Part shown: piece by piece, positions 1 through 64,000 of the stretch
Position numbering within the stretch: the first letter of the stretch is position 1
Layout: each line of letters starts with the position of its first letter
Assembly: GCF_000240165.1 (NCBI RefSeq)
Contig: NC_017586.1
Span: 4,154,001 to 4,218,000 of the forward strand
Reading direction: 5' to 3'
DNA from: Streptantibioticus cattleyicolor NRRL 8057 = DSM 46488
Lineage (GTDB): Bacteria; Actinomycetota; Actinomycetes; Streptomycetales; Streptomycetaceae
Length of the DNA: 64,000 bases
The notes under the pieces: model-generated
What the model saw: the letters and a program-made list of their open reading frames with translations, nothing else
What the model was told of the DNA's origin: nothing
Databases searched by the model: none
Translations under genes and position numbers: made by a program

Positions 1-1
1 C

Positions 2-232
2 GGCCAACTCACCGAGACCGCCCGCCCGTCGGACTCGGCACACTGGTGGGGGACGTCCCGGTCGGCGGAGTTCACCGCCCACATCACCGACGTCGGCGTG
101 CTGTGCCGGCTGGTCGCCGCCGCCCACCGGGAACCGTGCCGCTGGTGCGGCCTGGAACTCCTCGGCGACCGCTGCGCGTTCTGCGCCACCGGCAACCTCC
201 CGCTGCCGCGCCGGACCGCCCCCGCCACCTGA
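2..232 (+). CDS. C-terminal fragment of a zinc-ribbon-like protein (partial)
   Basis: An open frame runs in from the left edge and stops at TGA 230-232, leaving 76 residues. The visible part has two CxxC pairs (fragment residues 46/49 and 58/61, in the context CRWC then CAFC), typical of a small zinc ribbon. The rest of the gene lies outside the window, so no family can be named. It ends 46 bases before the CpaB-like gene and points the same way, so it may be the gene just before, or part of, the Tad pilus operon. Confidence 0.6.
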   Translation, partial: GQLTETARPSDSAHWWGTSRSAEFTAHITDVGVLCRLVAAAHREPCRWCGLELLGDRCAFCATGNLPLPRRTAPAT

Positions 233-278
233 CCGGCGTCCCGCCGCCCCCCGTCCGCCTCGACCGAAAGCCCTCCGG

Positions 279-992
279 ATGAACTCACGTCAGCGACGCG
301 GTGCGATCCTCCTGGTGTTCTCCGCGCTCTGTGCGCTCGCCGCCTTCCTCGGCGTGCTCGCCTTCGTCGACGACGTGGACGCCAAGGTGGGCCCGCAGGT
401 CACCGCCTACCAGGCCAAGGAGGACATCGCCGCCTACCGGACGCTCGACCCCGGCCAGTTCACCACCGTCGCCATGCCGCGCCGCTGGCTGCCGGCCACC
501 GCCGTCACCGACCTGCGCCGGGTGACCGGACGCATCGCCGCCGTCCCGTTGCGCAAGGGCTCGCTCCTCCAGGCCGACATGGTCGCCGACCAACCCGCGC
601 TCGCCCCCGGACAACAGGAGCTGGCCATCATGATCGACGCCGCCACCGGCGTCCCCGGCGAGATCCACCCCGGCGACAGCGTCAACATCTACGCCACCTT
701 CCCCGGCAACCAGCAGCAGGGCGGCAGGAACGAGTCCCGCATCATCGTCACCGGCGCCCGGGTGCTCAAGATCGGACGGCAGACCCCGATCAGCCAGACC
801 AGCGACCAGACCGACGCCCGGGCCACCCGGCAGGCGGTGCCCGTCGCCTTCGCGCTGACCACCCTGGACGCCCAACGCGTCGCCTACGCCGAGTCGTTCG
901 CCACCCACGTCCGCCTCGCGCTGACCGCCCCCGGCAGCCCCGCGCCGGTGCCCTCCGCGGAGCGCACCTACACCCTCGAAGGCGACCGGTGA
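279..992 (+). CDS. cpaB: CpaB/RcpC-like Flp pilus assembly protein (SAF domain)
   Basis: 237 aa. One N-terminal membrane anchor (about residues 9-30) is followed by a SAF-type domain (about 38-105) and an RcpC/CpaB domain with the pattern PGEIHPGDSVNIYATF. CpaB proteins sit outside the membrane and help assemble Flp/Tad pili. In a Gram-positive there is no outer-membrane secretin, so its partner here is unclear. It starts with ATG directly after the preceding gene and lies 7 bases before the TadZ-like ATPase, consistent with one operon. The family call rests on domain layout and context. Confidence 0.8.
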   Translation: MNSRQRRGAILLVFSALCALAAFLGVLAFVDDVDAKVGPQVTAYQAKEDIAAYRTLDPGQFTTVAMPRRWLPATAVTDLRRVTGRIAAVPLRKGSLLQADMVADQPALAPGQQELAIMIDAATGVPGEIHPGDSVNIYATFPGNQQQGGRNESRIIVTGARVLKIGRQTPISQTSDQTDARATRQAVPVAFALTTLDAQRVAYAESFATHVRLALTAPGSPAPVPSAERTYTLEGDR

Positions 993-999
993 GGACGGC

Positions 1000-2181
1000 A
1001 TGACCATCCGCATCCTGCCCGCCGTCGCCGACCCGGAGGCCGCCCGCGCCGTCGCCGCGCTCACCGGCCGCCTCCCGGAGGCCGAACCCGCCGCGCCCGC
1101 CGCCGACTCCACCACCCTTCTCGACACCCTCGGCCGCCTCGCCGCCCAGGGCGTCGACCACCTCCCCGAGGTCGTCGTCGTCCACCAGGCCATCGGACCG
1201 CTGCCCGCGCTCGAACTCGTCCGCGAGGTGGCGCTGCGCCACCCGGCGGTCGGCGTGGTGCTGCTCACCGCCGACCAGGGGCCCGCCGCGTACTCCGCCG
1301 CGATGGACGCCGGCGCCCGGGGCGTGGCCGGCCTCCCGCTCTCCCAGGCCGAACTCGACCACCGGGTACGGGCCGCCGCCGCCTGGGCCACCGGGGTCCG
1401 CCGCCACCTCGGCGCCGGCGACGGGGCGACCGCCGGACCCGGCGGCACCGTGGTCACCGTCAGCGGTGCCAAGGGCGGCGTCGGCGCCACCACCGCCGCC
1501 GTCCAACTCGCCCTCGCCGCCCGGGCCGCCGGCCACCCCACCGCCCTGGCCGACATGGACCTCCAGACCGGGGACGTCGCCTCCTACCTCGACGTACGCT
1601 TCCGCCGCTCCATCGCCGACCTCGCCGGGATCGCCGACCTCTCCCCGCGCGTGCTGGACGACGCCATGTTCCGCCACGACAGCGGCCTCGCCCTGCTGCT
1701 CTGCCCGGCCGAGGGCGAACAGGGCGAGACCGTCACCGACCGGGCCGCCCGGCAGATCGTCACCGCGCTGCGCGCCCGCTACGACACCGTGGTGATCGAC
1801 TGCGGCAGCCAGCTCACCGGCGCCGGAGCCGTCGCCGTCGAAATGGCCGACACCGCGCTGCTGGTCACCACCCCCGACGTGGTCGCGGTACGGGCCGCCA
1901 AACGCACCGTACGGCTGTGGGACCGGCTGCGGATCCGCAAGCCCCAGGAGACCGTGACGGTGGTCAACCGCCACACCCGGCACACCGAGATCCAGCCCGC
2001 GCTGATCGAACGCATCACCGGCACCCGGGTCGCCCGCACCGCCGTACCCGCCGGCTACAAGGAACTCCAGCCCTGCGCCGACAGCGGCCGGATGCACGAA
2101 CTCGACCCACGCGGCGCCGTCCGCCAGGCCCTGTGGTCCCTGGCCGCCGAAACCGGCCTCGTCCCCACGGACCCCCGATGA
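1000..2181 (+). CDS. tadZ: TadZ/CpaE-like pilus localisation ATPase
   Basis: 393 aa. The N-terminal third resembles a response-regulator receiver fold without a clear phosphorylation site. Residues about 150 onward form a MinD/ParA-type ATPase with a deviant Walker A (KGGVGATT, near residue 157) and DMDLQTGDV, the usual switch region. TadZ proteins place the Tad secretion machine in the cell. The RBS is GAGG just before ATG 1000. The stop overlaps the next start by 4 bases (ATGA at 2178-2181), implying translational coupling. Confidence 0.85.
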   Translation: MTIRILPAVADPEAARAVAALTGRLPEAEPAAPAADSTTLLDTLGRLAAQGVDHLPEVVVVHQAIGPLPALELVREVALRHPAVGVVLLTADQGPAAYSAAMDAGARGVAGLPLSQAELDHRVRAAAAWATGVRRHLGAGDGATAGPGGTVVTVSGAKGGVGATTAAVQLALAARAAGHPTALADMDLQTGDVASYLDVRFRRSIADLAGIADLSPRVLDDAMFRHDSGLALLLCPAEGEQGETVTDRAARQIVTALRARYDTVVIDCGSQLTGAGAVAVEMADTALLVTTPDVVAVRAAKRTVRLWDRLRIRKPQETVTVVNRHTRHTEIQPALIERITGTRVARTAVPAGYKELQPCADSGRMHELDPRGAVRQALWSLAAETGLVPTDPR

Positions 2182-2570
2182 CCGGCGAGGACCGCACGGC
2201 GCCACGGACGACGGCGCGCCGTACGCCGCGGGACTCCGGGCAGATCAGCGTCGAGCTGCTCGGGATCGCGCCGTTGATCCTGCTGGTGCTGCTGCTGGTG
2301 TGGCAGTTCGTGCTGGTCGGGTACACGTGGACGCTGGCCGGGGAGGCGGCGGACCGGGCGGCGCGGGTGGCGGCGGTGGGCGGGGACGCGGAGGGGGCGG
2401 CGCGGGAGGCGTTGCCGGGGGCGTGGGCGAGGGGAGCGCGGGTCGGGGTGGGCGGGGACGGGGAGTTGGTGCGGGCGGACGTGGCGGTACCGGTGCCGGT
2501 GCTGCTGCCGGGGCTGGGCGCGCTGTTCACCGTGCACGGCACGGCCGGCGCGGCCAGGGAGCGGCCGTGA
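2178..2570 (+). CDS. tadE: TadE-like pseudopilin
   Basis: 130 aa. The start is ATG 2178, overlapping the tadZ stop. Residues 21-26 read GQISVE: a glycine followed by four residues and glutamate, the prepilin peptidase signature, directly before a hydrophobic helix (about 27-48). TadE proteins are minor pilins or assembly factors of Flp pili. The product should be processed by the A24 peptidase encoded at 11634. Codons turn very rich in GGG/GCG here, but the frame is supported by the signature and by both coupled neighbours. Confidence 0.82.
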   Translation: MTGEDRTAPRTTARRTPRDSGQISVELLGIAPLILLVLLLVWQFVLVGYTWTLAGEAADRAARVAAVGGDAEGAAREALPGAWARGARVGVGGDGELVRADVAVPVPVLLPGLGALFTVHGTAGAARERP

Positions 2571-2899
2571 GGGGGCCGGGCCGCCGGGACCGGGGCTCCG
2601 CCTCGGTGGAGTTCCTCGGCTTCCTGCCCGTCCTGCTGCTGGTCGCCCTCGCCGGCGTGCAGCTCGGCCTCGCCGCGTACACCGCCGCGCAGGCCGGCAC
2701 CGCCGCCCGCGCGGCGGCCCGCACCGGCGACCCCGGCGCCGCCCGCGCCGCGGTCAGCGGCTGGCTCTCCCCCCAGGTCCGCGCCGACTACGGCGACGGC
2801 TGGGTCCGCATGACGGTCACCGTGCCGGTGCCCTCCGTCCTGCCCGGCATCCGCTTCGTCGACCCGGTGACGCGCAGCGCCACCATGCCCAGGGACTGA
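2567..2899 (+). CDS. Second TadE-like pseudopilin
   Basis: 110 aa from GTG 2567, coupled to the upstream gene by a GTGA overlap. Residues 10-15 read GSASVE (G then E at +5), followed by a hydrophobic helix, again the type IV prepilin processing signature. The C-terminal part has the VTVPVPSVLPG stretch common in Streptomyces TadE-like proteins and also present in its neighbour (VPVPVLLPG), so the two probably arose by duplication. Its role is taken from the family: a minor subunit of the Flp pilus. Confidence 0.8.
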   Translation: MRGPGRRDRGSASVEFLGFLPVLLLVALAGVQLGLAAYTAAQAGTAARAAARTGDPGAARAAVSGWLSPQVRADYGDGWVRMTVTVPVPSVLPGIRFVDPVTRSATMPRD

Positions 2900-2904
2900 T
2901 CGCC

Positions 2905-4245
2905 ATGAGCAGCCTGCGAGCCCGCATCGCCGCCCCCGAGGAGACCTCCGGGCACCACCAGGAGACCCGGCTGGTCGCCGCCTACCGGGCCAAACTCCTG
3001 GAGGAGATCGACCTCGCCGAGATGTCCGCGCTGGCCATGGCCGACCGCCGGGCCCGGCTGGAACGCGTCCTGGGCCACCTCATCAGCCGCGAGGGCCCGG
3101 TGCTCTCCACCCGCGAACGCGACCGGCTGATCCGCCGCGTGGTCGACGAGGCGCTCGGCCTGGGCGTCCTCGAACCGCTGCTGGAGGACGCCTCGGTCAC
3201 CGAGATCATGGTCAACGGCCCCGACCACGTCTACGTGGAACGGGCCGGCCGGGTCGAGCAGGTGGCCGTCCGCTTCGCCAGCGACGAGCAGCTGATGCAG
3301 ACCATCGAACGCATCGTCTCCGCCGTCAACCGCCGGGTGGACGAGTCCACGCCCATGGTCGACGCGCGGCTGCCCACCGGCGAACGCGTCAACGTGATCA
3401 TCCCGCCGCTGGCGCTCACCGGACCCACCCTCACCATCCGCCGCTTCCCGCGCACCTACACCCTCGGCGAGCTGCTGGAACTGCGCTCGCTCGACGAGCA
3501 CACCGTGATGCTGCTGGCCGCGATGGTGCGCGCCCGGTTCAACGTGATCGTCTCCGGGGCCACCGGATCCGGCAAGACCACGCTGCTCAACGCGCTGTCC
3601 GGACTGATCCCCGAGGGCGAGCGGATCATCACCGTGGAGGACGCCGCCGAACTCCAGCTCCAGCAGGAACACGTCGTCCGGCTGGAGACCCGGCCGCCCA
3701 ACATCGAGGGCAAGGGCCGGATCACCGTACGCGACCTGGTCCGCAACTGCCTGCGGATGCGCCCGGACCGGATCATCGTCGGCGAGGTACGCGGCGGCGA
3801 GACCCTCGACATGCTCCAGGCGATGTCCACCGGCCACGACGGCTCCCTCGCCACCGTGCACGCCAACTCCGCCGAGGACGCGCTGACCCGGTTGCAGACC
3901 CTGGCCTCGATGAGCGAGGTACGGGTGCCCTTCGAGGCGCTGCACGACCAGATCAACAGCGCGGTCGACGTCATCGTGCAACTGGCCCGCGGCGCCGACG
4001 GGGCCCGCCGGGTCGGGGAGGTCGCGGTGCTCTCCTCACGCGGCCGGGAACCCTTCCGGCTCGCCACGGTCAGCCGCTTCCGGCCCGCCCCGGCCGGGGC
4101 CGACGGCACGGTGCCCGGCGCCTTCGAACACCACCGGCTGCCCCGCCGGACCGCCGAACGGCTCGCGCTGGCCGGCGAATCCTTACCGGCCGCCTTCGGG
4201 GTGGCCGCCGACGACCACCTCCTCATCTCGCGAAAGGCCGAATGA
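2905..4245 (+). CDS. tadA: TadA/CpaF pilus secretion ATPase
   Basis: 446 aa hexameric type II/IV secretion ATPase. Walker A is GATGSGKT (about residues 218-225). The Walker B-like segment is [14 protein letters not shown] (about 287-300), followed by the conserved [14 protein letters not shown] box. TadA powers Flp pilus extension and retraction through TadB/TadC. ATG 2905 follows the previous stop by 5 bases. The stop overlaps tadB (ATGA at 4242). Confidence 0.93.
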
Positions 4246-5189
4246 CCATGGAGACGACGGGCTGGGCAGCACTCGGCGCCACCCTGGCCGCCGGTGTCCT
4301 CGCCATCGCCGGGCTGCGTACCTGGACCACCGGCCGGGCCCGCCGGCGCGAGCTGCTGGAACGGCTGGCCGACACCGCCGCCCCGGCCGGGCCGCCCGGC
4401 CGCCGGGCCCGGTTCGCCCGTACCGGCGCCGCGGTGCGCCGCACCCGGGCCGGGCGGGCGCTGGAGCGGCGGCTGGCCGCCACCGGACTGACCGTCACCG
4501 TGGGCGAGTTCACCGTGGCGGTGGCCGCGGCGGTGACCGGGACCTGGGTGGTGGCGGCCACCGCGCTCGCCCCGTTCTTCGGCCCGCTCGCCGCCCTGGC
4601 GGCCCTGTGGTCGGCGCACGCCTTCCTCAACTGGCGGCGGCAGAAGCGCATCGAGCGCTTCATCGGCCAACTCCCCGAACTCTCCCGGCTGCTGGCCAAC
4701 GGCTCCTCGGCGGGGCTGGCGCTGCGCACCGCGATCGGCATGGCCGCCGAGGAGATGGAGGCGCCGGCCGGCGAGGAACTGGCCAAGGTCGCCGACGCGC
4801 TCGCCCTCGGCCACCCGCTGGAGGACGCCCTCACCGAGCTGAAGGAACGGCTGCCCTCCCGTGAACTGGCCGTCCTGGTCACCACGTTGATCCTGGCCGG
4901 GCGGACCGGCGGCACCCTGGTGGAATCGCTGCGCAACCTCACCGAGACCCTGGAGGAACGCAAGGAGACCCGCCGCGAGGTGCGCACCACCCTCTCCCAG
5001 GTCACCGTCACCGCCTACGCCGTCCCCGCGATCGGCGTCGGCGCCCTGCTGCTGCTCGACAAGATGGCCCCCGGCTCGCTGGAGACCATGACCGGGACCT
5101 TCCTCGGCCAGGCCGCCGTGGTGGTGGCGTTCGCGCTCTACGGGGTGGGCTTCGTGCTGATCCGCCGGATGGCGAGGATCGATGTCTGA
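4242..5189 (+). CDS. tadB: TadB inner-membrane pilus assembly protein
   Basis: 315 aa. It has an N-terminal membrane helix, a pair of helices near residues 88-125, a T2SSF (GspF-like) cytoplasmic domain (about 140-270, including [13 protein letters not shown]) and two C-terminal helices. TadB forms the membrane platform with TadC and is driven by TadA. A second ATG lies 6 bases downstream; the upstream ATG is preferred because it overlaps the tadA stop. The gene overlaps tadC by 8 bases. Confidence 0.9.
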
Positions 5190-6084
5190 CCGCCCGATGG
5201 CGTTGCTGGTCGCGGCCCTGGCGGCGGTGGCGGTGGCCGGGGCCAGGGCCGGCCTCGCGCTGCTGCGCCGCCCGCCCCGGCTCCCCGCCGACCTCGCGGT
5301 CGCCCTGGAGGTCGGCGCCACCCGCACCACCCGGGTCGGCTCGCTGGTCGACCGGCTCGGCATGCGGTACGCGCCGCTGGTGCTGCGGGCGATGGGCCCG
5401 GCCCGGGTGGCGAAGGTACGCCGCCGGCTCGACCTGGCCGGCAACCCCGGCGGCCTGACCGTCGACCGCTACGCCGCCCGCCGCGCGGTCTACGGCGCCC
5501 TCGGCCTGACCGGCGCCGTGGTCTGCGCCGCACGCGGCCGGTTCCTCCTCGTCCCGCCGCTGCTCGCCTTCGCGCTGTGGTGGACGGACCTGGGCATCTG
5601 GCTGGCGGTCCGGCAGCGCAAGGAGGAGATCGAACGCACCCTCGCCGACTTCCTCGACGTCCTGGCGGTGGTGGTCGGCGCCGGACTCGGCTTCCGGCAG
5701 GCGCTCGAACGCGTCGCCGACAACCACCGGGGACCGTGGGCCGACGAGATCCGCATCACCCTGCGCCAACTCGACCTGGGCGTCGGCCGCCGCCAGGCCT
5801 TCGACGAACTGCGCCGGCGCAACGGCTCCGACCAGGTCGCCCAGTTCACCACCGCGTTGCAGCAGGGCGAGGAACTCGGCGCCCCGATCGCCGAGACGCT
5901 CATCCGGATCGCCAAGGACATGCGGCGCACCGACGCCCAGAACGCCCGCCGCCGGGCCGCCCGGGCGGTGCCCAGGTCCACCCTGGTGATCACCACGCTG
6001 ATGGTCCCGGCCACCATGATCCTGCTGCTCGCCGGGTTCTTCCTGGGCAACCACATCGGCTTCGGGCAGGTCATCGGCGAGTGA
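5182..6084 (+). CDS. tadC: TadC inner-membrane pilus assembly protein
   Basis: 300 aa. Same GspF-like layout as TadB: N-terminal helix, a helical pair around 100-140, a T2SSF domain (about 150-265, with [13 protein letters not shown] and [12 protein letters not shown]) and a C-terminal helix. It pairs with TadB as the platform of the Flp pilus machine. ATG 5182 lies inside the end of tadB. The stop overlaps the GTG of the histidine kinase gene, so the regulators are translationally coupled to the pilus genes. Confidence 0.88.
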
Positions 6085-7313
6085 CGGATCCGGCCCGCGC
6101 GCTCGACGTCTCCGCCCTCCAGGCGCTGTGCCGCCAGGTGTTCGGGTTCCGCCTGGCGGTGCTCGCGCTCGCCTCGCCGGTGGCGCTGGTACGGGTCGGC
6201 CCGGGCGCCGCGGCCTGGGCCACCGGATCGGCGGTGGTCATCACCTTCATGGGCAGCTACCTGCTCTTCCGCGACTGGGAACGCTTCGGCCCGCTGCTGC
6301 TGCGCCACCCCGCGCTGCTCGCGGTGGACTCGCTCTTCGCCGCCGTGCTGCTCACCGCCGGCACCGTGCACAGCCCGCTGGCGTACGTGACGGTGTGCAC
6401 CCCGCTGCTGGCCGGGCTCGTGTACGGGCGGCGCGGGGCGCTGCTGTTCACCGCGTTGCAGATCGCGGTGCTCGGCGCCGTGGTGGCGCTGGACGGACCG
6501 GGCGGACGGCTGGACGGCGTGCTGCTGCTGCCCGGCTTCTGCGTGGTCGCCGGGGTCGCCGGGGTCACCCTGCGCCGGCTGATGCTGGGGTTCGGCGAGG
6601 CCACCCGGGCGCTCACCCGGACCCGGGCGCGGCTGGCGGCGGCCGAGGCGGTGGCCGCCGAACGGGCCCGGCTCGCCCGGGAGATGCACGACTCGGTGGC
6701 CAAGACGCTGCACGGGGTCACCCTGGCCGCCGAGGCGCTGGCCGCCTGCGCCGACCGGCTCGACCCCGCCGCCCTGCGCGACCGGGCCGACCTCGTGGCC
6801 CGTTCCGCCCGCCGCGCCGCCGACGAGTCCCGCGCGCTCCTGGCCGGACTGCGCCGCGATCCCGACGACGGCCCGCTGGAGCGCCGACTCGCCGGGGCGG
6901 TGGCCGAGTTCACCGACCGCGCCGGACTGCCCGTGGTCCTCGTCCCGCCTTCCGGTCCGTTGCCGGAGCTGCCCGCACCGGTCGTCCGCCATCTGGTCGC
7001 CATCGTCCGGGAGGCCCTGGAGAACGCCCACCGGCACGCCGGGGCCGGCCACGCCGAGGTGGCCGCCGCAGTGGTGGACGGCGCGGTGCGGATCACGGTG
7101 CGGGACGACGGGCGGGGGCTGCCCGCGCACGCCACCGTGGCCGACTGGCGGGCGCGGGGCCGCTTCGGGGTGGTCGGCATGGTCGAGCGGGCCGAAGCGG
7201 TGGGCGCCCGGATCACCATCGGCCCGGCCCGCGACCGGACCGGCACCGAGGTCCGCGTCGACCTGCCGGCCACCACCGCGTCCCGACCGTCACCCTCCCG
7301 GAGGTCCCCATGA
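6081..7313 (+). CDS. Membrane histidine kinase of the Tad locus
   Basis: 410 aa from GTG 6081, overlapping the tadC stop. About five or six hydrophobic segments fill residues 18-170. A HisKA_3-type H-box follows (REMHDSVAKTLHG, phospho-His near 203), then a HATPase with EALENAHRHAG (near 312) and DDGRGLP. This is the NarL/DesK-type architecture, partnering the LuxR-type regulator encoded next. Its location inside the pilus operon suggests it senses an envelope signal and controls pilus or developmental genes. The signal cannot be read from the sequence. Confidence 0.88.
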   Translation: MTDPARALDVSALQALCRQVFGFRLAVLALASPVALVRVGPGAAAWATGSAVVITFMGSYLLFRDWERFGPLLLRHPALLAVDSLFAAVLLTAGTVHSPLAYVTVCTPLLAGLVYGRRGALLFTALQIAVLGAVVALDGPGGRLDGVLLLPGFCVVAGVAGVTLRRLMLGFGEATRALTRTRARLAAAEAVAAERARLAREMHDSVAKTLHGVTLAAEALAACADRLDPAALRDRADLVARSARRAADESRALLAGLRRDPDDGPLERRLAGAVAEFTDRAGLPVVLVPPSGPLPELPAPVVRHLVAIVREALENAHRHAGAGHAEVAAAVVDGAVRITVRDDGRGLPAHATVADWRARGRFGVVGMVERAEAVGARITIGPARDRTGTEVRVDLPATTASRPSPSRRSP

Positions 7314-7969
7314 CGACGCCAGGCACCCTGCCCCGGCCGCTGCGGGTGGTCGTGGCCGACGACAACCCCGTGGTGCGGGCCGGACTCGGCGCGCTGCTCA
7401 CCGCCCGCCCCGGCATCGAGGTGGTCGCCGAGGCCGCCGACGGCCGCCAGGCGTACGAGGCCGCCGCCGCGCACCGGCCCGACCTGGTGCTGCTCGACGT
7501 CCGGATGCCCGGCACGGACGGGCTGGCCGCGCTGCCCGGGCTGGCCCGCATCGCCCCGGTGCTGATGCTCACCTGGCGCGGCGAGCCCGGCACCGTACGG
7601 GAGGCGATCCGGCGCGGCGCCGGCGGATACCTGGTGCATGGCGAGTTCACCGCCGACCAGTTGGTGGCCGCGGTGCGGGACACCTCCGCCGGGCGGGCGG
7701 CGCTGACCACGAGCGCGGCGACCGCGCTGCTGGCCGAGGTGCGCGGCGGGACCGGGGAGCCGGAGCCGGACCGGGCCCGGTTCCGGCTCAGCCGCCGCGA
7801 GGCGGAGGTGATGGAGCTGATCGCCGGCGGCCTGAACAACCGGCAGATCGCCGCCGCCTGCTTCATCAGCGAGAAGACCGTCAAGAACCACGTCAACCGG
7901 ATCTTCGGCAAGCTGCACGCGGACAGCCGCAGCCAGGCCGTCGCCCGCTGGCTGGGCACCGCCCGCTGA
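7310..7969 (+). CDS. LuxR-type response regulator of the Tad locus
   Basis: 219 aa from ATG 7310, with GGAGG ten bases upstream and a 4-base overlap with the kinase stop. The receiver domain has the acidic pair ADDN near the start and phospho-Asp63 in LLDVRMPG. A LuxR/GerE helix-turn-helix covers about 155-215 (LSRREAEVMELIAGGLNNRQIA and SEKTVKNHVNRIF). One oddity: the usual receiver Thr/Ser and Lys positions read LMLTWRGEPG and YLVHGE, so the switch residues look altered. The target is probably the pilin promoter between 7970 and 8080, by inference. Confidence 0.88.
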   Translation: MTTPGTLPRPLRVVVADDNPVVRAGLGALLTARPGIEVVAEAADGRQAYEAAAAHRPDLVLLDVRMPGTDGLAALPGLARIAPVLMLTWRGEPGTVREAIRRGAGGYLVHGEFTADQLVAAVRDTSAGRAALTTSAATALLAEVRGGTGEPEPDRARFRLSRREAEVMELIAGGLNNRQIAAACFISEKTVKNHVNRIFGKLHADSRSQAVARWLGTAR

Positions 7970-8080
7970 CCCCGACCGGCCCGCCTGGGCCCGCGATTGG
8001 GCCCCCGGGCCCTGTCCCGCGCCCGGCGCCGGGCCGTACCGTCCGGCCGTCGCCGCAGGCAGCCACGAGGAGGGGTTCCC

Positions 8081-8311
8081 GTGCCGAAGCGCTTCGCCGG
8101 CCAGGCCGCCACCACCGGCCACGGACGGCCGCGGGCCGCGGTCCGCCGCCTGGCCGCCCGCGCCGCCCGCCACGACCGGGGCCAGACGTCGGTGGAATAC
8201 CTGGGGATCATCGCGGTGGTGGTGCTCATCGTCGCCGCGATCGCCGGCACCGGCATCGGCCACCAGATCTACTCGGCCATCGTCGCCGAGATCGCCAAGG
8301 TCACCGGCTGA
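8081..8311 (+). CDS. flp: Flp-family major pilin
   Basis: 76 aa from GTG 8081 with a strong GAGGAGG RBS at about 8067. After a basic 33-residue leader comes Gly34-QTSVE: cleavage after Gly34 leaves Glu at +5, the type IV prepilin rule. A single hydrophobic helix and a short tail (ending KVTG) follow. The length after cleavage, about 42 residues, fits Flp pilins. The separate RBS and about 110 bases of upstream spacer suggest its own high-level expression, unlike the overlapping genes before it. Confidence 0.87.
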   Translation: MPKRFAGQAATTGHGRPRAAVRRLAARAARHDRGQTSVEYLGIIAVVVLIVAAIAGTGIGHQIYSAIVAEIAKVTG

Positions 8312-8316
8312 GCCCC

Positions 8317-8946
8317 GTGCGCCGTCGTCCCGGGCCGCGGTGGTACGCCGCGGTGCTCCGCCGGGCCGGCGACGACCGGGGGCAGGCGCTGCCGGTGTAC
8401 GTCACCGCCATCGGCGCGCTGCTCGTCCTGGCCTTCGCCTACGTCGCCGTCGGCCGGGCCGCCGTGGTCGCCGGCGGTGCCCGTACCGCGGCCGACGCCG
8501 CCGCCCTGGGCGCCGCCTCCGCCACCCGGGACCAACTGCGCGACGCCGTCGCGCGGATCGTGACGGGCGGCCACGGCGATCTCGGCGCCGTGCTGGACGG
8601 CCGGTGGCCCGGGCTCCCCGACCCGTGCGAGGCGGCCGGGGCGTTCGCCGGACGCAACGGCGCGCACCTGACCGCGTGCCAGGTGGACGGCGCCCGGTAC
8701 ACCGTCTCCGTCGAGACCGACGCGGACGTGGGGCACACCCTCGTCCCCGGCACCGAGGGCCACCGCGGACACGCCGGGGCCACCGCCGAACTCACGCCGC
8801 GCTGCGGTCTTTCGGCCACTTCGCCGGGGACGCCGGGGACGCCGGGGACGCTCCACTGCGACGGCGGCGACTTCCCGCTCGACCCGGCGCACCCGGGGAC
8901 GCTGCCGTCGGCGGCCGACCTGTTCGCCGTACGACTGATCCGCTGA
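8317..8946 (+). CDS. TadG-like pilus/envelope protein
   Basis: 209 aa from GTG 8317, 5 bases after the pilin stop. Residues 22-27 read GQALPV before a hydrophobic helix, then RTAADAAALGAA, the sequence usual in TadE/TadG-like Streptomyces proteins. The +5 glutamate of prepilins is replaced by valine, so peptidase cleavage may be lost and the helix kept as an anchor. The remaining 140 residues are extracellular with four cysteines. A short proline/glycine repeat (TPGTPGT) lies near residue 170. Confidence 0.72.
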   Translation: MRRRPGPRWYAAVLRRAGDDRGQALPVYVTAIGALLVLAFAYVAVGRAAVVAGGARTAADAAALGAASATRDQLRDAVARIVTGGHGDLGAVLDGRWPGLPDPCEAAGAFAGRNGAHLTACQVDGARYTVSVETDADVGHTLVPGTEGHRGHAGATAELTPRCGLSATSPGTPGTPGTLHCDGGDFPLDPAHPGTLPSAADLFAVRLIR

Positions 8947-8966
8947 CGACGACCGAGGGGCCGCAG

Positions 8967-9575
8967 ATGAGGATGGGGAGGACCCGGCGGACCGGCCGCG
9001 CCGGGGAGCGCCGGGCGGCGACCGTGGCGGTGTCCGCGGCGTTCACCGTGCTCGCCGTGGTCGCCTTCGCGGCGGTGGGGTGCGGCGGCCCGGCCGGCGG
9101 TTCCCCGGCGCCCCCGGGCACCTCCGCCCCGGCTCCCGGGTCCTCCGGCGCCCGGGGCACGGCCGCCGGGGGCCGGCAGCCGCTCGCCACCATCAAGGGC
9201 ACCGGCGGCGTGGTGGTCACCATCGACTCGGCCACCCGCGACCCCGGCGGCTTCGTCACCGTCACCGGCCAGGTGCGCAACACCGGCACCGAGCCGTTCA
9301 CCGGCACCTCGGCGTGGCGCGGCGACGAGGAGGAACTCCAGAAGAACGGCGGCTCGCTGGCGGGTGCCACCCTCGTCGACACACTCGGCCGCAAGCGGTA
9401 CTACGTGCTGCGGGACACCGAGGGGCGCTGCCTGTGCACCACCGGTCTGGACGTGATCCGGGCCGGGGCGAGCCTGCCGGTCTACGCGCAGTTCCCGGCG
9501 CCGCCGGCCACCACCACCCAGGTGGACTTCGACCTGCCGACGCTGCCGCCCGCCTCGATCGTGCTGGGCCGGTGA
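8967..9575 (+). CDS. Predicted lipoprotein of the Tad locus
   Basis: 202 aa. ATG 8967 has GAGGGG upstream. A basic N-terminus and hydrophobic stretch end in AAVGC, a plausible lipobox with Cys39, then a Gly/Pro/Ser-rich linker (about 40-70). The mature domain contains VTGQVRNTGTEPFTGTSAW and reads like an Ig-like or DUF4352-type extracellular fold; that is a guess. It is coupled to the OmpA-domain gene by a GTGA overlap, so both likely act outside the membrane with the pilus. Confidence 0.65.
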   Translation: MRMGRTRRTGRAGERRAATVAVSAAFTVLAVVAFAAVGCGGPAGGSPAPPGTSAPAPGSSGARGTAAGGRQPLATIKGTGGVVVTIDSATRDPGGFVTVTGQVRNTGTEPFTGTSAWRGDEEELQKNGGSLAGATLVDTLGRKRYYVLRDTEGRCLCTTGLDVIRAGASLPVYAQFPAPPATTTQVDFDLPTLPPASIVLGR

Positions 9576-10174
9576 ACCCCGTCGTGCGCCCCGCCGTCCC
9601 GCTGGCGGTGGCCGCCGCGCTGCTGTGCTGCTGCGCCGCCGCCCCGGCACCGCCGTCCCCGGCCGGGACGCCGCCCCCGCCGGTGCGGGTCGACCCGCGC
9701 GCCCCCGGGCTCCGGCTGACCCCGGGCGCCACCCTCGCCCCGCCCAAGGTGCTCGACGTCAAGACCGTGGTGGAGGACTCCAACGGCGACGAACGCCGCG
9801 CCGACACCAGCGTGGCCGTCACCTTCTCCCTCCAGACCGAGGTGGTCTTCGACAAGGACAGCGCGAGCCTGGGCCCGCGGGCGAGCGCCCGGATCCAGGC
9901 CGTCGCCGACGAGATCACCCGGCAGAACGCCAAGACCGTGCGGGTCTTCGGTTTCACCGACGACCTCGGCACCCACGAGCACGGCCTGGAGCTGTCCAAG
10001 CGCCGCGCCGAGGCGGTCTACGCGCTGCTCGCCCGCGACCTCGCCCCCGACCCGGGGCTGACGTTCGAGGTACGCGGGTACGCCGAGCAGTACCCGGTGG
10101 CCGACAACGCCACCGAGGACGGCCGCCGCAAGAACCGCCGGGTGGAGATCACCTTCCCCAAGAGCACCGGCTGA
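9572..10174 (+). CDS. OmpA-domain envelope protein
   Basis: 200 aa from GTG 9572. A signal peptide with four cysteines near its end (LLCCCAAAP) suggests secretion or lipidation. Residues about 85-200 form an OmpA C-terminal domain: VVFDKDSASL, then VFGFTDD, then LSKRRAEAVYALL, and a closing KNRRVEITF. OmpA domains bind peptidoglycan, so in a monoderm this protein could tether the pilus base to the wall. It is the last gene of the Tad run. Confidence 0.85.
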   Translation: MNPVVRPAVPLAVAAALLCCCAAAPAPPSPAGTPPPPVRVDPRAPGLRLTPGATLAPPKVLDVKTVVEDSNGDERRADTSVAVTFSLQTEVVFDKDSASLGPRASARIQAVADEITRQNAKTVRVFGFTDDLGTHEHGLELSKRRAEAVYALLARDLAPDPGLTFEVRGYAEQYPVADNATEDGRRKNRRVEITFPKSTG

Positions 10175-10211
10175 CCCGGCCCCGTCCGGCACCCGTCCGC
10201 CACCCCGGGGC

Positions 10212-10628
10212 TCACCGTGGCTCCGGGGTGATCCGCACCACCGCGCCGGGGCGCAGCCCCCAGCCGGCCATCGCGCCCGCCGGGGCCTCCAGCACGTGCC
10301 GGGCGCGCAGCCGTGGCCGGCCCAGCCGCCCCGGCCGCATGGTGCGCACCGCCAGCACCCGCAGGCCCCGGTCCAGGTAGGCCACGTCGATGGCGAACCG
10401 CATCCGGAAGGTGTGCACCCCGGAGGCCGGGGTGAGCAGCAGCGCCCCGGCGAGCCCGTCCTGGCCCAGCAGCCCGCGGGTGCGGGCCCGGTAGGAGGCG
10501 GCGATCTCCAGCGGCACCACGGCCCGCTCGGCCGGCGCCCCGCCCCCGTCCCCGCTTCCGTGCGCCCCGCCGTCCGCCGGTCCGGTCACCCGCAGCGTTC
10601 CGCGTCCGTCCGACCACCGCCGTGCCAT
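10212..10628 (-). CDS. DUF192 family protein
   Basis: 138 aa, read leftward from ATG 10628 with GGGGAGG nine bases upstream. The DUF192 hallmarks are visible: RTRGLLGQDGL, HTFRMRFAIDVAYLD and LEAPAGAMAGWGLRPGA. The biochemical function of the family is unknown; members are small, often exported beta-rich proteins. No signal peptide is obvious here. It converges on the Tad operon, 37 bases from its end. Confidence 0.85.
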   Translation of the reverse strand: MARRWSDGRGTLRVTGPADGGAHGSGDGGGAPAERAVVPLEIAASYRARTRGLLGQDGLAGALLLTPASGVHTFRMRFAIDVAYLDRGLRVLAVRTMRPGRLGRPRLRARHVLEAPAGAMAGWGLRPGAVVRITPEPR

Positions 10629-11055
10629 CGCCGTGCCTCCCCGTCGCCGTACCGGGCAGAGTACGGCCGGTCCCGGAGCGTGCACAGGGTGTGTGCGACG
10701 GGCCGTACGGTGGCCGGGCGACCACCGAGCGTCAACATTCGTCCATACTTTCACCCCTCTCCGTAGCGAGTCGGTGGTGTCGGAGGGGGCCGGTTCGGCG
10801 CGGAGCGCGCTACAGTGAAAGTCCCCCCCTCGGGCCGATCCGCATCCCACCCCGCGGATCGGCCCGTTTCTCTTCCCCCGCCCGCCCGGCCCCCCGGCGC
10901 CCGCCGTACCCCCGGGGTTCACCCGGCCGTCCCGGTGGCGCAACGCGGCGGGGTGACACTGGGCACCCCGGCGGCGCGGGGCGCGCGCGGGTAACGTGGG
11001 AGCGCGGACAGCGCGATAGCCATGCCGCGCCCTGATGGCCTGTGTGAGGGTGAGT
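10629..11055. other. Long divergent intergenic region with promoter-like elements and one hairpin
   Basis: No convincing gene is seen in these 427 bases between the divergent DUF192 and lipoprotein genes. It holds a perfect GC hairpin at 10832-10865 (listed separately), preceded by TACAGT at 10811, and a TAACGT box near 10992 in front of the lipoprotein gene. On the minus strand TTGACG lies at 10735-10730 and TACTCT near 10665, possible promoter parts for the DUF192 gene. None can be confirmed from sequence alone. Confidence 0.45.
10832..10865 (+). terminator. Perfect 12-bp hairpin in a divergent intergenic region
   Basis: Arms 10832-10843 (GGGCCGATCCGC) and 10854-10865 pair perfectly around a 10-base loop, followed by a pyrimidine run (GTTTCTCTTCCCCC). 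It has the form of an intrinsic terminator on the plus strand, yet no plus-strand gene ends before it. A short non-coding transcript or a leader attenuator for the gene at 11056 would explain it. Confidence 0.5.
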
Positions 11056-11598
11056 GTGAACAGCTCGATCGGCACAACGAAGCGGTGGCGCGCGCTGGTC
11101 GGCGCCGGGGTCGTCCTGCTGCTCGGCCCGGCCGCGGCCGGCTGCGGGGTGGGCCACGGCGCACCGGACAGCTGGACGTACCTCAACGCCCACGGCATCG
11201 CCCTCGCCCACCCCAAGGGGTGGCGGGAGATGAGCGGCGCCCGGCTGCCGCACGGGATGCTCGGCGAGGCCGTCCTGGTCCAGCACGGCGACACCGTCGG
11301 CCGGGTCGAGGTGCTCACCGGCGCCGACAAGCGGCGGCCCAAGGGCGTGAAGGTCAAGAACAGCGCCGAGTTCAAGCTCGGCGGCAAGCCCGCGGCCCAG
11401 GTCTCCTACGTCTACCGGCCCAAGCCGGACGGCCCCCGGCTGCGGGTGATGGACGTCACCGCGCACACCGCGCACGGCACCCCGGTGCTCATCCGGATCA
11501 GCGGCATCCCCGGCGAGGTGACCCAGGACACCATGAACCGGATCGCCGACAGCATCCAGGTCGGCACCATCGGCAAGGGCAACATCCTCAAGACCTGA
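11056..11598 (+). CDS. Predicted lipoprotein, unknown function
   Basis: 180 aa from GTG 11056, chosen because GAGGGTGA lies directly upstream; an in-frame ATG at 11035 has no RBS. A signal sequence ends in a lipobox (AAAGC, Cys about 30). The mature part begins with a SWTYLNAHGIALAHPKGW stretch resembling PsbP/MOG1-like Streptomyces lipoproteins, which is only a resemblance. The prepilin peptidase gene starts 36 bases after the stop, so the two are probably cotranscribed. Confidence 0.7.
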   Translation: MNSSIGTTKRWRALVGAGVVLLLGPAAAGCGVGHGAPDSWTYLNAHGIALAHPKGWREMSGARLPHGMLGEAVLVQHGDTVGRVEVLTGADKRRPKGVKVKNSAEFKLGGKPAAQVSYVYRPKPDGPRLRVMDVTAHTAHGTPVLIRISGIPGEVTQDTMNRIADSIQVGTIGKGNILKT

Positions 11599-11633
11599 GA
11601 AAGCCGGGGCGCCGCGCCGGTAGCGTCGGCGCC

Positions 11634-12332
11634 GTGCATGGCGTCGGCGCGCACGTGTTCCCGGCGGCGGCGACCGGATGGGGGGCGCTCGCCGGCCTCG
11701 TCCTGCCCCGCGCCGTCCACCGCCTCTCCGTCCCGCCCGGCGAGCCCTGGCGCCCCGGGTTGCGCCCCGGCGCGCGCGGCTGGCTCGGCCCCGGCCCGGG
11801 GCGACGGGCGACGGCGGTCACCACGGCGCTGACGGCGGCCGGTTGCGGCGCGGTGGCCCAAGTGGCGGGCGTACGGCCGGAGTCGGCGGTCTGGCTGCTG
11901 CTGGTGCCGCTGGGCGTCCTGCTGGCCCGGGTCGATCTCGCCGTCCACCGGCTGCCGGACGTCCTCACCCTCCCGGCCGCGGCCGGCACCGCCGCGCTGC
12001 TCGGGGTGGCGGCGCTCCTCCCCGGCCACGCGGGCAGCTGGCCGCGCGCGCTGCTGGGCGGGGCGCTGCTCGGCGCCGGCTACCTGGTGCTGCTGGCGGT
12101 CAACCCGGGCGGAATGGGCTGGGGGGACGTGAAGTTGGCGCCCACCTGCGGGATGGCGCTGGCCTGGTACGGCTGGCCGGCCCTGGTGGGCGGGGTCTGC
12201 CTGGGGTTCGGACTCGGCGCGGTGGTGGCGCTCGGGCTGCTGCTGACCGGGCGGGCGGGCCGGCGGTCGGCCGTCAGCTTCGGGCCGTTCATGCTGCTGG
12301 GCACGTTGGGCGGGGTGCTGCTGGCGCGGTGA
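11634..12332 (+). CDS. A24-family prepilin peptidase
   Basis: 232 aa polytopic protease from GTG 11634. The two catalytic aspartates are visible: Asp101 in RVDLAVHRLPDVL and Asp165 in GGMGWGDVKL, the GxGD motif. About six to seven membrane helices are predicted. The long methylase loop of PilD is absent, as in TadV-type enzymes. It is the obvious enzyme to process the Flp pilin and TadE-like proteins encoded upstream. A weaker in-frame ATG lies further in; GTG keeps the first helix. Confidence 0.87.
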   Translation: MHGVGAHVFPAAATGWGALAGLVLPRAVHRLSVPPGEPWRPGLRPGARGWLGPGPGRRATAVTTALTAAGCGAVAQVAGVRPESAVWLLLVPLGVLLARVDLAVHRLPDVLTLPAAAGTAALLGVAALLPGHAGSWPRALLGGALLGAGYLVLLAVNPGGMGWGDVKLAPTCGMALAWYGWPALVGGVCLGFGLGAVVALGLLLTGRAGRRSAVSFGPFMLLGTLGGVLLAR

Positions 12333-12337
12333 CGCGC

Positions 12338-13132
12338 TCAGGCGCGCCGGGCGCGTTCGTACAGCGCCCGCGCCTCGGCGCCGAACACCGAGGAGTAGAC
12401 CGCCGCCGGGCCGGGTCCGCGGCCGTCGGTCCAGCCGTCGGCGTCCACCCCGACCTGCACCCCGCCCCCGGTGGCCGTGTCCAGCCCGCGTATCCACGGG
12501 CCGCCGCTGGCGCCCTCGGTGAAGCCGCAGTGCGGCAGCGTCGCGCCGCGCCCGGCCGCCGGATCGGCCGCCGCCCGGTGCGCGCAGTACCGCAGCGTCT
12601 CCCCGTCGTACGGCGGCGCCGCCGGGAACCCCAGCGCCGTCACCGGTCCGTCGACCGCGCCGAAGGCGACCGGGAAGGCGCCCACCACGTCCTGCACATG
12701 GCGGCCGGTCACCGGATCGCGGGCCAGCGCGGCGAAGGCCACGTCGTGGTCGGCGTCCTCGCGGCGCCGCCAGGCCCGGTCGGTGAAGGCCCGGCGCAGC
12801 CGGTAGGTGCCGTAGGGGCGGGCGCCGTGGCGGTAACCGGGGACGAACTCCGCCCAGTCGGCGGCGCCGCCGTACTCCGACCGGTACAGGCAGTGCGCCG
12901 CGGTGCTGATCAGGTCCCGGCTGGCGGCGTCGACCACGGTGGCCGAACACGCCGCCGTCTGCCCGGCCGGCAGCCGCGGGAAGTGGACGAAGAGCCGCCC
13001 CACCGCGCGCACCGCCTCCGGCCGCCCCGGCCACTGGGCACCACTGGCCGGCGGCGGCGGCGCGGCCCGTACCGGAACGACCGCCACCGCCGCCGAGACC
13101 AGCGCGCCGACGAGGCCACGTATCACGGCCAT
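12338..13132 (-). CDS. Secreted trypsin-like serine protease
   Basis: 264 aa. A signal peptide (about 1-23, ending VRAA) is followed by a chymotrypsin-fold domain with the full triad: His80 in STAAHC, Asp130 in DHDVAF and Ser209 in EGASGGPW. Four cysteines are available for disulfides. It is read from ATG 13132 and converges on the prepilin peptidase gene with a 5-base gap. The substrate is unknown; pro-region features are not evident, so it may act directly after export. Confidence 0.87.
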   Translation of the reverse strand: MAVIRGLVGALVSAAVAVVPVRAAPPPPASGAQWPGRPEAVRAVGRLFVHFPRLPAGQTAACSATVVDAASRDLISTAAHCLYRSEYGGAADWAEFVPGYRHGARPYGTYRLRRAFTDRAWRRREDADHDVAFAALARDPVTGRHVQDVVGAFPVAFGAVDGPVTALGFPAAPPYDGETLRYCAHRAAADPAAGRGATLPHCGFTEGASGGPWIRGLDTATGGGVQVGVDADGWTDGRGPGPAAVYSSVFGAEARALYERARRA

Positions 13133-13355
13133 ACCGGCACCGTAGGGCGCGGCCCCGGGCGCCGCACGCCGCGCTCACCCGGACGGGGGCGCCACGGCCG
13201 GACCGGGCGGTACCGGGGCCGCCCCGGCGCCGCGCGCGGTACTCTCGCTGCCGCACCCCCGCGAGCGCCCCGCCGGCCTTCCCGAATCGTGGTCCGGGCG
13301 CCGCCCGCAGTATCGTGACGGCGGGGTGCCGTATTGCACGAGGGGCTGGAACAGC

Positions 13356-14117
13356 ATGAAACTGCGCGACCTGGTCTATGGCCTGTACGCACGCCGGGTC
13401 GAGTCCCACCTGGACACCGAGCAGGTCCCCAAGCACATCGGGGTCATCCTCGACGGCAACCGCCGCTGGGCCCGGGCCGCCGGGGGCACCCCCGCCGAGG
13501 GCCACCGGGCCGGCGCCGACAAGATCGCCGAGATGCTGGGCTGGTGCGAGGAGACCGGGGTCGAGGTGGTCACCCTGTGGCTGCTGTCCACCGACAACCT
13601 CGGCCGGCCCGCCGAGGAGCTCGACCCGCTGCTGAGGATCATCGAGGGCGCGGTCAGCGGGCTGGCCTCGACCGGGCGTTGGCGGGTGCACCACGTGGGC
13701 ACCCTGGACCTGCTGCCGGCCGGCACCCAGCGCGTGCTCAAGGAGGCCGAGGAGGCCACCGTCGACGTGGCCGGCCTGCTGGTCAACGTCGCCGTCGGCT
13801 ACGGCGGCCGGCAGGAGATCGCCGACGCGGTCCGCTCCCTCCTGCTCGACCACGCCTCGCGCGGCACCTCGGTGGAGGACATCGCCGAGGTCCTCGACAT
13901 CGACCACATCGCCGAACACCTCTACACCCGCGGCCAGCCCGACCCGGACCTGATCATCCGCACCTCCGGCGAGCAGCGGCTGTCCGGCTTCATGCTCTGG
14001 CAGAGCGCCCACTCCGAGTACTACTTCTGCGAGGTCTTCTGGCCCGCCTTCCGCAAGGTGGACTTCCTGCGGGCGCTGCGTGACTACGCCGCGCGCCACC
14101 GCCGTTACGGCGGCTGA
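13356..14117 (+). CDS. uppS: Isoprenyl transferase (cis-prenyltransferase)
   Basis: 253 aa from ATG 13356 (GAGGGG about ten bases upstream); a longer GTG start at 13326 is less likely. The cis-prenyltransferase motif [14 protein letters not shown] carries the catalytic Asp33, with later motifs [12 protein letters not shown] and [14 protein letters not shown]. The enzyme adds isopentenyl units to make polyprenyl diphosphates for cell-wall carriers. Chain length cannot be told by eye; actinobacteria usually have both short- and long-chain paralogues. Confidence 0.9.
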
Positions 14118-14439
14118 GGGATCTTCGCCGCAGGGGCGGACGAAACCGGACGGGCGGACCGGGCGGCGCCTGGTCGTCGCATACGCAACCACCTTCGAGG
14201 GAATATCCCTTGCGAGGCCGGCACCCGTGCCATGGGCGTCGCCTCTACGGGCGGCACGGTGCCGCCCGACCGGGAGGCCCCTTGCACACGGACGTCCTGT
14301 CAACCGGCGACGCGTGCCGCGGCATGACGCAGGGCCGCGGTCGGCCCTCGGCCCCACTCCCGGCCCTCATCCGCGCGGCGCCCGTCACTTCCCGCGGCGC
14401 CGTCGCGCCCCGACCTCTTTCGAGGGGGTTCGTCCACCC
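14118..14439. other. Intergenic region with palindromes, no gene seen
   Basis: These 322 bases separate uppS and phoH. A frame stays open from phoH upstream but lacks conserved features. Visible structure: AGGGA-ATA-TCCCT at 14198-14210, GGCAC-CC-GTGCC at 14220-14231 and a perfect 10-bp inverted repeat at 14248-14268. The last could end uppS transcription; the first resembles an operator. Confidence 0.4.
14248..14268 (+). terminator. GC-rich 10-bp inverted repeat after uppS
   Basis: Arms 14248-14257 and 14259-14268 (CGGGCGGCAC and its complement) are perfect with one central base. Such a tight palindrome could form a hairpin after small rearrangement of the loop or act as a protein site. There is no T-run, so terminator function is uncertain. 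Confidence 0.35.
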
Positions 14440-15777
14440 GTGGTGACCAGCAAGAACCGCCGGGAGCACGACCGGCGCACCTATGTCCTCGACACCAGCG
14501 TGCTGCTGGCCGATCCGCAGGCCATCACCCGGTTCGACGAGCACGAAGTCGTGCTCCCCGTCGTGGTGGTGACGGAGCTTGAGGCCAAGCGCCACCACCC
14601 CGAGCTGGGTTACTTCGCCCGCCAGGCGCTCCGGCTGCTCGACGAGTACCGCATCCGGTACGGGCGGCTGGACGCGCCGGTGCCGATCGGCGAGATCGGC
14701 GGCACGCTCCGGGTCGAGCTCAACCACTCGGACCCCGCCATCCTGCCGCCGGGCATGCTCACCCAGGCCGGCGGCAGGCTCGGCGACAACGACTCCCGGA
14801 TCCTGGCGGTGGCCCGCAACCTCCAGGCCGAGGGGTACGACGTCACCGTGGTCTCCAAGGACCTGCCGCTGCGCGTGAAGGCGTCGTCGGTGGGGCTGCT
14901 CGCCGAGGAGTACCGGGCCGAACTGGCCATCACCTCCGGCTGGACGGGCATGGCGGAGCTGGCGGTGGGCGCGGACGGGATCGACGCGCTCTTCGCCGAG
15001 GAGGTCGCCGACCTGCCCGACGCGGCCGGACTGCCGGTCCACACCGGCCTGGTGCTCTCCTCCGAGCGCGGCAAGGCGCTGGGCCGGGTCACCGCGGACG
15101 GCAGGGTGCGGCTGGTGCGCGGTGACCGGGAGGCGTTCGGGCTGCACGGCCGCAGCGCCGAGCAGCGGATCGCCCTGGACCTGCTGCTCGACCCGGAGGT
15201 GGGGATCGTCTCGCTCGGCGGCCGGGCGGGCACCGGCAAGTCGGCGCTGGCGCTGTGCGCGGGGCTGGAGGCGGTGCTGGAACGGCGTCAGCACCGCAAG
15301 GTGATGGTGTTCCGCCCGCTGTACGCGGTCGGCGGCCAGGAGTTGGGCTACCTGCCGGGCACCGAGGCCGAGAAGATGTCCCCGTGGGCGCAGGCGGTCT
15401 TCGACACGCTCTCCGCGGTGACCTCGTCGGACGTCATCGAGGAGGTGGTGGAGCGGGGCATGCTGGAGGTGCTGCCGCTCACCCACATCCGGGGCCGCTC
15501 GCTGCACGACGCGTTCGTCATCGTGGACGAGGCCCAATCACTCGAACGGAACGTCCTGTTGACGGTGCTCTCCCGGATCGGCGCCGGCTCCCGGGTGGTC
15601 CTCACCCACGACGTGGCCCAGCGTGACAACCTGCGGGTGGGCCGGTACGACGGGGTGGTGGCCGTGGTGGAGAAGCTCAAGGGACACCCGCTCTTCGCCC
15701 ATGTGACGCTCACCCGTTCCGAGCGCTCACCGATCGCCGCGCTGGTGACCGAGATGCTGGAGGATGTCCAACTCTAG
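14440..15777 (+). CDS. phoH: PIN-PhoH ATPase (PhoH2-type)
   Basis: 445 aa from GTG 14440, with GAGGGGG 12 bases upstream; GTG 14443 is an equal alternative. The N-terminal PIN nuclease domain has Asp18 in YVLDTSVL and later acidic residues (GDNDSRILA). The C-terminal PhoH ATPase has Walker A GRAGTGKS (about 260) and Walker [10 protein letters not shown] (about 358). PIN-PhoH proteins are reported to unwind and cut RNA. A perfect hairpin at 15805 follows the stop. Confidence 0.92.
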
Positions 15778-15804
15778 CCGGTTCAGGCGGGTTTGAGGCA
15801 AGAG

Positions 15805-15833
15805 GGCTGCTGCGCCGCGTGGGCGCAGCAGCC
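15805..15833 (+). terminator. Hairpin terminator after phoH
   Basis: Arms 15805-15816 (GGCTGCTGCGCC) and 15822-15833 are perfectly complementary around a GCGTG loop, 28 bases after the phoH stop. There is no T-run, as is common for Streptomyces terminators. Confidence 0.7.
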
Positions 15834-15905
15834 TAGCCATGTCGGCGGCGGGAGTGGGGCGCTTTCCGTGAATCGGCCGCCTCAAACGCCGTGTGACCTT
15901 TGACA

Positions 15906-16218
15906 CGTGGCGGGGAATTGCGTCCGCGCGGCGCGGTCGGGCAGGGTGTGAGGCTGTCAGGCCCCGCTCACGGCACACCGGCACCCTCCGTGGTGTGCCA
16001 CCCCAAGGCCCCACAGCCGCCGGGCTGTCCAGCCCGACAACTGAAGAGCGCCGCCGTGAGCCGCCCAGAACCACGCGGACCCCGAGCGTTCGGGGGTCTG
16101 TCCGGGCCAGTGCCTCCCGTGACCAGCCGGACCCCGGTCCGGACCAAGGGGAGGCCCGTGTCAGGGGCACGATTGCGTCCGCGCGGTCACCACGCGGGCG
16201 ATGCTGGAAGGAAACCGT
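15906..16218 (+). ncRNA. Long structured 5' leader of the SLT transglycosylase gene (riboswitch candidate)
   Basis: Over 300 bases without a credible gene precede the transglycosylase. Four good hairpins lie in series: 15972-15999 (8-bp stem), 16021-16036 (CGGGCT/AGCCCG), 16078-16098 (GACCCCGA stem) and 16127-16142 (CCGGACC/GGTCCGG). TTGACA at 15900-15905 could be a -35 box. Streptomyces wall-hydrolase genes are often controlled by the cyclic di-AMP (ydaO) riboswitch, but I could not match its conserved core here. So this is called as a structured leader only. Confidence 0.45.
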
Positions 16219-16920
16219 GTGAGCCGGATCTCCGTCCGGGGAATCGCCGTCGCGTCAGCCACCGCGGTGACCACCGTCGGTGCCGTCGTGGGCGTTGCCT
16301 CAGGCAGCGAGCCGACCGCCGTCGCCGCGCAGCCCGTCGCCGATGTGACGCCGCTGGACACCATCGACGCCGGCCAGCAGGCCAACGCGCAGGTCGCCTC
16401 GCTCACCGAGCAGGTGCAGTCGCAGCAGGCCGCCGCCGACGCCTCGGCCAAGCAGGCCGCCGCCGAAGCCGCCCGCAAGCAGGCCGCCGCCGACGCCGCC
16501 AAGAAGAAGGCGGACGCCGAGGCCGCGGCCAAGGCCAAGGCGGAGCACGAGAAGGAGCAGGCCGCCAGCCGCGACGAGCAGCGTTCGTCGCTCGGCTCGG
16601 TCAGCACCCTCAGCGCCGGTGACTACTCGGTGGCGGGCATCCAGGCGCTCGCCCGGCAGATCATCGGTGACGACACGCAGTACCAGTGCTTCTCCAACAT
16701 CGTCTCGCGGGAGAGCGGCTGGGACTACAAGGCGGTCAACGCCTCCTCGGGCGCCTACGGTCTCGTCCAGGCGCTGCCCGGCTCCAAGATGGCCTCCGCG
16801 GGCGCCGACTGGCAGACCAACCCGGCCACCCAGATCAAGTGGGGCCTGAGCTACATGAACTCCAGCTACCACAGCCCCTGTGGCGCCTGGCAGTTCTGGC
16901 AGGCCAACAGCTGGTACTAG
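16219..16920 (+). CDS. Secreted SLT-domain transglycosylase
   Basis: 233 aa from GTG 16219 with GGAAGGA six bases upstream; an ATG at 16201 would absorb the RBS. A signal peptide (about 1-40) is followed by an Ala/Lys/Glu/Gln-rich coiled coil (about 52-115). A C-terminal SLT goose-lysozyme-like domain (about 122-233) has IVSRESGWDYKAVN with the catalytic Glu, then GAYGLVQALPGSKM and QIKWGLSYM. It cleaves peptidoglycan and probably helps resuscitation or wall remodelling. It is alone, between two hairpins. Confidence 0.9.
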   Translation: MSRISVRGIAVASATAVTTVGAVVGVASGSEPTAVAAQPVADVTPLDTIDAGQQANAQVASLTEQVQSQQAAADASAKQAAAEAARKQAAADAAKKKADAEAAAKAKAEHEKEQAASRDEQRSSLGSVSTLSAGDYSVAGIQALARQIIGDDTQYQCFSNIVSRESGWDYKAVNASSGAYGLVQALPGSKMASAGADWQTNPATQIKWGLSYMNSSYHSPCGAWQFWQANSWY

Positions 16921-16923
16921 GCC

Positions 16924-16968
16924 CTGTCGTCAAAACCTCGCCTGCCCCGCGGGGTCTTTTGACGACAG
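16924..16968 (+). terminator. Long inverted repeat after the SLT gene (terminator or mobile-element end)
   Basis: Arms 16924-16935 (CTGTCGTCAAAA) and 16957-16968 pair perfectly, with an inner CCCCGCGGGG palindrome. It starts 3 bases after the SLT stop, so it will serve as a terminator. The AT-containing arms are unlike other terminators here and resemble the short terminal repeats of Streptomyces insertion sequences, so it may be a solo or miniature element. Confidence 0.6.
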
Positions 16969-17153
16969 AGCCTGGGCCGCCACAAGCACCTTCCGAGCCC
17001 GAAGCCCCCGCCGGTCGTATCCGGCGGGGGCTTCCGGCTTCCGGCTTTCAAGATCGGGCTCCACGTCCGGCGCCGTGCCCGGGTAACGTCGTCCTTCTTC
17101 ACAGTCCACCACGATGGAGCAGCGCTCAGTCCAGCGCAGGGATGAGGAAGGCA

Positions 17154-18560
17154 ATGCCGAACAAGGGGGTCCCCCCGCGGCGCTGGGGGAGCCAGTGGGG
17201 TGCCGGGCTGGCCGCGGGGCTCGGCAAGCTCAGCAGCCGTCTCGACGAGCACCGGGCGGAGGACGCCGCGGAGCCGCCGGCCCAGGCGCCGGCCGTCGAG
17301 GCGGCGCCCGAGGTCCACGTGCCGCCGCCGCCCGCGTACGCCCCCGCGGTCCGCGCCCCCCGCCAGCCGTCGGCCGCGGTGCCCTGGGGGGTGCGGGTCG
17401 CCGCCGAGGTGGCCTGGCGGTTCCTGGTGCTGGCCGGCGCCCTCTACCTGCTGATGCGGGCGATCAGCTCGGTGCAGCTGGTGGTGCTCTCGTTCGCCGC
17501 CTCACTGCTGATCACCGCGCTGCTCCAGCCGACGGTGGCCCGGCTCAAGCGGATGGGGATGCCCCGCGGGCCGGCCACCGCGGTGGCCTTCATCACCGGT
17601 TTCGTGGTGATGGGCCTGGTCGGCTGGTTCGTGGTGTGGCAGGTGATGGAGAACACCGACACGCTCTCCAACCGCGTCCAGGCCGGCATCGGCGAGCTGA
17701 AGTCGTGGCTGCTGCACTCGCCGCTGCACGTCACCGAGAACCAGATCAACCAGGTCACCAAGAACCTCCAGCACGCCATCGGCACCAACGCCGAGCAGAT
17801 CACCTCCGCCGGGCTGGAGGGGGTGACCGTGGTGATCGACCTGTTCACCGGGATATTCCTGGCGATGTTCTGCACCCTGTTCCTGCTCTACGACGGCGCG
17901 GGGGTGTGGAAGTGGCTGCTCAAGCTCTTCCCGCGGGACGCCCGGGACGGCATCGCGGGCGCCGGTCCGCGTGCCTGGCGCACGCTCACCCTGTACGTGC
18001 GCGGCACGGTGATCGTGGCCTTCATCGACGCGGTCTGCATCGGCGTCGGCATCTTCTTCCTGGGCGTGCCGATGGCGGTGCCGCTGGCCGTGGTGATCTT
18101 CCTGGGGTCGTTCGTGCCGCTGGTGGGCGCGGTGGCCTCGGGCGCGCTGGCGATGATCGTGGCGCTGGTGAGCGAGGGTCCGTTCACCATGCTGATGGTG
18201 CTGGCGGTGGTGTTGGCGGTGCAGCAGATCGAGGGCCACATCCTCCAGCCGTTCATCCTGGGCCGGGCGGTGCGGGTGCATCCGCTGGCGGTGGTGCTCT
18301 CGGTGGCCTCCGGGTCGCTGATCGCCGGGATCGGCGGCGCGGTGGTGGCGGTGCCGCTGGTGGCGGTGACCAACACGGTGGTGGGCTATCTGCGCCAGCA
18401 CAGCCGGGAGGTGGCGCTGCGCACCGCGCTCGCCGCGAGCACCGCCGAGCCCTCCGGATCCTCCGAGCCTCAGGCGCGGGACGAGCGGGACGAGCGGGAC
18501 GCGCCGGGGCCGTCCTCGTCCGCCGTGGCCACCGCGGAGCCGGCGGCCGAGGAGGGCTGA
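17154..18560 (+). CDS. AI-2E family transporter (PerM-like permease)
   Basis: 468 aa from ATG 17154 with GAGGAAGG just upstream; the in-frame ATG 17142 would lie before that RBS. A long Ala/Pro-rich cytoplasmic N-terminus (to about 75) precedes seven or eight membrane helices with the family motifs FIDAVCIGVGIFFLGVPMAVPLAV and IVGHILQP-like QQIEGHILQPFILGR. The tail is acidic. The family name comes from one member exporting autoinducer-2; most members have other or unknown substrates, so no substrate is assigned. Confidence 0.85.
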   Translation: MPNKGVPPRRWGSQWGAGLAAGLGKLSSRLDEHRAEDAAEPPAQAPAVEAAPEVHVPPPPAYAPAVRAPRQPSAAVPWGVRVAAEVAWRFLVLAGALYLLMRAISSVQLVVLSFAASLLITALLQPTVARLKRMGMPRGPATAVAFITGFVVMGLVGWFVVWQVMENTDTLSNRVQAGIGELKSWLLHSPLHVTENQINQVTKNLQHAIGTNAEQITSAGLEGVTVVIDLFTGIFLAMFCTLFLLYDGAGVWKWLLKLFPRDARDGIAGAGPRAWRTLTLYVRGTVIVAFIDAVCIGVGIFFLGVPMAVPLAVVIFLGSFVPLVGAVASGALAMIVALVSEGPFTMLMVLAVVLAVQQIEGHILQPFILGRAVRVHPLAVVLSVASGSLIAGIGGAVVAVPLVAVTNTVVGYLRQHSREVALRTALAASTAEPSGSSEPQARDERDERDAPGPSSSAVATAEPAAEEG

Positions 18561-18595
18561 GCCCCCGCCCGGGAGCGCCGGAGCTCCGGGAACGA

Positions 18596-18635
18596 CGAAG
18601 CGGGGTACGGGACCGAAGTCCCGTACCCCGCTTCG
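18596..18635. terminator. Bidirectional terminator, 18-bp perfect stem
   Basis: Arms 18596-18613 and 18618-18635 are perfectly complementary around a CGAA tetraloop. The element lies between the convergent transporter and ahpD genes and can stop transcription from both sides. Confidence 0.9.
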
Positions 18636-18674
18636 GGGTTGGCGCCGTTCAGCGGGCGCCGGGCGGGCCCGCCG

Positions 18675-19214
18675 TCAGGCGAGCACCTCCTCGGCGTCCA
18701 GCGTGGTGCCGACGGCCTGCACGACCGCGGCGATCTTGAACGCCTCCTGGACGACCTCGCGCTCCACGCCGGCCTTGCGGAGCACCTGCTCGTGCGAGTC
18801 GAGGCACATCCCGCAGCCGTTGATCGCGGAGACCGCGAACGACCACAGCTCGAAGTCGGTCTTGTCCACGCCCGGGTTGCCGATGACGTTCATCCGCAGG
18901 CCCGCGCGGAGCGTGCCGTACTCCGGGTCCGACAGCAGGTGCCGGGTGCGGTAGAAGACGTTGTTCATCGCCATGACGGCCGCGGCGGCCTTGGCGGCGG
19001 TGTACGCCTCCGGCGACAGGTTGGCCTTGGCCTCCGGCTCCAGCTCGCGCAGCACACGCGGGCTGCGCGAGGCGATCGCGCAGGCCAGCACGGTGCCCCA
19101 CAGCTGCTGCTGGGTGAGGGCCTCGTTGTTGCCGATGACCGAGCCGAGGTTGAGCTTGAGGTCCTTGGCGTAGTCCGGCAGCGCGGACTTCAGCTCATCG
19201 AGGGCCACGGTCAC
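18675..19214 (-). CDS. ahpD: Alkylhydroperoxidase AhpD
   Basis: 179 aa. The CxxC redox centre is Cys134-x-x-Cys137 with His141 ([11 protein letters not shown]), as in mycobacterial AhpD. AhpD reduces AhpC via lipoamide-linked electrons in actinobacteria that lack AhpF. Its GTG start (19212-19214) overlaps the ahpC stop by four bases, so the two are translationally coupled and should be made together under OxyR control. Confidence 0.95.
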
Positions 19215-19768
19215 TCACCGGCCAGCAGCTTGACCGGGTCCAGGGTCTCGTCGCCCTTGCTCCAGTTGCACGGGCACAGCTCGTCGGTCTGGAGGGCGTC
19301 GAGGACCCGCAGGACCTCCTTGGGGTTACGGCCCACGGAACCGGCGGTCACCATGGTGAACTGGATCTCGTTGTTGGGGTCGACGACGAAGACCGCGCGC
19401 TGGGCGTAGCCGTCCGCGCCCTCGACGCCCAGCGCCCGCATCAGCTCGTGCTTGGGGTCGGCCAGCATCGGGAAGGGCAGGTCGGCCAGGTCCTTGTGGT
19501 CCCGGCGCCAGGCGTGGTGGACGAACTCCGAGTCGCCGGAGACGCCGATGATCTGCGCGTCGCGGTCGGCGAACTCGTCGTTCAGCTTGCCGAACGCCGC
19601 GATCTCGGTCGGGCAGACGAAGGTGAAGTCCTTCGGCCAGAAGAAGACCACCGACCAACCCTTGGCGAACTGCTCGGAGCTGTACTCCTTGATCTCCAGC
19701 TTGTCGGCGGACGGGCCTTCCACGCCCATGAGCTGGTAGGCGGGGAACTGGTCACCAACAGTGAGCAC
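19211..19768 (-). CDS. ahpC: Peroxiredoxin AhpC
   Basis: 185 aa from GTG 19768, with GGAGG eight bases upstream. The peroxidatic Cys52 sits in FVCPTE and the resolving cysteines (Cys165, Cys167) in DELCPCNW, the latter pair typical of actinobacterial AhpC. It reduces hydrogen peroxide and organic peroxides. It is transcribed away from oxyR across a 162-base AT-richer regulatory region, the standard OxyR-controlled arrangement. Confidence 0.96.
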
Positions 19769-19820
19769 TGCGTGCCTCCGTGTTTCTTGCGGGTTGGACC
19801 CGTCCACCGTGCCACAGAGG

Positions 19821-19876
19821 CATTGATATAGAGAAATAGCCGCTCCGGGGTAATCTGATAAGAACTTCCGATCAAC
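19821..19876. promoter_or_regulatory. ahpC/oxyR divergent promoter and probable OxyR operator
   Basis: An unusually AT-rich stretch lies between the divergent peroxide-stress genes. It contains TTGATATAGAGAAATAG and GATAAGAACTTCCGATC, with ATAG-like half sites of the OxyR type. Promoters for both genes must lie here; exact boxes cannot be fixed by eye. Confidence 0.55.
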
Positions 19877-19930
19877 GCCCTGTGACCCCGCCCGGCCCGG
19901 AGCCGGAGCCGCCAAGGAGACGGTAACCCC

Positions 19931-20857
19931 ATGCGCCAGCCCACCCTCGCGCAGCTGCGGGCCTTCGCCGCGGTCGCCGAGCACCTGCACTTCCGGGACG
20001 CCGCCGCGGCCACCGGCACCAGCCAGCCGGCGCTCTCCGGCGCGGTGGCCGCGCTGGAGGAGACGCTGGGGGTCCGGCTGCTGGAACGTACCACCCGGCG
20101 GGTGCTGCTCACCCCGGCCGGGGAACGGCTGGCCGGCCGGGCCCGTACCGTGCTGGCGGCGGTCGGGGCGCTGCTGGAGGAGGCCAAGGCGGTCCGCGCG
20201 CCGTTCACCGGACCGCTGCGGCTGGGCGTGATCCCCACCGTCGCCCCCTACCTGCTGCCCATCGTGCTGCGCCTGGTGCACGACCGCTACCCGGCGCTCG
20301 ACCTCCAGGTGCACGAGGAGCAGACCGCCTCGCTGGTCGACGGCCTCACTGCCGGCCGGCTCGACCTGCTGCTGCTCGCGGTGCCGGTCGAGGCCCCGGG
20401 CGTCACCGAACTCCCGCTGTTCGACGAGGACTTCGTGCTGGTGATGCCGGAGGGCCACCGGCTGGCCGGACGCGGCGACATCCCGCGTGAGGAGCTGCGC
20501 GAGCTGGACCTGCTGCTGCTGGAGGAGGGCCACTGCCTGCGCGACCAGGCGCTGGACGTCTGCCGTGAGGCCGGCCGGGACGCCTCCCACCCGGTGACCA
20601 CCAGCGCCGCCGGGCTGTCCACCCTGGTCCAGCTGGTGGCCGGCGGCCTCGGGGTCACCCTGCTGCCGCGGACCGCGGTACGGGTGGAGACCGCCCGCGG
20701 CGGCCACCTGGCCACCGGCTACTTCCGCGATCCGGCGCCGGCCCGCCGGATCGCGCTGGTGCGGCGGAGCACGGCGGCCCGGGCCGAGGAGTTCGAGGCC
20801 TTCGCCGCCGCGCTGCGCGAGGCGCTGCGCCCGCTGCCGGTGCGCATCGCCGGGTGA
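19931..20857 (+). CDS. oxyR: OxyR peroxide-sensing LysR regulator
   Basis: 308 aa LysR-type regulator. The winged HTH is residues 1-60 (LAQLRAFAAVAEHLHFRDAA). The two redox cysteines, Cys202 and Cys211 (GHCLRDQALDVC), have the nine-residue spacing of E. coli Cys199/Cys208, which separates OxyR from other LysR proteins. Oxidation forms the disulfide and switches on ahpCD. GGAGAC lies before ATG 19931. The gene converges on the ABC permease gene with a ten-base gap. Confidence 0.95.
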   Translation: MRQPTLAQLRAFAAVAEHLHFRDAAAATGTSQPALSGAVAALEETLGVRLLERTTRRVLLTPAGERLAGRARTVLAAVGALLEEAKAVRAPFTGPLRLGVIPTVAPYLLPIVLRLVHDRYPALDLQVHEEQTASLVDGLTAGRLDLLLLAVPVEAPGVTELPLFDEDFVLVMPEGHRLAGRGDIPREELRELDLLLLEEGHCLRDQALDVCREAGRDASHPVTTSAAGLSTLVQLVAGGLGVTLLPRTAVRVETARGGHLATGYFRDPAPARRIALVRRSTAARAEEFEAFAAALREALRPLPVRIAG

Positions 20858-20867
20858 CCTGCGCGGG

Positions 20868-23240
20868 TCACTCGGTGCGCAGCCCCTCCGGGCGCATCAT
20901 CCGCCACAGCGGCGGCAGCGACAGCGCGGTCACCGCGGCCACCACCGCCGCGCCGGCCGCGGTGAGCTGCGCGACGACGGACCAGTCGTAGCCCACCGGC
21001 ACCCGCACCAGCCGCAGCAGCAGCGCGCCCAGCCCCAGCCCGGCCGCCACCGCCAGCGCGAGCCCCAGCACCATCGGCACCGCCGCCTGCCACAGCACCG
21101 ACAGCGCCAGCGTGCCGCGCCGGGTGCCGAACGCCACCAGCACCGCCAGCAACCGCCGGCGCTCCCGCAACTGTTCCACCAGCGACACCAGCAGACTGGC
21201 CCCGATCACCAGCAGCGTCGCGACCGCCCCGATCCGCATGGCGTGCTCGATACGGGCGTAGGTGCTGTCGGTACGGGTCGCGCTGAGCACCATCGTCGGG
21301 TCGGTGGGGTCCAGCCGGACGCCGGTGTTGCGGACCCGGTCCGCGGCGTCCGGGTCGTGCGGGTCGAGCCGCATCATGACCATCGCCCGCGGCTCGGCCA
21401 GGTCGCCCGGGCTGAGCGCGCCGGGGGTGGCGAAGAGGCCCTCGCGGGAGCCGTCGGCCGTCGTGACGGCGGTGACCTGGCGGGTGCCGGCCGGGATCCG
21501 CCACGGTCGCGGGGGCCCGGTGACGTGCTCGCCGGGGCCGACGGTGTTCAGGTCCAGGGTGCGCCCGGGGCGGGCCAGCGCGGTCAGGGCGGTCGCCGGG
21601 TCCTCCCCGGTGTGGTCGGTCCGCGGATCGGTGACCACGAAGACGTCGCCGTCCCGGCAGGCGCCGATCCGGGCGATCTGCCGCAGCGTGCCGCAGTCGG
21701 CCACGCCCACCGGCACCTGCGGCACCCCGTCGGCCGTGCGGCGCGCGCCGACCACGGCCGCCGCCGACTCGGTGGTGCCGACCAGCGAGGCGACGCCCGC
21801 CGTGGTGCGGAACGCGGTGATCACCTGGCGGGCCTGGACCCCGTCGCGTACCTGGACCGACGCCTGGATCCGGCCGCGCGCCGGGTCGTGGTCGGCCTCG
21901 GTGACGTAGCGGTTCTCCACCGCGTGGAAGAGCGTCTGCACGGCGATGGCACCGGCCACCGCCACGGTGATCCCGGCGACCGTGCGGGCCGCCGCGCCGC
22001 TGCTCAACTGGAGCCGCCGGGTCGCCAGTTGCCACGGCACCGGGCCGCCGCCGAGGCGCCGTACCACCGCCTCGACCAGCCAGGGCAGCAGCGTGGTGCC
22101 GCCGGCCAGGACGAGCACCGCGCCACCGGCGACGGCGTAGCGGTTGACGGACGAGGAGGAGCCCACCGCGGCCTGACCCGCCATCGGCAGCAGCACCAGC
22201 AGACCCGCCACCGGCAGCACCAGCCGCCACCACAGCCGCCGCCGCCTCGGCGTGGCCTGCCGCATCAGCCCCAGCGGCTCGATGGCCACCCCGCGCAGCG
22301 CCAGCAGCGTCACCCCCACCGACGCCGCCGGCACCCCCACCGCGACCAGCGCGGTCAGCCCCGGACCCGGCATGATGTCGGCCGGGAAGACGTTGAGGTC
22401 CAGCAGCGAGATGCCGGTGAGGAACTCCCGGACGACCAGGAAGAGTCCGGCGCCCAGCACCAGTCCGAGCAGTGCCCCGGACAGCGCCTCCCCGGCCGCC
22501 GTCCGCCGGGTCATCGCGGCGTCCGCGCCCACCAGCCGCAGCGCCGCCAGCCGCCGGTCGCGCCGCTCACCGCCGAACCGCACGGCGGTGGCGATGAAGA
22601 CCCCCACCGGCAGCAGCAGCACCACCAGAACGATGACCACCAGCACCAGCAGCACCGGGTCCTGCCGCTGCTGCTGTTCCCGCTGGCCGAAGTGGTCGAT
22701 CCGCCGCACACCGCCGAAGAACGGCCCGGTGTTGCGGTATCCGGCGTAGTAGGTGACATCGCGCGGCCCGGTCAGCCCCGCGTCACCGATGGTGCCGACC
22801 ACCCGGTAGGGCAGCCGTTGGCGCAGCAGCGCGTTGCCGGGGTCGGCGAGCATCCGCCGCAGCTCGGGGGAGGCCACCATCTCGCCGGGCGCGGGGATCC
22901 GGTCCACCCCCGGCGGCAGCGGCGGCCGGGAGCCGTCCGGCCGCAGCAGCGTGCCGTGCACCGAGGTGTCGCGGAAGGTGGTGTTCGCCTGGATCACCGT
23001 CATGGTGGTGTCGGACGCCTTCACGTCCTCGCCCTGGGTGACCGGCGGGGAGACGGCGGCCTCGCGCTCGAAGCGGGCGGCGTACATGGCCGGCGCGGCG
23101 GCGGCGAAGAGCAGCACCATCACCCCGAGCGCCACGCCGATCCCGGTGAGCGCGGTGCGGGTCCACCCCTCCTTGCCGCCGCTGACGGCGAGCCGGGCGC
23201 CCAGCAGCAGGTCCCGGCTCCAGCGGGTCGACGCGCTCAT
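20868..23240 (-). CDS. FtsX-family ABC transporter permease
   Basis: 790 aa from ATG 23240. Two FtsX/MacB permease modules are seen: an N-terminal helix (about 28-52), an extracellular domain, then three-helix blocks around 220-400, a middle group of two to three helices, a second extracellular domain and a C-terminal three-helix block. The start overlaps the ATPase stop by four bases. Such transporters export peptides or antibiotics or sense them. The substrate is unknown; the PadR repressor suggests drug or stress induction. Confidence 0.88.
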   Translation of the reverse strand: MSASTRWSRDLLLGARLAVSGGKEGWTRTALTGIGVALGVMVLLFAAAAPAMYAARFEREAAVSPPVTQGEDVKASDTTMTVIQANTTFRDTSVHGTLLRPDGSRPPLPPGVDRIPAPGEMVASPELRRMLADPGNALLRQRLPYRVVGTIGDAGLTGPRDVTYYAGYRNTGPFFGGVRRIDHFGQREQQQRQDPVLLVLVVIVLVVLLLPVGVFIATAVRFGGERRDRRLAALRLVGADAAMTRRTAAGEALSGALLGLVLGAGLFLVVREFLTGISLLDLNVFPADIMPGPGLTALVAVGVPAASVGVTLLALRGVAIEPLGLMRQATPRRRRLWWRLVLPVAGLLVLLPMAGQAAVGSSSSVNRYAVAGGAVLVLAGGTTLLPWLVEAVVRRLGGGPVPWQLATRRLQLSSGAAARTVAGITVAVAGAIAVQTLFHAVENRYVTEADHDPARGRIQASVQVRDGVQARQVITAFRTTAGVASLVGTTESAAAVVGARRTADGVPQVPVGVADCGTLRQIARIGACRDGDVFVVTDPRTDHTGEDPATALTALARPGRTLDLNTVGPGEHVTGPPRPWRIPAGTRQVTAVTTADGSREGLFATPGALSPGDLAEPRAMVMMRLDPHDPDAADRVRNTGVRLDPTDPTMVLSATRTDSTYARIEHAMRIGAVATLLVIGASLLVSLVEQLRERRRLLAVLVAFGTRRGTLALSVLWQAAVPMVLGLALAVAAGLGLGALLLRLVRVPVGYDWSVVAQLTAAGAAVVAAVTALSLPPLWRMMRPEGLRTE

Positions 23241-23917
23241 GCGGCCGGCTCCAGATCCCGGCAGCGGCCGTCGCGCACCACGACCTCGCGGTCGGAGTAC
23301 GCGGCGACCCGGGCCTCGTGGGTGACCAGGACGACGGCGGTGCCGTTCTCCCGGGCGGCGGCGGTCAGCAGTCCCATCACGCGTTCTCCGTTGAGCGAGT
23401 CGAGGGCGCCGGTGGGTTCGTCGGCGAAGAGCAGCCGGGGGCCGGTGACCAGCGCCCTGGCCACCGCGACCCGCTGGCCCTGGCCGCCGGAGACCTCGCC
23501 GGGGCGCTTGGCGGTCACCTGCTCGACCTCCAGCCGGGCCAGCCACTCGCGGGAGCGTTCCTCGGCGGCCCGGCGCCCGGTCCCGGCCAGCCGCAGCGGT
23601 AGCGCCACGTTCTCCAGGCAGGTCAACTCCGGGACGAGCTGGCCGAATTGGAAGACGAAGCCGAACTCCCCGCGGCGCAGCGCGCTGCGTTGGCCGTCGC
23701 TCATCGCGGACAGCTCCCGGTCGCGGTAGAAGACCTGGCCGGCGTCGGGGCGGACGATCCCGGCCAGGCAGTGCAACAGCGTGGACTTGCCGGAGCCGGA
23801 GGGGCCCATCACGGCGACCACCTCACCGGCGCGGAGGGAGAACTCCGCGTTCTCCAGCGCCCGGGTGGGGCCGTAGGACTTGGCCAGCGCGGTGGCGCGC
23901 AGCAGCGGTGCGGTCAT
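23237..23917 (-). CDS. MacB/LolD-type ABC transporter ATPase
   Basis: 226 aa. Walker A GPSGSGKST (residues 38-46), Q-loop, signature EVSGGQGQR and Walker B LLFADEPTGALD are all intact. It partners the FtsX-type permease encoded immediately downstream (4-base overlap). The padR stop overlaps its start as well, giving a coupled three-gene operon. Confidence 0.93.
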   Translation of the reverse strand: MTAPLLRATALAKSYGPTRALENAEFSLRAGEVVAVMGPSGSGKSTLLHCLAGIVRPDAGQVFYRDRELSAMSDGQRSALRRGEFGFVFQFGQLVPELTCLENVALPLRLAGTGRRAAEERSREWLARLEVEQVTAKRPGEVSGGQGQRVAVARALVTGPRLLFADEPTGALDSLNGERVMGLLTAAARENGTAVVLVTHEARVAAYSDREVVVRDGRCRDLEPAA

Positions 23918-24438
23918 CGTCGTATCTCCCTCGCGAGCTGGTCGAGCCGGGCGGCGGTCAGCTCCAGCCAGCGCAGATCGGCCTCCAGGTGGAACAGCGC
24001 GTGGTCGCAGACGAGCTGGTCGGCGAGGTCGCCGCCGGTCTTGCGGCGGGTCAGCTCGCGCATCAGCCGCAGATGCTCGGCGCGCTGGGTGTCGAGCACC
24101 TCGTGGGCGCCGCGTCCGGTGAGCAGCGCCAGCACCACTTTGTGGTACAGGGTGCTCTGCAGGTACGGTTCGGGCTTCTCCGGCTGGGCGAGCCAGCGGG
24201 CGATGTCGGTGATCCCGGCGTCGGTGATGGCGTACCGCTTGCGTTCCGGACCGCCGCCCGGCTCGATGCCGTCGACCTCCACGAGCCCGTGCTTCAGCAG
24301 CCGGGCCAGCGTGGAGTACACCTGCCCGTAGGCGAGCGGACGGTCGTGCCCGAAGCGCTGGTCGAAGGCGCGCTTGAGGTCGTACCCGTGGCGTGGGCCG
24401 GACTCCAGGAGCCCGAGGAAGGTGTGGCCGATGGACAT
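23914..24438 (-). CDS. PadR-family transcriptional regulator
   Basis: 174 aa from ATG 24438; a longer frame to 24522 would run through the operator and is rejected. The PadR winged helix is clear (GPRHGYDLKRAF, YGQVYSTLARLLKHGLV and KRYAITDAGI), followed by a coiled C-terminal dimer domain. It is the first gene of the transporter operon and lies 23 bases from a perfect TATACAC-GTGTATA palindrome, so autorepression that is relieved by a ligand is likely. Confidence 0.93.
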   Translation of the reverse strand: MSIGHTFLGLLESGPRHGYDLKRAFDQRFGHDRPLAYGQVYSTLARLLKHGLVEVDGIEPGGGPERKRYAITDAGITDIARWLAQPEKPEPYLQSTLYHKVVLALLTGRGAHEVLDTQRAEHLRLMRELTRRKTGGDLADQLVCDHALFHLEADLRWLELTAARLDQLAREIRR

Positions 24439-24460
24439 ACCGGCGACTCTACACCACGCG

Positions 24461-24477
24461 TATACACCGCGTGTATA
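24461..24477. promoter_or_regulatory. PadR operator candidate
   Basis: A perfect 7-3-7 palindrome, TATACAC CGC GTGTATA, stands in an otherwise GC-rich region just before padR. An overlapping CACGCG-CGCGTG repeat starts at 24456. Palindromic sites with GTGTAT-like arms fit known PadR operators. The site probably overlaps the operon promoter. Confidence 0.7.
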
Positions 24478-24518
24478 GATCATCGGGGGCCACCCCGGAC
24501 GGATGGCGCCGGGCGGCG

Positions 24519-24770
24519 TCACTCGTCCGGGTGGCTCTCCTTGGGGGGCCGGCCGGGGCGGCGGACGGGGCGGACGCCGCCGGGCATCCGGCCGCCCTCG
24601 GCGAGCGCACGCCGCAGCAGGAACTCGATCTGCGCGTTGGTGCTGCGCAGCTCGTCCGCCGCCCAGCGGGCGATGGCGTCGTGGACCGCCGGGTCCAGCC
24701 GCAGCAGCACCTTCTTTCGCTCGCCGCGGGGGGCGGGCCCGCGCGGCGGGTCGGGGTGCTCGTCGGTCAC
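24519..24770 (-). CDS. Small ribbon-helix-helix (Arc-like) protein
   Basis: 83 aa from GTG 24770, overlapping the SPFH stop (GTGA). The central segment KKVLLRLDPAVHDAIARW followed by STNAQIEFLLRRAL has the beta-helix-helix pattern of Arc/MetJ DNA-binding proteins. The C-terminus is basic and proline-rich. Its coupling to the SPFH gene suggests it regulates that operon, perhaps through the TAGCA repeats near 25780. Confidence 0.78.
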   Translation of the reverse strand: MTDEHPDPPRGPAPRGERKKVLLRLDPAVHDAIARWAADELRSTNAQIEFLLRRALAEGGRMPGGVRPVRRPGRPPKESHPDE

Positions 24771-25711
24771 TGGTAGAGGGTGCCCGTGTTGAGGACCGGC
24801 TGGGCCGCGCGGTCGCCGCACAGCACCACCAGCAGGTTGCTGACCATGGCCGCCTTGCGCTCCTCGTCGAGGTCGACCAGGCCCTGCTCGGCGATCCGGT
24901 TCAGGGCGCTCTCGACCATGCCGACCGCGCCGTCCACGATGGTCTGCCGGGCGGCGACGATCGCCCCGGCCTGCTGGCGCTGGAGCATCGCCGAGGCGAT
25001 CTCCGGGGCGTAGGCCAGGTGCGTGAAGCGGGACTCGATGATCCGCACCCCCGCCGACACCACCCGCGCCGCGATCTCCGCGGAGAGCTGCTCGGTGATC
25101 GCCTCGGCGTTCTCCCGCAGCGACAACTCGTCCGCGCCGTGCGCGTCGTAGGCGTAGTTGGTGGCGATGTGGCGGACCGCGGTGTCGGTCTGGATGGAGA
25201 CGAAGTCCACGAAGCTGTCCACCTCGAAGACGGCCTGCGCGGTGTCCTCCACCTGCCAGACCACCACGCAGGCGATCTCGATCGGGTTGCCGTAGGCGTC
25301 GTTGACCTTGAGCACGTCGGTCTCGTGGTTGCGCAGCCGGGTGGAGATGCGGCGGCGCGAGGTGAACGGGTTCACCCAGCGCAGCCCGTCCTGCCGGATG
25401 GTGCCCTGGTAGCGCCCGAAGAGCTGGCAGACCCGGGCCTCGCCGGGGGCGACCTGGGTGAGCCCGGCCAGCGTGATCAGATCGGCGACGATCACCACCG
25501 CGCCGATGAGCACGAGCGCGACGGACGTGGCCGACGAGCCGGACGAGGACATCCCGGCGCCGACCGCGACCAGCGCGATGCCGCCCGCCAGCGCGACCAG
25601 GGCCAGCAGCAGGAAGGGGAGCCCCGGCATGCCCAGGGCGCGCCGCTCGGTGATCCGCGGCGCCGGCATCTCGGGCGTGCCGAGGGGGTCGGTGGCTATC
25701 GGGTCGGACAT
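24767..25711 (-). CDS. SPFH/band-7 domain membrane protein
   Basis: 314 aa from ATG 25711 with GGGGAAG upstream. Two N-terminal helices (about 30-85) anchor a band-7 domain (about 88-270) with [19 protein letters not shown] and [18 protein letters not shown], then a region rich in Gln/Ala. SPFH proteins form membrane microdomain scaffolds (flotillin/stomatin-like). Partner proteases are not nearby, so the role is open. Confidence 0.88.
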
Positions 25712-25777
25712 GGCTTCCCCGTCTCTCCGGCGCTCTCGACCGGACGCTCGTGGTGCGTGGAGACGCTGTCGTGCGTC

Positions 25778-25793
25778 TAGCAAAGTGTTAGCA
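25778..25793. promoter_or_regulatory. TAGCA direct repeats before the SPFH operon
   Basis: TAGCA occurs at 25778-25782 and 25789-25793, exactly 11 bases (one helical turn) apart, upstream of the SPFH gene. Ribbon-helix-helix proteins often bind such short tandem sites, and one is encoded in this operon. Inference only. Confidence 0.4.
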
Positions 25794-25952
25794 CATTTTT
25801 TGGTTGCGGGGCAGGGACGTGGGCCTTCTCACGTGCCGAAATTGTGCGACTTTTGCCAAATAAAGAGAGGTTCGGGTGCTAGCTTCAACGGTCGCGCTTC
25901 GGTAAGAGCAGCGTGGACGAAGATCGCCAGGCGGGGTGAGGAGAGGCCGTAC

Positions 25953-28214
25953 GTGGGCACCAGAAGCAAGGCCGGGTCACGCAGAGCCGACGCGGCCGGC
26001 GGCAAGCCGCGCCGCCGGCTGCTCAAGTGGTCGCTGGGCAGCGTCCTCGGTCTCGTCCTGCTCGGCATGGCCGCCTTCGCGGCGCTCTACCTGTACGTCG
26101 ACATACCCAAGGCCAACGCGGCGGCCATGGCCCAGGCCAACATCTACAAGACGGCCGACGGCAAGGTGATCGCCCGCACCGGCCAGGTCAACCGGGAACG
26201 TGTCCCGCTCAGCCAGATACCCCAGCCCGTCCAGCATGCCTTCGTGGCCGCGGAGAACAAGACGTTCTACAGCGACAGCGGCGTCGACCTCAAGGGCATG
26301 ACCCGCGCCCTGTACAACACCGTCTCCGGCCACGGCAAGCAGGGCGGCTCGACCATCACCCAGCAGTACGTCAAGAACTTCTACCTCAACCAGAACCAGA
26401 CGGTCTCCCGCAAGCTCAAGGAGCTGTTCATCTCCCTCAAGGTCGACCGGGAGATGAGCAAGGACCAGATCCTCGAGGGCTACCTCAACACCGTCTTCTT
26501 CGGCCGCCGCGCCTACGGCATCCAGGCCGCCGCCCAGGCGTACTACGGCGTCGACGTCTCCAAGCTCACCGTCGCCCAGGGCGCCTACCTCGCCACCCTC
26601 GTCCAGGCGCCGGGCGAGTACGACATGGCCACCGCCACCCCCGAGGGCAAGCGGCTGGCCACCCAGCGCTGGAACTACGTGCTCGACAACATGGTCCAGA
26701 TGCACTGGCTGGACCCGGCCCAGCGGGCGAGGACCGCCTTCGCGCAGCCGCACGCCCCCAAGGGCACCCCGGGGCTGACCGGCCAGACCGGCTACTTCGT
26801 GGAGCTGGCCAACAAGCAGCTCACCTCCAGCGGCGCCGTCGACGCCGACGAACTCGCGGCCGGCGGCTGGACGATCACCCTGACGATAGACCCGGCCAAG
26901 CAGAAGGACCTGGAACAGGCGGTCAAGACCGAGCTGACCGACCAGCTCGACCCGGCGCAGCGCAAGGCCGACGCCGACGTCCAGGCCGGCGCCGTCTCGG
27001 TGGACCCGCGCAACGGCCAGGTGGTCGCCCTCTACGGCGGCGCCGGCTACCCCAAGCAGTGGATCTCCAACGCCACCCGCACCGACTACCAGGTGGCCTC
27101 CACCTTCAAGCCGCTGGTGCTCGCCGCCGCGCTGGAGAACGGCGCCTCCACCCAGGACGGCCGCCGGATCACCGCCGACACCGTCTACGACGGCACCAAC
27201 CGCCGCCCGGTGCAAGGCACTCCGACGCCGTTCGCGCCGCCCAACGAGGACCAGGTCAGCTACGGCCCGATCACCGTGCAGAAGGCCATGGACCAGTCGG
27301 TCAACTCGGTCTTCGCGCAGATGGCCGTGGACGTCGGCCTGAACAAGGTCGCCGACACCGCCGTCAAGCTCGGCATGCCCGCCGACACCGCGGGGCTGCG
27401 GGACGGCCCGGCGATCGCGCTGGGCACCATGGGCGCCAGCCCGTTGCAGATGGCGGGCATCTACGCCACCTTCGACGACCACGGCCGCAAGGTCACCCCG
27501 AGCATCGTGAAGTCCGCGGTGCGCGGCGGCACCCCGGTCCAGCTGAAGAACCCCGTCGGCGACCAGGCGGTCAGCCGCTCCACCGCCGACACCCTCACCT
27601 CGGTGCTGACCGGCGTGGTCAACTCCGGCACCGGTACCTCCGCGCACCAGGACAGCCAGGTGGCGGGGAAGACCGGCACCTCGGACAACAACAAGTCGGC
27701 CTGGTTCACCGGCTACACCCCGAACCTGGTCACCTCGGTGGGGCTCTTCGCCCAGGACGCCAAGAACGGCTCGCAGTCCACGCTGCGCGGCCTGGCCGGC
27801 GGCGGCCGGGTCAACGGTGGCGGCCTGCCCGCGCAGATCTGGGGGAGCTACACCCGGGCCGCGCTGGAGGGCACCGACGCCCAGCAGTTCGACCTCCAGA
27901 CCGACCAGGGCGCCGCGCTGCAACCGGACACCCCCGTCGGCTCGGCCCCGCCGGCCACCTCCTCGGCGCCCCCGTCGACGCCGCCGTCGGCGCCCGCCTC
28001 GCACGCCGCTTCCGCCCCGCCGGTGCCCGGCTCCGGCAGCAGCGACGCCCCGTCCCACGGCAACCATGGCGGCGGCTCGCACCAGCCGGGCGGCGGCCCC
28101 GGCGGAACCGGCGGCCACACCCAGGCGCCGCCCCCGGTGCAGCCGACCGTGCCCCCGCCGCCGACCGGCAACGCCCAGCAGCCGCCCGGCGACGGCGGCC
28201 AGGGCCAGGGCTGA
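25953..28214 (+). CDS. Class A penicillin-binding protein (transglycosylase/transpeptidase)
   Basis: 753 aa from GTG 25953 with a [12 protein letters not shown]. After a basic cytoplasmic segment and one membrane helix (about 29-52) comes a GT51 domain with ENKTFYSDSG, GGSTITQQYVKN and EGYLNTVFFG. The transpeptidase follows: SxxK as STFK (about 385), SVN (about 448) and KTGTS (about 572). The tail is a long Pro/Gly/Ser/Ala linker. It builds peptidoglycan strands and cross-links them. It is monocistronic, closed by a strong hairpin. Confidence 0.94.
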   Translation: MGTRSKAGSRRADAAGGKPRRRLLKWSLGSVLGLVLLGMAAFAALYLYVDIPKANAAAMAQANIYKTADGKVIARTGQVNRERVPLSQIPQPVQHAFVAAENKTFYSDSGVDLKGMTRALYNTVSGHGKQGGSTITQQYVKNFYLNQNQTVSRKLKELFISLKVDREMSKDQILEGYLNTVFFGRRAYGIQAAAQAYYGVDVSKLTVAQGAYLATLVQAPGEYDMATATPEGKRLATQRWNYVLDNMVQMHWLDPAQRARTAFAQPHAPKGTPGLTGQTGYFVELANKQLTSSGAVDADELAAGGWTITLTIDPAKQKDLEQAVKTELTDQLDPAQRKADADVQAGAVSVDPRNGQVVALYGGAGYPKQWISNATRTDYQVASTFKPLVLAAALENGASTQDGRRITADTVYDGTNRRPVQGTPTPFAPPNEDQVSYGPITVQKAMDQSVNSVFAQMAVDVGLNKVADTAVKLGMPADTAGLRDGPAIALGTMGASPLQMAGIYATFDDHGRKVTPSIVKSAVRGGTPVQLKNPVGDQAVSRSTADTLTSVLTGVVNSGTGTSAHQDSQVAGKTGTSDNNKSAWFTGYTPNLVTSVGLFAQDAKNGSQSTLRGLAGGGRVNGGGLPAQIWGSYTRAALEGTDAQQFDLQTDQGAALQPDTPVGSAPPATSSAPPSTPPSAPASHAASAPPVPGSGSSDAPSHGNHGGGSHQPGGGPGGTGGHTQAPPPVQPTVPPPPTGNAQQPPGDGGQGQG

Positions 28215-28231
28215 CCCCGGCCGGACCACCG

Positions 28232-28265
28232 CGACCCCGCCCCGCTTGAGAAGGGGGCGGGGTCG
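28232..28265. terminator. Bidirectional terminator after the PBP gene
   Basis: Arms 28232-28243 (CGACCCCGCCCC) and 28254-28265 pair perfectly around CGCTTGAGAA-type loop bases. It lies between the convergent PBP and PP2C genes. Confidence 0.88.
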
Positions 28266-28284
28266 TGGCGTTCCGGACGGCGTC

Positions 28285-30246
28285 TCACCCCGCGGGCGGC
28301 AGCGGCAGCTCGAACCAGACGACCTTGCCGGCGCTCAGCCGCGTCGCCCCCCAGCGCTGGGCCACCCGGTTGACCAGGAACAGGCCGCGCCCGTTCTCGT
28401 CCTGCGGCTGGGCGTGGCGCATCCGCGGCAGCTGCGGGGCGTCGTCGCCGACCTCCACCCGCAGCACGTCGGTGCGGAGCAGACGCAGCGTGATCGGCCG
28501 TTCGGCGTGCCGAACCGCGTTGGTCACCACCTCGCTGACCAGCAGCTCGACCGCCTCGGCCAGATCGTCCAGGGCCCAGCGGTGCAGGGCGCGGCGCACC
28601 AGGCGGCGGGCGCGTCCGGCGGTCTGCGGATGCGGCTCCAGGAACCAGTAGGCGACGTCGCTGGGGGCTATGCCGTCGAACCGGGCCGCCAGCAGCGCGA
28701 TGTCGTCGTCCCGGTCCCCGGGACCGAGGATGTCCAGCACCTCGTCGCACAGCGGCTCCAGCGGCGGCGGGCAGACTATGGAGCCCACGGTGCGCAGCCG
28801 CTCCCGCAGCCGTTCGATGCCCTCCCACACGTCCCGGGTGCGCGACTCCACCAGGCCGTCGGTGTACAGCAGCAAGGTGGCGCCGGCCGGGGCGGGCAGC
28901 TCCACCGCCTCGAACGGCACCCCGCCCACCCCGATCGGGGCGCCGGGCGGGACCCGCAGCACCTCGGTGCGGCCGTCGCCGTGCAGCAGGACCGGCGGCG
29001 GATGGCCGGCGTTGGCCACCACCAGCCGGTGGGCGATCGGGTCGTAGACCGCGTAGACGCAGGTGGCCATCCGGTCGTGGCCGAGCCGCTGGGCCTGCTC
29101 GTCGAGGTGGTAGAGGACCTCCTGCGGCGGCAGGTCGAGCCCGGCCAGGGTCTGCACGGTGGTGCGCAACTGGCCCATGATCGCGGCCGATTGCATGGAG
29201 TGGCCCATCACGTCCCCGACCACCAGCGCCACCCGGGAGCCGGGCAGCGGGATGGCGTCGTACCAGTCGCCGCCGACCCGGGCGGTCTCCGCGGCGGGCA
29301 GGTAACGGCTGGCCAGCCGGACGCCGGTGGGCTGCGGCAGCGAGTCGGGGAGCATGGCGCGCTGGAGCGAGTCGGCGATGTCCGCCTCGCGGCCGTAGAG
29401 CACCGCCTTGTCGACCCCGAGCGCGGTGTGGGTGGCCAGCTGGGCGGCGACCAGCAGATCGGCCGGGTCGAACGCGGCCCGGTTGGGGCGGCGCAGCAGC
29501 ACCACCGCGCCGATCACCCGGCGCCGGCCGCGCAGCGGGGCCAGGATCGCCCGCCGGCCGCCCGGCACCGTGGCGCCGACCAGTTCGGTCAGGGCCTGCG
29601 CCACCTGGGGTCCGGTGGCGAACAGCGGGCGCACCCCGCGCAGCACCTCGGCCAGCGGACCGTCCATCCGCACCTCGGTGGTCTCGGCGGCGCCGCTGAC
29701 CTCGGGGGCCGGCATCAGCGGCAGCAGCGGACCGTCCTGGGCGTGGCCGGTGGTGTCGGTGTCGTCGGCGATGCGGTCGGTCCGGCGCAGCCGCAGCACC
29801 AGCGGCTCCACCGGCCGCTCGTCGCCCACCGGCAGCGGGTCGCGCAGGTAGACCAGGATCGCGTCGGAGAAGGTGGGCACCACCGAACGGCACAGCCCCA
29901 GCACGATCTCGTCCAGGTCGATGCCGCGGGCGATGCGCCGGGTGGCGGCGCCGATGTACCGCAGCCGCTCGGTGTCGTGCGGCTCCTCACCCTCCGGGCG
30001 CGGCCGAGGCGGATCGGCGGGCCCTTGGGCGCCCGGGCGCGCCACGGCCGGCTCCGGCGGCACCGGCAGCGCGGCCGGCACCGGGCCGGGCGCGGGACGG
30101 GTACGCCCGTCCGGCGGGTCGCTCAGCGGACGCGGGCCGGCCGCCTCCGACGCGGGGTCGCGCGGATCGTCGTGGCCGCCCGGCTCGTCGGCGGGCGAGG
30201 CGGCCTGCGCCGGCACGGGGCGGTGGACCCCGAGCGGGTCGGGCAC
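28285..30246 (-). CDS. GAF-SpoIIE phosphatase with anti-sigma-type HATPase domain
   Basis: 653 aa from GTG 30246 (start uncertain). A Pro-rich N-terminus (to about 85) precedes a GAF domain (about 90-270), a SpoIIE PP2C phosphatase (about 300-510: GGDWYDAIPL, VVGDVMGHS, LLYTDGLVE and DDDIALLAAR) and a C-terminal HATPase_c (VSEVVTNAVRHA, DENGRGLFLV). This fused phosphatase-kinase layout is typical of Streptomyces sigma-factor partner-switching networks. The anti-sigma and anti-anti-sigma partners are not in the window. Confidence 0.92.
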   Translation of the reverse strand: MPDPLGVHRPVPAQAASPADEPGGHDDPRDPASEAAGPRPLSDPPDGRTRPAPGPVPAALPVPPEPAVARPGAQGPADPPRPRPEGEEPHDTERLRYIGAATRRIARGIDLDEIVLGLCRSVVPTFSDAILVYLRDPLPVGDERPVEPLVLRLRRTDRIADDTDTTGHAQDGPLLPLMPAPEVSGAAETTEVRMDGPLAEVLRGVRPLFATGPQVAQALTELVGATVPGGRRAILAPLRGRRRVIGAVVLLRRPNRAAFDPADLLVAAQLATHTALGVDKAVLYGREADIADSLQRAMLPDSLPQPTGVRLASRYLPAAETARVGGDWYDAIPLPGSRVALVVGDVMGHSMQSAAIMGQLRTTVQTLAGLDLPPQEVLYHLDEQAQRLGHDRMATCVYAVYDPIAHRLVVANAGHPPPVLLHGDGRTEVLRVPPGAPIGVGGVPFEAVELPAPAGATLLLYTDGLVESRTRDVWEGIERLRERLRTVGSIVCPPPLEPLCDEVLDILGPGDRDDDIALLAARFDGIAPSDVAYWFLEPHPQTAGRARRLVRRALHRWALDDLAEAVELLVSEVVTNAVRHAERPITLRLLRTDVLRVEVGDDAPQLPRMRHAQPQDENGRGLFLVNRVAQRWGATRLSAGKVVWFELPLPPAG

Positions 30247-30430
30247 CGCGGCCGGGGCGCCGCCCGGCAGCCGGGTGCGTGCCTCCGCGGCCGGAGCGGT
30301 ACGCGGGCGTGCCGCGGCGCCGCTCGGCGCGATTGTCTCCTGGGCCGCCCGACGGGGGGGCGCGGTGCTCCGTCACGCTAGGGGTTCCATCCGTATCCGT
30401 CCGTGCGCCGCAGGCGATCTGGGTAGCCGG

Positions 30431-31138
30431 TCAGGCGAGCCGTCGGCAGTTCAGGAAGAGCTGTTCCTCCGGCGGCACGTCGGTGCTCGCCGGCGCGTAC
30501 GCGTATGACGTCTCCTCGACGATCTCGAAGCCCGCGCCGCGCACGACCCGGCGCAAATCGTCCCGCAAGTATCCGGATACCCGAATCGCGTTTCCCAGGA
30601 ACGGAATCACGACATCGTCCACATCGGCCTCCACCATGGAAAGCGCCAGCAACCCGCCGGGCACCAGGAGGTCATGAATGGCGGTCAGCGCCTCGGTGAT
30701 CTCCGCGCGCGGCAGCATCAGCAGGGAGAAGAACGCGGCGACGGCGTCGTAGCGGCCGGTGCCGCCGAGGGCGGCGGCGCCCGCGGCGCCGGGGGCCAGA
30801 TCGGCGATGTCGAGCCGGTGGAACGTGGCCTGCGGCACCTGGCGCCGGGCCAGTTCGACCATGCCGGCCGACAGGTCGACGCCGGTCACGTCGAGCCCGG
30901 CCGCGGCGAGCTGGCCGGCGGTGGGCAGGCCGGTGCCGCAGCCGAGGTCGAGCACCCGGGCGCCGGCCGGCAGCGACTCGATCAGCCAGCGCCCCGCGGC
31001 CAGTTGGCCCTCCTTGTGCGGGAACGCCTCGTCGTACCGGTCGCCGATGGCGTCGAACGCCTCGGCCTGGCCGGTGCGGTCCCGCCGCCGGTCCTCGGTG
31101 CGGGGGACCCCTGTCTCGTCGTAGCGGCCGGTTGTCAC
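30431..31138 (-). CDS. Class I SAM-dependent methyltransferase
   Basis: 235 aa. Motif I is VLDLGCGTGLPT (about 62-73), with motif post-I VTGVDLSAGMVELAR. The end LLVPGGLLALSMVEADVDDV fits motif III. The sequence is small-molecule type rather than a protein or rRNA methylase. The gene stands alone, on the same strand as the PP2C gene 184 bases further on. No substrate can be proposed. Confidence 0.82.
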   Translation of the reverse strand: MTTGRYDETGVPRTEDRRRDRTGQAEAFDAIGDRYDEAFPHKEGQLAAGRWLIESLPAGARVLDLGCGTGLPTAGQLAAAGLDVTGVDLSAGMVELARRQVPQATFHRLDIADLAPGAAGAAALGGTGRYDAVAAFFSLLMLPRAEITEALTAIHDLLVPGGLLALSMVEADVDDVVIPFLGNAIRVSGYLRDDLRRVVRGAGFEIVEETSYAYAPASTDVPPEEQLFLNCRRLA

Positions 31139-31240
31139 GGAGCCCCCTGACTGAGCGTCAAGCTTTGGTTGCTGCTTGCGTTTTCGCCGATGTTGCGGAG
31201 GACGATCCTACGTACCGGGGGGAGGGGCACATCAAGGGGC

Positions 31241-31987
31241 TTACGGATTTCCCGGCGGCCGGCCGTGGTCCCACGGGAGCCGGTCCCACCCGACCGGGAG
31301 CGCCGGAACCGTCCAGGACGGGTCCGGACGCCAGCGCGGCCAGCCGTCCCGGAACGGCGGACCCCACCGTTCGATCACGGAGACCGCGCGCTCCCCGGCC
31401 CGCCGCACCCCGGCCGCCGCCGCCTCGTCCAGCAGTCCGTCGGCGAGCGCCTGGGCGAACTCGTCCTCGTCCCGCCACTCCCAGCCGCCGTCCGGGGCCA
31501 CCACGATGTCCAGGAAGTGGTCCTGCGAGTCGACCCCGCCGGGCCAACGGCGCAGCGGCTCCTCCAGGTTGACGTACCAGTTCTTGAACTCCCAGTCGGG
31601 GTGCCAGAAGAGCCACACCGACCACGGCTCGCCGGGCCGGGCCAGCTTGAGCACCCCGGTGCCGTGCCACGGGTCGACCCTGGTCGCCCGGGGCTTGCGG
31701 TACCGGGTGGCGAGCGGTTCGGCGTGCACCGGGGTGCCGTCGGCGAGCACCGGGCGCACGCACGGCGTGCCCGGCGCCATCCAGACCGCGAGCAGCCCGG
31801 GGTCGTCACGGACCACGGTGACCGGGCGCGCGATGTGCACCTGCCGGTCGTAACGGGCACCGTTGCCCCGGTAGCGCCACAGGATCTGCGCCCCCGGCGC
31901 CCAGCGTCCGCCCGCGGCCGGGCCGGGGACGGAACCGGCCGCGGGCACCCGGGCGGCGGCCGGCACGGGTGGTGTCTCGGCTGTCAT
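31241..31987 (-). CDS. DUF402 domain protein
   Basis: 248 aa from ATG 31987 with GAAGGAAG upstream. DUF402 is recognisable: FKNWYVNLEEPLRR, then DSQDHFLDIVVAPDGGWEWRDEDEF, conserved acidic residues that bind metal in family members with nucleoside-diphosphate phosphatase activity. Located between fumC and the methyltransferase gene, the same neighbourhood it keeps in Streptomyces genomes. The physiological substrate is unknown. Confidence 0.85.
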   Translation of the reverse strand: MTAETPPVPAAARVPAAGSVPGPAAGGRWAPGAQILWRYRGNGARYDRQVHIARPVTVVRDDPGLLAVWMAPGTPCVRPVLADGTPVHAEPLATRYRKPRATRVDPWHGTGVLKLARPGEPWSVWLFWHPDWEFKNWYVNLEEPLRRWPGGVDSQDHFLDIVVAPDGGWEWRDEDEFAQALADGLLDEAAAAGVRRAGERAVSVIERWGPPFRDGWPRWRPDPSWTVPALPVGWDRLPWDHGRPPGNP

Positions 31988-32122
31988 CGTCTTCCTTCGC
32001 CTCCGGGGCCTTCGGTCCGATGCCGACACTCCTCGACGCCGCGCTCGCCCGTTCCTCGCTCGCTCGGTCTCGTCGCTTTCGGCATCGGCGGCCCCTTCGT
32101 GACCGGATCCTACGGAGCGCCG

Positions 32123-33511
32123 TCACGGCCGGGTCATCCGCAGCACGTCGAGCGCCTCGTCCAGTTGCTCCTCGGTGATCAGCCCCCGTTCCACATAACC
32201 GGAGTCCAGCACCACCTCACGGATCGTCCGCCGCTCGGCCAGCGACCGCTTGGCCACCTTGGCCGCCTCCTCATAACCCAGGTAACGGTTGAGCGGGGTG
32301 ACCACCGAGGGGGAGGACTCGGCGTACTCCCTGGCCCGTTCGGCGTTGGCGGTGATGCCGGCCACCGTGCGGTCGGCCAGCAGCCGGGAGACGTTGGCCA
32401 GCAGCCGGACGGACTCCAGCACGTTCTTGGCGATCACCGGCAGCATCACGTTGAGTTCGAAGTTGCCGGCCGCGCCGGCCACCGCGATGGTGGCGTCGTT
32501 CCCGGTGACCTGGGCGGCCACCATCAGCACCGCCTCCGGGATCACCGGGTTGACCTTGCCGGGCATGATGGACGAACCCGGTTGCAGATCGGGCAGGTTG
32601 ATCTCGGCGAGGCCGGTGCGCGGCCCGGAGGCCATCCACCGCAGATCGTTAGCGATCTTCGTCAGGCCCACCGCGATCGTCCGCAGCTGGCCCGAGGTCT
32701 CCACCACCGCGTCCCGCGCGCCCTGCGCCTCGAAGTGGTTGCGCGCCTCGGTCAGCGGCAGCCCGGTGGCCCGGGCCACCTCGGCGATGACCGCCGGGGC
32801 GAAACCGGGCGGGGTGTTGATCCCGGTGCCCACCGCGGTGCCGCCCAGCGGCAGCTCGGCCAGGCGCGGCAGCGCCGACTCCAGCCGCTCGATCCCGTAC
32901 CGCACCTGCGCCGCGTAACCGCCGAACTCCTGGCCGAGGGTGACCGGCGTGGCGTCCATCAGGTGCGTGCGGCCGGACTTGACCACCTCGGCGAACTCGG
33001 CCGACTTCGCCTCCAGCGCGGCGGCCAGGTGGTCCAGGGCCGGGATCAGGTCGCGGGTGACCGCGGAGGCGGCGGCGATGTGCAGCGAGGAGGGGAAGAC
33101 GTCGTTGGACGACTGGCTGGCGTTGACCTCGTCGTTGGGGTGGACCGGGCGGCGCAGCCGCTCGGCGGCGAGGGTGGCGATCACCTCGTTGGCGTTCATG
33201 TTGGACGAGGTGCCCGAGCCGGTCTGGAAGACGTCGACCGGGAAGTGGTCGTCCCAGCGGCCCTCGGCGACCTCGCCGGCCGCCTGCACGATCGCCTCGG
33301 CGACCTCCTTGTCCACCACGCCGAGTTCGGCGTTGACCTTGGCGGCGGCGGCCTTGATCCGGGCCAGCGCCTCGATGTGGGCGCGCTCCAGCCGGCCGCC
33401 GCTGATCGGGAAGTTCTCCACGGCGCGCTGGGTCTGCGCCCGCCACTTGGCGTGCGCCGGGACGCGCACCTCGCCCATCGAGTCGTGCTCGATCCGGTAT
33501 TCGTCACTCAT
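32123..33511 (-). CDS. fumC: Fumarate hydratase class II
   Basis: 462 aa, full length for FumC, from ATG 33511. The signature [15 protein letters not shown] is present, together with [16 protein letters not shown] and the substrate loop NDHVNxSQSSND-type [12 protein letters not shown]. It is an iron-independent, oxidant-resistant enzyme converting fumarate and malate in the TCA cycle. It lies 85 bases beyond the class I fumarase gene on the same strand. Expression may differ from that of the iron-sulfur enzyme. Confidence 0.97.
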
Positions 33512-33596
33512 ACCTATGACAGTGCCCGGGGCCACCGAAGTGTTCCCGGGCACCGTCTCATTCGCTCGAAAGGGTGTACGACACGCCGTCAGCGGG

Positions 33597-35252
33597 TCAT
33601 GAGGAACGCACCGGGATGCTGGTGAACGTCGGGGACGGCGCCGGGTCGGTGAAGAAGTCGTTGCCCTTGTCGTCCACCACGATGAACGCCGGGAAGTCCG
33701 CCACCTCGATCTTCCACACCGCCTCCATGCCCAGCTCCTCGTACTCCAGGACCTCGACCTTCTTGATGCAGTCCTGGGCGAGGCGGGCGGCCGGGCCGCC
33801 GATGGAGCCGAGGTAGAAGCCACCGTGGGCGTGGCAGGCGTCGGTGACCTGCTTGCTGCGGTTGCCCTTGGCGAGCATCACCTTCGAGCCCCCCGCCGCC
33901 TGGAACTGCTCGACGTAGGAGTCCATGCGGCCGGCCGTGGTCGGGCCGAAGGAACCGGAGGCGTACCCCTCGGGGGTCTTCGCCGGGCCGGCGTAGTACA
34001 CCGGGTGGTCCTTGAGGTACTGCGGCATCTCCTCGCCCGCGTCCAGCCGTTCCTTGATCTTGGCGTGCGCGATGTCGCGCGCCACGACCAGCGGACCGGT
34101 CAGCGACAGACGGGTCTTGACCGGGTACTTGGTCAGCTCGGCGAGGATCGACTCCATCGGCTGGTTGAGGTCGATCCTCACCACGTCGCCCTCGTCGAGG
34201 TGCTCGTCGGTGGTGTCGGGCAGGAAGCGCGCCGGGTCGGTCTCCAGCTGCTCCAGGAAGACGCCCTCGGCGGTGATCTTGGCGACCGCCTGGCGGTCGG
34301 CGGAGCAGGAGACCGCGATGGCCACCGGGCAGGAGGCGCCGTGCCGGGGCAGCCGCACCACGCGGACGTCGTGGCAGAAGTACTTGCCGCCGAACTGGGC
34401 GCCGATGCCGATCTTCTGGGTCAGTTCGAAGACCTTCTCCTCCAGCTCGGTGTCACGGAAGCCGTGGCCGAGCGGGGAGCCCTCGGTGGGCAGGTTGTCC
34501 AGGTAGTGCGCGGAGGCGTACTTCGCGGTCTTCAGCGCGTACTCGGCGCTGGTGCCGCCGACCACGATCGCCAGGTGGTACGGCGGGCAGGCGGCCGTGC
34601 CCAGCGAACGGATCTTCTCCTCCAGGAACCTCATCATGGACGCCTCGTTGAGGACGGCCTTGGTCTCCTGGTACAGGAAGGACTTGTTGGCGCTGCCGCC
34701 GCCCTTGGCCATGAAGAGGAACTTGTAGGCGCCGCCGTCGGTGGCGTACAGCTCGATCTGCGCGGGCAGGTTGGAGCCGGTGTTCCTCTCCTCCCACATG
34801 GTCAGCGGCGCCATCTGGGAGTAGCGCAGGTTGAGCTTGGTGTACGCGTCGTAGACGCCGCGGGAGAGCGCCTCCTCGTCGCCCCCCTCGGTCAGCACGT
34901 TCTGGCCGCGCTTGCCCATCACGATCGCGGTGCCGGTGTCCTGGCACATCGGCAGCACGCCGGCCGCCGCGATGTTGGCGTTCTTCAGCAGGTCCAGGGC
35001 GACGAACTTGTCGTTGGCGGACGCCTCGGGGTCGTCGACGATCCGGCGCAGCTGGGCCAGGTGGGCCGGGCGCAGGTAGTGCTGGATGTCGTGGATCGCC
35101 TCCTCGGCCAGCTTGCGCAGCGCCTCCGGCTCCACCTTGAGGAACGTCCGCCCGCCGGCCTCGAACGTGCTCACGCCCTCGGAGGTCACCAGCCGGTACG
35201 GCGTGGTGTCCTCGCCCTGGGGAAGCAGATCCGTATAGGCGAATTCAGGCAT
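33597..35252 (-). CDS. fumA: Fumarate hydratase class I (iron-sulfur)
   Basis: 551 aa, the usual length of single-chain class I fumarases. Cluster ligand candidates are the cysteines in [25 protein letters not shown] and the [14 protein letters not shown] segment. The C-terminal domain (about 350-530) carries [15 protein letters not shown], the beta-subunit-like part. It is oxygen- and superoxide-sensitive in other bacteria, unlike the adjacent FumC. ATG 35252 follows a moderate RBS. Confidence 0.95.
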
Positions 35253-35374
35253 CGCAAGTCCTCACTCGGCGGCGTCGACGAAGGCGTGACAAGCGTAGAA
35301 CGTTCCGGGACGGGCCGAGCCGTGAGCTCCCCCACCTCCGCCCGGGACCCGGAACTGGTCACGATCTATCGCGT

Positions 35375-35392
35375 TTGGCTATCGTGGTCGCC
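35375..35392 (+). promoter_or_regulatory. Promoter with a probable leaderless start for the DUF1707 gene
   Basis: TATCGT at 35380-35385 ends 7 bases before GTG 35393, and TGGTCA at 35356-35361 is 18 bases upstream of it as a possible -35. No Shine-Dalgarno sequence precedes the GTG. This spacing predicts transcription beginning at the start codon. Confidence 0.5.
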
Positions 35393-36079
35393 GTGGACGA
35401 GTCGCCGCTCCAGAAGCCGTCGCTCATCAAGCGAACCCAACAGCCGGCCGGCACCGACGCGGAGGCCGCGCTGCGCGCCTCCGACGCGGACCGCGACCGG
35501 ATCGCCGAGATCCTGCGGGAGGCCCTCGCGGAGGGCCGGCTGACCGCCGAGGAACACTCCGAACGCCTCGACGCCGCCTACGCCGCCCGGACCGTCGGCG
35601 AGCTGGCCCCGCTCGTCCGCGATCTGCCGGCACACCCGGCCGACCGGACGCCGCGCCCGGAGCCCGCCGGGTATCCGCCGGCCGCCCCCGCCGGTGAGGC
35701 CGACACCCAGAACCTCGTCGCGGTCTTCGGCGGCTCCGTCCGCAAGGGCCGCTGGCGGGTGGGGCGGCGCACCAACGCCTTCGCCTGCTTCGGCGGGATC
35801 GAGATCGACCTGACCGAGGCCGTCTTCGAGCAGCGGGAGGTCGTCGTCAACGTGGTCGCGGTCTTCGGCGGCGTGGAGATCAAGGTGCCGGAGAACGTCA
35901 CGCTGCGCGGCACCGGCAGCGGCGTCTTCGGCGGCTTCGACGTCCGCACCCACGAGTCGACCGACCCCGACGCCCCCGTGGTGGTCGTCTCCGGCGTCGC
36001 GCTCTTCGGCGGGGTGGAGGCCAAACCGCGCCGCGGCAAGCGGCTGCGCGCCTGGACGCGCGGTCAACTCGACGGCTGA
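35393..36079 (+). CDS. DUF1707 and LiaF-like (DUF2154) protein
   Basis: 228 aa from GTG 35393; TTG 35375 and GTG 35384 are in frame but lie in the -10 region. Residues about 25-80 form a DUF1707 domain (RASDADRDRIAEILREALAEGRLTAEEH), a helical module with a conserved RxSDxDR start. The C-terminal half repeats a beta-strand unit with VAVFGG three times (about 112, 157 and 205), as in LiaF cell-wall stress proteins. No membrane helix is seen. Likely leaderless. Confidence 0.83.
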   Translation: MDESPLQKPSLIKRTQQPAGTDAEAALRASDADRDRIAEILREALAEGRLTAEEHSERLDAAYAARTVGELAPLVRDLPAHPADRTPRPEPAGYPPAAPAGEADTQNLVAVFGGSVRKGRWRVGRRTNAFACFGGIEIDLTEAVFEQREVVVNVVAVFGGVEIKVPENVTLRGTGSGVFGGFDVRTHESTDPDAPVVVVSGVALFGGVEAKPRRGKRLRAWTRGQLDG

Positions 36080-36263
36080 CGGCGGCAGTTGACGGCCACC
36101 GGGCGAGTACGGGCGCGTACTCTCCGCATGAACCAGCGCACAGCGGGTAAGGCTTCCGCATCGTCTCTCGCACGGCTGGGCGGGGAAGGGTCACGGCAAG
36201 GACAGCCGTGCGCAGCGACGGGCAAGGGTGACACAACGCCGAAGCCGTCGTCAGGAGTACCCC

Positions 36264-36617
36264 GTGCTGCAACCGATCGAGACCGCGAAGGACGGGCTTG
36301 CGTCCCCGCTTCGTCACCCCCGGGACCTGGCCGGTCCCTGGCACGCCGAGGCCGCATGCCGGCGTGACGAGGCCGGGATGTTCTTCGCGCCGTCGAAGGA
36401 GCCGACCGCCGCGCGGTTGTCCCGGGAGGAGGCCGCGAAGAGGGTCTGCGCGCGGTGCCCGGTCATGCTCGAATGCCGGGAGCACGCGCTGCTGCAACCG
36501 GAACCGTACGGCGTGTGGGGCGGGCTGACCGCGGCCGAACGCCGGGTGGTGCTCGCCCGGCGGCGGCGGCGGGACGCCGAACTCCAGCGCGCCTCCCGGA
36601 TCGCCGCGGCCGGCTGA
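36264..36617 (+). CDS. wbl: WhiB-like iron-sulfur regulator
   Basis: 117 aa from GTG 36264 with AGGAG six bases upstream. The four cluster cysteines are Cys32, Cys62, Cys65 and Cys71 (C-x29-CxxC-x5-C), followed by the turn YGVWGGLT and a basic RRRRRD tail that would touch DNA. WhiB proteins bind the main sigma factor and control development or redox responses. The leader from 36080 is 184 bases long and contains TACTCT at 36117. Confidence 0.93.
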
Positions 36618-36641
36618 GCCGCGCGCCGCGCCTGCGTCACC

Positions 36642-36684
36642 ACGGGACCGGGGCCCCGCCGTCACGGCGGGGCCCCGGTCCCGT
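36642..36684. terminator. Bidirectional terminator, 19-bp perfect stem
   Basis: Arms 36642-36660 and 36666-36684 are perfectly complementary (centre GGGGCCCC) around a GTCAC loop. It separates the convergent whiB-like and glpX genes. Confidence 0.92.
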
Positions 36685-36709
36685 TACGCCGTCGTGGGAC
36701 GGCGGCGGT

Positions 36710-37741
36710 TCAGCGGGCGCGGTCGAAGTCGATGGCGCTGTAGGCGCGCAGCTTCGACAGCCGGTGGGAGGAGTCGATCTGCCGGATGGTGCCCGACTTG
36801 GAGCGCATCACCAGCGACGAGGTGGTGGCGGTCTCCGCCTTGTAGCGCACCCCGCGCAGCAGCTCGCCGTCGGTGATCCCGGTGGCCACGAAGAACACGT
36901 TGTCGCCGCGGACCAGGTCGTCGGTGGAGAGCACCCGGTCCAGGTCGTGGCCGGCGTCCAGGGCCCGCTGCCGCTCGGCGTCGTCCTTGGGCCACAGCTT
37001 GCCCTGGATCACCCCGCCCAGGCACTTGATGGCGCACGCGGTGATGATCCCCTCCGGGGTGCCGCCGATGCCCAGCAGCAGGTCGACACCGGTGCCCTCG
37101 CGGGCCGCCATGATGGCGCCGGCCACGTCCCCGTCCGCGATGAACTTGATCCGGGCGCCGGTCTCCCGGATCTCCTTGACCAGGCCCTCGTGGCGCGGCC
37201 GGTCCAGGACGACCACGGTGACGTCCTCCGGCGAGGACTTCTTGGCCTTGGCCACCCGGCGGATGTTCACCGACGGCGGCGCGGTGATGTCCACGTAGTC
37301 GGCCGCCTCCGGGCCGGTGACCAGCTTGTCCATGTAGAAGACGGCGGACGGGTCGTACATCGAGCCGCGTTCGGCCACCGCCAGCACCGAGACCGCGTTG
37401 GGCATGCCCTTGGCGGTGAGCGTGGTGCCGTCCACCGGGTCGACGGCCACGTCGCACTCGGGTCCGGTGCCGTCGCCGACGCGCTCGCCGTTGTAGAGCA
37501 TCGGCGCCTCGTCCTTCTCGCCTTCGCCGATCACGACGACGCCGTTCATCGAGACGGTGTGCACCAGGGTGCGCATGGCCTTCACCGCGGCGCCGTCCGC
37601 GCCGTTCTTGTCGCCACGGCCGACCCAGCGGCCGGCGGCCATCGCGGCGGCCTCGGTCACCCGGACGAGTTCCAGGGCCAGGTTGCGGTCGGGAGCCTCC
37701 GGGCTCACTTCGAGCTGGGACGGCAGGTGGTGCTCGGTCAT
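36710..37741 (-). CDS. glpX: Class II fructose-1,6-bisphosphatase
   Basis: 343 aa from ATG 37741; a longer frame to 37855 lacks an RBS. Class II signatures are present: [33 protein letters not shown] and [20 protein letters not shown]. It releases phosphate from fructose-1,6-bisphosphate in gluconeogenesis and is the only such enzyme in most actinobacteria. The divergent DUF4245 gene starts 182 bases away. Confidence 0.96.
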
Positions 37742-37923
37742 CGGAGCGCACCTTTCTGTACGGCGACGGCCGGAAATATGAGGGTCCTGTGACTGTATCG
37801 GTCGCGCTCCCGGCTGAGCAGGGCGCCTGTCACATGAGCGGCACAACCACGCCACCGGCGGCGTGCGGCCGACCCCTGCGCGGCGCCGCCACGGCCATGG
37901 GGGACGATGGAGGCGTGGCTAGC

Positions 37924-38433
37924 ATGCGCGGAAAGCAGACGGTACGGGACATGGTGCTGTCGTTGGCGGCGATCGGGGTGGTCGTCGCCGCTATCTACCT
38001 GTTCGTCCCGCACTCGGGTGAGGACCCCGTCAAGACGGTGAGCTACAACGTGGAGCTGGGGCAGGCCCGGCGTGCCGCGCCCTACCCGGTGGCGGCCCCG
38101 GACGGACTCGGCGGGAAGTGGCGCCCCACCTCGGTGCACTACGACGCCGCCGACCCCAGGGCCACCACCTGGCACCTGGGCTTCATCGACCCGGAGAACG
38201 AGTACGTGGCCGTCGAGCAGAGCAACGGCGACCCGGACAAGTTCATCGCCGCCACCACCGTGCAGTCCGGCAAGGACGGCTCGCAGCAGGTGTCCGGCGT
38301 CACCTGGGACCGCTACGACGGCGGTCGCTACCGCGCCCTGGTGCGCCACGGCCACGGGGTGACCACGCTGGTCACCGGGACGGCGCCGTACGGCCAGCTG
38401 GCGAGGATGGCGGCGGCGCTGCGGACGTCCTGA
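37924..38433 (+). CDS. DUF4245 membrane-anchored protein
   Basis: 169 aa from ATG 37924, ten bases after GGAGG; GTG 37915 would sit on top of that RBS. One N-terminal membrane helix (about 10-30) is followed by an extracellular domain with DGLGGKWRPTSVHYD and WHLGFIDPENEYVAVEQS, characteristic of DUF4245. The function is unknown. Divergent from glpX as in other Streptomyces. Confidence 0.83.
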   Translation: MRGKQTVRDMVLSLAAIGVVVAAIYLFVPHSGEDPVKTVSYNVELGQARRAAPYPVAAPDGLGGKWRPTSVHYDAADPRATTWHLGFIDPENEYVAVEQSNGDPDKFIAATTVQSGKDGSQQVSGVTWDRYDGGRYRALVRHGHGVTTLVTGTAPYGQLARMAAALRTS

Positions 38434-38437
38434 CGGC

Positions 38438-38470
38438 ACGGGGCGCGCGGCCACCTGCCGCGCGCCCCGT
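38438..38470. terminator. Bidirectional terminator between DUF4245 and nitroreductase genes
   Basis: Arms 38438-38451 (ACGGGGCGCGCGGC) and 38457-38470 pair perfectly around a CACCT loop, between convergent genes. Confidence 0.9.
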
Positions 38471-38484
38471 TCCGTCCGGCCGGC

Positions 38485-39078
38485 TCAGACGGTGGTGACG
38501 ACCTCGTCGTAGGCGAGCCGCGGGCCGCGCGGGCGGAACGCGTCCGGGCCCGGCTTGCCGATGTTGACCACGGCCAGCACGGAGTGGTCGCCGTCGGCGA
38601 AGAACTCCTTGGCGACCCCGTCGGCGTCGAACCCGGTCATCGGGCCGGCGGCGAGCCCGGCGGCGCGCACACCGAGGATGAAGTAGCCGACCTGGAGCGT
38701 GGCGTTGAACGCGGCGGAGCGCTCACGCACCGCGCGCTCGGCGAAGAAGACGTCCTTGGCCTGCGGGAACGCCGGGAACTGGGTGGGCAGTTCGGTGGTG
38801 AACTCGTGGTCCGCGGCCAGGACCGCCACCAGCGGCGCGGCGGCCGTCTTGGCCTGGTTGCCCTCGGACATGTGGCGGACCAGCCGCTCGCGGGCCTCGG
38901 CGGAGCGGACCAGCACCACCCGCAGCGGCTGCTGGTTGAAGGCGGTCGGCGCGTACTTGACCAGGTCGTACACGGCCCGTATCTGCTCGTCGTCCACCGG
39001 CTCGTCGGTGAAGGAGTTGGCCGTGCGGGCGGCGCGGAAGAGCAGGTCCTGGGCGGCGTCGTCGAGTGCGAGAGTCAT
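38485..39078 (-). CDS. RutE/YdfG-side nitroreductase (malonic semialdehyde reductase family)
   Basis: 197 aa FMN-dependent nitroreductase-fold protein. The RTANSFTDEPVDDEQIR start, PTAFNQQPLRVVLVR FMN-site segment and GVRAAGLAAGPMTGFD match the RutE (HadB/RutE) subgroup, which reduces malonic semialdehyde to 3-hydroxypropionate in pyrimidine breakdown. No rut genes are nearby, so it could equally be a general oxygen-insensitive nitroreductase. Confidence 0.82.
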   Translation of the reverse strand: MTLALDDAAQDLLFRAARTANSFTDEPVDDEQIRAVYDLVKYAPTAFNQQPLRVVLVRSAEARERLVRHMSEGNQAKTAAAPLVAVLAADHEFTTELPTQFPAFPQAKDVFFAERAVRERSAAFNATLQVGYFILGVRAAGLAAGPMTGFDADGVAKEFFADGDHSVLAVVNIGKPGPDAFRPRGPRLAYDEVVTTV

Positions 39079-39215
39079 GTGGTGAACCTTCGGGTCGGGC
39101 AGGAGGCGGACGCGCCGCTGCGGCGCGTCCCGGGCACTCTATCCAACTTAGATGAAAGTTCAACAATTCCGGCGTCGTGCGGTGACCTCGCTCACGCGCC
39201 GCCAGGGCGCCCCGG

Positions 39216-39455
39216 TCACGCCTCGGCGGCCGGGGCGTTCTCCGCGGGCGTGGCCGGCTCCTCCTCGGCCAGCGCCGCGTCCAGCCGGCGGCGGGCGCCC
39301 TCCAGCCAGTGGCGGCACACCTTGGCCAGCTCCTCGCCGCGTTCCCACAGGGCCAGGGATTCCTCCAGCGTCGAGCCCCCGGCCTCCAGCCGCCGCACCA
39401 CGTCGACCAGCTCGTCGCGCGCCTGCTCGTACCCCAGCGTGTCCTGATCTGCCAT
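39216..39455 (-). CDS. xseB: Exodeoxyribonuclease VII small subunit
   Basis: 79 aa from ATG 39455. The XseB pattern is clear: YEQARDELVDVVRRLEAGG, then LEESLALWERGEEL and a helical tail. It forms long helical arms with XseA to degrade single-stranded DNA. It lies 71 bases downstream of xseA on the same strand. The acidic Ala-rich tail is an actinobacterial feature. Confidence 0.93.
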   Translation of the reverse strand: MADQDTLGYEQARDELVDVVRRLEAGGSTLEESLALWERGEELAKVCRHWLEGARRRLDAALAEEEPATPAENAPAAEA

Positions 39456-39526
39456 GCGGCAAGCGTAGGCGCCGGGTACGACACCACGGTGCCGCGCATC
39501 CGGCCAGGCGGGAGGGGACGGGGCGG

Positions 39527-40744
39527 TCAGGCCGGATCCGCCGTCACCCGTACCGCGAACTCGCCGTCGGCGACCCGGGCGCGCAGCCGCTCCGCCTCGG
39601 CGACCTCCTCCGGCGCCCGCACCACCGCCCCGTCCGCCCGCTGGAGCACCGCGTACCCCCGGCGCAGCGTGGCGGCGGGGGAGAGCGCCACCACCCGGGC
39701 CCGGGTGTGCTCCAGATCGGCGTCGGCCCGGTCCAGCAGGTGGCCCAGGGTGCGCCGGGCCCGGTGCAGCAGCCCCGCCACCGCCTCCTCCCGCTCCGCC
39801 ACCATCCGGTAGGGGTCGGCCATCCACGGCCGGCTCAGCACCGAGGCGAGCCCGCGCTCCTCACGGTCGAGCAGATGCGTCACGCAGCGCAGCGCCCGCT
39901 CCTCCAACTGCCGCACCCGCGCCAGCTCTTCGCCGACGTCCGGCACGACCTTCTTCGCCGCGTCGGTCGGGGTGGAGGCGCGCAGATCGGCCACCAGGTC
40001 CAGCAGCGGCGAGTCCGGCTCGTGCCCGATGGCCGAGACCACCGGGGTACGGCAGTCGGCGACCGCGCGCACCAGGCGCTCGTCGGAGAAGGGCAGCAGA
40101 TCCTCCACGCTGCCGCCGCCGCGCGCCACGATGATCACGTCCACCTCGGGGCGCGCGTCCAGCTCCTTCACCGCGTCGATCACCCGGGCCACCGCCTGGG
40201 TGCCCTGGACGGGGACGTTGCGCACCTCGAAGCGGACGGCGGGCCAGCGGTGCCGGGCGTTCTCCAGCACGTCGCGCTCGGCGGCCGAGGCACGGCCGCA
40301 GACCAGCCCGATGAGCTGCGGCAGGAACGGCAGCCGCTTCTTGCGGTCGGCGGCGAAGAGCCCCTCGGCGGCCAGCGACCGCTTCAACCGCTCCAGCCGC
40401 GCCAGGAGTTCACCGACGCCCACCGGACGTATCTCCGTCGCCCGCAGCGACAACTGCCCCCGCGGCGCGTACCACTCGGGCTTGGCGAAGACCACCACCC
40501 GGGCCCCCTCGGAGACCACGTCCGCCACCGCGTCGAAGACCGCCCGGAAACACGTCACGCCGATCGACACGTCCCGCGACGGATCCCGCAGCGTCAGGAA
40601 GACCACCCCGGCCCCCGGCCGCCGCGACAACTGGGTGATCTGCCCCTCGACCCACACCGCCCCCAGCCGGTCGATCCACCTCCCGATCAGCCGCGACACC
40701 TCACCGACCGGGACCGGCGCTTCCGCTGACGTGTTCAGTGCCAT
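39527..40744 (-). CDS. xseA: Exodeoxyribonuclease VII large subunit
   Basis: 405 aa from ATG 40744. An N-terminal OB fold ([24 protein letters not shown]) binds ssDNA. The catalytic domain (about 125-320) has [29 protein letters not shown] and [13 protein letters not shown], the conserved XseA motifs. A helical region follows. Frames extending upstream to 41392 overlap the divergent DUF6542 gene and are rejected. Confidence 0.96.
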
Positions 40745-40873
40745 ACCGCGACCATAGCCGCCGCTTCGGACAATCCCTCCCGGACGACGGCCCGCGATCC
40801 AGGACGTATTCGAACGCATCGCCGAGGCTGGCGCGTCACGCGTCCCGCGCGCGGATCGGCGCGGGTGCGCACC

Positions 40874-40879
40874 TACTTT
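40874..40879 (+). promoter_or_regulatory. -10 box with a probable leaderless start for DUF6542
   Basis: TACTTT at 40874-40879 ends six bases before GTG 40886 and no Shine-Dalgarno sequence is present. A -35 box is not obvious. The arrangement matches that at 35380. Confidence 0.45.
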
Positions 40880-40885
40880 GGTGGC

Positions 40886-41482
40886 GTGGACCAACCCCGT
40901 ACGCGCACCCCGAACACCTCCCGCGCCCCCGGCGGTCGGCCCAGGCTGCCGAGGCCCGCCGTCGCCCGAGGACGCCAGGGGAACCGGCCCGCCACCACCC
41001 CCGCCCCCCGGACGGCGGAGGAGGAACGGGCCACCGTCTACGGCACCCGGCGCCGGACCCCGCTGCCCCGGGCGGCCGTCGCCGCGCTCGCCCGCGCCGC
41101 CCGACCCAAGGCCCGGCTGACCGGCTTCGGCACCGGCGTCCTCATCACCGCGCTCACCCTGCTCGGCGGCGCCGCCGACGCACTGCTCTCCGACGGCCCC
41201 GGAATCTTCTGCGGCCTGCTGTTCACCACCGCGAGCCTGCTCGGCGCGCTGTGGGTACGCCCGGCCGACCTCGCCGCCGCGCCGGTCAGCGCCCCGATCG
41301 CGTTCGCGCTCACCCTCGCCGTCACCGGACCCGGCGCCGGGGAAGGGGTGCTCGGCCACCTCATGGGCATGGTGACCTCGCTGGCCACCCACACCGGCTG
41401 GCTCTACACCGGCACGCTGCTGGCCGCCGCGGTGACCGCGACCCGCAAGCTCCTGCCGGCCCGGGGCGGCCCGGCCCGCTGA
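40886..41482 (+). CDS. DUF6542-type small membrane protein
   Basis: 198 aa from GTG 40886; an in-frame ATG at 40865 lies before the -10 box. The first 80 residues are basic and Pro/Arg-rich, then four hydrophobic helices (about 85-185: [32 protein letters not shown] and others). The family is actinobacterial with no known function; its position beside xseA/ispH is conserved in Streptomyces from memory. Divergent from xseA, convergent with ppgK. Confidence 0.7.
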
Positions 41483-41492
41483 GCCCCCGGCG

Positions 41493-42257
41493 TCAGGCCG
41501 TGCCGGTCCCCGCGCCCGCGTGCTCGGCCGCCGCCTCCATCGCGGCCCCGACGATCCCGGCCTCGTTGTGCAACCGCGCCGGGACGATCTTCGCGCGCAC
41601 CCCCCTGAGCAGCGGCAGGAACTTCTCCGCCTTGCGGCTGACCCCGCCGCCGAGCACCAGCAGCTCGGGCGAGAACAACTTCTCCACCTCGGCCAGGTAC
41701 TCCTCGACCCGCGCCGCCCACTGCGGCCAGCTCATGCCGTGGTCGTCCTTGACCCGCGCGGCGGCCCGCTTCTCCGCGTCGTGGCCGTGCAGCTCAAGAT
41801 GGCCCAGCTCGGTGTTGGGCAGCAGCCGGCCCCGGTGGAAGACCGCGCTGCCGATGCCGGTGCCGAAGGTGAGCACGATGACGGTGCCGTCGTGGCCCCG
41901 GCCCGCCCCGAACCGCATCTCGGCCAGTCCGGCGGCGTCCGCGTCGTTGCGCACCGTGACCGGCACGCCCAGCGCCTCGGAGAGCAGCGCCCGCGCGTCC
42001 ACGTCCACCCAGTCGGGGTGCATGTTGGCCGCGGTACGGGTGACCCCGTCCGTGACGACACCGGGGAAGGTCACCCCGACCGGTCCCGACCAGCCGAAAT
42101 GCCCGACGACCTGACGCACCCCGGCCACCACGGCGGCCGGCTCGGACGGATGCGGGGTCAGCACCTTGAACCGTTCCCCCGCCAGCTCGCCCCGGCCGAG
42201 ATCGACCGGGGCGCCCTTGATCCCGGAGCCGCCGATGTCCACACCGAAGACAGTCAT
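41493..42257 (-). CDS. ppgK: Polyphosphate glucokinase
   Basis: 254 aa ROK-family kinase. The phosphate loop [12 protein letters not shown] lies at the start. [10 protein letters not shown] and [11 protein letters not shown] (catalytic Asp) follow, then [12 protein letters not shown] and the glutamate of [16 protein letters not shown]. PpgK phosphorylates glucose with polyphosphate or ATP, and is the actinobacterial alternative to GlkA. The protein lacks the zinc-binding cysteines of repressor-type ROK proteins, as expected for PpgK. Confidence 0.94.
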
Positions 42258-42337
42258 GGGCCTACGCTACGGCCCCGGGAACGGCGGCACCCGGCGAAAC
42301 GATCATTCCGTGGCGGGAAGCGGTCCCGCGGGCGGGG

Positions 42338-43312
42338 TCACTCCGCGGCGGCGGTCTCCGCCCGCAGATCCCGGCGCAGCTCCTTGGGGAGCGAGAACTG
42401 GATGCTCTCCTCGGCGGCCCGGATGATCTCCACGTCCGCGTAACCGCGCTCGGCCAGCCACTCCAGCACGCCCTGCACCAGCACCTCCGGCACCGAGGCG
42501 CCCGAGGTGACGCCGACCGTGGTGACCCCCTCCAGCCACGCCTCGTCGATCTCGTCGGCGAAGTCCACCAGGTGGGCGTCGCCGGCCCCGGCCTGGAGGG
42601 CGACCTCCACCAGCCGCTTGGAGTTGGAGGAGTTGCGCGAGCCGACCACGATCACCAGCTCGGCGTCGGCGCCCATCCGCTTGACCGCCAGCTGGCGGTT
42701 CTGGGTGGCGTAGCAGATGTCGTCGCTGGGCGGGCTGACCAGGGCCGGGAAACGCTCCTGGAGCTTCTCCACCGTCTCCATGGTCTCGTCCACCGACAGC
42801 GTGGTCTGGGAGAGCCACACCAGCTTGTTCTCGTCCCGCACCCGCACCGAGGCCACGTCCTCCGGGCCGTCCACCAGGTGGATGCGGTCCGGCGCCTCGC
42901 CCATCGTGCCGATGACCTCCTCGTGGCCCTCGTGCCCGATCAGCAGGATGTCGTAGTCCTCGCGGGCGAACCGCTGGGCCTCCTTGTGCACCTTGGTCAC
43001 CAGCGGGCAGGTGGCGTCGATGGAGGCGAGCTTGCGCTGCGCGGCCTCCTCGTGGACCACCGGCGCGACGCCGTGCGCCGAGAAGATCACGATGGAGCCC
43101 TCCGGCACCTCCTCCGTCTCGTCGACGAAGATCGCGCCCTTCTTCTCCAGCGTCCGCACCACGTACTTGTTGTGGACGATCTCCTTGCGCACGTAGATCG
43201 GTGCCCCGTACTGCTCCAGGGCCTTCTCGACGGTGATCACGGCTCGGTCCACGCCCGCGCAGTAACCACGGGGAGCGGCGAGCAGGACCCGACGGGCAGT
43301 TGTGGCAGTCAT
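42338..43312 (-). CDS. ispH: 4-hydroxy-3-methylbut-2-enyl diphosphate reductase
   Basis: 324 aa from ATG 43312. The three cluster cysteines are Cys18 (RGYCAGV), Cys102 ([11 protein letters not shown]) and Cys200 ([10 protein letters not shown]). [11 protein letters not shown] and the catalytic-glutamate segment TQTTLS-type [10 protein letters not shown] are also present. It makes IPP and DMAPP, the last step of the MEP pathway that feeds the isoprenyl transferase encoded at 13356. Confidence 0.97.
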
Positions 43313-43441
43313 AACCCCATCGTACGGAAGGCCCGCCCCGGGCAACGGCGGCGCCGGGGGTGGTCGAACCGGGGCGCCGCGGGGGAAGAGAGGAGACCGG
43401 GGGCACGGCGGGGGCGACGCGGGCGGAAGGAGAACGACCAG

Positions 43442-44863
43442 ATGGCGACGACGAGGGACCCGGCCCCCGCCACCGGCCACCCGGCCGGGGCGCTCCACCG
43501 CACCCTGGGCCTGCGCGACCTGGTGGTCTACGGGCTGCTGTTCATCGCCCCGATGGCCCCGGTCGGCGTGTTCGGCGCGCTGGACGCCGCCTCGCACGGC
43601 GCGGTCGCCCTGGTGTACGTGGCGGCCACGGTGGCGATGGGGTTCACCGCGTACTCCTACGCCCAGATGGTGCGGGTGGTGCCGCAGGCCGGCTCGGTCT
43701 TCGCGTACGCCCGCGCCGGGCTGGGGTCCGGCGCCGGGTTCGTGGCGGGCTGGATGGCGCTCCTGGACTACCTGCTGATCCCGGCGGTCGCCTACCTCTT
43801 CTGCGGCATCGCGCTGCACGCGCTGGTACCCGCCGTCTCCCAGTGGGTCTTCACCGCCGCCGCCGTGGTGGCCACCACCGCGCTCAACCTCGCCGGGGTG
43901 CGCACCGCCGCGCTCGTCGGCTTCCTGGTGCTCGCGCTGGAGATCGCGGTGCTGCTGGTCTTCGTGGCCGCCGCCTGCGTGGTCCTGGTCTGGCACGGCG
44001 CCACCCGTGGCTGGGCCTCCCCGTTCACCGGCCAGGCCTCGGCCGGCGGCTTCTCGGCCCCGGCCGTGGTGTCGGCGGTGTCGGTGGCGGTGCTGTCGTA
44101 CCTGGGGTTCGACGCGATCGCGGCGTTCGCGGAGGAGGCGTCGGGGGGAGGGGAGGCGTCCGGTGGCGGGGACGGTGCCGGGGCCGGCCGGGTCGCCCGG
44201 GCGCTGCTGTTCTGCCTGGCGCTGGCCGGGGTGCTCTTCATGGCGCAGACGTATCTGGTCTCGCTGCTCACCCCGGAGCCGGCGGCCGTCCTCGCCGCGC
44301 AGCCGGCCCGGCAGGGCGCGGCCTTCTACGACGCCGTGGAATCCGGCGTGGGCCACTGGCTCCACCAGCTCGTCGCGGTCAGCAAGGCGATCGGGGCGGC
44401 GTTCGCGGCGCTGGCCGGCCAGGCGGCGGCCGGCCGGCTGCTCTTCGCCATGGCCCGGGACCGCCGGCTGCCCCCGGCGCTGGCCAAGGTCGGCGCACGC
44501 AGCGGCGTACCGGGGCGGGCGCTGCTGGTCGCCGCGGTCGTCACGCTGGTCGCCGCGGTGTGGGCGGCCCGCCGCGCGGACGGCCTGGACCGGCTGGTGT
44601 CGGTGGTGAACATGGGCGCGCTCACCGCCTTCGCGCTGCTGCACCTGTCGGTGGTCGGCTGGTTCGCGGTACGCGGCCGGGGCCCCGCCTTCCGCTGGTG
44701 GAAGCACGTCCTGGTGCCGCTGCTGGGCCTGGCGGTGACGGTCGCCGTGATCGCCCGCGCCTCCCGGCCCGCGCAGTGGGTGGGGCTGGGCTGGCTGGCG
44801 GTGGGGCTGGTGGTGCTGGCGGGCCAGCGGGTGGCGCGGGCGCGGGGGAGGGCGGTGCGGTGA
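43442..44863 (+). CDS. APC-superfamily amino acid permease
   Basis: 473 aa from ATG 43442 with GGAAGGAG upstream. About twelve membrane helices are visible; the first contains [23 protein letters not shown], the substrate-binding unwound helix of APC transporters. [15 protein letters not shown] in helix 6 is also diagnostic. A short Gly/Glu-rich loop separates helices 6 and 7. The substrate (amino acid or polyamine) is not decidable. Divergent from ispH. Confidence 0.87.
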
Positions 44864-44979
44864 GGTCAGGGGTCGCGTGGCGTACGGGGCCGTGGGGTGC
44901 GGCGCGGGCCGCTTAGACTGGGGGATCGGTCCGCAACGGGCCGGTCATTTTCTCCGTCCTCGCCCCGGGAAGTCGCCAC

Positions 44980-46068
<1,089 letters not shown>

Positions 46069-46079
46069 TACGTCTGGCG

Positions 46080-46142
46080 AAAGGCCGTCTGACCTGCGAC
46101 GGAGCGGGTTGGGCGGCCTTTGCGGTCCGCACAGAGTCCGCA
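46080..46142. other. Element left end: inverted repeat and integrase arm-site candidates
   Basis: AAAGGCCG (46080-46087) and CGGCCTTT (46114-46121) form a stem with a 26-base loop and may end ychF transcription inside the element. GTCCGCA occurs at 46125-46131 and 46136-46142, 11 bases apart, a form expected for integrase arm sites. Both are inferences. Confidence 0.4.
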
Positions 46143-46176
46143 GCGTGCTGACTTCGATCAGCGCTCGGGGGAGCGG

Positions 46177-47295
46177 CTACGCCGCTTCATCGACCTGCGG
46201 CTGGGCATCGGCGGACTGGTCCGCGTACGCCTTGTCGACGGCGGCCCGGGTCCGCTCCTCGGAGTCGGGCCACAGGTGGGTGTAGATGTTCAGCGTCATG
46301 GCCGCGTTGGTGTGGCCAAGTCGCTCGGAGACCGTCTTCACGGACTCGCCGTGCTTGATCAGCAGGCTGGCGTAGTGATGCCGGAGGGCGTGAGGTCCGG
46401 TGCCTTTCGGTATGCCGGCCTTCGCGCAGGCGGGCCGCCAGGACCCGTCCATGAAGTGCGTGTAGACCACGGGTCCGCCTTGCGGCGCCGTGAAGATCCA
46501 GCCCTCGGGCCCATCGGCGGGGAAGTCCCGCAGGTGGGCCTTCATCGCATCCACCGCCATGCGGGGGAGCGGGACCGTGCGGTGCGAGCGATCGGTCTTG
46601 GGCGGGCAGACGTACACGCCGTGCTTGGCGGTCTGCTGGATCTGCTGCTCGACCGAGACGGTCGCGTGCAGCAGGTCCACGTGCTGGAGCTGGAGGCCGA
46701 ACAACTCGCCGGGGCGGAGCCCGGTGGCCGCGCCGAGCAGCACGAGGCCCTTATAGCGGGCGGGTATCTCTTCGGACAGCGTCCGTACCTGCTCGACGGC
46801 CAGGGGCACGATCTTCTTCCGTGGTACCGAGGGCAGTTTCGCCTCGGCGCAGGGGTTGTGGGGGATCATCCGGTCACGAACGGCCGCCCGGAAGACGGCG
46901 TTGACCGTGTTGAAAACCGTCCGTGAGGTGCTGGCGGCCAGCCCGTGCGTGGTGGTGAGGCCGGTGACCCAGCTCTGTACGTCGCCGGGCTTGATGGCGC
47001 CGAGTGCCCGCTTCTCCCAGGCCGGGTAGACGTAGCAGCGCAGGTGCTGGGCCACCGCCTTGGCCGTGGAAGGCCGGTGCGGCTGGATGGCCCGCCATTC
47101 CTCCGCGTACTCCTTGAAGGGCTTCTTCGCCGATCGAGGGTCAACGTACTGACCGGTGACCAGGCTGGCAGTGACCTCGTCGATCCACCGCTGGGCGTCG
47201 ATCTTCCGCTCGAAGTGGCGGGCATGCTCCTTGCCGTCGAGGTCGCGGTAGCGGGCCCGCCATTTGCCGTTGGGGCGCTTCTGGATGTTGGCCAA
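46177..47295 (-). CDS. int: Tyrosine recombinase (integrase)
   Basis: 372 aa. TTG 47295 is the start, placed just behind AGGAGAGG. The N-terminal AP2-like arm-binding segment has RPNGKWRARYRDLDGKEH. A SAM-like core-binding domain spans about 55-145. The catalytic residues are Arg194 (TGLRPGE), His302 and Arg305 (HALRHHYA), His328 (LGHTN) and Tyr338 (YTHL). It resembles integrases of actinobacterial elements such as pSAM2. It lies about 100 bases from the att site in ychF, its evident target. Confidence 0.95.
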   Translation of the reverse strand: MANIQKRPNGKWRARYRDLDGKEHARHFERKIDAQRWIDEVTASLVTGQYVDPRSAKKPFKEYAEEWRAIQPHRPSTAKAVAQHLRCYVYPAWEKRALGAIKPGDVQSWVTGLTTTHGLAASTSRTVFNTVNAVFRAAVRDRMIPHNPCAEAKLPSVPRKKIVPLAVEQVRTLSEEIPARYKGLVLLGAATGLRPGELFGLQLQHVDLLHATVSVEQQIQQTAKHGVYVCPPKTDRSHRTVPLPRMAVDAMKAHLRDFPADGPEGWIFTAPQGGPVVYTHFMDGSWRPACAKAGIPKGTGPHALRHHYASLLIKHGESVKTVSERLGHTNAAMTLNIYTHLWPDSEERTRAAVDKAYADQSADAQPQVDEAA

Positions 47296-47319
47296 GTGGC
47301 CTCTCCTTCGTGTCGGTTG

Positions 47320-47820
47320 TCAGTAGTGGCCGCCGTCCTCGATGTCACCGCTGAGGGTGCGAGCGTCCCGCTCGTCACCCATGAGGCGGAGGCACTGCTC
47401 GTGGATCGCCCGCGAGCTGTCGGGGTGGGCCTTGATGTGGTCGGCGATGGCGACCACGGCGTGGTGCAGGCGGTCGCGCGCGTCTCGGGCCTCGTAGAAC
47501 GCTTCGACGGCCTCTTGGACGAGGCGCCGGCTGTCGATGTCGAGCCCCTCCAGGGGCGGGGACATCAGTTCTTCGAGAGGAAGCTCGAAGACGCGTGAGA
47601 AGGCGAGGGCCTCGTCGAGGTTGATGCGCCGACGGGGGGTGCCGTTCTCGATGCGCCAGACCGCTGTCTGGTTCATCTTGACGCCGGCTCTGGTCACCCG
47701 CTCGGCCAGCTCGGTCGTGCTCCACCCTCTGACCTCGCGCTCCAAGGCCACGCGCGCGGCCACGTTCCCTTCGCTGTAGAGCAGCGGTACTTCGCCGCCC
47801 TCGGGCCTGTCGCCTGCCAT
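47320..47820 (-). CDS. XRE-family regulator of the element
   Basis: 166 aa from ATG 47820 after GGAGG. The HTH is at about 25-75 (WSTTELAERVTRAGVKMNQ and AVWRIENG). The C-terminal half is helical. It ends 25 bases upstream of int on the same strand and is divergent from the excisionase-like gene, so it probably represses excision and replication genes, as in lysogeny switches. The divergent spacer at 47821-47941 is AT-rich. Confidence 0.88.
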   Translation of the reverse strand: MAGDRPEGGEVPLLYSEGNVAARVALEREVRGWSTTELAERVTRAGVKMNQTAVWRIENGTPRRRINLDEALAFSRVFELPLEELMSPPLEGLDIDSRRLVQEAVEAFYEARDARDRLHHAVVAIADHIKAHPDSSRAIHEQCLRLMGDERDARTLSGDIEDGGHY

Positions 47821-47941
47821 CACGCCTCCATCGTCACCTTCGCTATCCCAATTGAAACATGGGCTTCCCGATTTGGTTAACCGCCGATCTCGAGGTACAA
47901 CTCTATGCAGGTCGAATCGCCACCTAGTCGAATGGGAATGC
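47821..47941. promoter_or_regulatory. Divergent control region between XRE regulator and xis
   Basis: This 121-base AT-richer spacer contains CCCAATTGAAACATGGG and CCGATTTGGTTAACCG, candidate operators for the XRE protein, and TAGTCGAATGGGAATG just before the xis start. Promoters in both directions are expected here; boxes are not assigned. Confidence 0.45.
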
Positions 47942-48136
47942 ATGCGATACCTGACCACTGCCGAGGTCGCCGAGCGCTACCGCACAGCAGAGAGCACCGT
48001 CCGCTACTGGCGCCACATCGGAAAGGGGCCGCGCGGCATCAAGGTCGGCAAGCGGGTCCTGTACCCCGAGGCCGAGCTGCTGCGGTACGAGCGCACGCTG
48101 ATCGACGGCCAGGACGAATGGGACCTGGCCTCGTGA
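47942..48136 (+). CDS. xis: Excisionase-like small HTH protein
   Basis: 64 aa from ATG 47942. The segment YLTTAEVAERYRTAESTVRYWRHIGKG, then GIKVGKRVLYPEAEL, is the MerR-like winged helix of AlpA/excisionase family proteins. It is paired with int across the XRE gene, the usual arrangement for Xis. A 29-codon frame starts in the overlapping GTGA (48133-48222) but lacks recognisable features and overlaps a hairpin. Confidence 0.83.
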   Translation: MRYLTTAEVAERYRTAESTVRYWRHIGKGPRGIKVGKRVLYPEAELLRYERTLIDGQDEWDLAS

Positions 48137-48163
48137 GCCACCGACAGGCCCAGACACAGCAAC

Positions 48164-48191
48164 GGCCCCCGGCGCGCCAACGCCGAGGGCC
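48164..48191 (+). terminator. Hairpin downstream of xis
   Basis: Arms 48164-48174 (GGCCCCCGGCG) and 48181-48191 pair with one mismatch around CGCCAA. It may terminate or attenuate transcription between xis and the DUF3631 gene. Confidence 0.6.
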
Positions 48192-48284
48192 GGAGATTCC
48201 CCTGCACGTCGCCCATCCCTGAACGAACGAACCGGTGAAGGTCGGGACCTTGCCCGTCCCGTCCCTCACCTGAGAGGAACGTCG

Positions 48285-49910
48285 ATGGAGGACTCTACGT
48301 CCCCCTCCACCTCGAACACATCCCACAAGGTCGTCTGGCCTACCGCTGCGGTCCCCGGCCAGGGCGTCCCCTGGCGCAACGGGGACCGAAGCGGGGACCG
48401 AAAGGAGTCACGGTCCCCGGCTGCACCCGCCAGCGGCGATACTCCGACGGGCGTTCCGGTCGGGGACCGAAATTTCCCCAGCACGGAGCATGCGCAGGTC
48501 AGCGTCTTGGGGACCGGTCCCGCCGGAGCGGAAGCCGGGGACCGGGTGGAGACTTTCGGTCCGCCGGTCCCCGAACCCGGTCCCCGAATTTCGGGCGAGT
48601 ACGGCGCGCCCCGAGCCGATGGTGAGAGCCACGGTCCCCACGAATCTGCGGGGACCGTGGTCCCCGACGGCGGATCGGGGACCGGGGACCGCGCTGGTAC
48701 GGGCGGCGAGACGGCCGACGAGGGAGCCGCGCTGCTGGACGACCTGCACGCGGCGATCGGCCGGTACGTGGTGCTGCCGAGCGGCGAGGCATTGACCGCG
48801 GTCACCCTGTGGGTGGCGGCCTCCCATATCCAGCCCGCCCTCCAGCATGCGCCGCGCCTGACGGTGGTGGGGCCGACCAAGGGGTGCGGCAAGTCCCGGG
48901 TCTTGGACGTGCTCCACGAGACCGTGTCCCGGCCGATGATGACGGTGAACACCTCGCCGGCGGTGGTCTTCCGGATCATCGGCGAGGACCCGCCGACGCT
49001 GCTGGTGGACGAGGCTGACACCATCTTCGGCCCCAAGGCCGGTGACAAGGAGGACCTCCGGGGCCTGCTGAACGCCGGACACCAGCGCAACCGCCCCGCC
49101 TGGCGGATCTCCGGCCCGGAACACAAGCCGACCGCGTTCCCGACCTTCGCCATGGCCGCGCTGGCAGGCATCGGCGACCTGCCGGACACGATCATGGACC
49201 GTGCCGTCGTGCTCCGCATGCAGAAGCGCAAGCCCGGCGAGAAGGTCGCTCCCTTCCGCTCCCGGCACTCCGTCCCGGAACTGAACGCGCTGCGCGACAG
49301 GCTGGCCGCATGGCTGACCCCACTACGCGGGACAGCGCACCGCCTGGTGCCACCGATGCCGGTCGAGGACCGCGCCGCCGATACGTGGGAGCCGCTGGTG
49401 ATCGTCGCCGACCTCGCCGGCGGCCACTGGCCCGTCCAAGCCCGTGCGGCCTGCCTGGCGATGACCAGGAACGAGGTGGTCCATGACGAGCAGACGACGC
49501 TGAAGACCCGGTTGCTCCGGGACATCCGCCGTGTCTTCGAGCACCAGGGCGACACGGAGGCGCTGCGCAGCCACGACCTGCTCGCCGCCCTCGTCCAGGA
49601 CGCCGAGGCGCCGTGGGGCGAGTACGGGACGAAGGGCCTGAACGCCTACCACCTGGCCAACCTGCTGCGCGACTTCGGCATCAGCCCGGCCAACCACCGC
49701 TTCGAGAACGGCCGACAGGCCAAGGCGTATGCCCGCAACCAGTTCCTCGACGCCTGGGCCCGCTACTGCCCCGACCCCGCCCAACCGGCCCCCGCAGCCA
49801 ACGAGGCCACGCTCGCACGTCGAGCCCAGGGCAAGCCACCGGCCCCTCCCTCGGGGACGTTGCCCATCGGCCCGCCAGGCGGGCCTGCCGGCCCCAGGTC
49901 CACTCGCTGA
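48285..49910 (+). CDS. DUF3631 replication-type ATPase of the element
   Basis: 541 aa from ATG 48285 (GAGAGGAA upstream). The first 150 residues are low-complexity, Gly/Pro/Asp/Arg-rich, with a set of GDR tripeptides caused by a DNA repeat. Residues about 150-475 hold a DUF3631 domain with P-loop GPTKGCGKS (196-204) and Walker B TLLVDEADTIFG (about 238-249). DUF3631 proteins are helicase-like and often fused to primase modules in actinobacterial plasmids and phages. Here no primase domain is visible. Likely role: replication of the excised circle. Confidence 0.8.
   Translation: MEDSTSPSTSNTSHKVVWPTAAVPGQGVPWRNGDRSGDRKESRSPAAPASGDTPTGVPVGDRNFPSTEHAQVSVLGTGPAGAEAGDRVETFGPPVPEPGPRISGEYGAPRADGESHGPHESAGTVVPDGGSGTGDRAGTGGETADEGAALLDDLHAAIGRYVVLPSGEALTAVTLWVAASHIQPALQHAPRLTVVGPTKGCGKSRVLDVLHETVSRPMMTVNTSPAVVFRIIGEDPPTLLVDEADTIFGPKAGDKEDLRGLLNAGHQRNRPAWRISGPEHKPTAFPTFAMAALAGIGDLPDTIMDRAVVLRMQKRKPGEKVAPFRSRHSVPELNALRDRLAAWLTPLRGTAHRLVPPMPVEDRAADTWEPLVIVADLAGGHWPVQARAACLAMTRNEVVHDEQTTLKTRLLRDIRRVFEHQGDTEALRSHDLLAALVQDAEAPWGEYGTKGLNAYHLANLLRDFGISPANHRFENGRQAKAYARNQFLDAWARYCPDPAQPAPAANEATLARRAQGKPPAPPSGTLPIGPPGGPAGPRSTR
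48349..48691. repeat. Cluster of 13 GGGGACCG octamers (iteron-like array)
   Basis: Exact GGGGACCG starts at 48381, 48393, 48462, 48509, 48537, 48650, 48677 and 48684; its complement CGGTCCCC at 48349, 48411, 48565, 48578 and 48632. Near copies (TGGTCCCC, CGGTCC) lie between. Copies fall in all three reading frames and both orientations, so the protein sequence does not explain them. This is what a replication origin with initiator-binding iterons would look like, inside the presumed rep gene. Confidence 0.75.
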
Positions 49911-50090
49911 CACCAGCTCCGTATCAATCCGTCGCATCCGTCCCCGCGCAGGTCAGCGCGGGGACGGACTTCCTCGCCGATACGGATCACTCCGTACCTT
50001 CGACCGCCTCCGTACCTGTCCTGACCAGCTACGGGACGGATGCAACGGACGTGACGAAGCCCCACCCCACACGACCACCGGAGCACCACC
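49911..50090. other. oriT-like spacer before mobC
   Basis: 180 bases between the DUF3631 and mobC genes, dense in repeats: a perfect 13-bp hairpin (49937-49968), TACGGA-TCAC-TCCGTA at 49981-49996, a 10-base direct repeat CTCCGTACCT at 49990-49999 and 50008-50017, and TCCGT units at 49918, 49928 and 49937 about one helical turn apart. Its place directly ahead of MobC and relaxase genes is where oriT is normally found. The nick site cannot be assigned. Confidence 0.6.
49937..49968. repeat. 13-bp perfect inverted repeat (terminator or oriT hairpin)
   Basis: TCCGTCCCCGCGC (49937-49949), loop AGGTCA, and its exact complement (49956-49968), 27 bases after the DUF3631 stop. Confidence 0.8.
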
Positions 50091-50777
50091 ATGCCCGAAC
50101 CGAGCACCGACAACTCCCCCACCCGCCGCCGCAAGGGATTCTTCGGCCTGACCCGCCGATCAGCAGCAAGCTGGAGCGAACGAGCCTCTAACGAGGCTTC
50201 GTCCGCGCTTGCCCCCGCCCCAGGGGTGGCGGAGGAGAAGGCCGAGCGCCAGGGGGCGCCCGAGCCGGAGGGGGTCATAGCCGACTCCGCCGACCTCCGC
50301 ACCCAGCCGCCGACCGACGTCCAACCGCCCATCGAGCAGCCCTCCTGGCGAGATCCCGATGCCCCCGCCCTGCCCGCACTGATGAACCGCAAGCGCACCG
50401 TGGAGAAGCGCGACCAGGAGAAGACCATCCGCTTCACGCGGACCGCAGTCGGCGTGATCAGCGCCGCCGCTCACCAGCGCGGGCAGAAGTTCGCCGGATT
50501 CGTCGGCGACGCCGCCCTCGCCGTCGCCCTGGGCAAGGCAGGACTCGTCGGCAGCCCGGAGGACGACCCGGTCCGCCCGCTGATCGAGGCCGTCGAGGCA
50601 CATACGGTCGCGCTGAACCGCATCGGCGGCAACCTCAACCAGATCACCGCAGCCATCCACCGAGGAACCGTGCCCGAACGCGCCGAGGCAGTGCTGGACC
50701 GCGTCGAGCAAGCGGCCGAGAACAGCTACCGACTGAGCGACCAGCTCCTGACGGAAGGCACCGCGCATGGTTCCTGA
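50091..50777 (+). CDS. mobC: MobC-like relaxosome protein
   Basis: 228 aa. A disordered first half (Pro/Glu/Ala-rich) precedes a MobC domain (about 105-215) with ribbon-helix-helix-like KTIRFTRTAVGVISAAAH and the family hallmark LNRIGGNLNQITAAIHRG. MobC proteins help the relaxase to melt and nick oriT. The gene overlaps the relaxase start by 11 bases, so both are made together. ATG 50091 follows a weak RBS. Confidence 0.86.
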   Translation: MPEPSTDNSPTRRRKGFFGLTRRSAASWSERASNEASSALAPAPGVAEEKAERQGAPEPEGVIADSADLRTQPPTDVQPPIEQPSWRDPDAPALPALMNRKRTVEKRDQEKTIRFTRTAVGVISAAAHQRGQKFAGFVGDAALAVALGKAGLVGSPEDDPVRPLIEAVEAHTVALNRIGGNLNQITAAIHRGTVPERAEAVLDRVEQAAENSYRLSDQLLTEGTAHGS

Positions 50778-52464
50778 CGTCTCCACCGGATCCGACACAC
50801 GCGGACTGATCGTCTACCTCTTCGGCCCCGGCCGCCGAGACGAACACACCGACGCTCACATCGTCGCCGCCTGGGACATGGCCGGCGCCGCCGACCCCGG
50901 CCGCGACCCCGAGGCCAGCTACACCCTGCTGGCCAAGCGCCTCGACCACCACGTCGACCTGCGCACCCGCGAGCTGGGCGGCAAGAAACCACCTCAGTAC
51001 GTCTGGCACTGCCCGGTCCGCACCGCGCCCGGCGATCGCTACCTCACCGACACCGAGTGGGCCGAGGTAGCCCGCCGCATCGTTCACGCCACTGGCATCG
51101 CCCCCGAAGGCGACGAGAAGGCATGCCGGTGGATCGCGGTGCGTCACGCCGACGACCACATCCACATCATGGCCACCACCGTCCGCGCCGACGGCCGCCG
51201 CCCGCGCACCCACCACGACGGACAGCGCGCCCAGGCCGAGTGCCGCAAGATCGAGGCCGAGTTCGGCCTGCGCCGCCTGAAGTCCGGCGACCTCACCGCG
51301 CCCCGCACCCCCACCGGCGCCGAACGCGCCAAGGCCGAGCGCCAGGGCCAGACGGTCACGGCACGGCACTGGCTGCGCGAGCAGGCGTACGCGGTCGCCG
51401 CTGCCGTACGAACCGAAGCCGACTACATCACCGTGCTGCAGTCCCTGGGCATCAAGGTCAAGACCCGCCTCGGCCCGGAGACCGGCGACGTGATCGGCTA
51501 CAGCCTCGCCGCCCCCGGCGACACCAACGCGGCCGGCGAACCCGTCTGGTACGGCGGCTCCAAACTCGCCCGCGACCTCTCCATCAACCGCCTACGCGAA
51601 CGCCTCCCCGACCAGAAGGTGGCCGACCACCCGCGGTATGTGGCGGACCCCGCCGACCCATGGCGGCACACCACCACCGCCATACACGCGGCACGCACTG
51701 TCCTCGACTCCGATGACGATGCCGCCGCCCAGGGCCACCTGGCCGCCTTCGGCGACGCCCTGTGCAACATCGCCAGCACCACGACCAGCCCACACCGGGC
51801 GGAACTACGGGCAGCGGCCATGGCGTTCAACCGCGCCCGCCGTTCCGCCACCCGTGCCGACCACCAGGCCGCCACCGCCCTGCTCAAGGCCGCCAAGGAA
51901 CTTGCCTACGCCTCCAACGAGCCGGGCGGACTCGCGATCGCCCTGCTCTTCGCCACCGTGCACCTGGCCCGCGCCGCCGCCAAGTGGCACGAACAGCGCG
52001 GCCACGAACAGCAGGCGGCGGCAGCCGAGGAAGCCTTCCGCCACCTCCAGGCGGGCTACCGACAGGCCGCCACACCCGTCTTGGCCGACTTGGCCCGCCG
52101 CGCACCACGAGCCGCAACCGCCCGCCGCTTCGAGCAAGACGTGCGCGCGGCCCTCCCCGACCACGCCGACCGGATCCTCGCCGACCCCACTTGGACCGCC
52201 CTGACCACAACCCTCGCCCAGGCCGAGACCGCCGGCCACAACCCCCGACGTCTCCTGGCGGAGGTGGGCACCCAGCGGGAACTCGACAGCGCGGAGCGCC
52301 CCGCCGAGGTCCTCAACTGGCGCATCACGGCTCAGCCGAACCGGCGGGCTCAAGCGGCTCGCAGCCGAAGCACCATCAGTGGAACGTCGTCCATGTCCGC
52401 CACGCCACACACTCCGGCCACCCCAGTGGCTACGAGGCCCGAAGAGCGCAGTCGGCACCGCTGA
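50767..52464 (+). CDS. mobA: MOB-type relaxase
   Basis: 565 aa from ATG 50767. The N-terminal relaxase domain has a candidate catalytic Tyr17 (LIVYLFGPGRRDEH) and the metal-binding histidine triad in RHADDHIHI (His127, His131, His133). The GPGRxDEH start is typical of actinobacterial mobilization relaxases. The rest (about 290-540) is helical and Ala-rich. It should nick one strand at oriT and pilot it into a recipient through a helper's secretion channel. Confidence 0.88.
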   Translation: MVPDVSTGSDTRGLIVYLFGPGRRDEHTDAHIVAAWDMAGAADPGRDPEASYTLLAKRLDHHVDLRTRELGGKKPPQYVWHCPVRTAPGDRYLTDTEWAEVARRIVHATGIAPEGDEKACRWIAVRHADDHIHIMATTVRADGRRPRTHHDGQRAQAECRKIEAEFGLRRLKSGDLTAPRTPTGAERAKAERQGQTVTARHWLREQAYAVAAAVRTEADYITVLQSLGIKVKTRLGPETGDVIGYSLAAPGDTNAAGEPVWYGGSKLARDLSINRLRERLPDQKVADHPRYVADPADPWRHTTTAIHAARTVLDSDDDAAAQGHLAAFGDALCNIASTTTSPHRAELRAAAMAFNRARRSATRADHQAATALLKAAKELAYASNEPGGLAIALLFATVHLARAAAKWHEQRGHEQQAAAAEEAFRHLQAGYRQAATPVLADLARRAPRAATARRFEQDVRAALPDHADRILADPTWTALTTTLAQAETAGHNPRRLLAEVGTQRELDSAERPAEVLNWRITAQPNRRAQAARSRSTISGTSSMSATPHTPATPVATRPEERSRHR

Positions 52465-52789
52465 TCTCCGGTCAGATGCCCTTGCTGCGCGTGGTGGCGG
52501 GGCATCGGGTCGGAGACAACGGCAAGCGCGGCACCATCCACCAGACCGGGACGGCATGGAAGACCAGCTGGGCGCGCTCGGCCTGGTCCTGAACGCCGTG
52601 GTGCTCTGGACGACCCGGTACATCGACGCCGCCGTCGCCCAGCTTCACGCCGAGGGGCCCGAGATCTGGGACGAGGGCATCGCGCGGATGTCCTGCTCAA
52701 GCACCGTAACCTCAATCCGCTGGGCAGCTACAGCTTCGCCGTGTGCTGCGGTCGTTGCGCGACCCGGACGCGCCCGGGCTCGATGAAAA
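52448..52789 (+). pseudogene. Decayed C-terminus of a Tn3-family transposase
   Basis: Pieces in different frames read EDQLGALGLVLNAVVLW, TRYIDAAVAQLHAEG, then after a shift LLKHRNLNPLGSYSF, then LRSLRDPDAPG before a stop. Together these are the conserved end of Tn3 TnpA proteins. At least two frameshifts separate them and the first 800 or so residues are missing. The remnant lies at the junction between the mobilization module and the cargo, so a Tn3 insertion probably helped to build the element. Confidence 0.8.
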
Positions 52790-52919
52790 TTGAACGGTCT
52801 TGGCCACCGTCCGCGAGCACCCCTCCCAGTGCGCGGCGCGGCCGCAGCCCGCGGTGCCCCCAGATATGGTGGCGGCCGCCCGATCATTGGCCGGGCGGCC
52901 GCAAGCCTGCGGTGATCTG

Positions 52920-54140
52920 TCAGCGCTTCTTGTACCAGCTGGTGACAGCCTCCACGATGTAGCTGATGTTCTGCTGGCGCATCACCGGCGCGTACGCGCC
53001 GACCTCGAAAGACTCCGAGGTCTTCGGATCCTTTCGCCAGATCGACACCTCTTCCACCGGCGCCCCCATGGCGGGGGCGAGGCTGCGGAAGTGGGCCGTG
53101 ATGGCCTCGGTCTCGACGCCGTCCGAACGCAGGTTGTGGAACACCGCCGCGAGGACGCGGAGCATGCCGACCGATCCGAGGAGCGAGTTCTCACGCAGCG
53201 CCTGCGGAGAGAGAGTGCCCTCGGCGACGGCGGTGAGGTCCGGGAAGGCTTCGGTGATGCAGTCGAGGAAGTCGAGGACGGCGGCGACGACCTCGTTGTC
53301 TTCGAGTGCGGCCTCCTTGGCCTTGCTCGTGCGGCCGGTCCCGAACATCACACCCCGGCTGACGTCGGCGACATGCTTGGCCCCGATCAGGTTCGGGTTC
53401 GTCTTGGTCATGCGGTCCTGCTCCATGTCCACGCGCCCCTTCAGGAGAGCGTGACGGATGACGTGGTCGAGAGTGCGATTGGCGACCTTCGAGGAGTCAA
53501 ACCGGGACTTGACCGCAGCCGAGATGCCGCGGGCGTTGTCGGCGACGTCCACGAACATCTGCCGGGCGAGCGCCCCGTCCTTCTCCGCGTAGATGTCCAC
53601 ACCGATGGACTCCGCCCGCAGCCGCTCCAGCTCTCCGACGAACTTGGCCTTCTGCGTGTTCAGCTTCTCCACCCGGTCGGACTTGAGGCCGCCCTTGGCC
53701 AGGGCCCGGTCAATGCCTTGGATCTCGTGTGCCACTCGTTTGATCTCAAGGTCCACGCCGAGGAGCCGATGCTGACCGTCGATGGTCAGCATGAGAGACA
53801 GGCCGGAGTCGGTCCACGGGATCGTCAGATAGCCGATCTCCCCATTCGAGCCCTTCAGGGGATCGAAGGTGCAGCCGCCGGCGTCACGGACCAGGAGGGC
53901 CGGAGCCACCCACCGGGGGTTCGCGAGGTACAGCCCGAACTCCTTGGCGTGGCGCAGGTTGACGCGCCGATTGTCCTCGTCCGGGTCCTCGGGGTCCGGC
54001 AGCGGGAACAGGGTGGTCAGGTCAGTGAGGGGGATGCGGACGCTGTAGACGTCCCGGCCACCCTGGATGGAGTGCATCGCGAGGTAGGTGGACTCTCGCT
54101 TCACGCCGCTGAGGCGGCGAGGGTCAACGGACATCTCCAT
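52920..54140 (-). CDS. Orphan DGQHR-domain protein (DndB/DpdB-like)
   Basis: 406 aa from ATG 54140, nine bases after AAGGAG; an upstream GTG at 54164 is rejected as lying before that RBS. The defining motif is LTIDGQHRLLGV (DGQHR at 121-125), preceded by PRWVAPALLVRD. DGQHR proteins include DndB, the regulator of DNA phosphorothioation, and DpdB of the 7-deazaguanine DNA modification system. No dndACDE or dpd partners are in the window, so it acts alone or with genes elsewhere. A role in DNA modification or defence is inference. Confidence 0.8.
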   Translation of the reverse strand: MEMSVDPRRLSGVKRESTYLAMHSIQGGRDVYSVRIPLTDLTTLFPLPDPEDPDEDNRRVNLRHAKEFGLYLANPRWVAPALLVRDAGGCTFDPLKGSNGEIGYLTIPWTDSGLSLMLTIDGQHRLLGVDLEIKRVAHEIQGIDRALAKGGLKSDRVEKLNTQKAKFVGELERLRAESIGVDIYAEKDGALARQMFVDVADNARGISAAVKSRFDSSKVANRTLDHVIRHALLKGRVDMEQDRMTKTNPNLIGAKHVADVSRGVMFGTGRTSKAKEAALEDNEVVAAVLDFLDCITEAFPDLTAVAEGTLSPQALRENSLLGSVGMLRVLAAVFHNLRSDGVETEAITAHFRSLAPAMGAPVEEVSIWRKDPKTSESFEVGAYAPVMRQQNISYIVEAVTSWYKKR

Positions 54141-54440
54141 ACCTAGTAACTCCTTAACTCGCACAACTAGAAGTTGATGTGACGGCTAAGAAGTTACATG
54201 CGCCGACAAGATCATGTGATGGCATTTAAGAAGTGGCGGACTGTCTTCCGGAACAAGGTGGCGGCGAACCTCGGTGAGTCAGCAGAAGATCGACCTCAAC
54301 GGCGCAACTCCCTGCTGTGGAAGGCCGAAGCCGCCGCAAGCTGCCATCCCGTTCCAGAAGCTGAACGGCGTCCAGGCGCAAGCAGGGCCCACAGCGCACC
54401 TTGGTGGCCTCGGTGCTCGTGGCAGCGAGGGCACCAGTCG
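54141..54440. other. AT-richer spacer with an operator-like palindrome, doubtful small ORFs
   Basis: CAACT-AGA-AGTTG at 54164-54176 and repeated AAGAAGT(T) units (54189, 54229) mark a probable promoter/operator for the DGQHR gene. From 54274 a plus-strand frame reads [19 protein letters not shown], slightly like small actinomycete CCGR proteins, but runs 85 codons into the antisense of the HAD gene, so it is not called as a gene. A decayed gene is possible. Confidence 0.4.
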
Positions 54441-54986
54441 TCAGACGGCGCGGGCTGTGGGTAACTGCGCGACCCACGTTGCCACCTCAGTCAGATGCTC
54501 GGGCTGCAGCCCGAGGTGGGGAGCGGGCTGAACGAGGAGAGTCGCCGTTCCCTTGGCGGTGCGCTCCGCCGCCCAGGCGTGGTCGAGGCCAGTGAAGTCG
54601 TCGTCGATCCAGACGGCGGGGGCGTCGCCCAGCCAGGCGTCGACGTGGTCACGCTTCCACAGGTAGCCGTTGGGGTGGCTGGTGGTGATCTGCGGACGCG
54701 GGAGATCGACGTACGGCAGGGTTGGAAGGCCGAGGAGCGGGCCGATGAGGGTGGTGGCGTCCCGGCGCCAGCTGGTGCACCAGACCGGGGTGACCAGGCC
54801 GGTGCGGATGACGTCCATGAGCAGGCGGCCGTGGTCGGGGTTGAGCCAGACGGTGACCGGGTTGTCGGCGCTGCGGCCGGCGGGGACGACGACGTGGCGG
54901 GCGTGCGTGGCCGGGGTCGAGCCGTGCTCGTCGGGGAAGGGTATGAGGACGCCGTCGATGTCGAGGAGCAGGTAGGGCGGGCGCAT
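54441..54986 (-). CDS. HAD-superfamily hydrolase-like protein
   Basis: 181 aa from ATG 54986 with GGAGGAA upstream. The HAD motif I is [12 protein letters not shown] (Asp9, Asp11). Motif II-like [11 protein letters not shown] and motif IV-like [14 protein letters not shown] are placed as in small HAD proteins related to those fused in RNA-repair enzymes. It probably removes a phosphate from a nucleotide or RNA end; that is inference. It is the last gene of the four-gene minus-strand cluster starting at 57458. Confidence 0.75.
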
Positions 54987-55021
54987 CGGTTCCTCCGGGG
55001 GAAGCCGGGGCGGGTGGCTGG

Positions 55022-55714
55022 TCAGAGCTTGCGGGCGCGGATCAGCAGGGTGGTGGGCCAGTGGCCCATGCGGGGGTCGTGGAACTCCTGGGCAGAGGTG
55101 AGCCAGAAGCCCGCCCGGCTGAGGTGTCTCTCCCAGCGGTCGGTGTCGAACTCCCATCGGGCGATGGGGAGCCGGGTGCGGTCGGGCAGGGTGACGAAGT
55201 CGCGGCGGGGCCGGTCGTCGCCCGAGGGGCTTCGGCCACCACGCTGCGGGTGGGGGACGGAGAAGGCGAGCACTCGTCCGAGCGTGAGGCGCTGCGCGAT
55301 GGCTGGCAGCAGAAGCTCAGGGGCGACGAGGCCGATGGCCCCGAAGACGGAGTAGATCGCGTCGAACTGCTCGTCGGAGGCGTGCAGGTAGTGCAGGGCG
55401 TGACCGGCGACGAAGGTGAGGTTGTTCAGCCGTCCGTAATGGGAGCGGGCGCGGCGGACCTGGAGGCCGACCAGGTCGACGCCGGTGGCACGGGCGCCAT
55501 GGCGGGTGGCGAGGTGGGCGGCGTTGTGGCCAGGGCCGCAACCGAGTTCCAGGAGTCGCTTGCCGCGCAGGTCGGGGCCGAGGACGTCGGCGCCGGGACC
55601 TTGGCCGGGTCTCGTCGTCCACTCCATCCGGGCGGGTACTGCCAGAGGTTCGGCGAGTCCGGCGGCGGTGCGTTGGAGGGCGTGGGCGTGCCAGGGGGAT
55701 GCCTGGGCGAGCAC
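55022..55714 (-). CDS. Class I SAM-dependent methyltransferase (cargo)
   Basis: 230 aa from GTG 55714. Motif I is LLELGCGPGHNAA (54-66), motif II VTG-like ATGVDLVGLQVRRA. A later YSVFGAIGLVAPELLLPAI and PHPQRGGR segment are unusual for the family. It begins one base after the kinase-like gene stops, so the two are coupled. The target could be a small molecule; the phosphate-handling neighbours suggest a shared substrate. Confidence 0.8.
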   Translation of the reverse strand: MLAQASPWHAHALQRTAAGLAEPLAVPARMEWTTRPGQGPGADVLGPDLRGKRLLELGCGPGHNAAHLATRHGARATGVDLVGLQVRRARSHYGRLNNLTFVAGHALHYLHASDEQFDAIYSVFGAIGLVAPELLLPAIAQRLTLGRVLAFSVPHPQRGGRSPSGDDRPRRDFVTLPDRTRLPIARWEFDTDRWERHLSRAGFWLTSAQEFHDPRMGHWPTTLLIRARKL

Positions 55715-55715
55715 G

Positions 55716-56627
55716 TCAGATCTCCAGGAGGTGGAGGACGTCGGTGAGGTGGCGGCGGACGGCCTTGATGTAGGCGGGGTCGGTTGCCGGGTCGTTGATC
55801 CAGCGGATGGCCTGCTCCATGAACCACTCGACGGCCCACATGCGGTGCCAGCCCAGGGCCCAGTTCTCGGCGGTGAGCCCGCCGCGCGGAGCGAGGGCGT
55901 CGGGGGTGCCGCCGGCGGTGACGTACTGCTCCAGGAAGACGCGCAGGCGCACGGGGTGCGGGGGATCGATGGTTCCGTGCCAGCTGGCGAGGTCGAGCAG
56001 GCCGGGACCCGTGAAGGCGCGGGCGAAGTCGAGCAGCCGCCAGCCGCGCTCGCCGATGTGGAGGCTGGTGGGGTGGAACTCGGAGTGCACCCAGCCGAAC
56101 GGTTCCAGCGGCGCTCCGGCCGAGCGGGCCTCGGCGGCCTGGGCGATTCGGTCGAGCGCGTCCGCGACGTCGTCGGCGTCCTGCCACCGGTCGCCCTTGC
56201 GCAGCCGTTCGAGATGCTCCAGCGACCTGGCCGGCAGCGTGCGCAGCCGGTCCTGGTCGAGGACGGGCAAGGATGGAGCCGTACGGGTGCCGTGCAGGAC
56301 CACGGCCGCGGCGACGCCGTCGAGGTCGTCGGCCTCGCGTACGGAGGGTCCGAGGTCCTCCATAAGCATGCCGAGCCAGCCGTCCAGGACGGCGGAGGCG
56401 TGGACCTGGGGGACGGGTACGCCGAGGGTGTGGGCCAGGCGGAGGGCCTGGTCCTCGCTGTCGAAGGGCTTCTTGGCGTACTTGAAGATCGCCGTGGTGC
56501 CGTCGGGGAAGGTGACGCGCTCGACTCCGGACATGGACCACACGCGTACCTCCTCCCGTACGGCAGTGGTCTGGCCGGCCATGGTGAGCAGGTTGTCGAG
56601 GAGTTCGGCGCTGGGGTTTGTGGTCAC
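55716..56627 (-). CDS. APH-like phosphotransferase with altered catalytic motif
   Basis: 303 aa from GTG 56627. The fold resembles aminoglycoside phosphotransferases and choline kinases: a small lobe with AIFKYAKKPF (Lys) and LMEDLG, and a catalytic loop HSEFHPTSL at 181-189. In active members this reads HxDxxxxN; here Glu183 replaces the catalytic Asp and Ser188 the Asn. The DFA of the metal-binding DFG/DxD-type motif (Asp200) remains. It may be a weak, altered or inactive kinase. Resistance to aminoglycosides should not be assumed. Confidence 0.72.
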   Translation of the reverse strand: MTTNPSAELLDNLLTMAGQTTAVREEVRVWSMSGVERVTFPDGTTAIFKYAKKPFDSEDQALRLAHTLGVPVPQVHASAVLDGWLGMLMEDLGPSVREADDLDGVAAAVVLHGTRTAPSLPVLDQDRLRTLPARSLEHLERLRKGDRWQDADDVADALDRIAQAAEARSAGAPLEPFGWVHSEFHPTSLHIGERGWRLLDFARAFTGPGLLDLASWHGTIDPPHPVRLRVFLEQYVTAGGTPDALAPRGGLTAENWALGWHRMWAVEWFMEQAIRWINDPATDPAYIKAVRRHLTDVLHLLEI

Positions 56628-56708
56628 GGGAGGGCTCCGGGGAGGGGTGGTGGCGTCCGGGGCGGGCGAGGGATGCCGGCCCGCCCCGGAGCCTGATCGG
56701 GAGGTGGG

Positions 56709-57458
56709 TTACGCGGCGGGGTTCACGCGGTGGGCGTAGACCTGCTCGATCCAGCTCGCCTTGAACGCGGCGAGGTCGTCGCGGAAGTTGGCCATCGAGG
56801 CACCGTAGGGCGCGACCACGCCGCCGGACTGGTCCGGCACGGACTGACAGCCGTGCACGAGCCGGCCGCCGAGCGCGGCGTGGGCCTTGATGGACTCGAT
56901 CCGGCGGTGCTCGTTGAACCAGCCGCCGTGGTAGACCTCGTCGAGCATCCCGCCCGTCTCGTCGTCGAGGTCGAAGACGACGGAGGTGGCGGCGGGGAAG
57001 AACCAGCACGGGCCGACGTTGGAGATGTGCCCGTCCAGCTCGACCTTGTTGAGCGCCATGAGCGTGGCGGCCTCGCGGAGCATCCGCAGGTGGTCGGCGG
57101 TGATCTGCGGCAGGCCGAGGCCGGCCAGGTGCTCCTCGCGGAACAGGTACGCGTACACCTCGTACGCGGTGGCCAGGACGCGGGCGGCGTCGGACGTGGA
57201 CTCGCTGTGCTGCTTGATGAAGTCGAGCGCGAGCTGCTCGACCGCGCTCTCGGTCGTCTCGTCCACGTTGAGGAGCTGGGACTTGACGAGCTCCCAGTCG
57301 GCGACGAGCCAGGTGTTCGACTCGAAGCGGAAGAAGTACTTGGCCGGGTCGATCGTGATGCGTCGGCCGTCGACCTGGATGCCGGGCAGGCGGCTCCAGC
57401 GCGGGTCGAACGCCTCGGGCAGCTCGACCGTGATGGCCGTGGTGTCGATGGTGGTCAC
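56709..57458 (-). CDS. Unrecognised 249-residue protein, first gene of the cargo cluster
   Basis: 249 aa from GTG 57458 with GGAGA upstream. I do not recognise the family. It is soluble, acidic and without signal peptide. Conspicuous patches are DPAKYFFRFESNTWLVADWE (about 37-56), NVGPCWFFPAATSVVFDLDDE and EVYHGGWFNEHRRIE. Conserved-looking Trp/His/Asp clusters suggest an enzyme or ligand-binding protein. It stands first in the operon and 223 bases from the divergent HTH/TPR gene. Confidence 0.65.
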   Translation of the reverse strand: MTTIDTTAITVELPEAFDPRWSRLPGIQVDGRRITIDPAKYFFRFESNTWLVADWELVKSQLLNVDETTESAVEQLALDFIKQHSESTSDAARVLATAYEVYAYLFREEHLAGLGLPQITADHLRMLREAATLMALNKVELDGHISNVGPCWFFPAATSVVFDLDDETGGMLDEVYHGGWFNEHRRIESIKAHAALGGRLVHGCQSVPDQSGGVVAPYGASMANFRDDLAAFKASWIEQVYAHRVNPAA

Positions 57459-57681
57459 CGTGTCTCCGTCTCTGATCGGCCGGGTTCGGGCACAGGAATG
57501 CCCGAGCCTGGTGTGGGCGTACGGAACTTCGGGGTGCCGCCCGGACCAAGGGGGAGCCTGGATCACGGTCGCGCCGTTCCGGGCAGCTGCTGATAAGTGA
57601 ACCGGTGGTCACGCTCAGTGGGTACGGTGGAAGGCAGTTGAAGCGGTATACGCGGTTTACAGCTCCAGGACGGAGGCGATC
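57459..57681. promoter_or_regulatory. Divergent regulatory region of the cargo cluster
   Basis: This spacer separates the unknown gene and the regulator gene. It contains GTGAACC-GGTGGTCAC near 57597-57612, and GGTACGG/GGTATACG/CGGTTTAC units between 57621 and 57660, AT-richer than the surroundings. Operator and promoter boxes are likely but cannot be assigned. No small ORF with a good RBS was seen. Confidence 0.4.
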
Positions 57682-59037
57682 GTGGCGGCGCAGAGAGAAC
57701 CCAACTCCCGTCTGCGCGATGCCATCGACGCGGTCGGCTGCACCTACGAGGCTCTCGCCAGAGATGTGCGGCGCATCGCCGCCGAGAACGGCGAGATCCT
57801 CCAGACCAACAAGTCGGCCATCTCGCATTGGGTGAACGGCACCCGTGCCCCGTCCGGCCGGGTAGGTCAGTACCTGGCCGAGGCGCTGTCCCGCCGAGCG
57901 GGGCGCACGGTCACCCAGACCGAGATCGGTCTCCAGGCCAGCGATGACGAAGCGCCGGCGGAATCCGACCCTGTCCTCGCCGCCACCGACCTGGGCCGCG
58001 CCGATGTCGAGCGCCGCCGCTTCCTCGCCATCGCGGCCTTCACCACCGCCGGCGTCGCCATGCCGCTCGGATACGACCACGAAGCCACCGCCCGCATGCT
58101 CCGCGCCCGCACTGGTACGTCCCTGGTCGGGGCGGAGGACGTGGACGTCGTACGCCAGATCACCGCGGCCTTCAGCGCCGCCGACGAGCGCCTCGGCGGC
58201 GGGCACGGCCTGACCACCGTCACCGCGTACCTCGCCGACACCGCCGCTCCCATGCTGCGCGGACGCTTCCCCAGCGAAGCCTTACGCCGGACCGCCTTCG
58301 GCGCCGTCGCTGAACTCGCCTACCTCGCAGGGTGGAAGCACCACGACCTCGGCCAGGAAGGCGCCGCCCAGCGCTACTACCAGGTCGGCTACAAGCTCGC
58401 CTGCGAAGCCGACCCCCACGGCCACGCAGCCTGGATGATGCGCGCCCTCGCCCACCAGGCCCTGAGCCTCAAACAGCCCCACCACTGCGTCGACCTCGTC
58501 GAAGGCGCCCTCCGCACTGGTCTCGGCCACGTCGACGGCCAGACCGAGGCGCTCCTCCACATCACCCACGCCCGCGCCTACGCCGCCACCGACGAGAACC
58601 CGTCGGCCGCACGCGCGCTGCTCGCCGCCGAGGACGCCCTCCTCCGCGACGACGGCCCCCAGCCCAGCTACTCCCGCGTCAGCGGTCCCGCCGCGGGCAC
58701 CGTGGCCAGCCACACCGCCCGCACCCTGACCGACCTCGCCGACCACATCGGCACCGAACAGCAGCACCGCGACGCCCTCACCCGCTGGGACCCGGAGAAG
58801 TACAAGCGCGTCCACGCCCTCACTCACGCCTACCTCGGCGACAGCCTCGCGGCCCAGGCCCGCGCCGACGAAGCCGTCGCCGCCTGGACTCAGGCCCTGG
58901 TCCTGATGGAGGGCATGACCTCCATCAGGACCCGCAAGGCGATCACCTCGATCCGCTCCACGCTCGCGGTCTACCAGCGGCGCAAGGTGCCCGGTGCCGC
59001 CGATCTCGCCCGCCGCGCCCGCGAGGCCCTCGCCTAA
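57682..59037 (+). CDS. HTH regulator with C-terminal TPR-like repeats
   Basis: 451 aa from GTG 57682 with GGAGG upstream. An N-terminal HTH (about 8-75: YEALARDVRRIAAENGE and KSAISHWVNGTRAPSGRV) is followed by helical repeats (about 140-445) with TPR-like signatures (AAQRYYQVGYKLACEADPHGHAAW, AVAAWTQALVLME). This architecture is common in Streptomyces regulators that respond to peptides or small ligands. It likely controls the divergent cluster. The Nudix gene follows directly. Confidence 0.83.
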   Translation: MAAQREPNSRLRDAIDAVGCTYEALARDVRRIAAENGEILQTNKSAISHWVNGTRAPSGRVGQYLAEALSRRAGRTVTQTEIGLQASDDEAPAESDPVLAATDLGRADVERRRFLAIAAFTTAGVAMPLGYDHEATARMLRARTGTSLVGAEDVDVVRQITAAFSAADERLGGGHGLTTVTAYLADTAAPMLRGRFPSEALRRTAFGAVAELAYLAGWKHHDLGQEGAAQRYYQVGYKLACEADPHGHAAWMMRALAHQALSLKQPHHCVDLVEGALRTGLGHVDGQTEALLHITHARAYAATDENPSAARALLAAEDALLRDDGPQPSYSRVSGPAAGTVASHTARTLTDLADHIGTEQQHRDALTRWDPEKYKRVHALTHAYLGDSLAAQARADEAVAAWTQALVLMEGMTSIRTRKAITSIRSTLAVYQRRKVPGAADLARRAREALA

Positions 59038-59038
59038 C

Positions 59039-59569
59039 ATGCCCAACAACCCGCCCGACGAAGGGAAGACCGTGGTTCAGCCGAAGACCGACGACCAGCC
59101 GAAGGCCCTCAAGCCGGCGCTCGAATCGATGACCCTGCTGGTCGCGGCCGTCATCGTCCACGACAAGGCCACCAACCGCGTCGTCCTCCTCCAACGCAGC
59201 GAGAACGCGAAGTTCGCCCAGGGCATGTGGGACCTGCCTGTCGGCAAGAGCGAGCCGGGCGAGCCCATCACGGAGACGGCAGTCCGCGAGCTGTACGAGG
59301 AAACCGGCCTCACGGTGAAGCCCGAGTCCCTCAGGGTCGCCCACATCATCCACGGCGCCTGGGGCGTCGAGGCCCCCAACGGCTTCCTGACGGTCGTCTT
59401 CGCCGCCCATGAATGGACCGGTGAACCCGAGAACCGCGAACCCCGCAAGCACTCCCGGGTCTGCTGGGTTGATGCCAACGCCATCCCCGAAGCCTTCGTG
59501 GACACCACCGCGAGTGCTCTGAAGCACTACCTGGAACGAGGGGCCACAGTCTCCCTGGCTGGCTGGTGA
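59039..59569 (+). CDS. Nudix hydrolase
   Basis: 176 aa from ATG 59039; GTG 59072, which has GAAGGGAAG before it, is an equally good start. The Nudix box fits G-x5-E-x7-RE-x2-EE-x-G: Gly69 to Leu91, with REL and YEETGL as its core. Family members hydrolyse nucleoside diphosphates linked to other groups. It begins one base after the HTH/TPR stop, so it is part of that operon. Together with the HAD and kinase-like genes it points to nucleotide or phosphate chemistry in the cargo. Confidence 0.88.
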   Translation: MPNNPPDEGKTVVQPKTDDQPKALKPALESMTLLVAAVIVHDKATNRVVLLQRSENAKFAQGMWDLPVGKSEPGEPITETAVRELYEETGLTVKPESLRVAHIIHGAWGVEAPNGFLTVVFAAHEWTGEPENREPRKHSRVCWVDANAIPEAFVDTTASALKHYLERGATVSLAGW

Positions 59570-59699
59570 GCGTTGTGCGCAGGGCCGGGGTATTCATGCG
59601 CTGTGCACGACAGCGAGGGGCATTCGGGTCCTGAGCGAACCTTGCTCGGGGGCTTCCGCCGTCCTGACAGCCAGGCGCGTGAGAAGTAGAGTGTGAAGT

Positions 59700-60527
59700 G
59701 TGGACATGGTTGAGCGGGGCCCCCTCTTCGAGCGCGTGGTAGTGGACGACGTGCCGTTGCCTGATGCGCCTCTCGTCAGAGTCATCGGACAGCTACGCTT
59801 TGGCACGTTGTCGGTGCTCGCCTCAGGCAACGATGCCGCCCAAGCCTTCATGAAGGAATTGTCCGGGGACTACCCCTTCGTCGAGCAGGGGTTCGAGCAG
59901 ACGATGCTCTTCACGCCCGGGCAGCCGATGAAGCAAGCGGAGGCGGGAAGTATCTGGCGACTGCGCTCTGCTGATCAAAGCAGTGTTGTGGCGCTGACTA
60001 ATGGTGCCCTCACCTTGGAGACCACCGCCTACCAGGGTCGCACCGAATTCTGTCGAGAACTCACACGGCTGGGCAGTCTGCTCGAGTCTGTTACGCGCCT
60101 GCCATCGTTCAGTCGAATCGCTGTGCGGTACACCAATCGTCTGGTTGGTGAGACCACGCTGAGTAGTCTGTCGTCTCTCGTCCATCCAGAGCTCGTGGGT
60201 CTCGTGGGAGCGCCGCTGGGGGGCGGGGCTCAGCTCACCTTTGCCCTGTCGCAAGCCCTCCTCGCGCTGAACGATGGCAAGCTGCTGGTTCAATTTGGCC
60301 GTCTCCCAGAGAACGGCACGATCGACCCCACACTCCCGGCGGTCGCCGAGCCCAGCTGGCTACTGGATCTTGACTCGTACGGGGAGTTCCCTGACCCGCG
60401 GAGCGCCCTTCCGGCCGAGGCTGAGCAAATTTCGCGTGCTGCGGTTGCGTGTGCCGAGCGGGCCCACACATTCTTCCGGTGGGCAGTTACGGAGGAGTTC
60501 CTGACCCATTTCGGTGGCCGACCGTGA
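59700..60527 (+). CDS. TIGR04255 family protein
   Basis: 275 aa (first ATG 59700; ATG 59706 also possible). The start LPDAPLVRVIGQLRFGTLS and later SIWRLRSADQSSVVALTNGALTLETTAYQGRTEF, RIAVRYTNRL match the TIGR04255 pattern, a sporadically distributed bacterial family of unknown function. Codon use is clearly less GC3-biased than that of chromosomal neighbours, a sign of recent transfer. It is coupled to the next gene by a GTGA overlap. Confidence 0.78.
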   Translation: MDMVERGPLFERVVVDDVPLPDAPLVRVIGQLRFGTLSVLASGNDAAQAFMKELSGDYPFVEQGFEQTMLFTPGQPMKQAEAGSIWRLRSADQSSVVALTNGALTLETTAYQGRTEFCRELTRLGSLLESVTRLPSFSRIAVRYTNRLVGETTLSSLSSLVHPELVGLVGAPLGGGAQLTFALSQALLALNDGKLLVQFGRLPENGTIDPTLPAVAEPSWLLDLDSYGEFPDPRSALPAEAEQISRAAVACAERAHTFFRWAVTEEFLTHFGGRP

Positions 60528-61162
60528 CAAGTGCTGCGCTCATGTCCCCTCCAGGCCCCTACGTGGCCACCTCGGCTCAGGTCGAGCCTGCCCACGAGGA
60601 GGCCCAAGGGGGCGCCCCGCGAATCACTCGTGTGTGGATAACGGGTCCGATGGCAGTGGCTTGTCTGAGTGCCAGCATGACTCTTGGAAGTCTGGCAGTT
60701 CCTGCCTCGGCGACGACACCCTTGGAAGCGCGGACGGCGACTCCTCAGGTGCGCCTCATCCGAGGTGCTGCTGGTGAACGGGCGCCGTCACGGGAAGGGC
60801 TGGGCACACCCTATTCGCCGGTCAAAACCGTCGCCGAATCCGTGACTTACCTCCATGATCAAACAGGCTTGACCTGGGAACAGCTTGGGAAGCTGTTCGG
60901 AGTGAGCCGGCGGGCTGTGCACATGTGGGCGGCGGGCAAGCGGATGAACGCCAGGAACGTGCAGCTGTTGGGCGAGCTCCTGCGCCTCGTTCGCGCAGCC
61001 CCAGTCGAGTCCCCCGATGCTCGTAGGATGTGGCTATTCGCGCCTGAGGGTGACGGTGTGAGTCCAATTGAGCGATTCTTGGCGGAGCATCGTCGTCCGG
61101 GGCCCCCGCTTTCAGGTTCTGGGTACACGCCGGCGGGGCTGTTGGGGATCAGCGACGAGTGA
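60524..61162 (+). CDS. Membrane-linked HTH protein of the TIGR04255 operon
   Basis: 212 aa from GTG 60524. A hydrophobic stretch (about 40-62: GPMAVACLSASMTLGSLAV) is followed by a linker and an XRE-like HTH (about 115-140: LTWEQLGKLFGVSRRAVHMW). The N-in orientation would place the HTH outside the cell unless the helix is a hairpin or not a true membrane segment, which is odd. It may be a regulator or an adaptor for the two flanking proteins. Confidence 0.7.
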   Translation: MTSAALMSPPGPYVATSAQVEPAHEEAQGGAPRITRVWITGPMAVACLSASMTLGSLAVPASATTPLEARTATPQVRLIRGAAGERAPSREGLGTPYSPVKTVAESVTYLHDQTGLTWEQLGKLFGVSRRAVHMWAAGKRMNARNVQLLGELLRLVRAAPVESPDARRMWLFAPEGDGVSPIERFLAEHRRPGPPLSGSGYTPAGLLGISDE

Positions 61163-61178
61163 CAGGGGCGGACGCACG

Positions 61179-62195
61179 ATGACGGAGCCGTCGATGGATT
61201 CCTCAGGGCCTGCAGGACAGTTCTTGTCTCAGATGGCGACATCAGCGGAGTCGGCGCGAGTGAATCTTGATGGCTTCCAGCAGGCTGATGTATTGAAGAC
61301 CGAGCGCATACCACTGCTCGGCCCTGAGGGTGAGGTGCATTGGCACCCCACCCCCCAAGGTGTTGTTCTCATCAGCCAGACGTGCGACATCGTGCAGCCT
61401 ACGAAGGCATACCTGCAGGTGGCGCCCGTGGTCAGGCTGCAACCGCAGCAGGTAAAGCCTGCTGCTAAGGGCGCGATGCCGCGGTATGTCGCTGTGCCGG
61501 CCGTAGGCGTCGACGCCTTCGCTGACCTTGACCATGTAGCCACCGTGTCTAAGGAGCATGTAGCGCTGCTGGTTCCTGAGCGCGGCGTCGAGACCACGCA
61601 GGATCTGCGCAGGTTTGGGATGCGTGTCGGCCGTCGGTTCGCTCGTTTCGGGTTCCCCGACGAGGTGGCGTATTGGCTCAACCCGCTGAAGGACCAGGTC
61701 GTCAGTAAGGCGGGAAACGTCAGCAGCCCTCTCGGCCGCGTGCTCGATGAAATGGTCGAGTCTCTGAGACTGGAATGCGACCCGGGTTGGGAGAGCGGGG
61801 CGCCGTACCAACTCAAGCTTCTAGTCCTAGTCAAGGCTGGCTTGCTCCCGGCGCTCGATGAAGGGGAGATCCCGTCCGTGCCGCTAGCGTTGTCGCAGTG
61901 GTTGTACGACGAGGGTGGCAAGATCATGCGGAAGCCAGCGCAGGTGGCAGAGCGGATTCTGGGCATGTCCGACTCCGTTGATCGCTACGAGCGGCAGTGG
62001 CTTTGGGAGGCGTTCGCGGAGTCTCTGGCTGCCGTATGCCGGCCGAAGGCTTCTGCCCCACCGGAGGCTCATGACGCGGTTGTCGATGGCGAGATCGGTG
62101 CGGAGGTCGCCACCGTCCAGGAAGTCAGCTACGAGCGCATCCTCCGTAGCGAGGAGATCGATGTCGAGCATTTGTCTCCGCCGTTGCCGCGCTAG
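61179..62195 (+). CDS. Unrecognised protein with an SQTCD motif
   Basis: 338 aa from ATG 61179, 16 bases after the HTH gene. The motif VLISQTCDIVQPTKAYLQVAPV (about 63-84, shown in part as SQTCDIV at 66-72) recurs, from memory, in uncharacterised mobile-element proteins, but I cannot name a family. The rest is mixed alpha/beta without signal or membrane segments, with EHVALLVPERGV and a Glu/Asp-rich end. It is the last gene before the right attachment site. Confidence 0.65.
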   Translation: MTEPSMDSSGPAGQFLSQMATSAESARVNLDGFQQADVLKTERIPLLGPEGEVHWHPTPQGVVLISQTCDIVQPTKAYLQVAPVVRLQPQQVKPAAKGAMPRYVAVPAVGVDAFADLDHVATVSKEHVALLVPERGVETTQDLRRFGMRVGRRFARFGFPDEVAYWLNPLKDQVVSKAGNVSSPLGRVLDEMVESLRLECDPGWESGAPYQLKLLVLVKAGLLPALDEGEIPSVPLALSQWLYDEGGKIMRKPAQVAERILGMSDSVDRYERQWLWEAFAESLAAVCRPKASAPPEAHDAVVDGEIGAEVATVQEVSYERILRSEEIDVEHLSPPLPR

Positions 62196-62386
62196 TCATG
62201 AGCTGGGCGGCTGGCGGACTTCCTGTCGTGAGCGGGATCTTGTCTCGTCTCTGTTCGATGAGCCAGTCCGCAGGGAGTCCGCGGGACGGTCGTAATCACC
62301 CGTCGGAGACCAACGCAATCAACGGAGAAGGTGCTGGTCAGAGCCCTGGGTAGGGCTCCGCCGCAGGTCAGGGTCAGGCTGCAGAC
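62196..62386. other. Element right end, non-coding
   Basis: No gene is evident between the last cargo stop and the right att core. GAGCCCT-GGGT-AGGGCTC (62341-62358) forms a 7-bp stem 29 bases before the core, a possible terminator or integrase site. Confidence 0.5.
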
Positions 62387-62401
62387 GTTCCGGTTCAACG
62401 T
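62387..62401. repeat. Right attachment site core (att), original ychF end
   Basis: GTTCCGGTTCAACGT, identical to 46050-46064. Continuing into the host, the frame reads TTC CGG TTC AAC GTG TGA (62388-62405), that is FRFNV-stop, the displaced original 3' end of ychF. Confidence 0.92.
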
Positions 62402-62452
62402 GTGAGCGGGTGAAACAACGCCACGTTGCTGAGGTGGCAAACAGGCAGATCA

Positions 62453-62486
62453 GAAGGGGCCGGACTCGCAGGAGTCCGGCCCCTTC
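62453..62486. terminator. Original ychF terminator, now bidirectional toward relE
   Basis: Arms 62453-62467 (GAAGGGGCCGGACTC) and 62472-62486 are perfectly complementary around GCAG. It lies 47 bases past the displaced ychF stop and 17 bases before the end of the convergent relE gene. Confidence 0.9.
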
Positions 62487-62502
62487 CCGATGTCCAGACT
62501 GC

Positions 62503-62766
62503 TCAGGCGCCGTAGACGGTTGAGCGATGCCCGACATGCACGACCCACACCACCAGCTCACCATTGTCGATCGTGTAGATCACGCGGTAGTCGCCGACCC
62601 GTAGGCGGCGCCGGTCGGGCTGGGAGACGAGAGCAGTGGTGTTGAATCCCAGCGGGTCGCTCTCCAGCTCGGTCAGCTTGGCCAGAATGCGGAGAGCCAT
62701 GTCGCGCGGGACCTTGCGGAGTTCGGCCTGAGCCTCGGGTCGGAAGACGGTGCGGTACTCACTCAC
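62503..62766 (-). CDS. relE: RelE/ParE-family toxin
   Basis: 87 aa. The RelE fold is clear: YRTVFRPEAQAELRKVPRD, LESDPLGF, RLRVGDYRVIYTID and VVHVGHRSTVYG. RelE toxins cleave mRNA on the ribosome. The gene overlaps the antitoxin stop by 8 bases and is read from ATG 62766. It lies outside the right att site, so it belongs to the host flank and not to the 16-kb element. Confidence 0.92.
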   Translation of the reverse strand: MSEYRTVFRPEAQAELRKVPRDMALRILAKLTELESDPLGFNTTALVSQPDRRRLRVGDYRVIYTIDNGELVVWVVHVGHRSTVYGA

Positions 62767-63028
62767 TGCGCGCCAGCGTCTCCCTCATGATGTCCTCGAT
62801 CGGGACGCCGGGTGTCGGGTTGGCCATGCGCTCATCGATGATTCGGTTGATCTCGCGCTCTTCCCACTCCTGGTACTTCCGGAGCACTTCGATGGACACC
62901 ACGGCAGCCACCTGCTTGCCTCGGCGCGTGATCACCGTGGGCACGTCGTCGCGGTCAGCCCGCTCCACGACCTCGGCGAGGTGTGCCCGGACATCGCGGA
63001 TGGACTCCATGGGCAGCGGTTGTGTCAT
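62759..63028 (-). CDS. Phd/YefM-family antitoxin
   Basis: 89 aa from ATG 63028. The N-terminal Phd/YefM DNA-binding segment MESIRDVRAHLAEVVERA is followed by VPTVITRRGKQVAAVVS, a standard antitoxin pattern, and an extended C-terminus that wraps the toxin. The promoter lies immediately upstream and predicts an almost leaderless transcript. It represses its own operon in relatives. Confidence 0.92.
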   Translation of the reverse strand: MTQPLPMESIRDVRAHLAEVVERADRDDVPTVITRRGKQVAAVVSIEVLRKYQEWEEREINRIIDERMANPTPGVPIEDIMRETLARSE

Positions 63029-63035
63029 GCGCTCA

Positions 63036-63064
63036 AGAGTACCGGGTGTCTCAGGTGTACACAA
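63036..63064 (-). promoter_or_regulatory. Toxin-antitoxin promoter
   Basis: On the minus strand TTGTGT (63064-63059) and TACTCT (63041-63036) are separated by exactly 17 bases. Transcription would begin near 63029, next to ATG 63028, with no room for an RBS. The GTGTACAC palindrome overlapping the -35 box (about 63055-63062) may be the antitoxin operator. Confidence 0.6.
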
Positions 63065-63163
63065 CGGTTGTTGTCGCGCTCCGAGGCGCGGGGTGGGCCG
63101 GCCCCGTGCTGTTGGGCTGGCGCAGCGCGAGCGTCACCCGGTAAAGACGCCTCACTGACAGCA

Positions 63164-63191
63164 ATGTTGCTAACATTGACGTTAGTAACAT
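63164..63191. promoter_or_regulatory. AT-rich inverted repeat before the ATPase gene
   Basis: ATGTTGCTAAC (63164-63174) and GTTAGTAACAT (63181-63191) are inverted copies with one mismatch around ATTGAC. The left arm itself is a near palindrome (ATGTT-GCT-AACAT). It stands out in a GC-rich region 19 bases before the start at 63210 and is likely a repressor site overlapping the promoter. Confidence 0.6.
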
Positions 63192-63209
63192 CGGCAGAGG
63201 TTGGTAGGC

Positions 63210-64000
63210 ATGGTGGACTTCGTAGGCCGTCGGCAGGAGCTGGCGACGCTGGAGCGAGAGCTGCGGAAGGTCGCGGCAGGGGTTGGCGGGGAGCGGCCCG
63301 GTCGGTGCGTGATGTTGCGCGGGCGGCGGCGGGTGGGCAAGTCGCGACTGGTCGAGCGGTTCGCGGAGCGCTCCGGGGCCCCGTTCCTGTTCTATGCGGC
63401 GACCGGTGCGTCCCCCAGGGATGATCTGGCGCGGCTGGCGCGGGACGCTCAGGCGTCCACGCTGCCGTTGGCGGGGCTGGTGGCCGCCGCGCGGCCGGAG
63501 AGTTGGGATGCCGCGTTCGATGTGCTGGCCGCGGCGCTGCCTGCCGACCGGGCGAGCGTGCTGGTCATCGATGAGGTGCCGTACCTGATGGATGACGCCG
63601 GCGCCTTTGAGGGGATGCTGCAGCGGGCCTGGGACCGGGTGCTGGAGACCAAGCCGGTGCTGCTGGTCCTCATCGGCTCCGATCTGTCGATGATGGAGGC
63701 GCTGAACAGTTACGGGAGACCCTTCCATCAGCGCGGCCGGGAGATGGTGCTGGGACCACTCAACCCCGCCGAGGTGGGCAGGATGCTCGGGCTCGATCCG
63801 GCGGAAGCCTTCGATGCCGCGCTGGTGACTGGCGGGTTGCCGCTGATCTGCGCCGAGTGGCCGCGCGGCGCGGGGTTGTGGGACTTCCTCGGTGAGGCGT
63901 TGAGTGATCCGGTCTCGGCCCTGCTCGTGTCGGCCGAGCGCTCGCTGGCCGCCGAATTCCCGCCGCAGGCCCAGGCGCGTAGGGTGCTGGCGGCCATCGG
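63210..64000 (+). CDS. Archaeal-type AAA ATPase (partial, continues past the window)
   Basis: 263 codons from ATG 63210 stay open to the right edge. VGRRQELATLE opens the domain; Walker A is RGRRRVGKSRL (37-47) and Walker B SVLVIDEVPYLM (about 110-121). This matches the PF01637-type ATPases that carry a DUF234 domain at the C-terminus, which would lie outside the window. Their function is poorly known. AT-rich operator upstream suggests tight control. Confidence 0.85.
   Translation, partial: MVDFVGRRQELATLERELRKVAAGVGGERPGRCVMLRGRRRVGKSRLVERFAERSGAPFLFYAATGASPRDDLARLARDAQASTLPLAGLVAAARPESWDAAFDVLAAALPADRASVLVIDEVPYLMDDAGAFEGMLQRAWDRVLETKPVLLVLIGSDLSMMEALNSYGRPFHQRGREMVLGPLNPAEVGRMLGLDPAEAFDAALVTGGLPLICAEWPRGAGLWDFLGEALSDPVSALLVSAERSLAAEFPPQAQARRVLAAI

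Follow-up and report, generated by a model that had tools for sequence, protein, structure and literature searches.

A two-stranded octamer array in the RepAM gene of a Streptantibioticus cattleyicolor element: linkage to a MobA relaxase and a possible role in mobilization

The element and its octamer array

The window, i.e., the whole 64,000-nt stretch of DNA that was analyzed, contains an element with genes for an integrase, the putative initiator RepAM, and mobilization proteins (Table 1). DUF3631 corresponds to RepAM, an initiator family of actinomycete integrative elements such as the AICE pMEA300 (PMC3218068). On the left, the element ends close to the stop codon of ychF (46068). In a comparison with ten homologous loci (a ychF was recognised in eight), similarity ends past mobA and restarts at 54278-54491, indicating that the element is about 8 kb long and that the DndB-like gene is variable cargo. 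The DndB-like gene was unmatched in the 80 homologous loci, and no att direct repeat was recognised at the right end.

Table 1. Features of the element, with positions in the window
Feature	Position	Strand	Evidence or remark
Tyrosine integrase of the element	46177..47295	-	PF00589, E 5.8e-24
HTH repressor-like gene	47320..47808	-	Weak HTH matches under cut-off
Small ORF, putatively HTH/excisionase-like	47944..48138	+	No family match; kept in most close homologues
RepAM / DUF3631 gene, 541 aa	48285..49910	+	Pfam PF12307, E 7.7e-74, residues 311-494; start and frame conserved in homologues
Array A, 13 GGGGACCG / 16 SSGGACCR	48349..48691	8 +, 5 -	Octamer counts, local shuffles
Array B	49918..50049	.	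Nine TCCGT/ACGGA sites; hairpin 49937-49968
MobC-like protein	50091..50777	+	PF05713, E 0.0045, under Pfam cut-off
Putative oriT-like element: AGCAAGCTG, imperfect hairpin, GC-rich inverted repeat	50165..50232	+	In 5' part of mobC
MobA relaxase	50767..52464	+	PF03432, E 3.5e-9
DndB/DGQHR-domain gene, cargo at right end	52920-54164		PF14072, E 1.2e-29

Matches to the oriT-like element were obtained at 81 of 97 loci (at another place in L020); within the mobC coding sequence it is almost invariant among close homologues. Its fold had a z score of -2.39, and 5 of 200 shuffles were equally stable. An Rfam search gave no match. The AlphaFold model of RepAM (mean pLDDT 39) was too low in confidence for use, and a search for RepAM relatives of solved structure returned one match at chance level (E 0.2).

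The first-pass annotation had described 13 copies of GGGGACCG (eight forward, five inverted) in 343 bases and in all reading frames. A recount over the 64-kb window gave the same figures, with copies in all three frames of the RepAM coding sequence. The chance expectation over this length had been put far below one; in local dinucleotide shuffles (48285-48720, n = 2000), the mean was indeed 0.29 copies and the maximum 3. The octamer is not rare per se and is exceptional only by its density at array A: the whole window contains 16 copies, including three outside the array (at 5729, 28712, and 41504), and the whole-window shuffle expectation was 13.5. No unrelated 8-mer of the window is denser than seven copies per 343 bases. 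The array had also been taken for a low-complexity protein tail, which is false, since it covers codons ~22-136 in the N-terminal part of the protein and the DUF3631 match follows at residues 311-494. Array A lies in the part of the gene that encodes an N-terminal linker, and a Walker-A-like GPTKGCGKS starts at residue 196. The general form of the octamer is SSGGACCR. In the literature, covered mainly outside subscription journals, no account of the octamer array was found.

Conservation and turnover of the octamers

A single search supplied the 80 homologous loci that were retained, which with the window make 81 genes. By script, 57 were assigned to the GGGGACCG type (GG class, SSGGACCR), 12 to the CCGGACCG type (CC class), and one to the GCGGACCA type; 11 were scored as without an array. 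Of 77 informative homologues, 70 retain an array; this count excludes L063, L066, and L081, in which the contig cuts the gene start, and includes L068 as array-bearing (script label "none"). Copies of CCGGACCG are the majority in 12 loci, which have 7-11 of them plus 2-5 GGGGACCG. The seven array-less homologues (L045, L051, L054, L058, L060, L061, and L069) still have mobC/mobA.

Codon positions were compared in 16 close homologues chosen by hand. Identity at positions 1/2/3 was 0.968/0.970/0.973 in the octamers, 0.836/0.827/0.835 in the bases between them, and 0.937/0.970/0.794 in the RepAM ATPase core. Both octamers and spacers lack the third-position excess expected under protein constraint. 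When the octamer mask was shifted circularly, 1 of 355 shifts was equally good. The reading frame stays open, with the start of the match and the core in one frame in 63 of the 64 resolved genes (of 81); the sole exception is the frame-shifted RepAM gene (6001-7453) of the array-less element L069. Just 20 of 358 forward octamers lie in one of the codon frames, indicating that coding still limits site placement. Spacings between octamers are multiples of three in 46% of cases, and helical phasing of the sites is weak (R 0.18).

In 40 distant GG loci, identity to the window averaged 0.50 over the linker and 0.87 over the core, and 117 of 410 octamers were at an aligned window site. Over the 57 GG loci including the window, the number of octamers per locus was 10.4 on average (sd 2.9, range 5-18). 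Octamer sites turn over while the count per locus is kept. Selection on array A at the DNA level, as claimed in the first-pass annotation, is strongly supported by the conservation of the octamers (~97% at all codon positions, ~83% in their surroundings). The counter-case named there, encoded residues kept and octamers lost, came out the opposite way: distant homologues keep the octamer number, and positions and encoded residues change.

A neutral GC-rich minisatellite or a low-complexity protein repeat is an extremely improbable source of such an array. Three same-strand octamers with short gaps do occur in 108 of 249 genomes, many of them tandem among the matches listed. Array A, however, has octamers on both strands and in all frames, conservation inside the octamers only, and flanks about as unlike each other as random sequence. 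In ten loci, identity between octamer flanks within a locus was 0.298, versus 0.285 for random 20-mers, and flank pairs at least 60% identical made up 1.0% versus 0.2%. Shuffles, octamer-only conservation, dissimilar flanks, and site turnover ruled out chance and minisatellite origin for array A. A long one-strand tandem of GGGGACCGCGCC with a 12-bp period at L271 (genome G515) looks like an ordinary minisatellite.

Array A, array B, and the RepAM origin

The octamers had been proposed to be iterons of an origin within the initiator gene, bound by DUF3631/RepAM. This fits the dense direct and inverted repeats within an initiator gene, the selection on octamer DNA, and the identity of DUF3631 as RepAM, the initiator of pMEA300 (PMC3218068). 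Array and initiator are nevertheless separable. Seven informative homologues keep RepAM (frameshifted in one) and array B and have no octamers, and octamer arrays were found at 13 loci where the 12-14 kb covered gave no match to DUF3631 at E 1e-3 (L260, L261, L263, L264, L286, L287, L289, L291, L325, L326, and L328-L330). Elsewhere in the phylum, DUF3631 goes with arrays 3' of the gene (10 of 23 loci) and not with upstream ones (1 of 23, itself a GGGGACCG locus). The GG/CC difference also came without a consistent change in the RepAM core; residues 234-235 (E/D versus K/N) were rejected as a discriminator because E/D also occurs in five GG loci, one of them the window. Since the octamers are absent with the initiator in 7 of 77 homologues and present without it at 13 loci, DUF3631-bound iterons were discarded as the main reading and are very unlikely. 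Of the earlier interpretation, selection on DNA holds, whereas the origin bound by the DUF3631 protein gives way to a linkage with MobA. Iterons inside the rep gene occur in pSLA2-type linear plasmids. Array A likewise consists of sites embedded in coding sequence, but it occurs independently of the rep gene.

Array B was found downstream of the RepAM stop while substitutes were sought in the array-less genes. In 79 of 81 genes, a 270-base segment spanning the stop contains at least five TCCGT/ACGGA sites; the same length of RepAM core contains 0 to 1.3. The window and 79 of 79 testable close homologues have array B, with or without octamers; L010, where the contig ends, is out of this count, and the frame-shifted L069 was counted as positive from a separate look at its repeats. 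The hairpin has a 13-bp stem and a z score of -7.35, and none of 200 shuffles was as stable. Other DUF3631 loci have different arrays at the same 3' place, e.g., CCGCTACC, GTGGCGGA, ATGCGGAA, and AGCCGTAA. In the phylum-wide draw, the 10 of 23 loci with a 3' array, a count that includes five of the window's own family, were not equaled in any of 200 shuffles, and 13 loci fell short of that level. Toward the 3' end of a DUF3631-related gene of Pseudomonas phage Phipami28 (L085, 5001-6245) are four copies of ATCCGCGACA.

The presence of array B in all testable homologues, together with the other 3' arrays in 10 of 23 loci, makes it a better candidate than array A for the RepAM origin. Judged from sequence, array B probably represents the RepAM iterons or replication origin. 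RepAM would bind there, and the DUF3631 protein more likely acts at array B than at array A. In section 7 of PMC3218068, RepAM is predicted to be a rolling-circle initiator having pC194-like nick sites; an octamer array is not named there. The window's protein belongs to the same family as the pMEA300-type initiators, and 3' repeat arrays are also found in plasmids with RepAM and prim-pol (L082 and L083); the octamer array, unlike these features, is an extra of the mobilizable relatives. L082 and L083 are Streptomyces "plasmids" of 13.5-14.3 kb that look like excised AICEs: they encode an integrase, RepAM, prim-pol, and transfer proteins of the FtsK/TraB type, and a CCGCTACC array follows RepAM on its 3' side. 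Array B also resembles the oriV of RA3, described as lying at the 3' end of repB (PMC9455977). RA3 is not an actinomycete element, and the likeness is one of location.

Linkage to MobA and a possible role in mobilization

Arrays were also sought irrespective of genes in 249 Streptomycetaceae genomes, using a minus-strand octamer flanked by two plus-strand octamers as the pattern. It matched in 19 genomes, and a reversed control matched in 2. Sixteen of the 19 matches, including the window, were real arrays with at least eight octamers. All 16 had a MobA-family homologue within ~2.2 kb, the linkage to oriT/mobC/mobA that would mark a relaxosome accessory site. The remaining three (L322-L324) contained 3-4 copies, and the sequence retrieved around them showed no MobA. 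Four arrays were added by hand from the same-strand search, chosen among the matches listed if dense or two-stranded. With these, MobA was present in 18 of the 19 loci other than the window, and in the remaining one (L290) the contig ends. L265, with all octamers on one strand and no MobA/RepAM match, was left out of this set.

At these 19 loci, the gene at the array was RepAM in six cases and an unrelated protein in six; four arrays were near a phage-type replication initiator (PHROG 2149, E 1.3e-26 in the one tested), and three were unassigned. Among the unrelated carriers, those of L261, L263, and L264 had no Pfam match above cut-off, that of L260 had a sub-threshold DUF998 match, that of L287 had a WhiB match in a stop-to-stop frame (probably from the upstream gene), and that of L286 was unmatched in NCBIfam and PHROGs. 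The distance from array to MobA was 724-808 nt at initiator-type or unassigned loci, 1419-1492 nt with the unrelated protein, and 1926-2136 nt with RepAM. The array, under DNA-level selection and with turnover of its sites, is linked to MobA whatever the carrier gene.

The MobA relaxase family was found in at least 62 of 101 Streptomycetaceae genomes. Sixty MobA loci were then taken irrespective of arrays, from among the matches listed, passing over very short contigs and loci already in the set. Four had GG arrays (one at threshold), 11 had TGACCGG arrays (TG class), and 45 scored as neither, some of these carrying other repeats. Since several of the loci passed over were array-positive, 15 of 60 is an underestimate; MobA is not dependent on such an array. 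The genome of the window has elements with GGGGACCG, CCGGTCA, and CGGGCAG arrays, the latter two in two more MobA elements (L394, CCGGTCA x12; L410, CGGGCAG x8).

On a MobA tree with 93 rows, the GG class changed 12 times (shuffled mean 27.8) and the TG class 7 times (10.6); there were five changes with GG/TG alone. Near MobA relatives differ in class (L362, L364, and L365). The array class is clustered on the tree and does not simply follow the MobA lineage. MobA columns 475/477 (GG versus CC) and 305 (GG versus TG) separate the classes partially. The former were rejected as specificity residues because the CC residues also occur in array-less loci and in some GG loci; the latter agreed in about four of only five independent GG-TG pairs (p 0.125). 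No column of MobC, Int, HTH, or Xis separates the classes, the best MobC column difference being 0.53 (GG versus TG). The HTH repressor, Xis, and Int were dismissed as binders because they could not be recognised in several of the loci with an array and have no column separating GG from CC (for Int, in 12 GG and 3 CC loci). Class thus changes without a clear, consistent change in the element proteins tested, so the binder is possibly encoded outside the element. We suspect that the reader of array A is an outside factor, e.g., a helper's translocase.

The comparisons suggest that the octamers travel with DNA-transfer genes rather than marking a replication origin. The reading that we favor, with a probability of roughly 0.48, is that array A is a protein-binding-site cluster of a mobilization module, at which a transfer factor collects in cis to oriT. 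Array A (SSGGACCR, here GGGGACCG) would belong to a module with the oriT-like site, mobC, and mobA, hosted by small integrative mobilizable elements of Streptomycetaceae. The array would be placed in or beside whichever gene is upstream: the RepAM linker here, another protein or a position close to a phage-type initiator elsewhere. A DNA-binding transfer factor, possibly encoded by a helper element or the host, would gather on the many sites and would then dock or load the element for transfer. Both protein binding of array A and a role in transfer are what we infer from these associations. Across loci, array A lies about 0.15-1.5 kb from the oriT-like site, which is long for classical relaxosome sites and counts against this reading.

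Nested within the mobilization reading is the unlikely case that the array imitates a clt locus and offers sites for a helper's TraB. TraB is described as binding repeated 8-bp motifs at clt via a winged HTH (PMC5365140, PMC10191066), and such recognition of 8-bp repeats would suit array A. Arrays of CTGACACC/GGTGTCA were found at 4 of 10 TraB-type loci (L422, L423, L424, and L427); they are mostly on one strand and are probable clt loci. TGACACC repeats are reported in the clt of pWTY27, with a separate iteron region beside repAB (PMC3583192), and another array class seen here contains CTGACCGG. That elements of one genome carry different classes (window, L394, and L410) is also in line with a clt-like array. 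Array A shares with the clt/TRS of TraB (pSVH1, pWTY27) multiple 7-8 bp sites lying partly in coding sequence and, presumably, a transfer role. It differs in its sequence and in being two-stranded, whereas clt-like arrays were seen mostly on one strand, and its elements carry a gene for a relaxase, an enzyme not required for transfer by TraB. No GGGGACCG or TGACCGG array was found in 13 TraB/FtsK-type loci (L422-L432, L082, and L083; L432 is a weak match), and two TraB queries gave no match within ~6 kb on either side in L002-L081, L110-L139, and those loci from L260 onward that this search covered.

A partition or handcuffing site would also be compatible with two-directional multi-site arrays. 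It is quite unlikely that a host or element protein reads the octamers for partition, incompatibility, silencing, or gene regulation. The coexistence of different classes in one genome and the tolerated array-less state would agree with this. Against it, partition or regulation gives no ready reason for the MobA linkage across unrelated carrier genes, and several loci with an array have no recognisable HTH repressor or Xis.

The arrays may represent an undescribed class of cis-acting mobility sites, a suggestion that is tentative and on the doubtful side. Such a class would comprise bidirectional arrays of 10-20 sites in or beside unrelated upstream genes, across replication systems, with interchangeable specificity classes (GGGGACCG, CCGGACCG, GCGGACCA, and TGACCGG) and a reader that is not element-encoded, e.g., a helper translocase.

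Streptomyces ICEs are described as being transferred as double-stranded DNA via TraB (PMC5704250), although the relaxase family considered here is common in Streptomycetaceae. For RepAM, with its predicted rolling-circle mechanism (PMC3218068), array B provides a testable origin. A site that travels with a relaxase, and is kept even though it lies inside other genes, would offer a direct approach to the way in which these elements move.
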